This document shows, piece after piece, positions 1 to 54,211 of a stretch of 54,211 nt of DNA (positions within the stretch are counted from its first letter, which is position 1; every line of letters starts with the position of its first letter). The DNA lies in the NCBI GenBank assembly GCA_016290615.1, contig JAEEUS010000011.1, positions 1 through 54,211 of the forward strand. The letters run 5' to 3'. The position numbers and the translations under genes were made by a program. This DNA comes from Lachnospiraceae bacterium (GTDB taxonomy: Bacteria; Bacillota; Clostridia; Lachnospirales; Lachnospiraceae). Below the pieces are notes generated by a model that worked only from the letters and a program-made list of their open reading frames with translations, was not told where the DNA came from and ran no database searches.

Positions 1-42
1 AAAACAAAATGGATGCCACCTGTACAATACAGGATAGCATCC
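1..42 (-). terminator. Intrinsic terminator after the DNA glycosylase gene
   Basis: Read on the minus strand, two nested stems (GGATGC with GCATCC, and CCTGTA with TACAGG around a 3-nt loop) are followed by ATTTTGTTTT. It lies about 12 bp past the stop codon of the glycosylase and probably ends the whole cdaR-ftsEX operon. Confidence 0.75.
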
Positions 43-53
43 ATGTGTTAAGC

Positions 54-578
54 CTAGTTCATAAATATGTGTCCAGGATTCTGGGTACATATCAATCTGA
101 GATCCTTTTTGATCACGCTCCATTCACTTATCAGTTTTTCCAGGTTCCATGCGGCATTTGCAGGGCTTGTAGAGGGAAGACATACGGCTTTTATACCGGT
201 ATTCTTCTCTGTATATTTTATATAATATTTCTCGGCTGTCCTTCCGTTAACAAAGATATGCTTTATATCAGCACTCTTAAGTATGATGCTAAGATCATTT
301 GGTATGACATTTTTAATGCTTGAATCCGACGAACCTGTTATGTCACAGGAATGGATCACATCCCAGATCGCCATATGATTTCTTAAAAGGAATGCTTTCT
401 TTTCCTCTATGGTACCTGGTATGTCTTCATTGCAGACAGATGCCACAACCTTCCAGAATCTGTTCTGCTTATGCCCATAGAAAAAGCCCTCCTCCCGTGA
501 TCTCACGGAAGGAAAGCTGCCAAGTATCAGTATCTTTGAATTATTATCATATACCGGTTTTATAGGATGAACTACCAT
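54..578 (-). CDS. DNA-deoxyinosine (hypoxanthine) glycosylase, UDG superfamily
   Basis: Predicted to excise deaminated bases, probably hypoxanthine, from DNA as the first step of base-excision repair in the cytoplasm. The 174-residue protein has the family signature near its N-terminus (LGSFPS at about residues 19-24, then FFYGHKQNRFW at 32-42) and the C-terminal active-site loop LPSTSPAN at 134-141. Both are typical of the family-6 HDG branch, and the length is normal. The ATG lies 4 bp after the S41 peptidase stop, so it is the last gene of that operon. Family assignment rests on motifs only; a mismatch-specific UDG relative is the alternative. Confidence 0.82.
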   Translation of the reverse strand: MVVHPIKPVYDNNSKILILGSFPSVRSREEGFFYGHKQNRFWKVVASVCNEDIPGTIEEKKAFLLRNHMAIWDVIHSCDITGSSDSSIKNVIPNDLSIILKSADIKHIFVNGRTAEKYYIKYTEKNTGIKAVCLPSTSPANAAWNLEKLISEWSVIKKDLRLICTQNPGHIFMN

Positions 579-582
579 ATAT

Positions 583-1887
583 CTAATCCATCAGTCTCTT
601 GATCTGTGTTTTTGCTGCCTCAAGCTGGTTGTCGGTCTTGTCCTTTTTATATGCATCGGCATCAAACTCAACCTCAATATCAGGTTCAATACCGATCTCA
701 TGAATGTAATGGCCCTTAGGAGTATAGTATCTGCTTATCGTCATCTTTACTGCGGTACCGTCCTTAAGAGATATGATCTGCTGAACAATGCCCTTGCCGT
801 AGGTTGTCGTGCCCATTACTGTTCCCAGTCTGTAGTCCTTGATAGCACCTGTAAGTATCTCTGATGCACTTGCAGTATAGCCGTTTACCAGAACAACGAG
901 CGGCTTGTCAAACTCACGCTCACCGTCACATGTATATTCGTCTCTGTTTCCGTATTTATCCTCGGTATATACAATGAGCCCCTTGGGAAGCATCTGCTGA
1001 GCTATATCTATGCATGTATCCAGATTTCCTCCGCCGTTTGATCTAAGATCCAGTATAAGACCTTTCATGTTCTGTCCCTTTAAGACAGCCATTGCCTCGG
1101 TAAACTGATCCGTGGTAACATCATCAAACTCCGTTATCTGTATATAGCCTATGTTGTCTTCGAGCATCTCATAATCAACTGTGGGAGATTCAACTCTTCT
1201 CCGCTCGACTGTGATCTCAACAACCTCTCCGTCACGGATGAGTGAAAGATCCACAGTAGTATGCTCTTCGCCCCTTATCATCGAAACGACCTCGGAAACA
1301 GTCATTCCGGTTGTATCTGTCCCGTCTACCTTGTAGATGATATCACCTTCCTGAAGTCCTGCCTCTTCTGCGGGAGTTCCCGAGATGATACCTGATATCA
1401 CGGACAGATTAAGCTCATTATCAAGCGATACGTAAGCACCTATACCGTAGTATATTCCTTCGTTGCTCTCCATCGCTTCCTTAAGATCCTCGGCTGAATA
1501 ATACTCTGAGTACGGATCGCCTAAAGAAGCGAGCATGCCTCTGTATATACCGTCTCTGAGTTCCTCGGAATCCACATCCATGTAGTAGTTTTTCTTTATG
1601 AGACGCTCTATCATCGTCATCTTGGCTGTAGTAGCCGATGTGACTACAGATGCGTTAGACTCTGATTTCTTTCCTGTTCCAAGCTGTGCTTCTTCACTGT
1701 AGCTGTACTGTTTTCTGAATCCAAGATATGCCACTACGGATACAATGCATGCTGCCAGCACAACGCCTACAACTCCGACAAGAAATCCAAGCCAGAATTT
1801 TTTTCTTTCCCTTTTCTTTTGAGCTTTATCTTCTGTCTGAGGCACACTTACTTCTGCCTCATTGTTTTCTCTGATCTCTTCGCTCAT
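583..1887 (-). CDS. S41 family C-terminal processing peptidase (CtpA/CtpB-like)
   Basis: Membrane-anchored serine protease acting outside the membrane, expected to trim or degrade cell-envelope proteins. The 434 residues comprise a charged cytoplasmic N-terminus, one membrane segment at about 31-57, a PDZ domain at about 145-228 and the S41 domain. The catalytic set is visible: Ser340 in GYTASASE, Lys365 in TYGKG and Gln369, with the same spacing as in CtpB. The start ATG has the upstream sequence CGGAG. It follows the M23 hydrolase gene by 25 bp. This resembles other Firmicutes, where Ctp proteases lie next to ftsEX and a wall hydrolase, so it may process or turn over that hydrolase (inference). 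Confidence 0.9.
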   Translation of the reverse strand: MSEEIRENNEAEVSVPQTEDKAQKKRERKKFWLGFLVGVVGVVLAACIVSVVAYLGFRKQYSYSEEAQLGTGKKSESNASVVTSATTAKMTMIERLIKKNYYMDVDSEELRDGIYRGMLASLGDPYSEYYSAEDLKEAMESNEGIYYGIGAYVSLDNELNLSVISGIISGTPAEEAGLQEGDIIYKVDGTDTTGMTVSEVVSMIRGEEHTTVDLSLIRDGEVVEITVERRRVESPTVDYEMLEDNIGYIQITEFDDVTTDQFTEAMAVLKGQNMKGLILDLRSNGGGNLDTCIDIAQQMLPKGLIVYTEDKYGNRDEYTCDGEREFDKPLVVLVNGYTASASEILTGAIKDYRLGTVMGTTTYGKGIVQQIISLKDGTAVKMTISRYYTPKGHYIHEIGIEPDIEVEFDADAYKKDKTDNQLEAAKTQIKRLMD

Positions 1888-1912
1888 TTTTAACTCCGTT
1901 TCGATTAATTTA

Positions 1913-3217
1913 TCATTTGCCCAGATATTTCCACGGGCTTACGTAATCACCGCTCTGTCTTACACTGAAGTGCAGATGGTTTCCTGTAGATCTTCCGGTA
2001 GAACCTACCGCAGCTATCTTCTCACCTCTTACAACCTTGTCTCCGGTCGATACATACAAAGCTGAAGCATGCATGTAAATCGTATAAAGATCATCACCGT
2101 GATTGACCATGACATAATTACCCATGGTTGAAGAATACGATGCTGCAACAACCTCTCCGTCATATGCACAGATAATCGGAGAACCTGCCGGTGCGGCAAG
2201 ATCGACACCGTTATGGAACTGCTGTACTCCGAGGATCGGATGAGTTCTCCATCCGTAGTCATCGGATACTCTTGTATATTTCGGTGCAGGCCATGCAAAC
2301 ATACCGCCGTCGTAAGTGATGACATTTCCGCTCTCTTCAAGAAGCTTCTTTTTCTGTTCCGTTACGGCAGCTTCAAGAGCTGAGATGATCGCGTTCTGTT
2401 CGGCAAGATCCGCTTCATACTCTTTTATAGCCTGTTCCTTGTTTGATATGTCGTATTCCTTGGCATCAATCTCATGCTTCTTGTTGTCAATCAGCTTTTC
2501 AAGATTTGCCTCTTCCTCTTCGACCTGGGCCTTGGCTTCATCAAGTGTCTGCTTTTCCGACTCAAGGGACAGCTTGCAGGCTTCGACATATTCACAGTTT
2601 GCTATATATTCCTCAAGCTTTTTCTTGTCATATGATGAAAGCTGTTCGATATAGTCAGCCTTGTTGACCATATCTCCGAAATTCTTTGCCTTGAATAAGA
2701 GCTCAAGATAGTATGAGTCTCCCTTCTCGTACATGAACTTGATACGTGCCTTCATGGCATTGTACTGATCAAGCTGGATGCGCTCAGCCTCCTCAAGATC
2801 CGCCTCGGCCTGAGCGATCTCCTCCTCTTTGTTTGTTATCAGATCAGTCAGTTCATTTATCTTGTTCTGGATCTCTTCCATGTCACCGTCAAGCTTTGTG
2901 ACATAGTTGGAAAGATCAGTCTTTTCCTTTTCAAGGTCATCCACCATCTTCTGGATGTCCGTTATATTGCTTTTGATCTTTTTCCTGTCGTCTTCAGCCT
3001 TCTTTATCTGATCCTGCTTCTCCTTGATACTGTCCTCGAGCTCCTGTATCTTGTTTGCTCTGTTGGTATCCTCGTAGTCGTGTTCAGAATCCTCTTTTTC
3101 TACCTTCTCCTTCTCGACATCGTCGCTTTCGCTAGCATAGCTACTCACAGCCGGGAAAACAGCCGAAACAGACAATGCCACCATTAGTAAAATGGCGGCC
3201 AGTCTCTTTTTTACCAT
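1913..3217 (-). CDS. Coiled-coil M23 peptidase (EnvC-like murein hydrolase)
   Basis: Secreted peptidoglycan hydrolase expected to cut peptide cross-links during division. It has a signal peptide (about residues 1-29), a long charged coiled coil (about 45-285) rich in E, K, D and Q, and a C-terminal M23/LytM domain (about 322-430). The zinc and catalytic residues are present: His335 and Asp339 in HNGVD, and His414 and His416 in HLHF. Unlike E. coli EnvC, whose LytM site is degenerate, this protein should itself be active. It starts 6 bp after ftsX. That position fits activation by the FtsEX complex, as described for PcsB, EnvC and CwlO systems. Confidence 0.88.
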   Translation of the reverse strand: MVKKRLAAILLMVALSVSAVFPAVSSYASESDDVEKEKVEKEDSEHDYEDTNRANKIQELEDSIKEKQDQIKKAEDDRKKIKSNITDIQKMVDDLEKEKTDLSNYVTKLDGDMEEIQNKINELTDLITNKEEEIAQAEADLEEAERIQLDQYNAMKARIKFMYEKGDSYYLELLFKAKNFGDMVNKADYIEQLSSYDKKKLEEYIANCEYVEACKLSLESEKQTLDEAKAQVEEEEANLEKLIDNKKHEIDAKEYDISNKEQAIKEYEADLAEQNAIISALEAAVTEQKKKLLEESGNVITYDGGMFAWPAPKYTRVSDDYGWRTHPILGVQQFHNGVDLAAPAGSPIICAYDGEVVAASYSSTMGNYVMVNHGDDLYTIYMHASALYVSTGDKVVRGEKIAAVGSTGRSTGNHLHFSVRQSGDYVSPWKYLGK

Positions 3218-3223
3218 GTACAG

Positions 3224-4126
3224 TTATACCTTCAAATGCTTCCTTACTGTTACTATACTTCCCAACAGACCAATGCCGGCACCGATTCCGAGTGATATCG
3301 GTATCAGAGTCTTGTTGATCGTCTGGATGGGAAGGAATCTCAAGATGCTGTTTAGCACGTTAAACCTTTCGGTCACTATTGCAAGCAGCTTGTCGTAACC
3401 GATATTTATTATTCCGAGCGGTATGGCCGCTCCGATAAGACCTATGATAAGACATTCCACAACGAACGGAGCTCTTACAAAGAAGTCTGTTGCTCCGACA
3501 TATTTCATGATTCCTATCTCTTCTTTTCTTATCGAGATACCTATCATAACCGTATTGCTTATAAGGAAGATAGAAACCGCGAGCAGTATGCCTATGATAC
3601 CGATTGAAACATAGCTTATCATGTTGTTGGCACCGCTTAATGCATCGGCGGTAACCTGAGAGTAATTGACTTCTCTGACACCTACAACAGTCTTAAGATA
3701 TGAGACCAGGTTATCCTGCTGCGAGATATCCTTAAGATATATCTGATAGTTTGCACTTCCGGCAAGAGGATTCTCGGTGAACCCTTCTGCATACTCGCCA
3801 AGATACTCGACCTTGAACTCCTCCCAGGCCTGGTCTGCAGATACAAATACTATCTTGCTGACCTCGGGACGAGCGCTTATCAGATCTCCGATCTCTTTCA
3901 TGCGTGCATCATCTGCACACACGTCCTCATCAAAGAATACCGTTACCGCAACTCCCTCTTCGGCAGTCTTAACGATATTCTGGAAATTTGCGATCATGGC
4001 ATAGAAAACGCCAAACAAAAGCAGACACGAAGAAATGGTTGCAATGGAAGCCAGTGAGAATACTGCATTGCGGAATATATTCTTTATACCCTGCTTGATC
4101 GTATAGAAAAATGAACTAATCCTCAT
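3224..4126 (-). CDS. ftsX: Cell division protein FtsX (permease-like)
   Basis: Membrane partner of FtsE; it does not transport but passes ATP-driven conformational change to an extracellular wall hydrolase. The 300 residues show the FtsX layout: a cytoplasmic N-terminus, a first membrane segment at about 20-45, a large extracellular loop (about 50-170), then three membrane segments towards the C-terminus. It overlaps the end of ftsE by 11 bp, so the two are translationally coupled, and the coiled-coil M23 hydrolase follows by 6 bp. Confidence is high from length, topology and context together. Confidence 0.95.
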   Translation of the reverse strand: MRISSFFYTIKQGIKNIFRNAVFSLASIATISSCLLLFGVFYAMIANFQNIVKTAEEGVAVTVFFDEDVCADDARMKEIGDLISARPEVSKIVFVSADQAWEEFKVEYLGEYAEGFTENPLAGSANYQIYLKDISQQDNLVSYLKTVVGVREVNYSQVTADALSGANNMISYVSIGIIGILLAVSIFLISNTVMIGISIRKEEIGIMKYVGATDFFVRAPFVVECLIIGLIGAAIPLGIINIGYDKLLAIVTERFNVLNSILRFLPIQTINKTLIPISLGIGAGIGLLGSIVTVRKHLKV

Positions 4127-4850
4127 CTATATATCCACCCTTCTCCTCGTCGTTTAATATAACACCCTTCTTCATGGTTATTACACGCTTCTGCATCTCG
4201 TTTACGATCTCTCTGTTATGCGTAACGACTATGACAGTCGTACCGCGCTTGTTGATCTGTTCAAGAAGCTTCATTATCTCCCATGAATTCTTGGGGTCCA
4301 AGTTACCCGTAGGCTCATCGCACAGCAGGATCGGCGGCTTGTTAATAAGAGCTCTCGCCATTGCTACTCTCTGCTGTTCTCCTCCGGAAAGCTGCATCGG
4401 CTTAGCCTTGTATTTGCTGGCAAGTCCGACGATAGAAAGTATCGCGGGAACATTTCTCTTTATAAGCCTGTTGGGTGTCTGCACTATCCTCTGTGCAAAT
4501 GCCACGTTCTCATATACATTCCAGTTCTTTATGAGTCTGAAATCCTGGAATACAACTCCCAGATTTCTTCTATATTTTGGAACCTGTCTTCTGCGAAGCT
4601 TTGACAGATTCACACCGTTTACATATATCTCACCGTCTGTGGGAACTAACTCTCTTAACAAAAGCTTGATGAGCGTAGATTTACCGGATCCGCTGTCACC
4701 GACGATAAATACGAATTCACCCTTCTTTACTTTCAGGCTGACTCCGTTTAACGCGGGCGAACCGCTCTGATATGTCTTTGTGACATTATCAAATACGATC
4801 AGTTCGTCTTCCGGTATTACTTTTCCCTTTTTCTTCTTTCCTAAAGCCAC
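4116..4850 (-). CDS. ftsE: Cell division ATP-binding protein FtsE
   Basis: ATPase of the FtsEX complex. Visible motifs are Walker A GDSGSGKST (51-59), the ABC signature LSGGEQQR (about 154-161) and Walker B ILLCDEPTG with Glu179. The 244-residue length is slightly above the usual 220-230 because of a lysine-rich N-terminal tail (KKKKGK). The start is a GTG with AAGGAG 7 bp upstream. It begins 26 bp after the PucR-type regulator, with no promoter or terminator visible between them, so the regulator is probably co-transcribed. Confidence 0.95.
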   Translation of the reverse strand: MALGKKKKGKVIPEDELIVFDNVTKTYQSGSPALNGVSLKVKKGEFVFIVGDSGSGKSTLIKLLLRELVPTDGEIYVNGVNLSKLRRRQVPKYRRNLGVVFQDFRLIKNWNVYENVAFAQRIVQTPNRLIKRNVPAILSIVGLASKYKAKPMQLSGGEQQRVAMARALINKPPILLCDEPTGNLDPKNSWEIMKLLEQINKRGTTVIVVTHNREIVNEMQKRVITMKKGVILNDEEKGGYIDED

Positions 4851-4876
4851 TCTGATTCTCCTTTAATCCCTGTGTC

Positions 4877-5965
4877 CTAGTATTCCAAAGACTCCATATA
4901 GTTCATGTATTTAACGACCATGAGAGCGATCTTGAACGTGATCGCATCCTCAAACACTCTCAGATCAAGACCTGTAGTCTTCTGAAGCTTGTCAAGTCTG
5001 TATACGAGAGTATTTCTGTGAATGAACAGCTGACGTGAAGTCTCTGATACATTCAGACTGTTCTCGAAAAACTTCGTAATGGTCGTAAGCGTCTCCTCAT
5101 CGAAATCATCAGGGCTCTTGCCGTCAAAGATCTCCTTGATAAAGAGTTTGCAAAGAGGTATCGGAAGCTGATATATGAGTCTTCCTATACCAAGCTCGCT
5201 GTATGCCATAACATCTCTGTCATCGAAGAATATCTTTCCTACATCAAGCGCCATCTTGGCTTCCTTGTATGAACGGCTGACCTCTTTGATCTCGCGAACG
5301 ATCGTACCGTAGGCAACCCTTATATCCCTGACGCTCTCTTTTGAAAGCTGATTCTTGTATGTTGCGCAGACCTTGTCTATATCCTCGTTTGTCGCATTAT
5401 CATCAAGTTCCTTTACAACAATGACACTGTTTTCGTCAACAGCCGTGATGAAGTCCTTGTTGTTTGAGCCAAAATGCGTTCTCATAAGCTCGAGTACATT
5501 GTTCTCCTTGCCTGTATTCGCCTCGATGATGATCGCAACCCTGCTCTTGTCAGACTGAATATGCAGTTTCTTTGCACGGCTGAAAATATCCACAAGAAGA
5601 AGGTTATCGAGCAGAAGGTTCTTGATAAAGTTGTCCTTGTCGAATCTTTCCTTGTATGCAACAAGAAGATTCTGTATCTGGAAAGCAACCATCTTGCCGA
5701 GAGTATATACATCTTCCGTTGTGCCCTGAGCCACAAGGATGTATTCTAGCTGCTGCTCATCGTATATCTTGAAAAACTGGCAGCCGGCTATCTCCTGTGA
5801 ATCGGCACTCGACCTGACAAACTCAACAGCCTGTGCACTGTATTTCTCCATCTCCTGATTGGTAAATGCGTAAGCTTTTCCTTCCACGTCCAGAACACAC
5901 AGTTCGATCCTGGCAATGTTCTTCAGTCCTTCTATGGTACTTTGTAATACCTGATTGGATATCAT
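4877..5965 (-). CDS. PucR/CdaR-type transcriptional regulator
   Basis: Probable DNA-binding regulator, first gene of the ftsEX operon. The C-terminal 60 residues (about 295-355) match the PucR helix-turn-helix family, with the typical stretch RQLFIHRNTLVYRLDKLQ and a preceding conserved acidic loop. The middle (about 130-260) resembles a CdaR GGDEF-like sensory domain. No membrane segment is seen. The ATG has a strong GCGGAGG upstream. What it senses cannot be told from sequence; its location suggests, but does not prove, control of division-associated wall hydrolysis. Confidence 0.8.
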   Translation of the reverse strand: MISNQVLQSTIEGLKNIARIELCVLDVEGKAYAFTNQEMEKYSAQAVEFVRSSADSQEIAGCQFFKIYDEQQLEYILVAQGTTEDVYTLGKMVAFQIQNLLVAYKERFDKDNFIKNLLLDNLLLVDIFSRAKKLHIQSDKSRVAIIIEANTGKENNVLELMRTHFGSNNKDFITAVDENSVIVVKELDDNATNEDIDKVCATYKNQLSKESVRDIRVAYGTIVREIKEVSRSYKEAKMALDVGKIFFDDRDVMAYSELGIGRLIYQLPIPLCKLFIKEIFDGKSPDDFDEETLTTITKFFENSLNVSETSRQLFIHRNTLVYRLDKLQKTTGLDLRVFEDAITFKIALMVVKYMNYMESLEY

Positions 5966-6191
5966 ACTTCCTCCGCTTCCTGAACCTTAAAAATCGTTAT
6001 TTTCTACAAAAGTCACTACCTGATAATAGATATTTTCACAATACCTTTTCCTATAATAAAGCATTTATACAAAAAAATCCATAGGAAATAATGGTTTTTT
6101 ATGGTAATATTTCACAAAAACTTCCTATTTTGAGTTTGCCTCTCGCTTTTTGGTCACCTGAATACGATAATAACATTAAGGAGGTGTTGAT

Positions 6192-6392
6192 ATGACTATA
6201 AGCAATATAGGCACAGCGGCTATGGCCGTAACAGGCAGCGACTCCTTATCTAAAGTTGATATTGCCATGCTCAGTAAAGCTTTGGATACAAACGAAGCGG
6301 CAGGCAACGGACTACTAAAAATGATCGATGCTGCAGCAATGGAGCGTTCGGTCAACCCATCGGTTGGTTCCAACTTTGATATGGTAGTCTAA
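6192..6392 (+). CDS. YjfB-like small putative motility protein
   Basis: A 66-residue protein with a very strong ribosome-binding site (AAGGAGGTG, 5 bp before the ATG). The central sequence VDIAMLSKALDTNEAAGNGL followed by LKMIDA is characteristic of the YjfB putative motility family, whose members carry a helical SKALDT...L-MID core. The family's function is not established. It stands alone on the plus strand between two minus-strand operons, with a terminator directly after it, so it is a single-gene transcript. No flagellar gene is present in the window, so a motility role cannot be checked here. Confidence 0.7.
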   Translation: MTISNIGTAAMAVTGSDSLSKVDIAMLSKALDTNEAAGNGLLKMIDAAAMERSVNPSVGSNFDMVV

Positions 6393-6426
6393 CTTTACAC
6401 TCGGGTCTCAAAAAGGCCCATCACAT

Positions 6427-6456
6427 AAAAAGGGGTGTCGTATGACACCCTTTTTT
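6427..6456. terminator. Bidirectional terminator between yjfB-like and CPBP genes
   Basis: GGGTGTC pairs with GACACCC around a 4-nt loop, flanked by an A run on the left and a T run on the right. It can end both the plus-strand small gene and the converging minus-strand CPBP gene. Confidence 0.85.
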
Positions 6457-6461
6457 ATTGT

Positions 6462-7397
6462 TCACATCAGTCTGTTAACCACTTCAGTGAGAACCATATA
6501 TGCAAACAGCAGTACCAGTGATACGACTAGCGGAGCCGTCACTATCCTGACCCTGTCCTTATAATTTCCATTATTGAATCCTTCGAACAGATCCTTTAAT
6601 CTCTCATGTCTGCCTTCAAGCTTCGCAGCCACATATATAAGGCAGATGCCTATGACTATCGCAAATACTGCGATTATCGCGTACAACGGAATATCAGCCA
6701 TGATCTCGTCTCTGTTTATCGTCATGTCATCATATATCCCGGGGTAGAAATGATCCGCCACAAACATCAGTATGACGCTCTCGGCATTGAAAAGACTGTG
6801 GCAGATAAATGACGACCATACAGAACCGGTAGCCTCATATATGAAGGCAAAAGCTATACCTATTACAAATGCATATGCGGCCTGATTGAAATTCATATGC
6901 ATGAATGCAAACATCAGCGCCGACATGAACACAGCCGAAAGCCTCGCGCCGTCAAATCTGTATCCGTTATATACAAATCCCCTGAAACAGAATTCCTCGA
7001 CAAAAGGAGCTATTATCGCAATGGCTATGAGTGCCGTATACCAGTCGTTATCAAGCATCGTGCCGCTTGTTTCAAGCACGGTATTATCCACCCACAGCAT
7101 GGATATCGCATTTGCCAGAGTACCGATAGGCATTACGGCTATCGCATAGAGGATCACTATACCGGTAGTCGAAGGCCTCATCAGCTTAAAACCCACTCTC
7201 TCCTTTATGCTGTATTCCTTTCTTCCCAGAAACAGAAAGATGATCGGGGGGATCAGAATGGTGGATTCAGCTACAAGAGTACTGACCATTGAATCATCAA
7301 GATCCACATATCTGTCCCACAGACCGATAGTAAGGATAAGAATGATCTCCAATATTAAAAATGTAAGATATCCCAGATTTACTCTTTTGTGTTCCAT
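6462..7397 (-). CDS. CPBP family intramembrane metalloprotease
   Basis: Multi-pass membrane protein of the CAAX protease/bacteriocin-processing family. The conserved motifs are present: Glu134-Glu135...Arg139 in VEEFCFRG, His167 in FAFMHMNF, and His200 in FICHSLFN. Roughly eight hydrophobic segments span the 311 residues. Bacterial members are linked to bacteriocin self-immunity or protein maturation, but no bacteriocin gene is visible nearby. It overlaps the 3' end of cvfB by 19 bp, indicating coupling to that gene. The substrate is unknown. Confidence 0.88.
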   Translation of the reverse strand: MEHKRVNLGYLTFLILEIILILTIGLWDRYVDLDDSMVSTLVAESTILIPPIIFLFLGRKEYSIKERVGFKLMRPSTTGIVILYAIAVMPIGTLANAISMLWVDNTVLETSGTMLDNDWYTALIAIAIIAPFVEEFCFRGFVYNGYRFDGARLSAVFMSALMFAFMHMNFNQAAYAFVIGIAFAFIYEATGSVWSSFICHSLFNAESVILMFVADHFYPGIYDDMTINRDEIMADIPLYAIIAVFAIVIGICLIYVAAKLEGRHERLKDLFEGFNNGNYKDRVRIVTAPLVVSLVLLFAYMVLTEVVNRLM

Positions 7398-8230
7398 TCC
7401 TGCTTCTTGATGATGTTTGTTTGTGTTATCTCTATCTTTCCTGCCTTGAGCAGATTGCCCACGGCACGCTTAAACTCGTTTTTACTCATGTTCATGGTTT
7501 CAGATATGAGCTGCGGAGAGGCCTTGTCCGTAAAAGGTATCACCCCGTCATGCTCATCCAGATATCTCATGAGCCTGTCAGCGTCTATGCTCATCTGAAT
7601 ATAGGCTTTTTCCCTGACACTTAAATCGATCTTTCCGTCACTCTTTATGGCAGTTATCCTTGCCCTGATCTCTTCTCCCACACTTATATCGTTTGGCATA
7701 TCTCTTTTGGGTATGAGAGCTGAATATCTGTTTTCGACTGCTACAAACGCTCCGAAGTTTTTACTGATCTCATAGACTGTTCCCGTCACCTGATCATCCT
7801 TCTTGAAGTGCTTTCCCGTTTCAAGGTAAGGATAAACCTTCATCGTTGCACACAGTCTGTCGCTCTTGTCTATATAAAGACTGACAAGTACCTTATCAGA
7901 TTTTTTTACAGGTTTGGTCTGTTCCTTAAACGGCAGTAAAAGATCCTTCTCAAGCCCCCAGTCAAGAAACGCCCCTATCTTTGAGACTTCCTTTACTTCA
8001 AGAACGGCCACCTTGCCTTTTTCTATCTTTGGCTGTGATGTGGTAGCTATGATCCTGTCCTTGGAATCTCTGTACAAAAAGACTTCTATGCTATCTCCGA
8101 TACGTGAGTTTTCAGGCACCTGCTTTATCGGCAGCAAAACCTTTTCATCTTCTATGTCACTGACAAGATATACACCGAATTCCTTTTTTTCCTTTATCTT
8201 AAGTGTTTGTCTTTCACCCAGTTTTAACAT
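7379..8230 (-). CDS. cvfB: CvfB/YitL-type S1 domain RNA-binding protein
   Basis: Cytoplasmic RNA-binding protein with three S1-like modules followed by a winged-helix C-terminal domain (about 215-275), the CvfB layout. In Staphylococcus aureus CvfB affects virulence gene expression; in a commensal anaerobe it is simply a post-transcriptional regulator of unknown targets. The 283 residues match the family length. S1-like stretches such as SKIGAFLDWGLEKDLLLP and KNFGAFVAVENRYSALIP can be seen. SD GAGGT precedes the ATG. It lies 15 bp after the thioesterase gene and is probably co-transcribed with it. Confidence 0.85.
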   Translation of the reverse strand: MLKLGERQTLKIKEKKEFGVYLVSDIEDEKVLLPIKQVPENSRIGDSIEVFLYRDSKDRIIATTSQPKIEKGKVAVLEVKEVSKIGAFLDWGLEKDLLLPFKEQTKPVKKSDKVLVSLYIDKSDRLCATMKVYPYLETGKHFKKDDQVTGTVYEISKNFGAFVAVENRYSALIPKRDMPNDISVGEEIRARITAIKSDGKIDLSVREKAYIQMSIDADRLMRYLDEHDGVIPFTDKASPQLISETMNMSKNEFKRAVGNLLKAGKIEITQTNIIKKQEWNTKE

Positions 8231-8245
8231 TATTTACCTCAAATT

Positions 8246-8971
8246 CTAATCGGCAAGCTTAGCAAATTCAGCGACTGAAAATGCACTCTTATCCTCATCG
8301 TAAAGCGCTACTACGCACCTGTTATCCTTCTTATAGACCACAGGGTAGATGGTATCTCCAAGATGCGCCTGTTTTCTGTAATCGATCCTTAATGAATCTA
8401 TACTCTGATCATCCCCCGCAGCCGACATGGCAAGCTTTACATACTGACCGTTGTTTACATGATGATTGCTGTCAAGATGATGAATCTGAATATGTATGGG
8501 ATCCTTCTCAAGTCTCAGGACATCATCACCCTCGGGTATAAGTACCTTTCTCGGGTTGTAGGTCATGTCAAGTTTATCTTCAAGCTCGTATGCCTGTGAA
8601 ATGAACTGGGGTGCCCTCGATGGTCTTGAAGTCTGTGTATCCACCAGAGTCCACATCGAATTGGCTTTAACTATATACTCTCCGTTTTCATCCTTCATAT
8701 AGAAATTTCTGAATCCGAAGCATCCCTTGAAGGCATACGGATAGGTTCCCACAGTAACGTAATCGCAAAGCTTTGGTAGCCTGTATATATTCAATTCCCA
8801 GTAATTGATGACCCATACGAGATTTTTCTCAGTAAGTACATCAAATCCCACTCCGAGATCCTCGGACTGAAAGGTCGAACAGTCCTGAAAGGCATCTATC
8901 AGAGCCGTCACCGTTAAAGTCTTGTTTATGTCACAATCGGAAAACCCGATGCGTATCTTATACTCGTACAT
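8246..8971 (-). CDS. Acyl-[acyl-carrier-protein] thioesterase (hotdog fold)
   Basis: Releases fatty acids from acyl-ACP at the end of fatty acid synthesis. The 241 residues form two tandem hotdog domains as in the FatA/bacterial TE family. The second contains LDSNHHVNNGQYVKLAM (about 165-181), whose N-x-H-x-N pattern is the family signature near the catalytic residues. The first contains FSDCDINKTLTVTALIDAFQD. SD AGGGGG lies 4 bp before the ATG. It heads the small operon thioesterase-cvfB-CPBP. Chain-length preference cannot be inferred. Confidence 0.88.
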   Translation of the reverse strand: MYEYKIRIGFSDCDINKTLTVTALIDAFQDCSTFQSEDLGVGFDVLTEKNLVWVINYWELNIYRLPKLCDYVTVGTYPYAFKGCFGFRNFYMKDENGEYIVKANSMWTLVDTQTSRPSRAPQFISQAYELEDKLDMTYNPRKVLIPEGDDVLRLEKDPIHIQIHHLDSNHHVNNGQYVKLAMSAAGDDQSIDSLRIDYRKQAHLGDTIYPVVYKKDNRCVVALYDEDKSAFSVAEFAKLAD

Positions 8972-9007
8972 ATTTCCCCCTGAAACTTTTTTGTATTATA
9001 ACACAGG

Positions 9008-9934
9008 TCATGATATTGCAAAAGCGCACCCGACGATGAGAGTCATCGTTATTATCGATAAAAGAGTCGATACCGCAACGGTCTCTGCTGACAGTTCGCT
9101 GTTGCCTCCAAACTTTATCGTAAACATGGTTGAGCTGGCAGCAACCGGAGCTGATGCCGATACCGCACAGGCAACAAGCAGATTGCCCCTGATCCCTAAT
9201 GCATACATGATCCCCAGAATGATGGACGGACATACAAGAAGCCTTAAGAGCATCATTATATATTCGTTTTTGTCACGCATCGCTGTTTTCAGATCAAGTC
9301 TTGAAACATTATAGCCTATGACAAGCATTGGTACGGGCGTATTAAGAGCTGCGAGATACTCAACCGGTACGGCTACGATATTGGGAAGCTTGAATGATGT
9401 AAAAAAGAATATCAGTCCAACAACTACAGGAATGACGCCGGGATTAATTAGTATCTTTTTTACCGAAAGACCGCCTCCCTTCGTATCCATGAGCACAAGG
9501 CCGTATGACCATAAAAAGAGATTGAATACCGCTACATACGATGCTCCGTAAAAGACTCCTTCGCTTCCGAGCAGTGCATCAAGAAGCGGAAGCGACATGA
9601 ATCCGCAGTTTGAAAATATGACGCCGAATCTGTAAAGCCTTTTCTTGTCATCATCCTTATCATGTATAAAGAGCTTTCCTAAGATGATACATATCACATG
9701 CGAAAGAACCGCTGCCGCAAAAGCGATCAGAAATCCCTTTAAGAGCTCCGGTTCGAAATCTCTCTGAAATGCATGGATTATTACACAGGGAGTCACGATA
9801 TAGAGCATTATCTCCGTGATCGTTGATACTCCTCCCTTTTGAATGATCCCTGCCTTTGTACCGACAAATCCTATCCCTATGAGAATAAACAGTATAAGCA
9901 CCTGTGTTCCCACAACACTAAAACTCTGAAGCAT
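9008..9934 (-). CDS. AEC family transporter (auxin efflux carrier type)
   Basis: A 308-residue integral membrane protein with about ten hydrophobic segments in two halves, as in the AEC family of secondary transporters. Bacterial members often move malate, malonate or other small carboxylates, but the substrate cannot be assigned here. Conserved features include the glycine-rich start VGTQVLILFILIGIGFVGTK and the C-terminal SASAPVAASSTMF. The start has SD GAGGAG. A terminator lies just upstream (9958-9981), so it probably has its own promoter; none is obvious in the short gap. Confidence 0.87.
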   Translation of the reverse strand: MLQSFSVVGTQVLILFILIGIGFVGTKAGIIQKGGVSTITEIMLYIVTPCVIIHAFQRDFEPELLKGFLIAFAAAVLSHVICIILGKLFIHDKDDDKKRLYRFGVIFSNCGFMSLPLLDALLGSEGVFYGASYVAVFNLFLWSYGLVLMDTKGGGLSVKKILINPGVIPVVVGLIFFFTSFKLPNIVAVPVEYLAALNTPVPMLVIGYNVSRLDLKTAMRDKNEYIMMLLRLLVCPSIILGIMYALGIRGNLLVACAVSASAPVAASSTMFTIKFGGNSELSAETVAVSTLLSIITMTLIVGCAFAIS

Positions 9935-9957
9935 ATAAAACTCCTCTTAAGACTCTT

Positions 9958-9981
9958 AAAAAGCGGCTTATAAAAGCCGCT
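9958..9981 (-). terminator. Intrinsic terminator after the HAD hydrolase gene
   Basis: On the minus strand AGCGGCTT pairs with AAGCCGCT around a 4-nt loop and is followed by TTTT. It separates the response regulator-kinase-HAD transcript from the AEC transporter gene. Confidence 0.8.
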
Positions 9982-9994
9982 GTCAATAAGCTGT

Positions 9995-10714
9995 CTATTT
10001 AAGTCCTTCTAACATCTTGATCATGTCAGCAAAGGATCCTCTTTCTCCTTCCCAGGGATGATCCTTGCATTCTATCATTGTATCTTCTACAAGATATGCA
10101 TCGATCTCTGCCATCTTTGCACACAGCATATCTTCCTTTTCATCGTTGCCTATCATGAGACATTCTTCTTTCGCAAGTCCCATCTTTTTAAGCACCGCTT
10201 CAAAGTATTTCGGATTCGGCTTGCAGTAGGATTCTTCCTCATAACAGGTTACAAGATCAAAGTCTTCCTTCTTAAGTTCTATCCATCCAAGCCTTGTTAT
10301 CTGGCCTGCCATCGGAAATATCGGGTTGGTTGCAAGGATAACAAGATCTGCTTTTTTACGAGCTATCTCAACTGCCTTAACTGCAAGCGGATTATTCTTT
10401 GTGAAGCGCTTGCTGTCTTTAAATTCATTGGAATAAAAGTCAAGACACCTTTTATCAATTTCATCGATATCACAGTCTATAACACTGCCAAACGTATCCC
10501 AGAATGCATCACGGTTTTTCTTTGTACCGTCATTTTTCATCATGGAATATGTTCCCTTCCATATGGCATCGACAAAAGACTGTACAGGTATATCAGTCAT
10601 ATTTACTTTCTTGTAAAGTTCTTTAAAATATCCGCTCGTGAACTCTTCCATATCCATTGGAAGAAGTGTTCCGTCCAAATCGAACATTATTGCTCTGTAA
10701 TGTTTTTTTAACAT
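9995..10714 (-). CDS. HAD family hydrolase
   Basis: Cytoplasmic phosphatase-like enzyme of the haloacid dehalogenase superfamily. Motif I is MFDLDGTLL with Asp12 and Asp14, motif II is VILATNP, and motif III/IV is GNDEKEDMLCAKM. An all-alpha cap of about 100 residues sits between motifs I and II. The substrate is unknown. The start codon is 3 bp after the histidine kinase stop, so the gene is co-transcribed with the two-component system, although the functional link is unclear. Confidence 0.88.
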   Translation of the reverse strand: MLKKHYRAIMFDLDGTLLPMDMEEFTSGYFKELYKKVNMTDIPVQSFVDAIWKGTYSMMKNDGTKKNRDAFWDTFGSVIDCDIDEIDKRCLDFYSNEFKDSKRFTKNNPLAVKAVEIARKKADLVILATNPIFPMAGQITRLGWIELKKEDFDLVTCYEEESYCKPNPKYFEAVLKKMGLAKEECLMIGNDEKEDMLCAKMAEIDAYLVEDTMIECKDHPWEGERGSFADMIKMLEGLK

Positions 10715-10717
10715 AGA

Positions 10718-12034
10718 TCAGACCTTTCTGAGAAGTAATTCTACCACAAAACCATTATCATTGTAATACTCCATTCCACCGCCCTGCTTTTCCATATATG
10801 TCTTAGCCAGATACATGCCAAGGCCAAAGCCTGTCTGTGTTGCGCTATTTCCTCCTCTGTAGTATTTCTCGGCTATGAGAGGAAGATCATCCTTGTCGAC
10901 TCCGGGACCGCTGTCACGTATGATGATCTTTATAAAGCATGAAAGCGAACCGTCAACCATCAGTATATCCTCAGTCTGCGAGAAACTGACTTTTATATCC
11001 GTACCGGCATACTTGTTGGAATTGCCCACTATGTTGTCTATGACCTGCTCCATACGCCTTCTGTCCATATATACAAGACACGGGTGGATATGGTTTTCGA
11101 GTATGATGTTTCCGTAATCCGAAAGATTCTTCAAAAAATCCTCTATCAATGTCGAATTCTCTTCATGCGGTTCAACATCGATCTTTTCAAGTTCCTCCAG
11201 ATTTGCATGCATGACATCACTCATAAGAAGACTTATAGTATCGGCCTTGCCCGATACTGATCTGACCTTATCTATAAGATCACTGTACTCATTTAAAGCC
11301 TCAGTATCATCCTTACCTGAGATCTCCTCAAGCTTTCTTGAAAGCTTTAGCTCTATCACTTCACATGTAGCCTTTATCACGGCAAGCGGCGTCTTGATAT
11401 CATGACTTAAGCCCTGAATGAGCTCCTTTCTTGCGATCTCAGCCTGTCTTTCCCTGTTGATCGATGATCTGATCTGCTCTCTCATTATATCAAAGCCTTC
11501 GACAAAGCTTCCAAACATAGTGTTCTTCCTGATCGGCAGAGACTTATCCAGCTCCCCTTTTGCTATATCTGTTGCGAATCCTTTGAGTTCATCGATAGGT
11601 CTTAAGAATACGACATACATATACAATAACAACAAATAGCCGCATGCTAGCACTGCTGTCCACAGCACCATCGCGGCTCTGAAAAATACTTCACTCGTTC
11701 TGTTAAAATTTCCCTTGATATCGTTCCATCCGACCTTGCCGATATACTCGCCGTTAACCTTTACATCGAGTATTATGGCACCATCCGCATACAGCGAAGC
11801 CAGTTTCGGATCATTGATATCCTTTGACATCGTAAGAACGCAGTCGTATTTGTCTTCTATATCTGTTTCTGAAAGGCCTGCTTCAATGTCAGCCTGCACC
11901 TGGTATAACAGATCGTTGTAATAAACTATATCTCTTTTTTCGTATGTCGTCTTCTTGCCGATACTGAAAAACATGAGCAGTCCGACGATCATGAAGATCG
12001 TAAAAGAGAAAAACAGCTGTCTTAATCTTTTCAT
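10718..12034 (-). CDS. Sensor histidine kinase of two-component system
   Basis: Membrane sensor, 438 residues: a membrane segment at about 8-25, an extracytoplasmic region of about 95 residues, a second membrane segment at about 121-145, HAMP, HisKA with the phospho-accepting His211 in GLSHDIKTP, and an HATPase domain (N box DNIVGNSNKY, G1 DSGPG, G2 GFGLGMYLA). It overlaps the response regulator stop by 4 bp (ATGA), so they are coupled. The exporter genes directly upstream suggest that it senses a compound, possibly an envelope-active antimicrobial, handled by that exporter (inference). Confidence 0.93.
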   Translation of the reverse strand: MKRLRQLFFSFTIFMIVGLLMFFSIGKKTTYEKRDIVYYNDLLYQVQADIEAGLSETDIEDKYDCVLTMSKDINDPKLASLYADGAIILDVKVNGEYIGKVGWNDIKGNFNRTSEVFFRAAMVLWTAVLACGYLLLLYMYVVFLRPIDELKGFATDIAKGELDKSLPIRKNTMFGSFVEGFDIMREQIRSSINRERQAEIARKELIQGLSHDIKTPLAVIKATCEVIELKLSRKLEEISGKDDTEALNEYSDLIDKVRSVSGKADTISLLMSDVMHANLEELEKIDVEPHEENSTLIEDFLKNLSDYGNIILENHIHPCLVYMDRRRMEQVIDNIVGNSNKYAGTDIKVSFSQTEDILMVDGSLSCFIKIIIRDSGPGVDKDDLPLIAEKYYRGGNSATQTGFGLGMYLAKTYMEKQGGGMEYYNDNGFVVELLLRKV

Positions 12035-12747
12035 GTTAATTCCAGTATATACCCGGTTCCCCAGATTGTCTTGATATATCTGGGCTTGTTGGGATCTTCT
12101 TCTATCTTCTCCCTGAGCTTCCTGATGTGGACATTAAGCGTACTGTCGCTGAAAAACGTATCTCCCCATACCTCGTCAAAAAGCACCTCTTTCTTCACTA
12201 TAGTATCATGATGTGCATACAGGCAGTTTAAGAGAGCATATTCCTTTGCCTTTAAAGATATCCTGTTTCCCTTTATCACTACAGACATGGTCGATACATC
12301 CATCATAAAATCCGACTGATCATTTTTTGATCCGGTTTCTTTTGATCTTGAAAACGTCTCCATATCCTCAGCCTTTTTTACCTGCACTGCTCTCTTTAAA
12401 TTGACTTTTACCTTGGCGAGCAATACCGAAAGACTGTAAGGCTTTTTTATGTAGTCGTCTCCGCCTATCGAAAGAGCGATAAGAACATCATCATCACTCT
12501 GTCTTGCACTTATAAAGAGGATAGGCAGCTGCATATCCTCTCTAAGCTTCTTGCAGACATCAAATCCGGATCCATCGCCCAGATTTATATCGAGCAGCAC
12601 CAGATCGGCAGTGTTCTCTTCAAAGAATCTAAAACATGCCTCACCGCTTTCCACATACTGAGTAGAAACATCAAACATGCAGAAATACTCTGTTGTCATC
12701 TTCGCTAATTCAGTTTCATCATCGACTATCAAACAGTTATAATGCAT
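12031..12747 (-). CDS. OmpR-family response regulator
   Basis: Transcription factor with a receiver domain (about 1-120; acidic pair Asp9-Asp10, phospho-acceptor Asp53 in LLDINLGDGSG, Lys in IKKPYS) and a C-terminal winged helix (about 145-236) ending KTIWGTGYILEL. It starts with ATG, with GGAG 8 bp upstream. It is first in the operon regulator-kinase-HAD and has its own extended -10 promoter. Likely targets are the direct repeats upstream of the adaptor gene (17516-17557), since OmpR-type regulators bind such 11-bp-spaced repeats. Confidence 0.93.
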   Translation of the reverse strand: MHYNCLIVDDETELAKMTTEYFCMFDVSTQYVESGEACFRFFEENTADLVLLDINLGDGSGFDVCKKLREDMQLPILFISARQSDDDVLIALSIGGDDYIKKPYSLSVLLAKVKVNLKRAVQVKKAEDMETFSRSKETGSKNDQSDFMMDVSTMSVVIKGNRISLKAKEYALLNCLYAHHDTIVKKEVLFDEVWGDTFFSDSTLNVHIRKLREKIEEDPNKPRYIKTIWGTGYILELT

Positions 12748-12768
12748 AGTTCAATCTCCACAACAAGG

Positions 12769-12774
12769 ATTATA
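12769..12774 (-). promoter_or_regulatory. Extended -10 promoter for the two-component operon
   Basis: Minus-strand TGG directly followed by TATAAT forms an extended -10 element about 22 bp before the response regulator ATG. The -35 is poor (CTGAAA at 16 bp), which is usual for extended -10 promoters. It separates this operon from the upstream ABC permease gene. Confidence 0.55.
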
Positions 12775-12808
12775 CCATAAATACCTGTCCTTTCAGTAGT
12801 CAATTCTC

Positions 12809-15184
12809 TTACTCTTCCGTTATCATCTTGACCGGCTCAAGAGTCTTGATGCGACGTCCCATAAGTCCTGAAGTTAAAAGCGCAACCCCGATTATTATAA
12901 TGGCCGCCAGTATATAGGATACGGTCTTGACCGTGAATTTAACCTTTTTAAATCCGAATATGGCCATTGACGATACCATAAGACTTGTTCCGGCATACGG
13001 AGATATGATAAGTCCTATGATAACGCCGATAAGGATCGCCGGCATATTTGACATCATCACCTGTCCGATAAGCTGTCTTGATGTAAATCCCAGCGCCTTG
13101 CTCACGCCCATGTTTCGCCATTGCTTGTTGATATTGGTTCGAACGATGAGTGATTCTACAAATGCTACGATAAGAATAGTCAGTCCCGCTATCAGAAAAG
13201 CGAAAGCCTTCATACCGATAGTGATCATGCCGACCGTCTGATGTGCAGCCTCATTTACATCTACAGCTTCGACATCGGGATAAATATCTTTTAATTCCCT
13301 TTCAAAATCCGCATATGTCACTCCCGGCTTAAGATTTACGCAAACATCGATACTGTCCGGGATCTTTGAAAGCCTGCTCATGCCTTCAAGAGTCATATAT
13401 CCCATAAGTCCCAAATTGTTAAAAGTCTGATTTATACCGCAGACAATGAACGATTCCTCGACACTGTCCGTCTTGACTGTAACCGTATCGCCCACATTGA
13501 CATTAAGCTTATTGGCTGCATTGGCTGCGAACATGACCTCATTTGGATTTTTCGGCCATCTTCCCTCTATCACATATCCGCCTTTTATGGTAGATGTATC
13601 GGAGATTCCTCTCGTTGTAACGGACTGATCGAACTTCTTGTTGGTAAACTTATAGCTCATCCACAATTCCGTGCGGACATTCTTGACACTGCTCATCCCT
13701 CTTATCGTCTCAGCCATAGCTTCACTTCCGCCCAATTCGGCATCACTCATATCAATACCTGACAGTTCGATACATCCCTCATCCGTTCCGTATGTATCCG
13801 CCATGCCAAAGCCTATGACGGTCGCTATCGCAAGGATCATCATAATGAATATGACTCCTATCTGGCTTCTGAATCTCCCGAACGTCTCCTTTAAAGAAAG
13901 AGTCACGGCTATCGGGAAGGATGTCTTGTCAAAAGCAAAGAGGTTCTTTTTATAGTTGTGCGTATTTACTCCGCCTCTGAGTGCATCAAGAACGCTTACT
14001 TTGCTGTACTGTCTTCCGAGAGTAAGAGTAAGCAGACCGATGACAATACTCATACCTATTATCACAAAAAATGCGGCTGATATGTTTATCGGCTGATTCC
14101 ATGGAAGTCCCAGTGTCACGAGCATGATAATGCTCACCTTTCCTATCGTTGCTGCTCCTATGAGCACGCCGATTACTGCTCCTGTTCCCGCTATCATCAT
14201 AAGCTGACATAAGAGTATGATGACAAGTTCACGTACAGTGTATCCCGATGCCTCCATGATCGCTGTGTTCTTCATGTTTGTCATGATGAAGTTCTTGACG
14301 CTGAAATCGATTATGACAACAGCAACTATGAACATTATGATCGCGAAGAGAAAAACAAGAGCCACGAACATGAGCGGAAGTATCATCGAACCGGTCTTCA
14401 TCATTCCCGAGTCAAAGAAATTGATGCTCAGTTCGCCTTCCGGATTATCCTTCATATAACCGTCATACCAGTTGAGCAATTCGTTGCCCAGGTTATCACT
14501 TAACTTCTCGGCATTTATATTCTTCTTTTTTGCAGTATCGGTAAGCTGAGTCTTGATGAATCTCCACTCGCTTGCACCTGTCGGATTCTCAAAAATGATA
14601 TCTTCAAAAACATCTCCTGAAACATATGCTTTATACATTCCGATGTTCATCGGTCCCGAAAAAAGATTATCCTCATTAAAGTCCACGACCTTAAGATCAT
14701 AGACATTCTCTTCTATCTTTATCTGGATAATATCGCCCTTGCTGAATGAAGTCATTAACGAAGCCGGAAGGACTATCTCGTTGCCGCCGTATCCTGATGC
14801 ATCAATGCTCATGCTCTGTATCTTGTTCTCATCCTCGTAGCAGCACATGATAAAAGCATACTCAACCCAGGTCTTGTCGCCCTTGTGTCTGTACTTGGAA
14901 CTGCACCTTACAGTTCTTTCTGTCTCGCAGTTTTTTAGATAGACATTACCCTTTATGATCTCTTCGACCTTGGCTACTGCTGCGTCATTCTTGTTTAGCA
15001 TAAAGAAGATATCAGCTCCGTTTATCTTCTCCTTGCAGGTATCTACCACTTTACCTGCTCCTGTCATGAATGACAGACTTATGAATATGAAAAGCGAAGC
15101 TATAGCAGCCAATACGAAGAAGGTGATCATGTCACTCTTCTGCTTTTTGATGTTATTCTTCGCAATAAAGAAATATCTGTACAC
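12809..15184 (-). CDS. ABC transporter permease, FtsX-like (MacB type)
   Basis: Large membrane subunit of an ABC exporter, 791 residues from the chosen start: an N-terminal membrane helix, an extracytoplasmic domain of about 240 residues, three helices (FtsX domain 1), a short linker, a second helix and extracytoplasmic domain, and a C-terminal three-helix FtsX domain. The reading frame stays open to 15304, but that would overlap the ATPase gene by more than 100 bp. I chose the GTG at 15184, which has AAAGGA 7 bp upstream and lies just after the ATPase stop. Together with the ATPase and HlyD-like adaptor it forms a tripartite-like exporter. The substrate is unknown; peptides or antibiotics are likely. 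Confidence 0.88.
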   Translation of the reverse strand: MYRYFFIAKNNIKKQKSDMITFFVLAAIASLFIFISLSFMTGAGKVVDTCKEKINGADIFFMLNKNDAAVAKVEEIIKGNVYLKNCETERTVRCSSKYRHKGDKTWVEYAFIMCCYEDENKIQSMSIDASGYGGNEIVLPASLMTSFSKGDIIQIKIEENVYDLKVVDFNEDNLFSGPMNIGMYKAYVSGDVFEDIIFENPTGASEWRFIKTQLTDTAKKKNINAEKLSDNLGNELLNWYDGYMKDNPEGELSINFFDSGMMKTGSMILPLMFVALVFLFAIIMFIVAVVIIDFSVKNFIMTNMKNTAIMEASGYTVRELVIILLCQLMMIAGTGAVIGVLIGAATIGKVSIIMLVTLGLPWNQPINISAAFFVIIGMSIVIGLLTLTLGRQYSKVSVLDALRGGVNTHNYKKNLFAFDKTSFPIAVTLSLKETFGRFRSQIGVIFIMMILAIATVIGFGMADTYGTDEGCIELSGIDMSDAELGGSEAMAETIRGMSSVKNVRTELWMSYKFTNKKFDQSVTTRGISDTSTIKGGYVIEGRWPKNPNEVMFAANAANKLNVNVGDTVTVKTDSVEESFIVCGINQTFNNLGLMGYMTLEGMSRLSKIPDSIDVCVNLKPGVTYADFERELKDIYPDVEAVDVNEAAHQTVGMITIGMKAFAFLIAGLTILIVAFVESLIVRTNINKQWRNMGVSKALGFTSRQLIGQVMMSNMPAILIGVIIGLIISPYAGTSLMVSSMAIFGFKKVKFTVKTVSYILAAIIIIGVALLTSGLMGRRIKTLEPVKMITEE

Positions 15185-15197
15185 GACTGTATCCTTT

Positions 15198-16040
15198 CTA
15201 CCATCCCATATCCTGCAAAAATGCCTTAAGACGAGAGTGACGATCTTTTGCCTCGGCAAGATTAGGATTGCTCTCATCCTTATAATCTCCCACATAAGCT
15301 CCAAGATCTATCTCATCAGATATGACACCGTCAGCAAGATAGATTATCCTGTTGCCGCGTTCTGCTGCCTTGATGGTATGAGTGACCATTACAATGCTCT
15401 GTCCCTCATTATTTAAGTCTGACATGATATTTAACACGTTTTCCGTATTCTGAGAGTTTAAAGCACCGGTAGGCTCATCCGCAAACAGTACCTCCGGACT
15501 GTTGATCACACCTCTGACCACAGCGATCCTTTGCTGCTGTCCGCCTGATAACTGAGTAGGGAATTTCCTGTAATCCTGTTCCTCTATCTCAACATTATGA
15601 AGAAGTCTCTTTGCTTTCTCCGCAAGCGATTTTCTGTCTGTTGACTTTAAAAGGCCGCATACCATGACATTATCGAGTGCACTCATGCTGTCATTTAGGT
15701 AGTTTTGCTGAAAGACAAATCCAACATGATCTCGCCGAAACATCGCCAGCTTGTCATTGTTAAATGTAGATATCTCGGTCTCCTCGATTTCCTTATTGTC
15801 ACCGTTTTTCTTATCTGTATAGTAAGTAATAGTTCCCATACTGGGTCTGTCCATTCCTGAAAGAGCATATAAAAGTGTACTCTTGCCGGAACCTGAGTTT
15901 CCCATTATAACGGTGAAGTCACCTTTATATATAGACAGATTTAAGTTTTTCAGTACATGCTGCTGGACAGACCCGTTAGAAAAGGTCTTGGATAGATCCT
16001 TTGCAGTTAATATCTTCCTCTTATCTGATTCCATTCTCAT
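15198..16040 (-). CDS. ABC transporter ATP-binding protein (MacB/LolD type)
   Basis: ATPase for the neighbouring permease. Motifs are Walker A GNSGSGKST, Q-loop VFQQNY, signature LSGGQQQR and Walker B VLFADEPTG, followed by the H-loop MVTHTIKAA. The frame is open to a TTG at 16061 inside the adaptor gene. I prefer the ATG at 16040 (or 16034), which follows a GGGGA stretch. The insertion between Walker A and the Q-loop (about 25 residues, charged) is longer than in LolD. It ends 13 bp before the permease GTG, so the two are coupled. Confidence 0.9.
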   Translation of the reverse strand: MRMESDKRKILTAKDLSKTFSNGSVQQHVLKNLNLSIYKGDFTVIMGNSGSGKSTLLYALSGMDRPSMGTITYYTDKKNGDNKEIEETEISTFNNDKLAMFRRDHVGFVFQQNYLNDSMSALDNVMVCGLLKSTDRKSLAEKAKRLLHNVEIEEQDYRKFPTQLSGGQQQRIAVVRGVINSPEVLFADEPTGALNSQNTENVLNIMSDLNNEGQSIVMVTHTIKAAERGNRIIYLADGVISDEIDLGAYVGDYKDESNPNLAEAKDRHSRLKAFLQDMGW

Positions 16041-16053
16041 TGTCCCCGATCCA

Positions 16054-17436
16054 TTAATCAATCTTTATGCTCATTCCGTCAGTGATCTCGGCTGTATCAT
16101 TCCATACAACAACATCGCCGGGATTTATTCCAGATACGATCTGAACCATATCATCGTTTCTGACACCTGTTTCTACTGCGGTCTTTACAGCTTTTCCGTC
16201 TGATGCAACAAATACAAAGGTGCCTTCTTCATCTTCCCAGAGTGCAAGAGTCGGTACTCTCAAAACCTCTGCTAGATCTGCAGTATTTACCTTGGCCTTT
16301 GCTTCTATTCCGAGGATGATATCGCTGTCAGGCTCATCAAGCTTAACTTCGACACCTATTCCGGTATTCTGACCGGAATCCTTGGTCATCCTCTCTATTC
16401 TTGAGATCTTGCCTGTGTAGTCCTTGTTCTTTATTGCAACTGTAGCGCTCTGACCTTCCTCGATATTTATAATATCATATTTGTTTACGTTTAACTTAAC
16501 TACAACATCATCAACGGATTTGAGAGTTACGAGCTTTGTACCTCTTGCAACGTCACTGCCTTCAACTACACCGATCTCTGTAACTACTCCGTCAAATTCA
16601 GCCTTGATTCCTTCTGAAGCTGCCTTATAGTTTTCGATCCTGTCATTTGATGCAAGCTCGTTTGCTGCCTTGATCGCTTCAAGTTCTTCCTTGGCTCCGC
16701 TTGTCATCAGACTCATCTGCGTGGTTGCCTTCTGGCTTGTCATCTCTGCCTTGTACTCCTTGCATGCGGCAAGCTGTACGTTGAGTCTGTTCAGTTCTTC
16801 CTGCATCTGTACTATATCAGAAGAATACTGCTGCTGGTATGCATTGCTCTGAACAAGTTTCTGAAGGTTCTCATATTCTTCAGAATCAGGTTCGTCCGCC
16901 CAATCGATAAGAGATATCTGAAGCTTTGCACCTTCATCTGCGAGTGCTGCTCTTCTTTCTAAAAGATCCTTCTCAGTCTGAGTTATTGCTGCCTGAGTAT
17001 CTGCTATCTGCTGGTCGAGAACTCCCAGGTTTCTCTTTGCCTCTCCGTAAAGACCTGCTGTTCTGTTTCCTGTCTGGATCGAATTGTTATAGCTTCCTAG
17101 ATCTGCCTGTGCACCAAGCTGAGCAATGGCTGTAAGTCTTTCGATCTCTGCCTCATCATAGCTTACTATGACGTCGCCCTTCTTTACGAAGTCTCCTTCC
17201 TTAACATGAACGGTTCCTATGATACCGTCAACTTTTGAGTAGTATGTCTTGCAAGTATTTGTCTCAACGTTTCCGTTCAACTCCAGTACACTGCTGAGCG
17301 CCCCCGTGTCAGCTGTGTAAGAATTGACTGTCATTGCCGCGTTGGCACTTATCGATATAGCACCGATCGCGATAATAGCTGCAAGTACTGCTCCGGTTAC
17401 CGTCATCTTCTTTTTGTTCTTTAAGAATTCCATCAT
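16054..17436 (-). CDS. HlyD/MacA-like periplasmic adaptor subunit
   Basis: Membrane-anchored adaptor (460 residues): a single N-terminal membrane segment (about 13-34), lipoyl/barrel-sandwich halves (residues about 60-95 with VHVKEGDFVKKGDVIVSYD, and a second half near 285-310), and between them a long coiled-coil hairpin rich in Q, A and E (about 105-270). A beta-barrel domain and a membrane-proximal domain close the chain. In Gram-positives such adaptors work with MacB-type ATPase/permease pairs. First gene of the adaptor-ATPase-permease operon; SD GAGGG. The upstream repeats suggest control by the adjacent OmpR-type regulator. Confidence 0.9.
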   Translation of the reverse strand: MMEFLKNKKKMTVTGAVLAAIIAIGAISISANAAMTVNSYTADTGALSSVLELNGNVETNTCKTYYSKVDGIIGTVHVKEGDFVKKGDVIVSYDEAEIERLTAIAQLGAQADLGSYNNSIQTGNRTAGLYGEAKRNLGVLDQQIADTQAAITQTEKDLLERRAALADEGAKLQISLIDWADEPDSEEYENLQKLVQSNAYQQQYSSDIVQMQEELNRLNVQLAACKEYKAEMTSQKATTQMSLMTSGAKEELEAIKAANELASNDRIENYKAASEGIKAEFDGVVTEIGVVEGSDVARGTKLVTLKSVDDVVVKLNVNKYDIINIEEGQSATVAIKNKDYTGKISRIERMTKDSGQNTGIGVEVKLDEPDSDIILGIEAKAKVNTADLAEVLRVPTLALWEDEEGTFVFVASDGKAVKTAVETGVRNDDMVQIVSGINPGDVVVWNDTAEITDGMSIKID

Positions 17437-17515
17437 TTTTTATTTCCCTCTTTCACAAAATAAATAACTTCCGTTTATCTGTTGCTGATACTAATGTAAC
17501 GCAAAGATATACGGA

Positions 17516-17557
17516 AGTCTTAATCTGTATCTTGTGTAATTCTTAAATGATTCTTAA
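17516..17557 (-). promoter_or_regulatory. Direct repeats, candidate response-regulator operator
   Basis: On the minus strand TTAAGAAT occurs twice exactly 11 bp apart (17550-17557 and 17539-17546), and a third related copy TTAAGACT lies at 17516-17523. Pairs of half-sites one helical turn apart are the usual recognition pattern of OmpR-family regulators. They sit between the cupin stop codon and the adaptor ATG. An inverted repeat ACTTCCGT (17467-17474) with ACGGAAGT (17511-17518) overlaps the same leader. Confidence 0.5.
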
Positions 17558-17947
17558 TTAGCAAAGCGCCGGTATGAATTTCGCAAACATATAAAGTCCG
17601 TCAGGTCCGGCCGTGACCTCATGTTCTATTCCTGCAGGTATGATCGATATCACTCCCTGTCTGTATTCAAGTCTTGTGTTGTCATTTACGCAAAATCCGT
17701 CCCCCGCTATTACTTCATGTGTCTCAAGCTGAGTCTCATGAATATGATTTCCTATTCTCTTTCCCGGTGCTACCCTTACAAGATGATAGCTGAATTCCCC
17801 ATTAGTTTCACTTCCAGGAAGGATATGCTTAAGTTCAACTCCCTCAAATACAGGATGCTTTGACCACCCGATCTTATCAAAATCCATGGTCTTTCCCACA
17901 ACCGTCATCTTACCGCGATCAAATGCTTCAAAAACTTCGTTTCTCAT
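17558..17947 (-). CDS. Cupin domain protein
   Basis: Small 129-residue single-domain beta-barrel protein. The cupin metal-binding pattern is visible: GKRIGNHIHETQLETHEVIAGDG (two His, a Glu and a later His), then the second motif GVISIIPAGIEHEV. The function cannot be assigned; such proteins range from sugar isomerases to small-molecule sensors. It starts with a good SD (GAGAGG) 47 bp after the AraC-type regulator on the same strand. This is a common pairing, so the regulator may control it. Confidence 0.8.
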   Translation of the reverse strand: MRNEVFEAFDRGKMTVVGKTMDFDKIGWSKHPVFEGVELKHILPGSETNGEFSYHLVRVAPGKRIGNHIHETQLETHEVIAGDGFCVNDNTRLEYRQGVISIIPAGIEHEVTAGPDGLYMFAKFIPALC

Positions 17948-17994
17948 AGAATGATCCTCTCTTTCTTTATTTATATGATCATTCTATTTCATAT

Positions 17995-18603
17995 TCATTT
18001 TTCTTCATTGGATAAAATTGCGGACTTGATGTACTGGTCCGGTGATATGCCGAGCTGTTTTTTGAATACCCTGCATAAATGACTCTGATCGCAGAATCCC
18101 ACAGCTGCAGCGACATCCGCAACTTTCATCCCATCCAAAAGAAGCTCCTTTGCTTTTCTTATCCTGCACTGAAGCTGAAACTTATGCGGTGTCAGACCGT
18201 TTTCAGAAGCAAACTTCCTTATCATGTGATATGAGCTGATATGGACCTGCTCAGACATATCCGCGATGCTTAACTCCATCTGAGGGTTGCCGACGATCTT
18301 TTCCTTGATGATATCAAGTTCCTTCTTATTTATATCCTCTTTGGGGATGCAGATGCTTATCATGGAATAGCATTTCGATATCGGATATATGGAGTGCGGT
18401 ACGTTTAATGCTATGGAAAAATATTCATCCTCATGACAGACATATTCCTTATCACCTATCTTTACCCCTACCTCTCCCTTGGTAACTATGCCAAGTACGC
18501 AGTGGCCGATATGAGTATGCTCAGGATATGAAATATCAACATCCTCATAGCTTACTGTTTCTATTCCTGTTGATCTGTCTATTATATATTTGAGTCTGTT
18601 CAC
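17995..18603 (-). CDS. AraC family transcriptional regulator
   Basis: 202 residues: an N-terminal cupin-like ligand domain (YPEHTHIGHCVLGIVTKGEVG, about 26-46) and a C-terminal pair of helix-turn-helix motifs (about 105-195; the second contains VADVAAAVGFCDQSHLCRVF and then KKQLGISPDQY). The start is a GTG 2 bp after the deaminase stop, so it is translationally linked to that gene. It is shorter than typical 280-300-residue members because the N-terminal domain is compact. Target genes are unknown; the downstream cupin gene is the simplest candidate. Confidence 0.9.
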   Translation of the reverse strand: MNRLKYIIDRSTGIETVSYEDVDISYPEHTHIGHCVLGIVTKGEVGVKIGDKEYVCHEDEYFSIALNVPHSIYPISKCYSMISICIPKEDINKKELDIIKEKIVGNPQMELSIADMSEQVHISSYHMIRKFASENGLTPHKFQLQCRIRKAKELLLDGMKVADVAAAVGFCDQSHLCRVFKKQLGISPDQYIKSAILSNEEK

Positions 18604-18605
18604 GA

Positions 18606-19091
18606 TTATTCAACAACCCATTTAAGATCCTTTGCCGCAACTACCTTATACTCATTTTCTTTTGAGCCGACGCGAAGGTATACATTTTTTATACCGGCCT
18701 GGATTATCATCCTGGCACATAACGGACACGGCTTTGCCTCATGTATCGAGTTATCACCGGGATTCACACCCGTAAGGTAAAGATCTGCTCCGATGGTCTG
18801 TTCTCTAGAACAGTTAAGCAGTGCATTGGCTTCGGCATGAACCGCCCTGCATACATCATATCCCTGGCCCTGATGCAGATCTCTTTCGATCCTGGGGCAA
18901 TGGCCGATATCGCAGCAGTTGTCCTCTCCCCTTGGAGCACCGTTATATCCTGTCGAGATAACAGCGTCATCCTTTACGATTACCGCGCCGTACTTTCTCT
19001 TGATGCATGTGCTTCTGTAAGCAAATACTTCCGCACAGTTTAAGTATGTATCTATCTTTGAAACTCTTTTTTCAGAACCTGTTAAAACCAT
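18606..19091 (-). CDS. dCMP deaminase family protein
   Basis: Zinc-dependent cytidine/deoxycytidylate deaminase fold, expected to convert dCMP to dUMP for thymidylate synthesis. Zinc ligands and the catalytic Glu are in VHAEANALL and the second motif PCPLCARMI. An extra Cys/His cluster (NCCDIGHCPR) in the middle is typical of dCMP deaminases and ComEB. The 161-residue length is normal. It starts 3 bp after the acetyltransferase stop and belongs to the operon GNAT-deaminase-AraC-cupin. Confidence 0.88.
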   Translation of the reverse strand: MVLTGSEKRVSKIDTYLNCAEVFAYRSTCIKRKYGAVIVKDDAVISTGYNGAPRGEDNCCDIGHCPRIERDLHQGQGYDVCRAVHAEANALLNCSREQTIGADLYLTGVNPGDNSIHEAKPCPLCARMIIQAGIKNVYLRVGSKENEYKVVAAKDLKWVVE

Positions 19092-19094
19092 ATC

Positions 19095-19610
19095 TCAATA
19101 TTCCTTTATATATACCTTTGCTTTAAATGTTGCACTGCCGTCAAGCTTTGTATACTCGCTGTCTTTTAAAAAACTCATGCCGAGCTTTTCCATTACTCTT
19201 TTACTCTTAACATTCTCATCGGCAAACTGACCGACTATCGATCTAACTTCTCTTTGCTTTCTGACATGATCTATGATAGCGTTTATTGCCTCTGGCACGA
19301 GACCTCTTCCCCAGTAATCCTTCCTGAGATTATATCCGACCACCCAGTTATCATCTTCTTTTCTGTATACTATTCCTCCCATGCCGACAAGCTCGCCTGT
19401 CTCCTTATATACAAAACCAAGATCATAGGAATCCTCGTCATTTATATCGAGAGTTTCAAGCCACTGTCTTGTATGCTCTACATTAGGATGAGTCCCGTAT
19501 ATCATGTATTTTGTCACATCCGGATCAGATGCCCATTTAAAAATCGCCTCGGCATCATTGACGGTCACGGGCCGTATCAGAAGCCTGTCTGTTTCTATTT
19601 TTACATTCAT
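19095..19610 (-). CDS. GNAT family N-acetyltransferase (RimJ/RimL-like)
   Basis: 171-residue acetyl-CoA dependent transferase. The opening IETDRLLIRPVTVNDAEAIF and the acetyl-CoA loop RKDYWGRGLVPEAI (about 117-130) followed by ENVKSKRVMEKLGM are typical of the RimJ/RimL branch, which acetylates protein N-termini or small amines. The substrate is unknown. It is the first gene of a four-gene minus-strand operon. The 126-bp gap to the plus-strand sigma factor must contain both promoters. Confidence 0.85.
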   Translation of the reverse strand: MNVKIETDRLLIRPVTVNDAEAIFKWASDPDVTKYMIYGTHPNVEHTRQWLETLDINDEDSYDLGFVYKETGELVGMGGIVYRKEDDNWVVGYNLRKDYWGRGLVPEAINAIIDHVRKQREVRSIVGQFADENVKSKRVMEKLGMSFLKDSEYTKLDGSATFKAKVYIKEY

Positions 19611-19736
19611 GTAATTACCCCCTTTTATCTAATCATAGTATCACACCAATTTGCCGTATACAAAATAATATCGAAAAAATATATGATATATTAAAAATAT
19701 ATGTAACGTTTTCATCACCTGAGTTGTTTATATTAT

Positions 19737-20240
19737 ATGAGTGAAGAATCTATGAAAGAAATGGAGGAAATATATAAAAAATACTGTGTACCGTTAAAAA
19801 AGTATGTGGTATCGATATGCCGCGATCCTGATACGGCCGATGACATCGTATCGGAAACTTTTTTCAGGGCGATAAAAAACATCGATTCGTTCGACGGTAC
19901 CAGTCTCTTTGGCTGGCTGTGCACAATAGCAAGGAATATATATTTCAATCATTTGAAAAGAAAAGATAATAACGCCTTTTCTCTCGACGATCAAAATGCC
20001 GTTCAGATACCGGATTTAGTCGATGTCGAAGATGAAGTCATTAAAAGACTGCAACGTAAAAAGCTTTCTGAGTGTATTTCATCACTGTCTGAGGCAGAAA
20101 GAGAGGTCGTTAGCCTGCACATCTATGCAGACCTCACTTTCTCTCAGATCGGCACGGTATTTGGCAAAAGCGAAAACTGGGCCCGCGTAACATATTACAG
20201 ATGCAAGGAAAAACTGAAAGGGATGATGAGTAATGAATAA
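19737..20240 (+). CDS. ECF RNA polymerase sigma factor
   Basis: 167-residue extracytoplasmic-function sigma factor. Region 2 (about 10-78) contains DIVSETFFRAIKNIDSFD and the LFGWLCTIARNIYFNHLK promoter-melting helix. Region 4 (about 105-160) contains AEREVVSLHIYADLTFSQIG and the recognition helix. There is no good SD before the first ATG, and TATATT lies immediately upstream. The ATG at 19752, with GTGAAG before it, is an alternative start. A possible autoregulatory -35 (TGTAAC, 19702-19707) is present. The gene overlaps its anti-sigma factor by 8 bp. Confidence 0.92.
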   Translation: MSEESMKEMEEIYKKYCVPLKKYVVSICRDPDTADDIVSETFFRAIKNIDSFDGTSLFGWLCTIARNIYFNHLKRKDNNAFSLDDQNAVQIPDLVDVEDEVIKRLQRKKLSECISSLSEAEREVVSLHIYADLTFSQIGTVFGKSENWARVTYYRCKEKLKGMMSNE

Positions 20241-21036
20241 AGAAAATTGCTGTATGATAAAAGATCTGCTTCCTCTGTACATAGACGGACTGTGTTCGGA
20301 TGAGACAGATAGAATAATAAAAGATCACCTGGAAAGCTGCGAAGACTGCAAAAAGCTTTATGACGCCATGATATCAGAAGTGCCGTGCAATGACTCTGAC
20401 AAAGTCTCTCCCGAAAAGATAGATTCCGGCACTTCTGATATCCAGCTTATAAAAAAAGTATCTCACGATGTAAGGAAAAAGGCAAACAGATCGGGACTCA
20501 TCGCTGTGTTTGCGATCGTTCTGGCTGTGTTTATAGTCTTAGGTTTTACCGTTCCAGTAGTACCGATAAGCGAGGATGATATTTCAATAGAGCTTGTTTG
20601 TCCGCGTCTTATAGCAAACGGCGATCCTGTATCATATTACGACATTTCACAGAAAGCGGTCGTACTGTATGAAAATGACAAGGATCTGTCTTCCTGCTCT
20701 TTTATGTACGTAGTTCCCGACAGGGATTATTACGGCATGCCTGAAGACTTTTGCATGGCAGTCGATGTCGATTACCTGAATACAGATGACAGCGACCAAA
20801 TGTTTACTGACAGGGTAAAGCTCATCAATATGTCAAGCAACAAGCCGATCAAGAGCTACAAAACAGAGGTTTCCACACTAAAGAGCGGGGAAGTCCTGCT
20901 TATGATAAAAGGCGTACGGACATCTCTTTTCTCAGGCTCAGATGATAATATAGTTTCAAGAGTCACCATACTGAATACCGACAACATAGATTTGCTAAAG
21001 CTGTCAGGCAGCAGATCATACATAGATGTCAGATAG
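20233..21036 (+). CDS. Zinc-finger anti-sigma factor, membrane-anchored
   Basis: 267-residue partner of the upstream sigma factor. The N-terminus carries the ZAS zinc motif: His32, Cys36 and Cys39 in DHLESCEDCKK. One membrane segment follows at about 92-112, then an extracytoplasmic domain of about 150 residues with no recognised fold. It starts inside the end of the sigma gene, as is usual for coupled sigma/anti-sigma pairs. The outer domain presumably senses the inducing stress and is released by proteolysis or a conformational change (inference). Confidence 0.87.
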   Translation: MNKENCCMIKDLLPLYIDGLCSDETDRIIKDHLESCEDCKKLYDAMISEVPCNDSDKVSPEKIDSGTSDIQLIKKVSHDVRKKANRSGLIAVFAIVLAVFIVLGFTVPVVPISEDDISIELVCPRLIANGDPVSYYDISQKAVVLYENDKDLSSCSFMYVVPDRDYYGMPEDFCMAVDVDYLNTDDSDQMFTDRVKLINMSSNKPIKSYKTEVSTLKSGEVLLMIKGVRTSLFSGSDDNIVSRVTILNTDNIDLLKLSGSRSYIDVR

Positions 21037-21045
21037 TGTTTTATC

Positions 21046-21075
21046 AAAAAAGGGACTGATCACAGTCCCTTTTAA
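21046..21075. terminator. Bidirectional terminator
   Basis: AAGGGACTG pairs with CAGTCCCTT around ATCA, with A and T runs on the two sides. It serves the anti-sigma gene and the converging YhfC-type gene. Confidence 0.87.
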
Positions 21076-21081
21076 AATGCA

Positions 21082-21945
21082 CTAAACCGTCTGTCCCTTT
21101 TTGCCAATATCATCTTTATCCTTTTTATATAACATAAAATATGCACCAAAAAAAACGAAAGCGGCACAGATCCCGAAAATCGCTTCGAGCGCCCAGTCCG
21201 ATAAAGTGATCACATTGACTAAGGAAAGCCCCATAAACCCGTCAAGAACAGTATGAATTACGATCGCTAACGGATAAAGCCACAGATATTTCTTTTCTTT
21301 GCAGGCATAGAATACCAGTATTGATGCTCCGACATGATAGAGAAAAGCAACTATCCTCTCAACAATACTTACTGCAAGGTCTGAAACAGAGAATGAAGCA
21401 AGCTGACCCGCTAAAGCATATAACTGATCTGCCTGATCAGGCGCCTGATTTATAACCTGATCTATAACTACTTTAAATGTTCCCGTATTTATCATAAGTG
21501 AATATGAAATATATGTTATGAACGTTAAACCTAAGATCAGCATCACTTCAAATCCGCCATGTCCTATTCCATAGGAAATAGATGTCTCTTTGTTTTTTCG
21601 TTTTTTAAGTACTGTCTTATATGCAACAAAACGTCCGGTCTCTTCAAATACTCCCGGAAAGAGTCCAACTATAAATGCCCACAAAACAGGTCTTGCGTTT
21701 ATGAATCTGCTTGCCCCGTGTTCAGCAAGTCCCATCTGAACGGGAAATACCAGTACATTCTGGATCGGTTTTTCCAAGACGATCGCAAAAAGCAAAAACG
21801 TAAGTGCACCGACAGTGACAGTTGAAAAACGTTCTTTTTTTCTTATCTTCCAGATTATTGCTATGATGATCGGAACGACAAGAAAAATAATAGTTCCTAT
21901 TACCATAAGTGTAATCTGCTCATTTCCAACCTTTGTAAATTCCAT
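21082..21945 (-). CDS. YhfC family intramembrane metalloprotease-like protein
   Basis: 287-residue membrane protein with about eight hydrophobic segments. Family features are the acidic motif GVFEETGRFVAYK (about residues 95-107) and GIGHGGFEVMLILG, matching the YhfC/PrsW-like group with putative catalytic Glu-Glu and His residues in membrane helices. The biological role is unknown. Related PrsW cleaves an anti-sigma factor in Bacillus, so its position beside an ECF sigma/anti-sigma pair is suggestive but not proof. It is a single-gene transcript, with a palindrome in its leader. Confidence 0.8.
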   Translation of the reverse strand: MEFTKVGNEQITLMVIGTIIFLVVPIIIAIIWKIRKKERFSTVTVGALTFLLFAIVLEKPIQNVLVFPVQMGLAEHGASRFINARPVLWAFIVGLFPGVFEETGRFVAYKTVLKKRKNKETSISYGIGHGGFEVMLILGLTFITYISYSLMINTGTFKVVIDQVINQAPDQADQLYALAGQLASFSVSDLAVSIVERIVAFLYHVGASILVFYACKEKKYLWLYPLAIVIHTVLDGFMGLSLVNVITLSDWALEAIFGICAAFVFFGAYFMLYKKDKDDIGKKGQTV

Positions 21946-21972
21946 GATAAATCTCCTTATTAGTCAACCCTG

Positions 21973-21990
21973 ACATCCCGACTGGGATGT
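21973..21990. promoter_or_regulatory. 18-bp palindrome in the leader of the YhfC-type gene
   Basis: ACATCCC-GACT-GGGATGT is a perfect 7-bp dyad 28 bp upstream of the start codon, between the start and any promoter. It may be an operator or an RNA hairpin near the ribosome-binding site. No regulator is recognised. Confidence 0.4.
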
Positions 21991-22177
21991 GTTTACAGTT
22001 AAAGAGTACCATCATCAATAAAAATATAACACGAACTGACAGTTGATATCCTAAAATTATGTATTTTTGTATGATTCAACCGGGGGTTGAGATTAATTAA
22101 ACATAAATATGTCGAAGCATTTTTTGCTTAGACCCGTGTGATAGTACCTTTAAATTTGCTCTTTATCAGTCTTAACA
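21991..22177. other. Intergenic region with no gene recognised
   Basis: Part of a gap of about 400 bp between the YhfC-type gene and the EAL gene. It is AT-rich and contains a short dyad TCAACC-GGG-GGTTGA (22076-22090) and a small AAGCA/TGCTT stem near 22115-22130. I see no reading frame with a ribosome-binding site. It should hold the YhfC promoter, but no clear -35/-10 pair stands out. Confidence 0.5.
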
Positions 22178-22225
22178 TAAAAGAAAACCGCCTGTACAAA
22201 AATGTACAAGCGATCTTCTTTTTCC
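22178..22225 (-). terminator. Hairpin terminator downstream of the EAL gene
   Basis: TGTACA pairs with TGTACA around AAAA, extended by CGC/GCG after one mismatch. The minus-strand continuation GTTTTCTTTT is T-rich. The stretch 22226-22348 between it and the EAL stop codon is an AT-rich 3' trailer with several GATCA repeats and no gene. Confidence 0.65.
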
Positions 22226-22348
22226 AATTTGTTATTATGCTTTTGCACTGTTGCATCTATTATTCTAATATCCTTGATTATAAACATCAACACTTATCAG
22301 TACTGATCTTTCATCGATCATATGAAATGATCAGATTAATGATCATTA

Positions 22349-23056
22349 TCAATTTGGTCTTGCAAGGTAATATCCCTGGAAGAGATCCACACCTATTCCG
22401 ACAAGATAGTCAAATTCGGCTTTTTCTTCCACTCCTTCTGCGACAATGAGCATGTTCTTCGCATGGAACTGCAGCACCAGACTCGTCACATTTTCCTGTT
22501 TCTGAATATCATGATCTATACCTGATATCAATTCTCTGTCCAGTTTTACGATATGGGGCTTCATAAGATCTATACGCTCCATATCATTGATCCCGCTGCC
22601 GAAATCATCTGCTGCAAGCAGATTGTTCATGGATCTAACGGACCTGCTCTTTTCAAGCCAGTGGTCGTAAGAGAAAAACGGATATTCTAAGTTTTCTATG
22701 ATCATAGCACCTCGTATGCTGTCACCAAAGTACTCCCAGAATACATCCGCTTCATCCTGTCTTAGGTTATCATTTGGAAATGAGTTTATCGAAACTCTCT
22801 CGGTATAACCTCTTAAGATGTATGCCTGCATCGCTCCGAAAAGTGTCGCAACCTCCAGTGTATGCAGTTCATCTTTTTGCATATATTCATCTATAAGCTC
22901 CAGTACAGTCTTTTCTGTGGGACGCATTAATGCTTCCCAGGCAAAAACCGTCTTACCGTTCGGATAAAAGATCGGCTGGAAGACATAGTTGATCGAAAGC
23001 TTTCCTAGAGCTTCGAGTATTTCTTTATCTAATGGTAAATGGTCATAATAAATCAT
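22349..23056 (-). CDS. EAL domain cyclic-di-GMP phosphodiesterase
   Basis: Stand-alone EAL domain protein of 235 residues, expected to hydrolyse c-di-GMP. Catalytic signatures are present: WEALMRP, the Asn in SINSFPND, Glu in IENLEYP, LAADDFGSG, Lys in VKLDRELI, Glu in VAEGVEE, and QGYYLARP. No sensor domain or membrane segment is seen. The frame is open to 23122. I prefer the ATG at 23056, which has AGAGGA 6 bp upstream. It follows the GGDEF gene on the same strand, so synthesis and breakdown are encoded together. Confidence 0.88.
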   Translation of the reverse strand: MIYYDHLPLDKEILEALGKLSINYVFQPIFYPNGKTVFAWEALMRPTEKTVLELIDEYMQKDELHTLEVATLFGAMQAYILRGYTERVSINSFPNDNLRQDEADVFWEYFGDSIRGAMIIENLEYPFFSYDHWLEKSRSVRSMNNLLAADDFGSGINDMERIDLMKPHIVKLDRELISGIDHDIQKQENVTSLVLQFHAKNMLIVAEGVEEKAEFDYLVGIGVDLFQGYYLARPN

Positions 23057-23163
23057 ATTCATTCCTCTGTTATAACTATATTGTATCACAAACCAATGAA
23101 CTTGTGATTGAAAAGTATTCACCTAGACTAACAATAACTGGTCAATGTACTTCCATAAAGTAT

Positions 23164-24327
23164 TTACTCTGCAATCGAAAGCTGTCCGTTTCTTCTGCGA
23201 TCTATACCTGTCTCAATATAATAAAGGTTTTTGTTATTATACATTTCCTGCTCAGCAATAGTGAATAGTTCCATGGCTGAACGATCATTACCGTATGCAT
23301 ATCCTACGGAAGCTATCCTATCATTTTTCATAATCGCAGAATTGAGTTCACCATTAAGTTCATCAAACTTATCTCTTAAAATGTCATATAACAGAACAAC
23401 AAACTCATCTCCGCTTATCCTGCATATCGAGCCCATATCCTTATATACATTTCTCAGTATATCGGCAAATCGTCGTATATACTCATCTCCGGCCTCATGT
23501 CCGAGATTGTCATTCACATGCTTAAGTGCATTAAGATCACAAAATACTATTCCTAAACTCTCGTGACCTTCAGATAACTTAACAGCTTCATTAAATCCTC
23601 TGCGATTCAAAAGCCCGGTTAGCGTATCTTTGGAAGAAATCTCGGTCATAATCTGTTCTCTTAAGTTTGCTACTGTGATCTCTTCACGCCTGATATAAGT
23701 GAATATAACAGCACATGACAGAGCCGTTGCTAAATACGCAAGCTCAAGTTGCGGAAAAAAGAGAAGTATCAGTGCCGCCAATAGAGGAAATACCACAAAA
23801 GATCCAAGCACTAACGTATTTCTTCTTCCCAGATTTCTTAGATTAATAAGCAGGATTAGCAGAATATAAATAACACCTATAATCGGCATTACCGTAATAA
23901 TATCGCGCCACGGTCCATAAACAAGTCTATGATCTTTAACTGAAAAGAACTGACCGTTACATACACCTGATATGATCCAAAGGATATTCAGGACAGTAAA
24001 AATCCAAATCGGGTATATGATCCTAAATGAGATATCTTTTGTATGACGTATGATCATCACCATGTAAGTAGCAAATAATACTATGCATAAATGTATTATG
24101 GAAAATGCCATTATGTTTGCTACAACAAGAATTAAACTGCCAGCTTGAATGTTATCCAGAATATAACTCGTTGCATCAAAAAACAGTCCCAAAGTGGTGC
24201 ATAGTGTGAATACCAAAAAGACTTTATGTTCTTTTTCATCACCTTCGGCTTTATTTCGAAGACTGCCCAAAATGATCAACATAAACAATATGCTGACGAT
24301 TTCAGCTGATGCGATTCTCAAAGTCAT
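23164..24327 (-). CDS. Membrane diguanylate cyclase (GGDEF domain)
   Basis: 387 residues: six or seven membrane helices in the first 212 residues, then a GGDEF domain (about 225-385). The active-site motif reads SGDEF at 305-309, a common active variant, with the metal-binding FCDLNALKHVNDNLGH upstream. No RxxD inhibitory I-site is found at the expected place, so product feedback may be lacking. It should make c-di-GMP in response to a signal at the membrane. The downstream EAL gene is the likely counterpart. A terminator separates it from the second ECF operon. Confidence 0.88.
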   Translation of the reverse strand: MTLRIASAEIVSILFMLIILGSLRNKAEGDEKEHKVFLVFTLCTTLGLFFDATSYILDNIQAGSLILVVANIMAFSIIHLCIVLFATYMVMIIRHTKDISFRIIYPIWIFTVLNILWIISGVCNGQFFSVKDHRLVYGPWRDIITVMPIIGVIYILLILLINLRNLGRRNTLVLGSFVVFPLLAALILLFFPQLELAYLATALSCAVIFTYIRREEITVANLREQIMTEISSKDTLTGLLNRRGFNEAVKLSEGHESLGIVFCDLNALKHVNDNLGHEAGDEYIRRFADILRNVYKDMGSICRISGDEFVVLLYDILRDKFDELNGELNSAIMKNDRIASVGYAYGNDRSAMELFTIAEQEMYNNKNLYYIETGIDRRRNGQLSIAE

Positions 24328-24415
24328 ATAATCTCTCCCCTTTAAGGTAATACATTTCCTAAGTATGTTTATTCTATCAAATAATACTTTTATTGCATAG
24401 CGTGCTGTTTCACAT

Positions 24416-24511
24416 AAAAAAGAAACCCGGAGCCGATAGTTACAGGATATGAAATGACAGACCTTTTTTACTGCAGGTCATATCCTTATAGCATCAGCAA
24501 TTCCGGGTTTC
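24416..24511 (-). terminator. Three-stem nested hairpin terminator
   Basis: On the minus strand an outer stem GAAACCCGGA/TCCGGGTTTC (24502-24511 with 24422-24431) encloses GCTGAT/ATCGGC and a perfect 9-bp AGGATATGA/TCATATCCT (24478-24486 with 24444-24452), then six T. It ends the second ECF operon. It is much longer than an ordinary intrinsic terminator, so a structured 3' RNA is possible. Confidence 0.7.
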
Positions 24512-24524
24512 ATAATATGAAGAA

Positions 24525-24812
24525 TTATTTAATTTGATGTATAATCTGATCCATGCCTGCCATTCCCATGGCGAAGAATGCAACAAAGAACATCAGCACA
24601 ACCGCCGCTTTGTCGTAGATTATCTTTTGGCTTGAAAATGACGATAGCAGGATCTCTATCCCTAATCCGATCATAATGATCGGCCATAGTTTAAATATCA
24701 GATCATAACTGATCGAATTCACAAAAAGATGAAGCAGAAACATAACACCGAAGGCTATCAGAGAAATCCCTGTTGTTATTGTCCCGACTCTATGTGTTCT
24801 GATGGTTTCCAT
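24525..24812 (-). CDS. Small membrane protein, LiaI/DUF5668-like
   Basis: 95 residues from the ATG at 24812, which has a strong GAGGAGG upstream; the frame is open to 24836, but those codons lack a ribosome site. Three hydrophobic helices (about 10-30, 38-56, 66-86) with a central FKLWPIIMIGLGIEIL, which resembles the LiaI-LiaF-like transmembrane region found in envelope-stress operons. The function is unknown. Last gene of the operon sigma-141 aa-180 aa-this gene, starting 1 bp after its neighbour's stop. Confidence 0.65.
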   Translation of the reverse strand: METIRTHRVGTITTGISLIAFGVMFLLHLFVNSISYDLIFKLWPIIMIGLGIEILLSSFSSQKIIYDKAAVVLMFFVAFFAMGMAGMDQIIHQIK

Positions 24813-24813
24813 A

Positions 24814-25356
24814 TCACACCTCCTCAGATTCCACATTCAATTCTTCCTTTTTTCCTTTTATCAGCTTTACACCTATTATGATAAACAGTATCGCAAAGAT
24901 CACCTGCGGGATCTCTTTAATAACCGGATAGATATCATTCCAGTAATCTCCCGGGATCAGGCGGCATATGATCTCATAGAAGAAATAATTCCAAAGCTGT
25001 GCCAGACCTATGAGAATGAGAATTATCGCCCCCCATTTCTTTATGTTTTTGTTATTGGTTTCTTTCCACTTGAAATCGCCGAACTCCTCCCAAATATATA
25101 CATCCTCCAGCTGGTCAAAATACGTGTCGTCCAAGCTGGATATATTTCTTGCATGGAAGAATCCATAGAACCACAATACAGCACTTAGAAGCAGCATAAA
25201 CTCCAGAGAATTAAACAGTATCATGGGAACAAATGAGATAAAAAATATGATCATCAAGGAAAGACCGTTTTTCATGAATCCCATATACATTTCCGCAGCC
25301 CCGGGGAGCATTGAGAATATAAATGTAAAAAACCTACTTTTTTTCTTCTGTTTCAT
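24814..25356 (-). CDS. Membrane protein of unknown function (ECF operon)
   Basis: 180 residues with four hydrophobic stretches (about 29-47, 48-68, 106-127, 150-168) and a soluble acidic loop between the second and third. The opening FSMLPGAAEMYMGFMKNGLS recalls the glycine-rich turn of TM2-type membrane proteins. No enzyme motif is seen. It lies between the 141-residue protein (16-bp gap) and the 95-residue membrane protein. The shared operon suggests an accessory role in the envelope response controlled by the sigma factor. Confidence 0.6.
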   Translation of the reverse strand: MKQKKKSRFFTFIFSMLPGAAEMYMGFMKNGLSLMIIFFISFVPMILFNSLEFMLLLSAVLWFYGFFHARNISSLDDTYFDQLEDVYIWEEFGDFKWKETNNKNIKKWGAIILILIGLAQLWNYFFYEIICRLIPGDYWNDIYPVIKEIPQVIFAILFIIIGVKLIKGKKEELNVESEEV

Positions 25357-25372
25357 TGTATATACCTCCGAA

Positions 25373-25798
25373 TTACTTCAACAAATCATCAATGTATGAA
25401 CGTATGGACTCTTCGGTCTTTTCCAAATAGTCCGGATCATTCATTTCCTTCAAAACCTCTTCTCTTGTCTTGATCGGCCTTGAGGCCAGAACATCTTCTT
25501 TTGAAACAAGAGGTTCTTCTGCTACAACATTTTCGTTTGACAGGATATTCGCTTTAAGATTAGGGACAAAGGGAACTATGCATACAAACAGGATCGCAAC
25601 AGCAACCGCAAACCCGACTCTTGCGCAGTATAATCTAAAGCTTAATATCTTCCTGCGTTCGCCTGTTTCAATGACTGATAAAACTTTTCTGTCAATGTAT
25701 GACGGTGCCTGTACCTGAGTTTCATTTTCCGTATCCATAATGAGCTTTTCCAAATCTTCATCGCTCAGATATTCTAGATTTATGTCTATATCTGTCAT
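25373..25798 (-). CDS. Putative anti-sigma factor, single-pass membrane protein
   Basis: 141 residues: an acidic cytoplasmic N-terminus (about 1-50) containing LSDEDLEKLIMDT, one membrane segment at about 57-79, and an acidic/charged outer tail. Its start overlaps the sigma factor stop by 4 bp (ATGA), the usual arrangement for an anti-sigma partner. It lacks the His-Cys-Cys zinc motif seen in the anti-sigma at 20233, so the assignment rests on position and topology only. Confidence 0.6.
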   Translation of the reverse strand: MTDIDINLEYLSDEDLEKLIMDTENETQVQAPSYIDRKVLSVIETGERRKILSFRLYCARVGFAVAVAILFVCIVPFVPNLKANILSNENVVAEEPLVSKEDVLASRPIKTREEVLKEMNDPDYLEKTEESIRSYIDDLLK

Positions 25799-26319
25799 GT
25801 CAGCAAGTCCTCCTTCCTTATCTTTTTTTTGAGCATTTCTCTGGCTCGATAAATATGTGACTGTACAGTCTTAAGTGGCTCTCCCGATCTTTCGGAAATC
25901 TCCCTGGCTGTAAGTCCCTCTTCAAAGTACAGCTTTGCTGGTGTCCTATATGGTTCCGGAAGACCATCGCAGCTGTCTTTGAAGGTTTGCATGACTTCTG
26001 CAGCAACATACTGTTCCAGTAGACCGACACATGATACAGCTTCTACCCGTGTCAGATCATCGTCGGACGTAACAACCTCCCGCCTTTTTGCCGATCGTAA
26101 ATGATCAACACATTTGTTACTTGCGATCCTGCAGAGCCATGCTTTTTCAGATTGACCGTCAAAATCCTTAATATGCTGATAAGCAGAAATAAAGGTTTCC
26201 TGGGTGATATCCTCCGCGGCGAAATAATCACCTGTCATTTTGAGGCAAACGGAAAAGACCAGATTCTTATGCTGGCTCATCAGCTCGATTAACTTTTCCT
26301 TGGAATCGATCTCTCCCAC
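25795..26319 (-). CDS. ECF RNA polymerase sigma factor (SigW-like)
   Basis: 174 residues. Region 2 includes AAEDITQETFISAYQHIKDF and KAWLCRIASNKCVDHLR; region 4 includes LTAREISERSGEPLKTVQSH and YRAREMLKKKIRKE. The start is a GTG with AAGGGA 6 bp upstream. It heads a four-gene operon of membrane proteins, which fits a cell-envelope stress response. Its leader (26320-26608) holds several repeats that may be operators. Confidence 0.92.
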   Translation of the reverse strand: MGEIDSKEKLIELMSQHKNLVFSVCLKMTGDYFAAEDITQETFISAYQHIKDFDGQSEKAWLCRIASNKCVDHLRSAKRREVVTSDDDLTRVEAVSCVGLLEQYVAAEVMQTFKDSCDGLPEPYRTPAKLYFEEGLTAREISERSGEPLKTVQSHIYRAREMLKKKIRKEDLLT

Positions 26320-26418
26320 CTTCTTTCCCTTTTTCTCTACTCATATAATATAACGTATGACAAAATAAAAAGTCTGCAAAAAATTTTAAATAAAATTTAC
26401 AATGCAACTTTACAATCA

Positions 26419-26502
26419 CGAATTGCGTAAAAACCTTTACCCAGACCTTTACCCAAACTATTCCATTTGGGTCAAATTATCACTAGAATTTCGAATTGCG
26501 TA
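26419..26502. repeat. Repeat cluster upstream of the second ECF operon
   Basis: Within the roughly 290-bp gap between the ECF sigma gene and the tRNA terminator there are: two copies of CGAATTGCGTA (26419-26429 and 26492-26502); two tandem copies of ACCTTTACCCA 12 bp apart (26433-26443 and 26445-26455); and a dyad ACCCAAA/TTTGGGT (26451-26457 and 26466-26472). No reading frame with a ribosome site is seen in the gap. They look like protein-binding sites rather than coding sequence. Confidence 0.5.
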
Positions 26503-26608
26503 CACTTATTGGGAAACTGTTTCTGATACTTTTTGCGTTGAAATGTAGATGAATTCTTTTGATCAAGAACTGCTGAAACCCGCATAAACACGGCGTTTTT
26601 AGACAATG

Positions 26609-26635
26609 AAAAAGGGACCGATATTTCAGTCCCTT
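26609..26635 (-). terminator. Intrinsic terminator after tRNA-Gln
   Basis: Minus-strand AAGGGAC pairs with GTCCCTT around a 10-nt loop, followed by a T run. It starts a few bases after the 3' end of the tRNA. Confidence 0.85.
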
Positions 26636-26638
26636 AAG

Positions 26639-26711
26639 CAGCGCTACTAGGATTCGAACCTAGAAAATGACGGAGTCAGAGTCCGTTGCCTTACCATTTG
26701 GCGATAGCGCT
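26639..26711 (-). tRNA. tRNA-Gln (anticodon CUG)
   Basis: A full cloverleaf is readable on the minus strand. Acceptor AGCGCTA pairs perfectly with TAGCGCT. The D-arm has GGTAA. The anticodon stem ACGGA/TCCGT encloses CTCTGAC with anticodon CTG, and the T-arm is CTAGG-TTCGAAT-CCTAG. The discriminator is G, and the CCA end is not encoded. Identity follows from the anticodon and the close match to bacterial tRNA-Gln. It is transcribed alone from its own promoter. Confidence 0.95.
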
Positions 26712-26716
26712 ATATA

Positions 26717-26739
26717 TGTGCTGACTTTCTGTCAGCACA
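26717..26739 (-). other. Hairpin between promoter and tRNA-Gln
   Basis: TGTGCTGAC pairs perfectly (9 bp) with GTCAGCACA around a 5-nt loop, 5 bp upstream of the mature tRNA 5' end. No T run follows on the minus strand. It probably forms in the tRNA precursor leader and may influence RNase P processing. Confidence 0.5.
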
Positions 26740-26743
26740 AGTT

Positions 26744-26772
26744 ATATTACAATATTTTTATTAATAATGCAA
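26744..26772 (-). promoter_or_regulatory. Promoter for tRNA-Gln
   Basis: Minus-strand TTGCAT (26767-26772), 17-bp spacer, TAATAT (26744-26749). Transcription would begin near 26737, at the leader hairpin. It lies just downstream of the GH9 stop codon, so the tRNA does not depend on the GH9 operon. Confidence 0.7.
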
Positions 26773-26780
26773 GACTTTTT

Positions 26781-29090
26781 TCAATGTTTTGACATGATAT
26801 CCGACAGTAGATAAACAAACGGTGAGTTCCAATAGATTGTTACCTCATTTGTTGAATAACTCTGCGCATTATCAGCATAACATTTTGCCGGAGGTGTTCC
26901 CGCCATTACAGACTTGATGAAGGAATCCTCCATGTTGCCGTCCGGTCCTCCGATAACCATTCCGGACATCGGTTTGCCGTTTGCTATACTCGGTCTGTGG
27001 TGAGGATTCTGCGCGTTCAGTGAGCCGTATCCAGTTAAGAAGCAGTATCCTGTAGCATTCTGTCCGAGTATATATGAAAGCTGATCATATACGGCCTGTT
27101 CATATTCTTTCTTCTGATCATCGCTCGCATACTTGGCTGCTATGAGCATCTGTCTTGCATAGCCGCAGACGCTTAAGTTTGAACCCCAGCAGTAGTTGCT
27201 TCCAAGATCTGACATATATCCGTCTGTCTTGCTGTTGTTTAAGTATTCTTTAGCATTTGCCTCTATCTCTGTCTTTATCTTTTCAACCAGAGCTGAGTTC
27301 TGCTTCTCGGGATCCATAGAAAGATATGCAATATTTCCGTAGCTGCCCATGCTGTCCCATCCGAATCCGTGAAGGACATACATATCAAGAAGATCCTCGG
27401 CATACTTGATATATGCTTCATCTCCCGTAACCTTATACAGTTCCACAGAAGCCCAGTACATCTCATCCTTGAACTGACCGTCGGGATATTCACCTGTTGA
27501 GATCTCTTCAGGATTCTTGAAGCTTACCGCACTCTTATGCTCCTCTAAATAAGCATAAGCTTTCTTTGCCGCTGCAAGAGCAGTTTTTGCAAATGCGGGA
27601 TCTATATCGGCATATACAGTAGAAGCCTTTGCCATGACTGCAGCAAAATCACCGGTTGCCGTATTTGAGATAGGACATACAACCAGTTCCTCTGTTTCTT
27701 CCTGAGGCATAACAAATCCGGGGAATTCTCTGCATGTTACCTTATGATATACACCGCCTGTTGCCTGATCCTGCATCTTAAGCATCCATTTAAGCTCGTA
27801 GGCTGCTTCATCCAGAATATCCGGTATGCCGTTTCCGCTTTCGGGTATTCCAAGGTCATCAGCCTCCCACAGCTCAGGATAATCCTCATATGCAAGGAGC
27901 AGATCAGCTACTGTTGTAGCTCCCGCAACAACGTATCGTCCGTAGTCACCTGCATCATGCCAGCCGCCTGATACGTCTATGTATGAATTTGTTCCATAGA
28001 TAAGTGCCTTTGAATCATGACATACGGGATGTGCAAATTCACCGGCTATATCAGCGCTCACTTCTGTTCCGCATCTTTGCTTATACAGCATAAGGAAGCT
28101 GTCCTTAAGAAGCTGATCGTATACATCATCACCAATGATGAACGGATATGATTCGTCACCGTTTGAAACAGAAACAATATATTTTCCGGGAGTCTTAAAG
28201 TCACTGAAATCAGCCTGGTAGACTTTTTCGTCTGCATACTGTGCGTCCACTGGACCGTTAAGCTTTCCTGAATATACTTCCTTGCCCGATTCATCCTTTA
28301 TGGTAAATGTCTGATCGATGCCTTCACTTCTGATAACAGCAGTCTTTCTGTCAGCAGTCCTGAAGCCAACCTGATTCAGATTTACGTTCTTGCTAAGATC
28401 CACCTGCTCAGATTTGATCACGTTTGTATCATCAGTCAGTACAACTGAAACATTGTCAAGTGTGATAACATGCGGTTCCAGAGCTGAACCGTCTGCAGGG
28501 GAACCCATATTAAAGCACATTCTAGGTGCTACATCTGTCTGTTCTTCCATAGTGAACTCCCATGAATAATGCTGCATTCCGGGCTTTATAGTTATGTACT
28601 CTCCGAAATATGCATGATAATCTCCGCCGTTTACCTGAAGACGTACTTCGATCTCTCTTTCAAGAGTAGTATCCAGATCGAAAGAGAATTCATATACACC
28701 GCCCTCATCCAGCTTAAATCCGTCATAGTATATCTGAACGCCGTAGTCTGTTGAACCGGTCTTTTGAATACTGATGTTACCCTGTTCATTATCGGCGGTA
28801 AAATCACATGTACCACCGTGATTAAGATAGGTATTCCAGTTCTCTAAGCCGTCATGGAAGTCTCCGTTGGCTATCATGTTGACACCAAGACCCTCCGGGG
28901 GCTTTTGAACTTCGGGTTCTTCATCCTCAACAGGTGTATCCTGTGCTTCAGGTGTTACAGCTGCTTCAGTAACGGTAGGCTCAACCTCAGTTACAGGTTC
29001 TGTATCAGGTGTTTTATTGGTACAGCCTGAAAGCAGAACTGCAAGCGAAAGCACAGTCGCGATCAGTTTAGTTACATATAATTTACGCAT
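26781..29090 (-). CDS. GH9 endoglucanase lipoprotein with N-terminal CBM
   Basis: Secreted cellulase predicted to cut beta-1,4-glucan. 769 residues: a lipoprotein signal with lipobox LLSGC (lipidated Cys23), a Thr/Pro/Glu-rich linker (about 25-65), a CBM4/9-like carbohydrate-binding domain (about 65-212), an Ig-like CelD N-terminal domain (about 228-320), and the GH9 catalytic domain (about 330-765). Catalytic regions are visible: GGWHDAGDYGRY (Asp nucleophile/base pair), NPHHRPS, and the acid Glu in NEVTIYWNSPF near the C-terminus. SD GGGAGGAG. The lipid anchor should keep it on the cell surface, so soluble products can be taken up directly. It lies 30 bp after glnN. Confidence 0.93.
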   Translation of the reverse strand: MRKLYVTKLIATVLSLAVLLSGCTNKTPDTEPVTEVEPTVTEAAVTPEAQDTPVEDEEPEVQKPPEGLGVNMIANGDFHDGLENWNTYLNHGGTCDFTADNEQGNISIQKTGSTDYGVQIYYDGFKLDEGGVYEFSFDLDTTLEREIEVRLQVNGGDYHAYFGEYITIKPGMQHYSWEFTMEEQTDVAPRMCFNMGSPADGSALEPHVITLDNVSVVLTDDTNVIKSEQVDLSKNVNLNQVGFRTADRKTAVIRSEGIDQTFTIKDESGKEVYSGKLNGPVDAQYADEKVYQADFSDFKTPGKYIVSVSNGDESYPFIIGDDVYDQLLKDSFLMLYKQRCGTEVSADIAGEFAHPVCHDSKALIYGTNSYIDVSGGWHDAGDYGRYVVAGATTVADLLLAYEDYPELWEADDLGIPESGNGIPDILDEAAYELKWMLKMQDQATGGVYHKVTCREFPGFVMPQEETEELVVCPISNTATGDFAAVMAKASTVYADIDPAFAKTALAAAKKAYAYLEEHKSAVSFKNPEEISTGEYPDGQFKDEMYWASVELYKVTGDEAYIKYAEDLLDMYVLHGFGWDSMGSYGNIAYLSMDPEKQNSALVEKIKTEIEANAKEYLNNSKTDGYMSDLGSNYCWGSNLSVCGYARQMLIAAKYASDDQKKEYEQAVYDQLSYILGQNATGYCFLTGYGSLNAQNPHHRPSIANGKPMSGMVIGGPDGNMEDSFIKSVMAGTPPAKCYADNAQSYSTNEVTIYWNSPFVYLLSDIMSKH

Positions 29091-29120
29091 ATATCTCCTC
29101 CCTAAAATTACACGATATGA

Positions 29121-31220
29121 TCAGACTTCAAAAAGAAGATCCGCATATGTCGGGAACGGCCAGTAGTCTTTATCTACTATACGTTCAAGCTCGTCTGCAG
29201 TGTGGCGAAGCTTATCCATAGCCGGAACAACCTTTTCGCGATAGTAGAAGGCCTGTTCCTTGCCTCGTTCCATAGCTGAACCTATCTTTTCAATGGTAGA
29301 CAGTTCGACACGATCCTGCTGCATGGTTGTAAGCAGACCTCCGACACGTTTTAAAAGATCGGAAGCAACCGTTGCATCTCCTCCTGCAGTCTTTGTGGCA
29401 TTTACTGTTTCCGCAAGCATTCCTGTGTATTCGATGACCGAAGGAACAAGCTGCTTGTTTGCTATATCCACCATTGTAAGTGCTTCAATGTTTATCGTCT
29501 TTGCATACTGTTCATAAAGGATCTCGGCACGTGATTCGAGTTCAGCCTTTGTAAAGATACCAAACTTCTCAAAGAGCTTTATCGACTTCTCTGTAGTAAG
29601 AGCGCTTACTGATTCAACCATGGAAGGTATGTTGGGAAGGCCGCGTCTTTTAGCCTCCTCTATCCATTCCTTTGAATAACCGTCTCCGTTGAAAATGATT
29701 CTCTGATGCTTTGTAAGAAATTCTTTTATAAGATCGTGTACAGCTGAATCAAAGTCTTCTGCCGCCTCAAGTCTGTCTGCTGCCTCGCAGAAACTCTCTG
29801 CTACGATCGAATTTAAGATTATATTGGGACTGCCTATTGAATCGGAACTTCCGACCATACGGAATTCAAACTTGTTTCCGGTAAATGCAAAAGGCGATGT
29901 CCTGTTTCTGTCTGTCGCATCTATCTCAAAATCAGGAAGTGTTGATACACCTGTCTGAAGGGTACCGCCTTCCTTGAGTTTTGATGCCTGACCTGTTTCA
30001 ACCAACTGTTTTACAACATCCTCAAGCTGTTCGCCAAGGAATACGGATATGATAGCCGGAGGAGCTTCCATGCCTCCGAGTCTGTGATCGTTTCCGACAT
30101 TTGCCGCACTCTGTCTTAACAGATCTGCATGAGTATCAACAGCCTTGAGAATACATGCAAGTACAAGTAAGAACTGTATGTTTTCATTCGGGCTGATACC
30201 GGGCTCCAAAAGATTTAGTCCGTTATCCGTTACTATAGACCAGTTGTTATGCTTACCTGAACCGTTAACGCCCTCAAAAGGCTTTTCATGCAATAAACAT
30301 CTTAATCCGTGATGACCAGCAACACGCTTAAGCGTCTCCATTACTATCTGGTTATGGTCTACGGCTACGTTTGCCGATTCATAAATAGGTGCCAGCTCAT
30401 GCTGAGCGGGTGCGACCTCGTTATGCTGTGTCTTAGATGTGATTCCCATCTTCCACAGTTCAATATTTACATCGTGCATGAATGCACCGACACGTTCTCT
30501 GATAACACCGAAGTAGTGATCATCCATCTCCTGACCTTTGGGAGCGGGAGATCCGAAAAGTGTCCTTCCTGTAAATATGAGATCTTCCCTAAGCAAAGCC
30601 TTTGCCTGATCAACAAGGAAGTATTCCTGCTCGGCGCCGACACTGGCTGTTACTTTTGTAGCCTGTGTATTTCCGAAAAGTCTTACTATTCTTAAAGCCT
30701 GTTTATTTAATGCCTCCATTGAACGAAGAAGAGGCGTCTTCTTGTCAAGCGATTCTCCTGTATAAGAACAGAATGCCGTTGGTATGCAGAGTGTTGATCC
30801 TACCGCCTGTTCCTTTAAAAATGCCGGACTTGTTATATCCCAGGCTGTGTATCCTCTTGCTTCAAAAGTGGCTCTGAGTCCTCCTGAAGGGAACGAAGAA
30901 GCATCGGGTTCTCCCTTTATCAGCTCCTTGCCGGAAAACTCCATTATCATCTTTCCGTCATCATCGGGATGAGTGATGAACGAATCGTGCTTCTCGGCTG
31001 TGATACCCGTTAAAGGCTGGAACCAGTGCGTATAGTGCGTAGCTCCTTTCTCAACAGCCCAGTCCTTCATGGCTCTTGCCACGATGTCGGCTGTGGCTTT
31101 TGAAAGCTCACCGCCGTTTTCCATTACATCTTCAACCTCGGCGAAAACCTCTTTCGGGAGTCTTTCCCTCATAGTCCCCTTGGTGAAGACGTTGGATGCG
31201 AAAATCTCTTCTACATTCAT
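29121..31220 (-). CDS. glnN: Glutamine synthetase type III
   Basis: Cytoplasmic ammonium-assimilating enzyme (glutamate + ammonia + ATP to glutamine). The 699 residues match the large GSIII family, much longer than GSI (about 450). Family motifs are [10 protein letters not shown] (about 195-204), [11 protein letters not shown] (about 318-328), [19 protein letters not shown] and the mobile C-terminal helical part. SD GAGGAG; the ATG overlaps the U32 gene stop by 4 bp (ATGA). GSIII is typical of Bacteroidetes, cyanobacteria and rumen/gut clostridia. No regulatory leader is seen, as expected for an internal operon gene. Confidence 0.95.
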
Positions 31221-32440
31221 AATGTGCTCCTCAATATATCGTAAACCTCAGGTGTAACGCTCAGCTTAAGATGTATTTCCTGCCCGGGATGAGGACAGCT
31301 GTCTACTGCCTCTCCGTCACCGGTATACATCGCTTCAACCTTTACTGCGATATTATCACCGTTTGGTTTCATTATCTCTATGGTATCACCTACACAGAAC
31401 TTGTTTTTCTGTTCTATCACAGCATTTCCGTTTGCATCGATCTCAGAAACGGTGCCGTAGTAGACAGAATCACTCATATATGTGTTGGTATCATATATCT
31501 GTGTTTCCTCGTTCGGCTTTCCGAAGTAGAATCCGGTTGTAAACTGCCTGTAGGTGCACTTGCTTATCTCCTGTCTGTACCAGTTCATATTGGCGCGGTA
31601 AACATCCTCGCCCTTTTTGAAGTCATCAAGTGCCTTTCTGTATGTTCTTGCAACAGTTGCCACATAAAGTGCCGTCTTCATCCTTCCTTCGATCTTTAAT
31701 GAATCTATCCCTGCATCTATAAGCTCGGGAATATATTCTATCATGCACAGATCCTTGGAATTGAAGATAAATGTGCCTCTCTCATTTTCATATACTGGAA
31801 AATACTCTCCGGGACGTGATTCTTCGACAACGGCATATTTCCATCTGCACGGATGTGTACATGCACCCTGATTCGCATCCCTTCCGGTAAAGTAATTGCT
31901 AAGAAGGCATCGTCCGGAATACGAAATGCACATGGCTCCGTGAATGAAGCTCTCTATCTCCATATCATCGGGTATGTGTTCCCTGATCTCTTTTAATTCC
32001 TTTAAAGAGAGCTCTCTGGCACTGACTACACGCTTTGCGCCCTGCTTGTACCAGAAATCATATGTTAAATAGTTTGTGTTATTGGCCTGAGTAGAAATAT
32101 GAATATCTATATCGGGGCATTCTTTTTTTGCGAGCGAAAACATTCCTGGATCAGAGATTATCAGTGCATCGGGACCTATGTCCTTAAGCTCGCTAAAATA
32201 CTTTTCTGCTCCGTCAAGGTCATAGTTATGCGCCAGTATATTGGCAGTCACATAGACCTTTACGCCTCTTTCATGAGCAAATTCAATACCCTTTTTCATA
32301 TCTTCGGGACTGAAATTCTTTGCCTTAGCCCTGAGTCCGAATGCCTCTCCGCCGATATAGACTGCATCGGCACCGTATATAACTGCTGTCTTCAGTACCT
32401 CAAGACTGCTTGCAGGTACCAGTAATTCCGTGTTTCTCAT
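31217..32440 (-). CDS. U32 family peptidase, TrhP-type tRNA hydroxylation protein
   Basis: 407 residues. Members of this U32 branch (YrrO/TrhP) are needed for prephenate-dependent 5-hydroxyuridine formation at tRNA wobble position 34. The family name peptidase is historical. Signatures are [39 protein letters not shown] and the Cys motif GACTHPCRW, then [11 protein letters not shown]. The gene occupies the place of Bacillus yrrN/yrrO, 8 bp downstream of the O-methyltransferase (yrrM). Only one U32 gene is present, whereas Bacillus has two. SD AAGGA. Confidence 0.88.
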
Positions 32441-32448
32441 ATATTTCC

Positions 32449-33090
32449 TTACACATTCTTGACGCTGACAGTGATACCGTCTCCCACCGGAAGTATTGCA
32501 GTCGTCAGCTTATCATTGTGTTTAAGCTCATAGAGATACTCCCGCATTCTGTTATGGATCGTGCGGTTTCTTCTTACTATCGCATATTTGGATTCTATTA
32601 TATCCCCGTCCTGCAGTACATTATCGGAAATCAAAGTTCCCCCGTCTTTTAAAAGTCTGATAAGATCCGGCAGATAGTTAATGTACTGACCCTTTGCCGC
32701 ATCCATGAAGATAAGGTCATATTCATCATTTAACGTGGGCAGGATCTTTAGAGCATCTCCCTCTAAAAGAGTGATCGCATCTTTTTTGTTATTGTCCTTA
32801 ATGTTCTTTAATGCTATGGGTATCCTCGGTTCATAGTTTTCTATGGTAGTTATATGACATCCCTTCGGAGCATATTCACTCATAAGGAGTGCGGAAAAAC
32901 CTATAGCTGTACCGACTTCGAGTATCTTCATCGGACGTATGCTCTTCATCATATACCTAAGATATGCCTGCATATCTTTTCTTATGATCGGAACGAACGT
33001 CTCTATCGCATATTTTTCTATCTCATCAAGATATGGCGGATTTCCCGGATCCAGTGAATTGATAAATGATACCGTCCTCTCATCTACCAT
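32449..33090 (-). CDS. SAM-dependent O-methyltransferase (YrrM/TrmR-like)
   Basis: 213-residue class I methyltransferase. The SAM-binding loop is KILEVGTAIGFSALLMS, followed by the acidic TTIENYEP, the metal-site region DLIFMDAAKGQY and ISDNVLQDG, as in COMT-like enzymes. In Bacillus YrrM (TrmR) methylates 5-hydroxyuridine at tRNA position 34 to 5-methoxyuridine. Being next to the U32 gene, which makes the substrate, strongly supports the same role here. Its ATG overlaps the preceding stop by one base (TAATG). Confidence 0.87.
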   Translation of the reverse strand: MVDERTVSFINSLDPGNPPYLDEIEKYAIETFVPIIRKDMQAYLRYMMKSIRPMKILEVGTAIGFSALLMSEYAPKGCHITTIENYEPRIPIALKNIKDNNKKDAITLLEGDALKILPTLNDEYDLIFMDAAKGQYINYLPDLIRLLKDGGTLISDNVLQDGDIIESKYAIVRRNRTIHNRMREYLYELKHNDKLTTAILPVGDGITVSVKNV

Positions 33091-33608
33091 TATTCTTCTC
33101 CTTCACCCTCAGGGACTATATCCTCTTCCCCTTCTTCGGGAATGTATTCTTCGACCGGTTCATCGCCTTCCACATCAAAGGGAAGCGTCTCCTCATCGGC
33201 ATTGTAAAGAAGCTCTTCTTCTGTCTCAGGCTTCTTTTCGGCTCCCGCCATGACATCTATCATCTCATCCGCAGTCATTGTCGTGCTGAGCTGATACTTT
33301 CCCGGCTGGATCTTTCCGTGGTTGGCACTCACAAGCTCCTGGATTAGAAAAAGATTTGCATCTCTGATCAGACCCTTGCTCTCGAGCATCTTTCCGATCT
33401 CTCTTGTCGTGATATCCTCTCCTATGGAAACATCTATGCTGGTTCCGTCACCCGTAACCGTTACAGGGGGTTCTGTAAACACCCTGTATCCGTAGTTATA
33501 TGCCATAAGCGCATATTTCCTCACGAACATCACGACTAACATCGCAAGAACTATCTTGACTGCCGTGGAAAATACGGAACCTATAATCTCCTTAACATTG
33601 TCACTCAT
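33090..33608 (-). CDS. Short MltG/YceG-like membrane protein lacking the lytic domain
   Basis: 172 residues from the ATG at 33608 (SD AGAGG 7 bp upstream; the open frame continues to 33665 inside the RNase J gene). One membrane helix (about 12-32) is followed by a LysM-like module resembling the N-terminal part of YceG/MltG (ITTREIGKMLESKGLIRDAN and KIQPGKYQLSTTMTADEMI). A very acidic tail of about 45 residues (Glu, Asp, Pro) then ends the protein. The catalytic transglycosylase domain of MltG (about 200 more residues, with its catalytic Glu) is absent. It occupies the place of Bacillus yrrL, the MltG gene. It may be a regulatory or scaffolding remnant. Confidence 0.75.
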   Translation of the reverse strand: MSDNVKEIIGSVFSTAVKIVLAMLVVMFVRKYALMAYNYGYRVFTEPPVTVTGDGTSIDVSIGEDITTREIGKMLESKGLIRDANLFLIQELVSANHGKIQPGKYQLSTTMTADEMIDVMAGAEKKPETEEELLYNADEETLPFDVEGDEPVEEYIPEEGEEDIVPEGEGEE

Positions 33609-33610
33609 TT

Positions 33611-35281
33611 CTAAACCTCTTGAATTATCGGTATTATCATCGGGCGTCTCTTTGTCTTCTTCCATACATAGTCACTCAGAGATTCCTTAATGGAAGACTT
33701 GATCTTGCCCCAGTCGGTTATGCCTCTGCTCAAAAGATCCTCAACAACCTCATACATAAGCTCTGTAGCTTCCGTGATGAGTTCCTCGGATTCTCTCACA
33801 TAGACAAATCCTCTTGATACTATATCAGGACCTGCCATAAGTTCTCCTGTTGCCTGATCAAGCGCAAGAACAACAGTCATCATGCCTTCTTCCGAAAGCT
33901 GCTGCCTGTCTCTCAATACTATATTTCCAACGTCTCCGACGCCTATTCCGTCTACGAATATCGCTCCTGTCGGTACCTTGCCGGTAACCTTGGCTTCATT
34001 CTCATCAAGTTCGAGTATATCTCCGGATGAGAGTATGAATATCTTGTCCTTTTCCATTCCAAGATCCATGGCAAGCTTTGCCTGAGCCTTTAAGTGCTTG
34101 AACTCGCCGTGAACGGGAATCGCATATTTGGGCTTTACCAGAGAATATATGAGCTTGATCTCCTCCTGGCATGCATGTCCTGATACATGCGCATCTTGGA
34201 ATATAACATCCGCGCCCTTCATTGCAAGCTCGTTTATTACCTTTGTCACAGCCTTCTCATTTCCCGGAATGGGGTTTGATGAAAAGATGATCGTATCTCT
34301 TGGTCCGATCGAGATCATCCTGTGTATATCGGCTGCCATCCTGCTGAGTGCAGCCATGCTCTCTCCCTGTGATCCTGTCGTTATTATACAGGTCTTCTCC
34401 TCGGGATAGTTCTTCATCTGCTCAATGGGAATGAGAGTGTTCGGAGGTATGTTAACATATCCGAGCGCCTGAGCGGTCTCGATGATGTTTACCATGCTTC
34501 GGCCTTCCAAAACGACCTTTCTCTCAAACCTGTAAGCGGAATTAATGATCTGCTGAACCCTGTCAACATTTGATGCGAATGTAGCTATTATTAACCTGTT
34601 GCTTCGATGCTCGCTGAAAATCGTATCAAATATCTTTCCGAGTGTTCTCTCGGAAGGAGTGAATCCAGGACGTTCCGCATTCGTGCTGTCGCATAAAAGC
34701 GCAAGCACGCCTTTATGTCCGATCTCTGCAAATCTCTGCAGATCTATTGCATCACCGAATACCGGTGTGTAGTCAACCTTGAAATCACCAGTATGAACTA
34801 CTATTCCCGCAGGTGAATATATCGCAAGTGCAGCCGCATCGACAATGCTGTGATTTGTCCTTATGAACTCGACTCTTAACTGGCCGAGATTGATGCTCTG
34901 ACCGAACTTGACTATCTTTCTCTTTATCTGATTTTTAAGATCATGCTCCTCAAGCTTGTGATCGATAAGTCCCATTGTAAGCTTGGTAGCATATAAAGGA
35001 ATGTTTATCTCCTTTAATATATACGGGAGAGCACCTATATGGTCCTCATGTCCGTGTGTTATAACAAAGCCCTTGACCTTGTCTATATTGTTCTTAAGAT
35101 ATGTAACATCCGGTATTACCAGGTCTATTCCCAGCATGTCATCTGAAGGGAAGCTCAAGCCGCAGTCAACTATGACTATAGTATCATCATATTCGAAAGC
35201 GGTAATGTTCATCCCTATCTGTTCGAGTCCGCCCAGAGGAATGATCTTAAGCTTACCGGATGATGGTTTCTCTTTCTTCAA
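33611..35281 (-). CDS. rnj: Ribonuclease J
   Basis: 5'-3' exo/endoribonuclease for mRNA turnover and rRNA maturation. 556 residues: the metallo-beta-lactamase core with THGHEDHIGALP (His76, His78, Asp80, His81), the beta-CASP domain and the C-terminal domain ending KTKRRPMIIPIIQEV. The annotated start is a TTG with GGAG/AAAGGA just upstream; no ATG is available nearby. It is inserted between the DUF1292 gene and the MltG-like gene, a conserved Bacillus gene order that lacks an RNase J gene at this point. Confidence 0.95.
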   Translation of the reverse strand: MKKEKPSSGKLKIIPLGGLEQIGMNITAFEYDDTIVIVDCGLSFPSDDMLGIDLVIPDVTYLKNNIDKVKGFVITHGHEDHIGALPYILKEINIPLYATKLTMGLIDHKLEEHDLKNQIKRKIVKFGQSINLGQLRVEFIRTNHSIVDAAALAIYSPAGIVVHTGDFKVDYTPVFGDAIDLQRFAEIGHKGVLALLCDSTNAERPGFTPSERTLGKIFDTIFSEHRSNRLIIATFASNVDRVQQIINSAYRFERKVVLEGRSMVNIIETAQALGYVNIPPNTLIPIEQMKNYPEEKTCIITTGSQGESMAALSRMAADIHRMISIGPRDTIIFSSNPIPGNEKAVTKVINELAMKGADVIFQDAHVSGHACQEEIKLIYSLVKPKYAIPVHGEFKHLKAQAKLAMDLGMEKDKIFILSSGDILELDENEAKVTGKVPTGAIFVDGIGVGDVGNIVLRDRQQLSEEGMMTVVLALDQATGELMAGPDIVSRGFVYVRESEELITEATELMYEVVEDLLSRGITDWGKIKSSIKESLSDYVWKKTKRRPMIIPIIQEV

Positions 35282-35296
35282 TTCCTTTCTCTCCTA

Positions 35297-35566
35297 TTAT
35301 TCTTCCGATACGAACTTAACGTCCTCCAAAAGATCCTCAAAGACTCCTGCTACTGCCTTAAGTTCCGTATCATCATCGACTATGGCATAGACACTGTCCT
35401 TTTCCTCGTCACCTGACATATCCTTTAAGATAAGTGCCTCACCGTCGCCTTCTTCAAAATCCGTTACCAGTATATAATTTGTGCCGTTTATCCTTGTCTG
35501 TTCCAGAACATAAAATTCAACCGGCTCATCCCCGTCGGGACAGAATACTATCTTTTCAAGTTTCAT
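35297..35566 (-). CDS. DUF1292 family protein (YrzB-like)
   Basis: 89-residue acidic cytoplasmic protein: [21 protein letters not shown], then [20 protein letters not shown]. It matches DUF1292/YrzB in length and in its place after ruvX. Its biochemical role is not known. The ATG overlaps the ruvX stop by 4 bp (ATGA), with SD GAGG inside ruvX, so expression is coupled. Confidence 0.88.
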
Positions 35567-36006
35567 GTATTTTCCTCTTTTGATTGTTCTGACATGTGAT
35601 CCAGATATTCCTGTAAAATGAATACTGCTGCTATCTGGTCCACATACTTTTTTCTGTTCTCGCGTCTGACACCCGATTCTATCAGTGCTTCATCCGCAGC
35701 TACCGTTGTGAGTCTCTCATCCCAGAGTATTACCTCAAGGCCGGTCCTTCTTTCCAGCTTGTCCTTAAACTCCTCGCTGAACCTTGCCCTGTCGCCGATG
35801 GTATCGTTCATGTTCTTTGGATAGCCTAAAACGATCCTTTCGACTTCGTTTTTGTCGATGAGTTCCTCAATGCGTGCGAGCGTCTGTCGCAGTTTGTTCT
35901 CTTCTTTTCTTGTTATAGTCTCAACAGGCTGGGCCGTAATTAGCAAGGAGTCGCTTATCGCTACCCCTACAGTCTTTGAACCCAGATCAAGTCCCATGAT
36001 CTTCAT
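35563..36006 (-). CDS. ruvX: RuvX/YqgF Holliday junction resolvase-like protein
   Basis: 147-residue RNase H-fold nuclease (YqgF), implicated in pre-16S rRNA 5' maturation and annotated as a putative Holliday junction resolvase. Motifs are [15 protein letters not shown] (5-19) with the catalytic Asp, [14 protein letters not shown], and [16 protein letters not shown], with a late Asp in [12 protein letters not shown]. Standard length. It begins 6 bp after ireB, in the usual yrzL-yrrK-yrzB order. Confidence 0.93.
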
Positions 36007-36012
36007 TTACTT

Positions 36013-36276
36013 CTATTCCCAGCCGTGCTTCTTGATATACTCTGTAAGGAGTTCCTCAACAAGTTCGTCACGCTCAACCTTCTGAATCATGCTCCTTGCA
36101 TTGTTGTGGCTGGTGATATAAGTGGGATCTCCAGACATGATGTATCCGACTATCTGGTTTACGGGATCATAGCCCTTCTCCTGCATAGCCTCGAATACCA
36201 TTTCAAGAATTATCTTAACGCTTGTTTCCTTTTCTACATCAACTTTGAAAAACTGTGTGTTACCTATCTCTCCCAT
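36013..36276 (-). CDS. ireB: IreB family regulatory phosphoprotein
   Basis: 87-residue DUF965 protein. In Enterococcus IreB is phosphorylated by the Ser/Thr kinase IreK and negatively regulates cephalosporin resistance. The sequence shows the family signature [19 protein letters not shown] and [17 protein letters not shown]. Thr7 in the flexible N-terminus lies where Enterococcus IreB is phosphorylated, but the local sequence differs. SD AAGGAG. First gene of the synteny block; no kinase gene is visible in the window. Confidence 0.9.
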
Positions 36277-36344
36277 AGTCTTTCTCCTTATTAAACCCTA
36301 AGTGTAAGTAAATTATGCCACCTTTTATGGTAACATTTTTTATA

Positions 36345-37691
36345 TCATATTTTCAATAACATAATGCTATTTTGCAAAAATCCGGCAACCGTTCCACTAA
36401 TGATCAGGTTCTTTTCGTATGCTCCCTCAACCGCCATCATTATATAGTTTTTGGTATGACCGAGAGTATATGTCCTGCCGCCGATAATCAGCTGCTCCTC
36501 AGTAAGTATCTCTTCTTTGCTATCCAAAACAGCTGTCATAAATTTTTTCATATGTATCCCGTTAATCTTTTCGAGTACATCGCTTCTTTGAGCCTTGACA
36601 GCCTCGGTAAGCTGACCGGGCATGGTATCCGCAACCGTCCCGTGTCTTCTTGAATACTTGAATATATGAGTCTCGTAAAAGTCTATACTTTCTACAAACC
36701 TGCAGGTCTCTTGAAACTCTTCTTCACTCTCCCCGGGAAATCCGACTATGATATCCGTTGTGATGGCAGGCTGCTTATAATACTCGCGAATAAGCTTAAC
36801 GCCTGCAGCATACTCATCTGCGGTATATCTTCTGTTCATACGCTTAAGCGTCTCGTCGCATCCGCTCTGCAAAGACAGATGAAAATGCGGGCATACCTTG
36901 TCTATTGATGATATGCTCTCAAGAAACTGTCTTGTGATTATTCTGGGTTCGAGCGATCCGAGTCTAATCCTCTCTATGCCTTCGATCTCAGAAACTTTTT
37001 TTATGACATCAATCAGGTCAAGATTTGTATAGTCCTCTTTCGCCACAGAGTTGTATGATGTTCTCGATTCGTGCAGATCAAGTCCGTAGGAGCTTAAATG
37101 AATGCCGGTAAGGACTATCTCCTTATATCCTGCATCTGCCAGTCTTATTATTTCATCAACAACATCCTTGGGATCTCTCGATCTGATCCTTCCTCTTGCA
37201 TAAGGGATTATGCAGAATGTACAGAACTGGTCGCACCCGTCCTGTATCTTTATATCAACCCTGGTCCTTTCAGATGAGCCTTCTATGCTGTAATCCTCAT
37301 ATTTTATGGGAGATGAGATATCATCGACCACGGCTCTCTTTACATGTGTCTTTTCATATTCATTTATTATATCTATGAGTTTTTCCTTGTGGTTATTGCC
37401 GATAACGATGTCAACGGCATCATCCGCAAGCGCTCCTTTTGTATCGGTCTGGGCATAACATCCGACAGCTACGACTATGGCTTTTGGGTTGGTTTTTTTT
37501 GCTTTATGCAGCATCTGGCGGCTTTTTCTGTCCGCAATATTGGTAACGCTGCAGGTATTTATCACATATATGTCTGCTTTTTGTGTAAATTCCACAATTT
37601 CCCAGCCTGCTTTTCGTGCATTTTGCTGCATCATTTCTATTTCGTACGTATTTACTTTACATCCAAGATTGTGGAATGCTACAGTTTTCAT
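36345..37691 (-). CDS. mtaB: tRNA t6A37 methylthiotransferase MtaB
   Basis: Radical-SAM enzyme adding a methylthio group to t6A at position 37 of tRNAs. 448 residues: an N-terminal UPF0004 domain with iron-sulfur cysteines 11, 47 and 78, a radical-SAM motif CDQFCTFC (Cys153, 157, 160), and a C-terminal TRAM-like domain. The PYARGRIRSRDP stretch follows. The ATG has only a weak SD (GCGGT). It is transcribed divergently from the HPr-like gene; about 70 bp separate its end from ireB. Confidence 0.92.
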   Translation of the reverse strand: MKTVAFHNLGCKVNTYEIEMMQQNARKAGWEIVEFTQKADIYVINTCSVTNIADRKSRQMLHKAKKTNPKAIVVAVGCYAQTDTKGALADDAVDIVIGNNHKEKLIDIINEYEKTHVKRAVVDDISSPIKYEDYSIEGSSERTRVDIKIQDGCDQFCTFCIIPYARGRIRSRDPKDVVDEIIRLADAGYKEIVLTGIHLSSYGLDLHESRTSYNSVAKEDYTNLDLIDVIKKVSEIEGIERIRLGSLEPRIITRQFLESISSIDKVCPHFHLSLQSGCDETLKRMNRRYTADEYAAGVKLIREYYKQPAITTDIIVGFPGESEEEFQETCRFVESIDFYETHIFKYSRRHGTVADTMPGQLTEAVKAQRSDVLEKINGIHMKKFMTAVLDSKEEILTEEQLIIGGRTYTLGHTKNYIMMAVEGAYEKNLIISGTVAGFLQNSIMLLKI

Positions 37692-37725
37692 GTTTTTTAC
37701 CGCTTTTTTCGTTAATCTTTATGTC

Positions 37726-37754
37726 TTGACTTTTCACTGCCCCGCCTTTAAGAT
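37726..37754 (+). promoter_or_regulatory. Promoter for the HPr-like gene
   Basis: TTGACT (37726-37731), 17-bp spacer, TAAGAT (37749-37754), 46 bp before the ATG. A strong SD GGAGGAG follows. Confidence 0.65.
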
Positions 37755-37800
37755 TGTAGTCGTAAGGTACACAGGATTTATAAATAAGGAGGAGAACAGT

Positions 37801-38031
37801 ATGAAGACAGTTCAGATTTCATTAAACTCAATCGATAAAGTAAAGTCATTCGTAAATGATATTACAAAGTTCGATTATGATTTTGATCTTGTATCAGGCA
37901 GATACGTAATCGATGCAAAGTCTATCATGGGTATCTTCAGTTTAGACCTTTCTAAGCCGATCGATCTTAACATCCATGCAGAAGACAACGTTGATGCTGT
38001 ACTTGATGTACTCAAGCCTTACATGATCTAA
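37801..38031 (+). CDS. HPr-like protein lacking the active-site histidine
   Basis: 76-residue single-domain protein. The middle (DAKSIMGIFSLDL, about 38-50) matches the regulatory-serine region of HPr, with Ser41 in the place of HPr Ser46. The N-terminal segment that should hold the phospho-His15 motif has no His: counting back 31 residues from Ser41 gives Ser10. The only His in the protein is residue 59. It therefore cannot act as a PTS phosphocarrier in the normal way. Bacillus Crh is a comparable regulatory HPr variant. Strong SD GGAGGAG, own promoter and terminator. The open frame extends far upstream (to 37477), but without a start site. Confidence 0.78.
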   Translation: MKTVQISLNSIDKVKSFVNDITKFDYDFDLVSGRYVIDAKSIMGIFSLDLSKPIDLNIHAEDNVDAVLDVLKPYMI

Positions 38032-38085
38032 TCAACGGTGCTAAAGCACAAGGCCAAGTCATCTTGGTCATTTAAAAAAGATTTT

Positions 38086-38116
38086 AACGCAAGACTAAAT
38101 GTCTTGCGTTTTTTAT
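38086..38116 (+). terminator. Terminator after the HPr-like gene
   Basis: AACGCAAGAC pairs perfectly with GTCTTGCGTT around TAAAT, followed by a T run. A second smaller CCAAG/CTTGG stem lies at 38053-38066. It lies between converging genes. Confidence 0.87.
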
Positions 38117-38117
38117 T

Positions 38118-39299
38118 TCAGTTCTTAACTATGATGGTTTCTTTTGTATCAAGTGCCGTCTTTACAAGCCCGTCTATGACATCATCGAGATTATGCTCGT
38201 GTCTTTTGATTATGCTTAGGTTCGGTTTTGTTACCGGATGCTTTGCAACGAATATCGTACAGCAGTCCTCAAAAGGAAGGATGGAAGTCTCATAGGTTCC
38301 GATCTTTTCGGATATATCTATGATCTCCTGCTTATCCATGCCTATGCAGGGACGGTATACAGGCATTGTGCAGACATCGTTCGTGCACGCAAGAGAATGC
38401 ATTGTCTGGCTTGCTACCTGTCCGATCGATTCACCGGTAATGAGTCCGAGACACTCTGTCTCTTCGGCGATCGTCTGAGCTATCCTCATCATGTATCTTC
38501 GCATGATGATAGTCAGTTCGTCATGAGGGCATTTCTCATAGATCGCAAGCTGTATATCTGTAAAGTTTATCACATGAAGATATATGGGGCCGCTGTATCT
38601 TGCCACCTGCTTTGCAAGATCTATAACCTTCTGCTTTGCCCTGTCTGATGTGTATGGCGGAGCATGGAAGTAGACAGCATCTATCTTAACGCCTCTCTTG
38701 CTGATCATATATCCCGCTACAGGTGAATCTATGCCTCCGGAAAGCAAAAGCATTGCCTTTCCGTTTGTACCTACAGGCATTCCTCCCGGGCCGGGAATGA
38801 TCTGTGAATATATATATACCTTTTCCCTTATCTCAACATACAGACAGATATCCGGATCATGAACATCAACCTTCAGCTCAGGAAATGCATTTAAAAGCAC
38901 CTCACCTATATCTGCATTGAGCTCCATAGAGTTTTTGGGATATGACTTTCTCGATCTTCTGGCAAATACCTTGAATGTCTTGTTCTTGTCGGGATACTCC
39001 TTATCAAAGTAATCAACAACTGTGCTGCATATCTTGTCAAAGTCATTATCCTCAAGCTGTATCATAGGACATATCCCCGATATTCCAAAAACAGTTTTGA
39101 GATTATCTACAGCTTCATCATAGTCAAACTCTGTGAGAGCATCCACATATATCCTGCCTTCGGCTTTTCTTACTTCGAATTCTCCCTCACATCTTTTGCA
39201 CGCATATTTGATCTGCTGTACCAGAGCATTTTCAAACAGATATCTGTTCTTTCCCTTTATTCCTATCTCAGCATATTTTATAAGAAATGATGAATACAT
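38118..39299 (-). CDS. thiI: tRNA 4-thiouridine synthetase ThiI
   Basis: Sulfur-transfer adenylating enzyme making 4-thiouridine at tRNA position 8, possibly also serving thiamine synthesis. 393 residues: an N-terminal ferredoxin-like and THUMP domain, and a PP-loop ATPase with LLSGGIDSPVAGY, followed by GESIGQVASQT. The C-terminal rhodanese domain of the E. coli enzyme is missing, as in most Firmicutes. SD AAGGAG. It lies 12 bp after a cysteine desulfurase that would supply the persulfide sulfur, a typical pairing. Confidence 0.94.
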   Translation of the reverse strand: MYSSFLIKYAEIGIKGKNRYLFENALVQQIKYACKRCEGEFEVRKAEGRIYVDALTEFDYDEAVDNLKTVFGISGICPMIQLEDNDFDKICSTVVDYFDKEYPDKNKTFKVFARRSRKSYPKNSMELNADIGEVLLNAFPELKVDVHDPDICLYVEIREKVYIYSQIIPGPGGMPVGTNGKAMLLLSGGIDSPVAGYMISKRGVKIDAVYFHAPPYTSDRAKQKVIDLAKQVARYSGPIYLHVINFTDIQLAIYEKCPHDELTIIMRRYMMRIAQTIAEETECLGLITGESIGQVASQTMHSLACTNDVCTMPVYRPCIGMDKQEIIDISEKIGTYETSILPFEDCCTIFVAKHPVTKPNLSIIKRHEHNLDDVIDGLVKTALDTKETIIVKN

Positions 39300-39311
39300 T
39301 GCCTCTCCTTA

Positions 39312-40466
39312 TCAGTGTCTTGTAAATCTTCTCAGCATCGGAAGGATACCTCTTATTGCATCCAGTGCATACTCTATCTGATCCATGCTGTTATCACCGC
39401 ACAGAGAAAATCTGACAGTTGATTCCAAAAATCTTTTTTCAACTCCTATGGCCTTTAGTGTTTCCGATACCGCAGGCTTGTTTGATGCACATGCACTACC
39501 GGCAGATATATAGATATCCTTGTCCTCAAGTGCATGAAGCAGCACTTCGCTCCTTACTCCGCCTACGGATGCACTCACGATATGAGGTGCGCTGTCCTCT
39601 CCTGTAAGACCGTTTATCTTTATATCATCTATTGAAAGAAGTCCCTCGATAAGCCTTTCCTTCATGGCATACATGTTTGCCCTGTCTCTATCAAGTCTTT
39701 CATATATGATCTCAGAAGCTTTGGCCAAGCCAACTATGCCAGGAACATTTTCCGTACCGGAACGCAGATTCTTCTGCTGACCGCCTCCGTGAATGATCGG
39801 ATGGATCTTTACTCCGTTTCCGATATACAAAAAGCCAATGCCTTTGGGACCATGTATCTTATGTCCGCTCACCGACATAAGATCGATACCAGCTTTCTTG
39901 GGATTGATACTAAATTTGCCGTAGCCCTGGACTGCATCAACATGAAACAGAGTATTCGGATTTTTAGCCTTTATTATTCGTGAAGCCTCTTCTACAGGTT
40001 CAACTGCTCCGATCTCATTATTGGTATGCATGATGGATACGACTGTAGTATCGCTCCTTATGCTGTCTTCAAGCTCGCCAAGATCTATCAGTCCGTTTTT
40101 ATCTACATTTAGATATGTTACCTCAAAGCCCTGTTCTTCAAGATATGCACATGTCTCGAGTATCGCAGGATGCTCGATCCTTGTCGTGATGATATGCTTT
40201 CCGCTTCTTATTGCCGCAGTTGCACAGCCGATCAGGGCCATGTTGTCGGACTCGGTACCTCCTGATGTAAAGAGGATGTTTCGATCATCCGTCTTCAGAG
40301 TCTTTGCAACTGTCTGTCTTGCACTGCGAAGAACCATCTCAGCTTCCATGCCTTTTCTGTGCATGCTGGATGGATTACCGTACTGCATAAGCATTATATC
40401 GTTCATGGCTGTGACAACTTCGGGATATACCCTGGTCGTCGCAGAATTATCAAAATAGCATTCCAT
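39312..40466 (-). CDS. Cysteine desulfurase (NifS/IscS type)
   Basis: PLP enzyme releasing sulfur from cysteine as enzyme-bound persulfide. Key features are FDNSATTRVYPEV at the N-terminus, SGGTESDNMA, the PLP-binding Lys in SGHKIHGPKG and the catalytic Cys in SAGSACASNKP. I use the ATG at 40466, 1 bp after the rsmE stop (SD GGAAAG 8 bp upstream). A GTG three codons earlier is possible. Directly upstream of thiI, so its main job here is probably tRNA thiolation, although Fe-S assembly cannot be excluded. Confidence 0.9.
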   Translation of the reverse strand: MECYFDNSATTRVYPEVVTAMNDIMLMQYGNPSSMHRKGMEAEMVLRSARQTVAKTLKTDDRNILFTSGGTESDNMALIGCATAAIRSGKHIITTRIEHPAILETCAYLEEQGFEVTYLNVDKNGLIDLGELEDSIRSDTTVVSIMHTNNEIGAVEPVEEASRIIKAKNPNTLFHVDAVQGYGKFSINPKKAGIDLMSVSGHKIHGPKGIGFLYIGNGVKIHPIIHGGGQQKNLRSGTENVPGIVGLAKASEIIYERLDRDRANMYAMKERLIEGLLSIDDIKINGLTGEDSAPHIVSASVGGVRSEVLLHALEDKDIYISAGSACASNKPAVSETLKAIGVEKRFLESTVRFSLCGDNSMDQIEYALDAIRGILPMLRRFTRH

Positions 40467-40467
40467 A

Positions 40468-41217
40468 TCAGTCACTTTCCAGATGATACATAAGTATACT
40501 CATTACCGTCATGCCGGCTGTTTCTGTTCTAAGTATCCTTTTTCCGAGAGTTATCGGTTTAAATCCTGCGGATATCGCAAGTTCAAGCTCCTTCTCATCT
40601 ATTCCGCCTTCCGGACCGATGATAAAGCCTATCGATTCTCCTGCTTTTATATCACTGATCATGTTTTTGGTCGCAGACATTGAATCAGCCATCTCATAGG
40701 GAATCAGCTTTACGGAAAGACTGTCTGCATATTCAACAGCCTGTTTAAATGTCATTATCCCGCAGACTTTTGGTATGATCCCTCTTTTGCTCTGCTTTGC
40801 CGCAGCCTCTGCTATCTGCTGCCATCTAGCGACCCTCGAAGAAGCCTTCTTCTCATCAAGCTTTACTATGCTCCTATTCATAGCCACGGGAATTATCTCA
40901 TAAACACCGAGTTCGACTGCTTTTTGAACGACAGTCTCCATCTTGTCGCTCTTTGGAAGTCCCTGAAAAAGATATATCTTTGATGGGAGCTCAACGTTAT
41001 CCTCTTTAATGAACCTGAGTTCACAGTCCACATAGTCATCGCCGTATGCTCTGACAGCACATCTGTATTCCCTGCCGTCTTCTCCGTTTGAAAGGCTTAG
41101 TTCCTCTCCCGGTTTCATTCTAAGCACATTTTTTATATGATTAAAATCACTTCCCGTTACAGTCGCTTTTTTATTTGCTGTATCTATCTGAGAAGCTTCA
41201 ACAAAAAAATGATACAT
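40468..41217 (-). CDS. rsmE: 16S rRNA m3U1498 methyltransferase RsmE
   Basis: SPOUT-family methyltransferase modifying U1498 of 16S rRNA. 249 residues: an N-terminal PUA-like domain (about 1-70) and a C-terminal knot domain with IGFIIGPEGGIDEKE and LGKRILRTETA. Normal length. It follows prmA by 1 bp, the usual Firmicutes order prmA-rsmE. Confidence 0.94.
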   Translation of the reverse strand: MYHFFVEASQIDTANKKATVTGSDFNHIKNVLRMKPGEELSLSNGEDGREYRCAVRAYGDDYVDCELRFIKEDNVELPSKIYLFQGLPKSDKMETVVQKAVELGVYEIIPVAMNRSIVKLDEKKASSRVARWQQIAEAAAKQSKRGIIPKVCGIMTFKQAVEYADSLSVKLIPYEMADSMSATKNMISDIKAGESIGFIIGPEGGIDEKELELAISAGFKPITLGKRILRTETAGMTVMSILMYHLESD

Positions 41218-41218
41218 T

Positions 41219-42184
41219 CTATTCTTTCTTTCCGGTTACGCTGACCCATTCACCCTGATAGCTTACATCTACTACCTTAAGTCCTGCTTTTTCCATCGCA
41301 TCCTTTACCTGATGCTCCTTGTCACCGTCATTTATTATTCCCGATGTTATATAGACAGCGCCCTTTTTCATCTGAGATACGATAACGGGAGTAAGATCCA
41401 CCAGGACTCCTGCAAGGATATTTGCAAGTACAATATCATAGCACTCATATCCGGCTTTATCCTGAACAGTCTTATCGTTTATGATGTTTCCTATGATCAT
41501 CTCAAACCTGTCGGGATCGATACCGTTTTTTGCCATGTTGTCGGCAACAGCATTAACGGCACACGGATCAAGATCCGTTCCGAATGCATGCTTTGCTCCG
41601 TACATGATCGCTAAAATCGCAAGAATGCCGCTTCCAGTTCCGACATCCAGAACTTCACTCTCAGGAGTGATATACTTCTTCATCTGTTTTACACACAGCT
41701 GAGTCGTATCATGAAGTCCCGTTCCGAAGGCTGTTCCGGGATCTATCCTGAGTATCATCCTGTCCTCATCTTCTTTTGAAACCTCTTCCCATGAGGGTAT
41801 CACCAAAAGATCATCTATATAAAACTGATGAAAGTACTGTTTCCAGTTGTTGATCCAGTCAAGATCCTCAGTCTCGTCAACTGTTATGCTGCCCTCGCCG
41901 ATATCCATGAACTGTCTTATTCCGTCAAGTGCATCCCTGACTTCATTTATCGTTGAATCTATATCAAGTTCTGAACCTTCTTCAACAAAGAAGCTAAGAT
42001 ATGCGATACCGTCATCTGCCTGAGTCTCGGGAAGGATGTCTACAAACATCTGCTCCTTTTCCCATGCGCTCAGTGGTACCTTGTCTTCAATCTGAGCTCC
42101 TTCAAGCCCCAGATCATAGAGCTCGGATATGATGATATCCTCTGCATCGGTTATGGTCTTAATCCTTATCCTTGTCCATTTCAT
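41219..42184 (-). CDS. prmA: Ribosomal protein L11 methyltransferase
   Basis: Methylates lysines and the N-terminus of ribosomal protein L11. 321 residues: an N-terminal substrate-recognition domain of about 110 residues rich in acidic residues, a linker with EDLDWINNWKQYFHQFYID, then a class I methyltransferase with DPGTAFGTGLHDTT and LDVGTGSGILAI. Directly followed by rsmE. SD AAGGA somewhat far (11 bp) from the ATG. Confidence 0.94.
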   Translation of the reverse strand: MKWTRIRIKTITDAEDIIISELYDLGLEGAQIEDKVPLSAWEKEQMFVDILPETQADDGIAYLSFFVEEGSELDIDSTINEVRDALDGIRQFMDIGEGSITVDETEDLDWINNWKQYFHQFYIDDLLVIPSWEEVSKEDEDRMILRIDPGTAFGTGLHDTTQLCVKQMKKYITPESEVLDVGTGSGILAILAIMYGAKHAFGTDLDPCAVNAVADNMAKNGIDPDRFEMIIGNIINDKTVQDKAGYECYDIVLANILAGVLVDLTPVIVSQMKKGAVYITSGIINDGDKEHQVKDAMEKAGLKVVDVSYQGEWVSVTGKKE

Positions 42185-42198
42185 AAATCATTGTTTCC

Positions 42199-43887
42199 TT
42201 ATTTAGCAAGATATGTTCCTATCACATCCCAGACAGACTTATTCTCGAATCCAAGCTTCCATTCAGCCACACCGCCGAGATTATGACTGTCCATTACGCT
42301 CAGTTTTGCTGCTATAGACTCGTTGTCTTCAAGCCATACCTGATAGAGTATGCCGTTCATCGTCTTTTCACCGTAGTACTGGCAGCACTGGTCATCCCAC
42401 TCGGTCTCTATACCGTTATCCTTAACAAACTGAGCTGCTGCATCCATGCCGAGTGCTTCACTCGTGACTTCACCGCCGTTTGTCTTCCACACACGTGTAT
42501 AGAAAGGAACTGCATTTATGACCTTTTCAGAAGGAACTTCCCGCAATGTCTGTTCAATACCGTCGAGAACATAAGGAAGAGATGCGACCGAACCGGCTAC
42601 TCCGCCGCCGCCCCAGTGCTCGTCATAACCCATAATGATAACATAATCAGCGACTATTCCCTGTTCCTTTCTGTTGTAATGGGTAGTCGATTCTCTGGGT
42701 ACATAGTTATCAACAGATAAAACGAGATTGTTGGCTCTGCATGCCACAGATATCTCTCTTATGAATTCCACGTAATGCTCACCTGCTTCATACGAGATCT
42801 GCTCAAAGTCAAGATTGATACCGTCAGCACCGACTCTTAACAGCTCGCTTATCAGATTGTTTATCAGCTTTTCTCTTTTCGAAGTATATGACATGAGCTC
42901 TGCAGTATTGACAGATGTATTGAAGTTATCGAGCAGCGCCCAAACTTCCATGCCCTGGCTGTGAGCCCTGTTTACATATGAACTGTCTGCAAAGCTTGTG
43001 AAATTTCCGTCGTTATCCGTAAGAGAGAACCATGTCGGAGAAATGACATTTATTCCCTTGGTACCTGATGTATACTCTTCAAACGAATCATTTCCGGACT
43101 GAGTATATATGGCATGCCACGCAAGATTTATCTTGTAATCTCTGTGGATGGATGTATACTCGGGTTCAACATAGTCAGACTTAGGTGAAGGAGTGATCTG
43201 GTTCTCATTCTCAAGATACTTGTTTTCAATATATCCCATGAGTGAATCATCGGTCTTTACCTTTGTCCATGTCTCCATCCTGTCAAGAATGATGACCTGT
43301 TCGCCTTTTACCACTTCGCGCAGGATCGGACTCTTTACGCCGCCTTTTAATCTGACTGCATTATCCTTGCTAATCGTAGCCTGAGTCTGCTCTTCCCACT
43401 TGGTATCAAGCTGTATCCTTGCAGGATCATTAAAGAGCGTGTAATCAAATTTCGTAAACTTTCTTACATAGTCAAGCGACACATAGATGACTCCGTCCTT
43501 TAAGACGGTCACGGGCTGACCGAAATCCGATTCGCCGTTTCCGATAAAATATGTGCTGGATCCAAGCTGAGATTTGATGATCTCATCAGGAGTCGTATAT
43601 ATGAACCAGTTCTCATTACTGTCCACATAGAATCTGTCATTCAAAAGCTCTGAAACCGAATCAAAGTCAAGGTACACCTTTCCCTCGATCAGCTTTGCCT
43701 TTGTAGATATCTTTTCATTCTGCAAAACAATAGCCACATCATCTGCAGCCGTAAGACCGTAGTATTCGTTCAGATCCTGCTTTTCTTTTGTATATGAATA
43801 CTTTTCAATATACTTTGTTGCGACTATGCCCCCTCCGATAAGCAATATCAGAATAATCGCTATTAATGTAGGTATAAACTTCTTCAC
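42199..43887 (-). CDS. GH18 glycosidase with CuAO-N-like and SH3 domains (YaaH/SleL-like)
   Basis: Membrane-anchored predicted N-acetylglucosaminidase. 562 residues: one membrane segment (about 4-25), a copper-amine-oxidase-N-like domain (about 45-162), an SH3-like wall-binding domain (about 178-227), a short linker, and GH18 (about 250-560) with the catalytic DGINLDFE (acid Glu362). Such proteins cleave cortex or chitin-like glycans and are common in Clostridia. Here the membrane anchor suggests a vegetative or sporulation wall role. The start is a GTG; a same-region ATG in another frame is a shadow. It heads the operon with prmA, which is not functionally obvious. Confidence 0.87.
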   Translation of the reverse strand: MKKFIPTLIAIILILLIGGGIVATKYIEKYSYTKEKQDLNEYYGLTAADDVAIVLQNEKISTKAKLIEGKVYLDFDSVSELLNDRFYVDSNENWFIYTTPDEIIKSQLGSSTYFIGNGESDFGQPVTVLKDGVIYVSLDYVRKFTKFDYTLFNDPARIQLDTKWEEQTQATISKDNAVRLKGGVKSPILREVVKGEQVIILDRMETWTKVKTDDSLMGYIENKYLENENQITPSPKSDYVEPEYTSIHRDYKINLAWHAIYTQSGNDSFEEYTSGTKGINVISPTWFSLTDNDGNFTSFADSSYVNRAHSQGMEVWALLDNFNTSVNTAELMSYTSKREKLINNLISELLRVGADGINLDFEQISYEAGEHYVEFIREISVACRANNLVLSVDNYVPRESTTHYNRKEQGIVADYVIIMGYDEHWGGGGVAGSVASLPYVLDGIEQTLREVPSEKVINAVPFYTRVWKTNGGEVTSEALGMDAAAQFVKDNGIETEWDDQCCQYYGEKTMNGILYQVWLEDNESIAAKLSVMDSHNLGGVAEWKLGFENKSVWDVIGTYLAK

Positions 43888-43961
43888 TTTCCATTGCCCC
43901 CTTGCAATCTAAAACTCTGTAAAGTGCTGCCATACTCTTATCGGTAGACATACACTGCATT

Positions 43962-43990
43962 ATTATAACAGTTTTTCTTTCTATCGTCAT
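43962..43990 (-). promoter_or_regulatory. Promoter for the GH18-prmA-rsmE-thiI operon
   Basis: Minus-strand ATGACG (43985-43990), 17-bp spacer, TATAAT (43962-43967). About 75 bp of leader precede the GTG start. Confidence 0.6.
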
Positions 43991-44041
43991 CCTTAAAGTT
44001 CGTTAGATATTTGTATTTACTGTCATAGCTTTTATATGCGC

Positions 44042-44074
44042 AAAAGAAAACACACATGCCCTTCAGCATGTGTG
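44042..44074 (-). terminator. Terminator overlapping the pflA stop codon
   Basis: CACACATGC pairs perfectly with GCATGTGTG; the pflA TGA stop lies in the 6-nt loop. On the minus strand it is followed by TTTTCTTTT. Ends the pfl/pflA transcript. Confidence 0.85.
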
Positions 44075-44848
44075 ATGTTCTTTGTAGTCTGTCTCGATAT
44101 TCTCTTCGGCTCTTCTTCTCTTGATACCCTGGAGTATGACCTTCTTTTTCTCGATCGCCGTCTGCTTATCCATAGGCGGAACATCCTTCAGCTTGTAATC
44201 AATCCCGAGATTTTCATACTTTGGCTTAGCAAGATCATGATAAGGCAGTACATCTAATGCCTTAAGATTCTTAAGACCGCCGATAAAGTATCCCAGCTTG
44301 TCAAGATAGTAATCATCATCCGTGATGCCCGGAACAACAACGTGTCTTATCCATACCGGAACGTTCTTTTCATCAAGATATTCAGCAAAAGCCAGTATGC
44401 CGTCGTTTGGCTGATCCGTAAGTTCCTTGTGCTTGATCGGATCGATATGCTTTATATCGAGCATTACAAGATCAGTCATTGTCATGAGCCTGTCAAGCTT
44501 GTCATTATATGCTTTATTGCCCGGCTTGTAGGTTATACCAGATGTATCTATGCAGGTATGTATGTTGTCCTTTTTTGCCAGTTCAAACAGTTCGAGTAAA
44601 AAGTCTATCTGAAGAAGAGGCTCTCCGCCGGTAACAGTGATACCGCCGTCTGTGTAGAAACCTTCATTGCGATGGTACTGCTCTATTATATAGCTTGCTT
44701 CCATCTCCTCTCCGGCACCTATTACCCACGTGTCGGGATTGTGACAGTAAGCGCATCTCATCGGACATCCCTGCAAGAATACAACATATCTCACACCTGG
44801 TCCATCAACGGTTCCGAAGCTCTGTAAAGAATGAATTCTTCCTTTCAT
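44063..44848 (-). CDS. pflA: Pyruvate formate-lyase activating enzyme
   Basis: Radical-SAM enzyme that abstracts hydrogen from the PFL glycine to create the glycyl radical. 261 residues from the ATG at 44848 (GGAGG 6 bp upstream); an in-frame TTG at 44860 is less likely. Cluster-binding cysteines are 28, 32 and 35 in GCPMRCAYC, with GGITVTGGEP later. Normal length for PflA. In this window its only target is the split PFL upstream, whose radical glycine is on a separate 80-residue protein. A hairpin terminator lies between that gene and pflA, so pflA expression may be reduced relative to PFL. Confidence 0.93.
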   Translation of the reverse strand: MKGRIHSLQSFGTVDGPGVRYVVFLQGCPMRCAYCHNPDTWVIGAGEEMEASYIIEQYHRNEGFYTDGGITVTGGEPLLQIDFLLELFELAKKDNIHTCIDTSGITYKPGNKAYNDKLDRLMTMTDLVMLDIKHIDPIKHKELTDQPNDGILAFAEYLDEKNVPVWIRHVVVPGITDDDYYLDKLGYFIGGLKNLKALDVLPYHDLAKPKYENLGIDYKLKDVPPMDKQTAIEKKKVILQGIKRRRAEENIETDYKEHHTC

Positions 44849-44859
44849 GTAACCCTCCA

Positions 44860-44888
44860 AAAAAGGGACCGGCTAACGCCGATCCCTT
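44860..44888 (-). terminator. Hairpin terminator between radical-domain gene and pflA
   Basis: Minus-strand AAGGGA/TCCCTT with an inner CGGC/GCCG stem (one mismatch between) and a GTTA loop, then six T. It ends just before the pflA ribosome-binding site. It would let most transcripts stop after the PFL subunits. Confidence 0.8.
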
Positions 44889-44901
44889 ATTGCTAGTCTG
44901 A

Positions 44902-45144
44902 TTAGATTGACTGATGGAATGTACGAGAGATAACGTCTGCCTGCTGTTCAGGTGTAAGCTTGATGAAGTTTACAGCGTATCCTGATACACGGATAGTAAG
45001 CTGAGGATAGTTCTCAGGATGTGCCTGAGCATCTAAAAGTGTCTCTCTGTTCAATACATTAACGTTAAGGTGATGTCCACCCTTTGTTGCATAGCCATCT
45101 AATAATGATACAAGGTTGTTAACCTGTGCTGCTGATGCTGCCAT
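44902..45144 (-). CDS. Autonomous glycyl-radical domain of pyruvate formate-lyase
   Basis: 80-residue protein equal to the C-terminal domain of PFL. It opens with [20 protein letters not shown] and carries the radical loop RVSGYAVNF with radical glycine Gly55, exactly 25 residues before the C-terminus as in one-piece PFL. It resembles YfiD/GrcA, a spare radical domain in E. coli, but here there is no one-piece PFL gene in the window, so it is likely the essential second subunit. Strong own SD (AAGGAGG, 8 bp before the ATG). Same operon as the catalytic fragment; the C-terminus TRF-like end (ISRTFHQSI) matches PFL. Confidence 0.92.
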
Positions 45145-45168
45145 AATGATTTCCTCCTTATAATATGA

Positions 45169-45369
45169 TTAATCGTCAATACCTTCATGTAATGTCGGAA
45201 CGCTGCAAGCCATGGGGTTCTTTGAGCAATCCACACACCCGAGGGTCTGTACTTCCTTGGCTGCTGCATCCATACTCTCGTCCACATCAACATTGACATG
45301 TCCTACGCCGTTTGTCATACCGGCATCAAGCTGTGCTACCAAATCATCTATCATACTCTTCTGATCCAT
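45169..45369 (-). CDS. 66-residue protein resembling the PFL radical domain, with Cys motif
   Basis: Lies between the PFL catalytic gene and the radical-domain gene, with its own SD (AAAGGAG, 8 bp before the ATG). Residues 7-29 align without gaps to residues 8-30 of the 80-residue protein, with 10 of 23 identical: shared LV, LD, T-G, GH, NV and V positions around GVGHVNVDV. After that the sequence departs completely. There is no R-V-S-G-Y radical loop; instead the C-terminus has CVDCSKNPMAC (Cys45, 48, 55) and an acidic end. I do not recognise a named family. It could be a decoy, assembly factor or redox regulator that docks to the PFL core. Confidence 0.8.
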   Translation of the reverse strand: MDQKSMIDDLVAQLDAGMTNGVGHVNVDVDESMDAAAKEVQTLGCVDCSKNPMACSVPTLHEGIDD

Positions 45370-45410
45370 ACTTAGCGCTCCTTTCTACATGAATAAGTTA
45401 AGTTACTTAA

Positions 45411-47450
45411 TTATTTGTTAAGATCGATCTCGATATCACCTGCAAATACCTGATCCTCTTTACCAAGAGCACCGGGGATGATGGTGAACGTGTTAGAGAT
45501 ACCATCCTGTGAATGGTTGAACGGAAGCTTAGATACTGATGACAGTGAAGCTACTGCACCGTGAGTATCACGTCCGTGCATCGGGTTAGCACCGGGAGCG
45601 AAAGGCTGACCTTTCTTACGTCCGTCAGGTGTGTTACCTGTTGCCTTACCATATGTAACGTTAGAAGTAATTGTAAGAACTGACATTGTCGGGAATCCAT
45701 CTCTGTATGTATGATGTCTTCTGATCATTGTCATGAACTTCTTAACGAGGTTCTTAGCGATCTCGTCAGCTCTGTCATCATCGTTACCGTATTTAGGGAA
45801 GTCGCCTGTCGTCTCGAAGTCAACGATTACGCCGTCCTCATCTCTTATGCACTTAACCTGTGCATACTTGATAGCTGAAAGCGAGTCAGTAACAACTGAA
45901 AGACCAGCCATACCTGTTGCGAAGTAACGAAGTACGTCTCTGTCATGAAGAGCCATCTGTGCTCTCTCGTAGCAGTACTTGTCATGCATGTAGTGGATGA
46001 TGTTAAGAGTGTTAACATATACATCTGCGAGCCACTCCATCATATCCTCGTACTTAGCCATTACATCATCGTAGTCAAGGATGTCGCCTTCAACAGGACG
46101 GTACTTAGGACCAACCTGCTTCTTTGTAACTTCATCAACACCGCCGTTTAATGCGTACAGCAAGCACTTAGCAAGGTTAGCACGAGCTCCGAAGAACTGC
46201 ATCTGCTTACCGATTACCATTGAAGATACGCAGCAAGCGATACCGTAGTCATCACCGTGTGTTACTCTCATAAGGTCATCGTTCTCATACTGAACAGAAG
46301 ATGTTGTGATAGAGATCTTTGCGCAGTACTTCTTGAATGCGATGGGAAGTCTTGTAGACCAGAGAACTGTAAGGTTGGGCTCGGGAGCTGCACCAAGGTT
46401 CTCAAGTGTATGTAAGTAACGGAATGAGCTCTTTGTTACCATAGGACGTCCGTCAACACCAACACCACCGATAGACTCTGTAACCCAAACCGGATCACCT
46501 GCGAATATCTGGTTGTACTCAGGTGTACGAGCGAACTTAACGCAACGAAGCTTCATTACGAAGTGATCGATGAACTCCTGGATCTGCTCTTCTGTAAATG
46601 TTCCGTTCTTTAAGTCTCTCTCTGCGTAGCAGTCGATGAATGTAGAAGTACGTCCGAGTGACATTGCTGCACCGTTCTGCTCCTTAACTGCTGAGAGGTA
46701 ACCGAAGTATGTAGCCTGGATAGCTTCCTGTACGTTTGTAGCAGGCTTAGAGATATCACATCCGTAAGATGCAGCCATCTCCTTCATAAGCTTAAGAGCT
46801 ACGATCTGCTCTGAGATCTCTTCACGAAGACGGATAACATCATCTGTCATAACACGTCCTGTAGAAGCCTTCTGCTCTTCCTTATCCTCGATAAGTCTGT
46901 CGATACCGTAAAGAGCGATTCTTCTGTAGTCACCGATGATACGTCCTCTTCCGTATGCATCCGGAAGACCTGTGATTACGTGTGATGAACGGCAAGCTCT
47001 CATTTCAGCGTTGTAAGCATCGAAACAACCTGCGTTGTGTGTCTTACGATGAACTGAGAAGAACTCACTGATCTCAGGGTCAACTGTGTATCCGTTATCT
47101 GCACATGCCTTCTCTGCCATTCTGATACCGCCGTAAGGCTGCATTGAACGCTTGAAGGGCTTATCTGTCTGGAAACCTACGATCTTTTCCTTTGACTTGT
47201 CAAGGTAGCCAGGTCCGTGAGAAGTGATTGTTGAGATAACCTTTGTGTCCATATCAAGAACGCCGCCGGCTTCTCTTTCCTTCTTCTGAAGATCAAGTAC
47301 CTGTGCCCACAAATCCTTTGTGTTCTGTGTAGGGTCTGCAAGGAAGCTCTCATCTCCGTCATAGGGAGTGTAGTTCTTCTGGATGAAATCACGTACGTTG
47401 ATTTCTTCTTCCCACTTGCCGCCTACAAAATCTGTCCATTCTGGTCTCAT
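45411..47450 (-). CDS. pflB: Pyruvate formate-lyase catalytic subunit (split, lacks glycyl-radical domain)
   Basis: Carries the pyruvate + CoA to acetyl-CoA + formate chemistry. 679 residues match the PFL barrel; the catalytic pair Cys406-Cys407 is in [28 protein letters not shown] and [18 protein letters not shown] are typical. It ends in a stop about where one-piece PFL enters its C-terminal radical domain, right after [10 protein letters not shown]. With the 80-residue protein the total is 759, the length of E. coli PFL. SD AGGAGG 7 bp before the ATG and a strong promoter. The codon choice looks like that of a highly expressed gene. A frameshift is unlikely since separate start sites follow. 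Confidence 0.93.
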
Positions 47451-47516
47451 TTGCTATGCCTCCTATAAAAAAATAAATTAATAATGTTTTATGTATGACT
47501 GTTGTGTCGTATGTTA

Positions 47517-47545
47517 ATTATAATTGTGAAATTTACTTAAATCAA
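47517..47545 (-). promoter_or_regulatory. Promoter for the pfl operon
   Basis: Minus-strand TTGATT (47540-47545), 17-bp spacer, perfect TATAAT (47517-47522). The -35/-10 interval contains the half-site TTGTGAAAT on the plus strand, which resembles one arm of a Rex redox operator, but the second arm is poor. Confidence 0.72.
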
Positions 47546-47595
47546 CATGTTACCTTGTTCTTTTTTTCATACATAAAGCACTTTGAGCCTTTTTC

Positions 47596-47623
47596 TTGTT
47601 TTTATTTTCATACAATTTATAAT
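47596..47623 (+). promoter_or_regulatory. Promoter for the DUF1858 gene
   Basis: TTGTTT (47596-47601), 16-bp spacer, TATAAT (47618-47623). It is divergent from the pfl promoter about 50 bp away, so one bound regulator could affect both. Confidence 0.6.
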
Positions 47624-47683
47624 TGCCTTTAAAATGAAAATGTGATAACTTGTTCTATACAAGAAAAAACGGAGGTACATATC

Positions 47684-47875
47684 ATGACAGGTATTACAAG
47701 AGATATGACTATAGGTGATATATTAAGAACCAATCCCCAGGTTGCATCAGTGCTCATGGAAGCAGGGATGCACTGCTTGGGCTGTCCCGCTTCACAGGGT
47801 GAGAGCCTTGAGGAGGCAGCTATGGTACACGGACTTGATATAGACGCTCTTATGTCTGCTATCGAAGCTTTCTGA
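47684..47875 (+). CDS. DUF1858 / redox-disulfide domain protein
   Basis: 63-residue single-domain protein of the DUF1858 family, often found next to hybrid-cluster proteins. It has the fingerprint [20 protein letters not shown], then CLGC (Cys31, Cys34), which can form a redox disulfide. Strong SD CGGAGG 8 bp before the ATG; the open frame upstream (to 47642) is not needed. It is the divergent neighbour of the split PFL. It could sense redox state or supply thiol chemistry to the pfl system, but the family's function is not settled. Terminator directly after. Confidence 0.85.
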
Positions 47876-47885
47876 TTTAAACAGA

Positions 47886-47917
47886 CAAAATCCCGGGTTT
47901 AAAACCCGGGATTTTTT
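47886..47917. terminator. Bidirectional terminator between DUF1858 and mecA
   Basis: ATCCCGGGT pairs perfectly with ACCCGGGAT, followed by seven T. An A run on the left lets it also end mecA, which converges from the right. Confidence 0.88.
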
Positions 47918-47932
47918 TATTTCTTTACATTA

Positions 47933-48691
47933 TTACATTACCTTTGATAAAGACTGTATCGCGTTATCTTCTATAACGCACTCGTAATGCTCCTTAAAGT
48001 AGTATTCACTTGTCGGAAGCATCTTCTCAAGCTTTCCGTACTCGGAAAGAATGTTGCAGGCTTTGTTGTAGCTTTCGGTAGAACTCTCTGTCTTGCTTAA
48101 GACGAGCATGTATCTTCCGCTTCTCTCATCCTTGAACAATGAATTCTTGTCATCATATATCCCGCCTAAGACAACACTGGGACGGATGACTGATGCCATT
48201 GAATCAAATGAAAAGATCTTTGCGGCATATGTCTGTTCACTGCTTTCCTCAGCGGAAGCATCTGTCTGATCGTTCTCTGCTTTTCCAAGGATCTGTGCTG
48301 CTTCCTTTTTAAGCTTCTTGAACAGATCCATAACTTCATCCTGTGAATGAACAATCGTATCATCTACAAGATCTGAATCCGCATCGAAATCATCATCCTC
48401 TGAATCGGGAGCAAATCTTGAAAATCTCGTATCGAGCTCTTCAGGATCCTCAACCTTTGTAATTATTAAAACTATGCAATCCGCGCTGATCGGTATCGCT
48501 TCTATCATAAGAGGGATGTTATCCGCTTCGAAGCCGAACTTCAAAGCTGCCTGCTGCATCATATCCCTAAAGAGGTTTTTAGCCTTTTCAGTTCCGTATG
48601 CAATTTCACTGAGCTTGAGTTCTCTGTCCGCCAGATCTGCTTTTGTAAGCGTGCAGCGTATCTGATTGTCATTGACTTTTTCAATCTTCAT
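47933..48691 (-). CDS. mecA: Adaptor protein MecA
   Basis: Adaptor that delivers substrates to the ClpC protease. 252 residues from the ATG at 48691 (GAGGAGG 8 bp upstream); an open frame to 48805 has no start site. N-terminal substrate domain with MKIEKVNDNQIRCTLTKADL (1-20), an acidic linker (about 95-125), and a C-terminal ClpC-binding domain with YYDN-type repeats (YFKEHYECVIEDNAIQS near the end). Targets are not evident; the competence role is specific to Bacillus. It has its own strong promoter. Confidence 0.87.
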   Translation of the reverse strand: MKIEKVNDNQIRCTLTKADLADRELKLSEIAYGTEKAKNLFRDMMQQAALKFGFEADNIPLMIEAIPISADCIVLIITKVEDPEELDTRFSRFAPDSEDDDFDADSDLVDDTIVHSQDEVMDLFKKLKKEAAQILGKAENDQTDASAEESSEQTYAAKIFSFDSMASVIRPSVVLGGIYDDKNSLFKDERSGRYMLVLSKTESSTESYNKACNILSEYGKLEKMLPTSEYYFKEHYECVIEDNAIQSLSKVM

Positions 48692-48758
48692 AGGCTTTAC
48701 CTCCTCATAGTATTTTTCGGCTAAAATGAGCACAAAGTTTACTCTATTTAGTATCTGT

Positions 48759-48786
48759 ATTGTACCAAATGTAGTTTCATTGTCAA
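48759..48786 (-). promoter_or_regulatory. Promoter for mecA
   Basis: Minus-strand TTGACA (48781-48786), 16-bp spacer, TACAAT (48759-48764), about 65 bp before the start. Confidence 0.72.
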
Positions 48787-48850
48787 TAGAAAGGCACGCG
48801 GGCACGACAGATTTTATAAAAAAATAATAATTGTACTCTTCAAAACTTCC

Positions 48851-48879
48851 TTGTTATATCCGATTTAATGTATTAGAAT
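48851..48879 (+). promoter_or_regulatory. Promoter for the ferredoxin gene
   Basis: TTGTTA (48851-48856), 17-bp spacer, TAGAAT (48874-48879), 54 bp before the ATG; SD AAGGAGG follows. Confidence 0.65.
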
Positions 48880-48933
48880 AAACGTACCGGGATTTAACCG
48901 GTTGTGTATTAAATCTTAAGGAGGTTTTACATT

Positions 48934-49104
48934 ATGGCATATTGTATCGGTGATTCATGCATCAGCTGCGGTTCTTGTGAAGGTCAGTGCCCTGTTGGCG
49001 CTATCAGCATGGGAGACGGACAGTTCGTTATCGATGAGACACTCTGCATCGACTGCGGAAGTTGTGCAGGTCAGTGCCCCGTTGGCGCTATCTCTGAGGG
49101 CTAA
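48934..49104 (+). CDS. 2[4Fe-4S] ferredoxin, clostridial type
   Basis: 56-residue electron carrier with two CxxCxxCxxxC clusters: Cys9, 12, 15, 19 and Cys38, 41, 44, 48, plus a ninth Cys at position 4. Length and pattern match the small clostridial ferredoxins, which serve hydrogenase, pyruvate:ferredoxin oxidoreductase and Rnf reactions. The two halves are near-repeats, including a 25-bp DNA block with one difference. SD AAGGAGG, own promoter and terminator. No partner gene is adjacent. Confidence 0.93.
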   Translation: MAYCIGDSCISCGSCEGQCPVGAISMGDGQFVIDETLCIDCGSCAGQCPVGAISEG

Positions 49105-49128
49105 TGCAATAGAGAATCGAAAGACGAT

Positions 49129-49157
49129 AAAAAACCCGGCTTATGCCGGGATTTTTT
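49129..49157. terminator. Bidirectional terminator between ferredoxin and dnaB
   Basis: CCCGGC pairs with GCCGGG around TTAT, with A and T runs on each side. It overlaps the last base pairs of the dnaB stop codon. Confidence 0.87.
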
Positions 49158-50508
49158 ATTGTGATTCTTCTTTTCTTTTCTTTTCCAGATTTCTGAACAT
49201 TGTATACTGAGGAAGCCATGCAAGCTCGACCGTTCCAACCGGGCCGTTACGCTGCTTACCTATTATTATCTCTGAAATGTTTTTCTTTTCTGTATCCTTA
49301 TTATAGTAATCCTCTCTGTAGATGAACATTACCACATCGGCATCCTGCTCTATTGCACCGGATTCTCTTAAGTCAGACATCATAGGTCTGTGATCTGGTC
49401 TCTGTTCTACCGCTCGGCTTAACTGGCTGAGAGCTATTACAGGAACATTTAGTTCTCTTGCAAGTCCCTTAAGCGATCTTGAGATCTCTGAGATTTCCTG
49501 CTGTCTTGAATCGGATCTGCCACTTCCAGTCATCAGCTGAAGATAGTCTATGATGATTATATCGAGAGGATGATCCATCTTATACTTTCTGCACTTGCTT
49601 CTGAGTTCTCCTATAGAGATACCCGGAGTATCATCTATTATAAGATTTGATGATCCTATGACACCTGCGGATTCAACAAGCTTTTCCCATTCACTGTCAT
49701 CAAGCTTTCCGTTTCTCAAATGCTGGGCATCGACTCTTGACTCAAGCGAGAATATACGATTTACAAGCTGCTCCTTACTCATCTCGAGCGAGAAGATGAC
49801 AACACCCTTCTTTTCTTTGAATGCCATATGCTGGGCTACATTTAAAACAAAGGCTGTCTTACCCATTGAAGGTCTTGCAGCTATCAAGACCAGATCTGAC
49901 GGCTGCATTCCCGATGTCATGTAATCAAGATCCGCAAATCCGGTAGGTATTCCTGTAACCGTACCCTTTGCCATGTAGGCTGCCTGTATACGATCAAGAG
50001 CATTTACAACAACCTGTCTTATGGGAGTGATCTCGCCGGTGTTTCTCTTCTGTACCAGCTCAAACACCTTTCTCTCAGTGGTATCCAGAATAGTCTCCAT
50101 AGGCTCTTTAGCCTCATAGCAGGTATTCTCGATATCGCCCATGAGCTTTATCATTTTCCTTAAGGTCGATCTGTCTGCCACTATCTGCGCATATGATCTT
50201 AGGTTATATGATGTAGGAACGTTTGCAACAATGTTTCCTATATATTCAAGACTGCTGACTTCCGGCGGAACATCCTTTTCCTTTAATCTGTCCTGAAGGG
50301 TTACCGGATCGACGGGTTTCCCTTCATTATATAGTTCCACCATCGCATCAAAAATAATACCCAGCTGCTTGTTGTAAAAATCATCCGCACTTATTATCTC
50401 GGACGCAACTGCGATGCCTTCTCTGTCTATGAGCATGGAGCCGATAACAGACTGTTCGGCTTCCCTGCTGTTTGGTAGGGTTCTTCTGAGTATTGCTTCT
50501 TCTGACAT
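49156..50508 (-). CDS. dnaB: Replicative DNA helicase DnaB
   Basis: Hexameric 5'-3' helicase at the replication fork. 450 residues: an N-terminal DnaB domain (about 8-110), a linker and a RecA-like domain with Walker A ARPSMGKTA (211-219), then IIIDYLQLMTG (Walker B) and LSQLSRAVEQRPDHRPMMSD (DnaB motifs). Follows rplI by 2 bp, the usual gdpP-rplI-dnaB order. Standard length, no intein. Confidence 0.95.
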   Translation of the reverse strand: MSEEAILRRTLPNSREAEQSVIGSMLIDREGIAVASEIISADDFYNKQLGIIFDAMVELYNEGKPVDPVTLQDRLKEKDVPPEVSSLEYIGNIVANVPTSYNLRSYAQIVADRSTLRKMIKLMGDIENTCYEAKEPMETILDTTERKVFELVQKRNTGEITPIRQVVVNALDRIQAAYMAKGTVTGIPTGFADLDYMTSGMQPSDLVLIAARPSMGKTAFVLNVAQHMAFKEKKGVVIFSLEMSKEQLVNRIFSLESRVDAQHLRNGKLDDSEWEKLVESAGVIGSSNLIIDDTPGISIGELRSKCRKYKMDHPLDIIIIDYLQLMTGSGRSDSRQQEISEISRSLKGLARELNVPVIALSQLSRAVEQRPDHRPMMSDLRESGAIEQDADVVMFIYREDYYNKDTEKKNISEIIIGKQRNGPVGTVELAWLPQYTMFRNLEKKRKEESQ

Positions 50509-50510
50509 AT

Positions 50511-50960
50511 CTAATTCTGTTCTTTAACTTTTACCTTGAGTGAGCCTGTAACCTGAGGATGCAGCTTGACCTTTACATCAAATACACCAAAGGATCTGAT
50601 GGGTTCCGCAAGCTGTATCTTCTTTTTATCAACATCAACCTTGCACTGATCCTTGAAAGCCTGTGCTATTTCCTTGCCGGTTACGGATCCGAAAAGCTTT
50701 CCGCCTTCTCCGGCTTTTATAAGTATCGTTACCTCTTTTGATTCAAGCTCCTTTGCAAAGGCCTGAGCCGCCTCAAGCTGCTCCTGGGCGATCTTTGCAT
50801 CATTGTTTTTCTTGAGCTTAAGGTCATTCATGTTTGATGCGTTTGCCTCAACACCGAGGTTCTTTTTCAGGATGCAGTTACGTGCATACCCTTCATTAAC
50901 ATCAACTATGTCACCCTTTTTTCCAAGGCTCTTTACATCTTCGAGTAGTATTATCTTCAT
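50511..50960 (-). CDS. rplI: 50S ribosomal protein L9
   Basis: 149-residue L9. The N-terminal domain signature MKIILLEDVKSLGKKGDIVD and GYARNCILKK is followed by a helical linker and a C-terminal domain ending GSLKVKVKEQN. Its ATG overlaps the gdpP stop by one base (TAATG), so it is translationally coupled. Confidence 0.97.
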   Translation of the reverse strand: MKIILLEDVKSLGKKGDIVDVNEGYARNCILKKNLGVEANASNMNDLKLKKNNDAKIAQEQLEAAQAFAKELESKEVTILIKAGEGGKLFGSVTGKEIAQAFKDQCKVDVDKKKIQLAEPIRSFGVFDVKVKLHPQVTGSLKVKVKEQN

Positions 50961-53008
50961 TATATATCTCCCTCATCAAGCATCTTGTCCAATGTATATT
51001 TGAGCTGTGCCATTGCTTCATCAACAGTCACGCCTTCAAGCTGACAGCCCGCCATGTTGATATGACCGCCGCCTCCCATTCTTTCCATTATTATCTGCAC
51101 ATTGACTTCATCTATGGATCTGGCGCTTATATATACCTTATCCTGATAAGGCGTACATACAAAGCTGCCTTTTACTCCCTTTATATTGAGCAGATCGTTT
51201 GCTGCCTGGGCACCTACTTCGGTAGGACTCTGGATGCCCTGTTCAGCAGTGCAGGATGAGATGGCAAATGCATCTCTGTAAACGATCGCATGGCTGACTG
51301 TATCGGCTTTTGCCTTATAAGAATCCGCATCATCCCTGAACAGCTTTCTTACACGTGATACATCCGCTCCGGCTCTTCTTAAGTATGCCGCAGCTTCAAA
51401 TGTCCTTACACCGGTCTTAGTCATAAAGTTGCTCGTATCGAGCATCATGCCGGAATAGAGTATATCAGCTTCCTCAGCTTTAAGCTTTATACCGTCTGAA
51501 ATATACTGCAGTATCTCTGTTACCATTTCACATGCCGAAGAAGCATATGCTTCTACATATGAAAGAGTTGCATTCTCTATAGTCTCAGTACCCTGTCTGT
51601 GATGATCGAGTACGACTATAGACTTACACATTTTAAGAAGCTCAGGACATTCCGTAATGCTGGGCTTGTTTACATCAACTACTACGAGTACTGCTCCGCT
51701 TCCGGCAAGGTCTACAGCCTGCTCGCCCGTAACCAGCATATCATCTTCAAAATCATCCTGGCTTACATACAGATCGCGCATAGGTTTTAATGAAGCCGAT
51801 ACATCATTTATAACGATATGCGCCTTACGCTCAAGTGTCTTTGCGATACGGGCTATACCAACAGATGCACCGAAGCTGTCAACATCACCCATACGATGAC
51901 CCATGATAAGAACACGGTCCTTGCTGGTAATGATCTCATGAAGGGCATGAGCTTTTACTCTGGCTTTTACTCGTGTATTCTTCTCAACCTGCTGGCTCTT
52001 TCCGCCGTAGTAGGTTATCTGATCGTTAGTCTTTACAACAGCCTGATCTCCGCCTCGTCCGAGTGCAAGATCTATCGCTGCTCTGGCAAACTCATAATTC
52101 TGTGAATAGGTAAGTCCGTCGAGACCGACACCCATACTGATCGTCACTGACATCTCGTTACCTATGTTAACAGTCTTGACTTCTTCCAGGATATCGAACT
52201 TGCTCTCCTGAAGCTGCTTAACAGACTTCTTTCTGAGTATGATAAGGAACTTATCCTTTTCTATCTTCTTTGATATACCGTCAAGTGATGATATATACTT
52301 ATTGATCTTTCTGTCGATGAGAGCTGTAAGAAGTGAACGTCTTACTTCCTCGACACTTTCAAGCGCTTCATCGTAGTTATCAAGATACAGCAGAGCAACA
52401 GCAAGGGACTGATCATCGTTTTCCCTGAGGGCTATCTTTAAGGCAGTCTCGTCAAACATATAAAGTGCTGTCATATATCCTTCATAACCGTCACCGTCCA
52501 CAAGATCACTGTGCCTTATCATGCCATCAAGGGCTATCCTTCTGTATCTGGCGCTGAATTCCCTGTTATCATAGGATATCGGTAAAATACCGTAGTCCTC
52601 TTCTCCGTTTAATTTATCAAGCGTAACCTCTGAGAAAACCGATGTGATAGATCTTCCGGATGCGCTCTTTTTATGGATCAGATCCTCAAATTCATGGTTG
52701 CTCCATATGATCTTTCCATCCTCATCCAAAAGTGCATAAGGAAGTTCCATCTCTTTAAGAAGCTTACTCTGAACCTGGCCGTATTCCGTAGCAAAGCTTA
52801 CCAGATCATCTACTATGATATTTCCTTTTCTGACATACAGAACAAGGAATATGATAAAACTGATCACTGCAGTAATGCCTATACCCAGTCCGGCATACTG
52901 CGGGAAAAATGCGACTATGATGGCAACGATCGCCAGCATAATGGTGATATATAAGAGTGCATACAGATACAGGTGCAGCGCACCTTTTACCTTAATCTTT
53001 GATCTCAT
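50960..53008 (-). CDS. gdpP: c-di-AMP phosphodiesterase GdpP
   Basis: Membrane enzyme degrading c-di-AMP, which controls potassium and wall homeostasis. 682 residues: two membrane helices (about 13-60), a PAS-like domain, a degenerate GGDEF domain (about 170-305) and a DHH/DHHA1 phosphodiesterase domain with GHRMGDVDSFGASVG, VVVDVNKPS and VLDHHRQGTE, then GGGGHINMAGCQL. It lies between rpsR and rplI, as in many Firmicutes. SD is weak and distant (AAAGGA), suggesting modest translation. Its promoter is an extended -10. Confidence 0.94.
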   Translation of the reverse strand: MRSKIKVKGALHLYLYALLYITIMLAIVAIIVAFFPQYAGLGIGITAVISFIIFLVLYVRKGNIIVDDLVSFATEYGQVQSKLLKEMELPYALLDEDGKIIWSNHEFEDLIHKKSASGRSITSVFSEVTLDKLNGEEDYGILPISYDNREFSARYRRIALDGMIRHSDLVDGDGYEGYMTALYMFDETALKIALRENDDQSLAVALLYLDNYDEALESVEEVRRSLLTALIDRKINKYISSLDGISKKIEKDKFLIILRKKSVKQLQESKFDILEEVKTVNIGNEMSVTISMGVGLDGLTYSQNYEFARAAIDLALGRGGDQAVVKTNDQITYYGGKSQQVEKNTRVKARVKAHALHEIITSKDRVLIMGHRMGDVDSFGASVGIARIAKTLERKAHIVINDVSASLKPMRDLYVSQDDFEDDMLVTGEQAVDLAGSGAVLVVVDVNKPSITECPELLKMCKSIVVLDHHRQGTETIENATLSYVEAYASSACEMVTEILQYISDGIKLKAEEADILYSGMMLDTSNFMTKTGVRTFEAAAYLRRAGADVSRVRKLFRDDADSYKAKADTVSHAIVYRDAFAISSCTAEQGIQSPTEVGAQAANDLLNIKGVKGSFVCTPYQDKVYISARSIDEVNVQIIMERMGGGGHINMAGCQLEGVTVDEAMAQLKYTLDKMLDEGDI

Positions 53009-53063
53009 AAATAATCTACGCTATCCTTTTAATCCACATAAGTGGTGACAACACACCTTTTTT

Positions 53064-53072
53064 ATCATACCA
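53064..53072 (-). promoter_or_regulatory. Extended -10 promoter for gdpP-rplI-dnaB
   Basis: Minus-strand TGG followed by TATGAT, about 55 bp before the gdpP start; no good -35. It lies just after the rpsR terminator, so this operon has independent transcription. Confidence 0.45.
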
Positions 53073-53098
53073 CTTTTATATGTTTTTTACCATAAGAA

Positions 53099-53139
53099 CA
53101 AAAAGACACTTTCCGGAGCAAAACCGAAAAGTGTCTTTT
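53099..53139 (-). terminator. Terminator after rpsF-ssb-rpsR
   Basis: On the minus strand AAAAGACAC pairs with GTGTCTTTT, extended by further pairs towards a small loop, then TTTTTG. About 14 bp after the rpsR stop. Confidence 0.85.
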
Positions 53140-53153
53140 TAATGTACTACCTA

Positions 53154-53420
53154 TTACTCTGCAACGTAAGGCATAAGAGCTAAGTGACGAGCTCTCTTAA
53201 CAGCAACTGTAAGTGCTCTCTGATGCTTAGCACAGTTTCCTGTGATCCTTCTGGGAAGGATCTTGCCGCGCTCTGATACGTATCTCTTAAGCTTAGCTGT
53301 ATCTTTGTAATCTATAGTATTATCTTTTCCACAAAAAACGCAAACTTTTTTTCTTCTGCGCATTCCGCCGGGTCTTCTCTTAGGACCGTCAGCGCTACGC
53401 TCTGTCTTATTAAAAGCCAT
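53154..53420 (-). CDS. rpsR: 30S ribosomal protein S18
   Basis: 88 residues with a Cys-containing N-terminal part [11 protein letters not shown], typical of the C+ form that can bind zinc, and the core [28 protein letters not shown]. Third gene of rpsF-ssb-rpsR. Confidence 0.97.
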
Positions 53421-53447
53421 TGTAATGCCTCCTATTCAAATTAAACA

Positions 53448-53891
53448 TTAGTTAAATGGCAGATCCTCATCTATTCCGTCCGGAATATTCATGAATCCGT
53501 CACCGGCAGGTGCGGCCTGATTCTGTGCAGGAGCTGTAAATCCTGATCCAGCATTACTACCAGATTCTGCTCTTGTTTCGATAAAATCAATTTCCTCTAC
53601 CACTATATCTGTAGTATTAACCTTAGCACCTTCCTTATTGGTATAACTACCTGTCTGAATGTGTCCTGAGATACCTATACGATTTCCCTTTGTAAAATAC
53701 TTTTCAAGCAACTCAGCGTTTTTTCCAAACGCAACACAGTTCAGGAAATCGGCATCCTGTCCATCTCCACCGCTTGATCTTCTTCTATTAACAGCTATGC
53801 CAAATCTTGCGATTGCCATAGATGTATCATTCTGTGAATATCTTATTTCAGGATCTCTTGTTAGGCGTCCCATAAGAACAACTTTATTCAT
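53448..53891 (-). CDS. ssb: Single-stranded DNA-binding protein
   Basis: 147 residues: an OB-fold (about 1-105) starting MNKVVLMGRLTRDPEIRYS, a Gly/Ala/Pro/Gln-rich linker, and the conserved acidic tip ending DLPFN, with Asp-rich residues, that recruits partners. It lies between rpsF and rpsR. SD AAAGGAG. Confidence 0.96.
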   Translation of the reverse strand: MNKVVLMGRLTRDPEIRYSQNDTSMAIARFGIAVNRRRSSGGDGQDADFLNCVAFGKNAELLEKYFTKGNRIGISGHIQTGSYTNKEGAKVNTTDIVVEEIDFIETRAESGSNAGSGFTAPAQNQAAPAGDGFMNIPDGIDEDLPFN

Positions 53892-53903
53892 ATGATCTCT
53901 CCT

Positions 53904-54194
53904 TTATGCTTCGTCTTGTCTGATGCATAGGAATCTGATTACGTTGTCCATGATACGAACACGGCTCTCGATCTCAGCGGGAGCTGTCGCTTCTGCTTCA
54001 AACTGGATAAAGTAGTAGAATCCCTCGTGCATCTTCTGAATCTCGTAAGCAAGTCTCTTCTTACCCCATTCATCAACGTTTGAGATCTGACCGCCGAATC
54101 TCTCGATATAAGCTTTAACTTTATCGACTACAGCAGCTCTTTCTTCATCTTCGATCTTAGCACTGACAACAACGGCTAATTCATACTTGTTCAT
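53904..54194 (-). CDS. rpsF: 30S ribosomal protein S6
   Basis: 96-residue S6 with the opening MNKYELAVVVSAKI and VDEWGKKRLAYEIQKMHEG. SD AGGAGG (54202-54208 on the plus strand as ACCTCCT) precedes the ATG; the promoter lies outside the window. First visible gene of rpsF-ssb-rpsR. Confidence 0.97.
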   Translation of the reverse strand: MNKYELAVVVSAKIEDEERAAVVDKVKAYIERFGGQISNVDEWGKKRLAYEIQKMHEGFYYFIQFEAEATAPAEIESRVRIMDNVIRFLCIRQDEA

Positions 54195-54211
54195 GCTTTT
54201 TACCTCCTTTT

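Follow-up and report, generated by a model that had tools for sequence, protein, structure and literature searches.

A conserved small cysteine-bearing protein associated with split PFL in Lachnospiraceae and their relatives

Pyruvate formate-lyase (PFL) is one of the main enzymes by which gut and rumen anaerobes ferment, and oxygen destroys it irreversibly. In E. coli, according to the available text of one study (PMC8683613), oxygen-cleaved PFL keeps residues 696-733, including strand beta-10, and the spare part YfiD duplicates that same strand. Despite the duplicated strand, once residues 696-733 are removed YfiD binding is no longer measurable and activation is 32-fold lower, as stated in the same text. 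Cysteine-bearing small subunits are also known from other glycyl radical enzymes. In benzylsuccinate synthase (BSS), a small Fe-S subunit (BSS-beta) controls the formation of the thiyl radical, and quenching of stray radicals has been proposed for the small subunit, as far as the available part of PMC12590467 describes it.

Here we analyse a window of 54,211 nucleotides (contig JAEEUS010000011.1 of the Lachnospiraceae bacterium assembly GCA_016290615.1), in which PFL is encoded as separate pieces, as it is in many gut and rumen bacteria, together with an undescribed extra piece of 66 residues, hereafter mid66. With the radical domain split off, the vulnerable part of PFL becomes replaceable. 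No paper on split PFL, on its Cys tail or on GrcA3 was found in the open-access PMC literature.

The split PFL operon and its 66-residue gene

The minus-strand operon runs from the PFL core through mid66 and GrcA3 to the PFL activase (Table 1). The core covers positions 2-665 of the 744 positions of TIGR01255. When aligned with E. coli PFL (1h16), it reaches residue 681 and GrcA3 starts at residue 682, so the split falls just before the helix that enters the radical domain. GrcA3 matches both YfiD (6owr) and E. coli PFL 682-758, and its score stands at the NCBIfam cut-off of 158, with 158.5 bits in the protein search and 157.3, just below, in genome searches. The closest solved relatives of the core are two formate acetyltransferase chains, PDB 38la and 38lb (687 and 739 residues; 1103.5 and 1135.2 bits), neither of which was among the matches of a GrcA3 search of the PDB at E ≤ 1e-5. 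Near its end, 38lb appears to carry a CxC tail (DCAC at about 722-725, seen in an additional alignment that is not significant), which suggests that the structure of a core without a radical domain but with a Cys tail has already been deposited; our search of the open-access PMC literature found no paper on either entry.

Table 1. Features of the split PFL operon in the window
Feature	Position	Strand	Evidence
Split PFL core, 679 aa, with active-site Cys pair (ACCVSS)	45411..47450	-	TIGR01255, 1089 bits
Ribosome-binding site of mid66, AAAGGAG	45378..45384	-	Sequence
mid66, 66 aa, strand-10-like N-terminal part and dicysteine tail	45169..45369	-	ORF, conserved family, purifying selection
mid66 residues 7-29, like the helix and beta-10 strand that open the PFL/GrcA radical domain	45283..45351	-	
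mid66 residues 45-66: C45, C48, C55, VPTL motif, acidic end	45172..45237	-	Fused counterparts on PFL cores elsewhere
GrcA3, stand-alone glycyl-radical domain, 80 aa, RVSGYAV	44902..45144	-	NF038360, 158.5 bits
PFL activating enzyme (radical SAM), same operon	44063..44860	-	TIGR02493, 282.8 bits

The initial annotation had placed mid66 between two PFL pieces, with a ribosome-binding site of its own and with a cysteine motif and an acidic tail in place of the radical loop. All of this was reproduced: the 679-residue core lies on one side and the 80-residue radical domain on the other, the frame (an ATG start, 66 codons and a stop) is preceded by AAAGGAG, and C45-x2-C48-x6-C55 with its acidic end stands where the glycyl radical loop RVSGY and the radical glycine, both absent from mid66, would be expected. 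The ungapped match that it had reported for residues 7-29 is exact, with 10 of 23 residues identical to GrcA3 8-30; this is the best 23-residue window, and its score was reached by none of 1000 shuffles. A profile built from 24 members of the mid66 family (A1) detected GrcA3 and the radical domains of intact PFLs, with per-genome values of about 5e-6 to 1e-2 over approximately profile positions 1-33, and 17 of the 24 members matched the GrcA3 model weakly (best 7.1e-5). By sequence and profile matches, the helix and beta-10 segment of GrcA is present in mid66. Like GrcA/YfiD (NF038360, TIGR04365; 6owr), mid66 is a small stand-alone protein with the start of the radical domain, and it lies in the same operon. 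However, it has neither the RVSGYA glycyl loop nor the C-terminal helix, carries a Cys tail, and scores 12.9 bits with the GrcA3 model, for which the cut-off is 158. mid66 is not a GrcA.

The absence of a described family, also claimed initially, was borne out in Pfam, NCBIfam and PHROGs, where no family scored above its cut-off, and a PDB search with the mid66 profile gave no convincing relative, its two matches being at chance level (E 0.2 and 0.34). The gene is under purifying selection, with pN/pS of 0.11-0.25 in the five informative pairs out of six. Annotation thus has a gap at such loci: a 66-residue gene without a named family, next to a core that looks like a truncated PFL. Conservation, the missing family description and the tie to split PFL set out below support mid66 as a real, conserved and previously undescribed component of split PFL, in keeping with its earlier nomination as a candidate new component. 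The roles suggested along with that nomination, such as filling the docking site, inhibition, shielding from oxygen or metal binding, are candidates at most.

The conserved functional end of mid66 is its cysteine tail. At least two cysteines are found in all 76 distinct mid66 sequences; the number is three in 64, two in 10 and four in 2, and the typical spacing is C-x2-C-x6-C. Several members have Ser instead of Cys at position 45, and C48 is missing in that of G009. In G031 and G045, mid66 stops directly after CxxC, and the second half of the tail is absent.

Co-occurrence of mid66 with split PFL

Among the matches listed for the order sample (392 genomes), a stand-alone GrcA3, taken as an open frame of up to 141 aa, was found in at least 80 genomes, weak stand-alone copies having possibly been missed. 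Full mid66 was found in 60 genomes, and all 60 have a stand-alone GrcA3 (Fisher p 8.7e-54, kinship ignored). The sample of relatives comprised 98 genomes, own genome included. Here mid66 matched at E ≤ 0.1 in 31 genomes, clearly so in 29 (E ≤ 2.8e-6), and 28 of these 29 belong to the 32 for which a stand-alone GrcA3 was counted. For this count a short frame of at least 150 bits was required, which left out the short radical-domain frames of 46-74 bits in G057, G076 and G034 (its second one). The remaining one of the 29, G025, is a genome 67% complete in which PFL was not found. mid66 was not found in two genomes of the same genus that have an intact PFL (G012, G016). In the class sample, 10 of 391 genomes have mid66 at E ≤ 1e-8, and in the three outside the order (G492, G545, G586) it lies beside core and GrcA3.

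A scan of named genomes gave 424 stretches that encode a relative, and the best 80 of them were analysed. Of these 80, 65 are titled Lachnospiraceae bacterium, and the remainder are mostly Acetatifactor, Eisenbergiella, Roseburia, Blautia or bins, with one bin titled Gastranaerophilales. Core, mid66 and GrcA3 occur together in 66 of the best 80 of 424 stretches, according to the script's test. We conclude that mid66 is almost certainly tied to split PFL.

The three genes are not always adjacent. In G021, core and GrcA3 share one contig and mid66 lies on another. In G383, G403 and G426, mid66 lies elsewhere and GrcA3 follows the core by some 800 bases; in G383, where this interval was read, the activase lies between the two. 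The unlinked mid66 of G383 and G403 (L144, L148) is located upstream of a membrane protein, which we take to be YitT-like. As a separate observation, seven genomes (G279, G364, G256, G340, G237, G271 and G291; second-frame loci L087-L091, L095 and L096) have a second GrcA3 frame elsewhere, in addition to the copy beside mid66; it may be a reserve for the spare part.

Dicysteine tails fused to PFL cores

Among the matches listed, the two samples together contain 104 split genomes, of which 82 have mid66, 20 have a core whose C-terminus continues into a fused dicysteine tail, 1 has neither (G245) and 1 is unreadable (G326, where a contig end leaves no core beside GrcA3). The initial annotation had counted absence from related split-PFL loci as evidence against mid66. 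Such absence does occur, mid66 being missing in 22 of the 104, but 20 of these 22 carry the dicysteine tail on the core itself. The fused tails account for 18 of the 20 listed split genomes without mid66 in the order sample (G047, G051, G185, G201, G209, G239, G283, G292, G314, G360, G371, G398, G404, G408, G420, G422, G423 and G435) and for G034 and G037 in the sample of relatives. For example, the core of G034 ends in ...ESGCDCGPDMSCGIPNLMEGIDDNEAGN, that of G037 in ...NDLCSVGDSACNIPNLLEGLDTENED and that of G283 in ...EECGNQACNIPNIMESIDNE, and the cores of G051 and G047 have the tail ...DCACCEP.... The core ends that lie beside mid66 contain no cysteine (90 loci, 51 distinct). Counted in cis or in trans, a dicysteine tail is present in 102 of the 103 readable split genomes among the matches listed. 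This rule was first noticed on 5 genomes, three of which (G047, G051 and G283) are among the 20; in 17 new split genomes it held in 15 of the 16 readable ones. In the genomes read, the split design is thus nearly always paired with a thiol arm for which the three family libraries searched give no description. The existence of fused tails suggests that the tail may act on the core.

The fused tails have no strand-10 copy, and the strand is best seen as an anchor that a separate protein would need. When the tails were compared with the mid66-tail profile, seven of them had scores equalled by 0-2 of their 2000 shuffled versions; by this comparison they are recognisable as the mid66 tail. Homology to the mid66 tail was not supported for five tails of the CxCC type, with 594-1440 of 2000 shuffles as good, nor for the core end of G245 (401 of 2000) and the linker of G424 (1129 of 2000).

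A maximum-likelihood tree of 65 chosen cores, from which the intact rows L074 and L075 were left out because their ends were not located, needs 14 state changes where the least possible number is 5. Six changes are required for just the AC-type fused tails, and well supported branches force at least 3 of these. As reconstructed from these cores, the tree shows that the arm in trans and the tail in cis apparently interchanged repeatedly, as expected if the tail does its job on the core.

Two cores deserve separate mention. G245 (L137, G245:C2) has the only readable split core with neither Cys tail nor mid66; it has one Cys right after ALG and sits on a long branch of the tree. Among intact PFLs, the junction between core and radical domain is Cys-free in 24 of a hand-picked set of 25, the exception being G424 (L151, G424:C26), which has an insert with 3 Cys at this junction and ends in CCM. 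This intact PFL is placed among the split ones on the core tree and is possibly a re-fused split PFL that has retained its thiols.

Possible roles of the dicysteine tail

In the reading that we prefer, and to which we give an even chance, mid66 is a third, detachable arm of split PFL that would serve as a redox guard at the mouth of the active site. The core lacks the radical-domain helix and all that follows it, and the radical domain is provided by GrcA3, a protein of its own. The helix/beta-10 copy of mid66 probably lies in the core groove left vacant by the radical domain; judging from the sequence resemblance, docking at this site is somewhat probable. The tail would then deliver two or three cysteines to the core and act while no charged GrcA3 is docked. 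Its thiols might reversibly cap the active-site cysteine pair, or they might quench stray thiyl or glycyl radicals by hydrogen-atom donation, in time to prevent chain cleavage by oxygen; such a thiol guard or radical discharge has, in our estimation, a chance approaching but not exceeding even. GrcA3 would displace the arm upon activation or reactivation, and we infer that mid66 and GrcA3 may alternate on the core.

A docked arm with a thiol cap or discharge is favoured by two precedents, E. coli PFL 696-733 and the small subunit of BSS. The split core resembles the truncated E. coli PFL described above, and by analogy mid66 may supply the missing strand in trans, together with a thiol tail. 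Both the E. coli segment and mid66 contain the beta-10 strand that the spare part duplicates, and in the available text of PMC8683613 the segment is needed for spare-part binding; the segment, however, is covalently part of the enzyme and has no Cys tail, whereas mid66 is a separate protein with such a tail. More tentatively, and with the chances rather against it, the thiol arm could be the built-in safety device of a modular PFL with three exchangeable parts (core, radical domain and arm) in much of the Lachnospiraceae and their relatives, in which arm and radical domain would swap places and the thiols would cap or discharge the radical or thiyl sites. If this were true, the enzyme would be put to sleep and re-armed rather than cut by oxygen, a form of redox control that, as far as we searched, is undescribed for glycyl radical enzymes. 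mid66 and the fused tails make the protection or re-arming of a glycyl radical enzyme in obligate anaerobes testable, and mid66 may help to explain why binding of the spare part to E. coli PFL depends on the remnant 696-733.

Several observations count against the arm. A single groove would have to serve both mid66 and GrcA3 in competition, the split core of G245 has neither tail nor mid66, the mid66 of G031 and G045 is without the second half of the tail, and the five CxCC-type tails have no detectable homology to the mid66 tail. Since the fused tails lack the strand-10 copy, docking through this copy is not universal. Finally, mid66-like paralogues with another tail occur in unrelated places. 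They were found at scattered sites in 18 of the 98 relatives, including the genome of the window (G000), and most have the tail YHHGRCDVGSPWAKG; the count leaves out G045, whose listed match is its mid66. Inspection of eight paralogue loci revealed no constant neighbour. The copy in the genome of the window (L064, G000:C44:32471-32656, plus strand) has the different tail YHHGRCDVGSPWAKG...NCD. A candidate owner of this tail, presumably NrdD in view of a weak Gly_radical match, was rejected, as the candidate ORF in the same genome ends without that tail.

AlphaFold models were obtained for a natural read-through of core, mid66 and GrcA3 (L230) and for its core-mid66 part, with mean pLDDT values of 59.4 and 61.9, respectively, and with large stretches of the core below 50. 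The two-part model has a short strand at the GHVN motif (residues 711-713), at best a hint. A half-of-sites arrangement, with GrcA3 on one core of the dimer and mid66 on the other, was given low probability, as a 2025 in vivo study opposes half-site reactivity in the text available (PMC12338860).

Among the alternatives to the thiol arm, a loading or recognition handle fares best, although we consider it rather unlikely. mid66 or the fused tail would replace E. coli PFL 696-733, GrcA3 and the activase would recognise the empty core by it, and the cysteines would be structural or incidental. The loss of YfiD binding and activation upon removal of the E. coli segment points in this direction, as do the copy of that segment in mid66 and the end of the split core ahead of it. 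However, the fused tails do without the strand copy, and the feature common to all forms is the Cys pair.

We regard as improbable a metal or iron-sulphur site, with Zn, Fe or a cluster coordinated by the cysteines in the manner of the BSS and 4-hydroxyphenylacetate decarboxylase (HPAD) small subunits. BSS beta/gamma and the HPAD small subunit are, like mid66, small and cysteine-bearing; they act on the catalytic subunit of their glycyl radical enzyme, as mid66 may do. The presence of exactly three Cys in 64 of the 76 mid66 sequences, typically with the regular spacing given above, is consistent with a site of this kind. These subunits carry Fe-S clusters, however, many of them with a HiPIP-like fold, whereas mid66 has about 66 residues with mostly two or three Cys, and its partner is split PFL. 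BSS beta/gamma-type subunits have four cysteines per [4Fe-4S] cluster; mid66 has two or three in 74 of 76 sequences and four in 2, and with too few Cys it is not a BSS-type Fe-S subunit. Moreover, 10 of the 76 have only two Cys, and the fused forms vary in number and spacing (CxCC, C-x4-C, C-x6-C and CxC-x5-C), which makes one fixed metal site less likely. The constant element is a pair of neighbouring thiols, which suggests that reversible thiol chemistry fits better than a fixed metal site.

It is quite improbable that mid66 is a plain inhibitor that fills the radical-domain groove and lowers PFL activity, its thiols having no redox part. The strand-10 copy and the position in the operon agree with such a role, but an inhibitor of this kind would not be exchanged for a core-fused tail that lacks the groove-filling part. 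We consider very improbable a targeting tag or degradation signal, with the AC-x-VPTL-x-x-G-x-DD end read by a protease or a scaffold: the motif is C-terminal in the separate form and in several fused forms, but the CxCC tails and the mid66 of G031 and G045 keep Cys without it, and a tag would hardly call for a gene of its own that includes the strand-10 copy. That mid66 is a chance or hitchhiking ORF unconnected with PFL, as the few mid66 copies away from PFL (L021, L023) might suggest, is scarcely credible, being contradicted by purifying selection, strict co-occurrence and the fused tails.

Two further genes lie close to the operon on the plus strand. A DUF1858 protein with a CLGC motif (85.6 bits; window positions 47642-47875) is encoded divergently to the PFL core, and a relative of it is present in 40 of the 58 named split-PFL loci whose sequence ahead of the core exceeds 900 bases; it may be part of the same redox physiology. 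A small 2[4Fe-4S] ferredoxin is encoded nearby, at positions 48934-49104.
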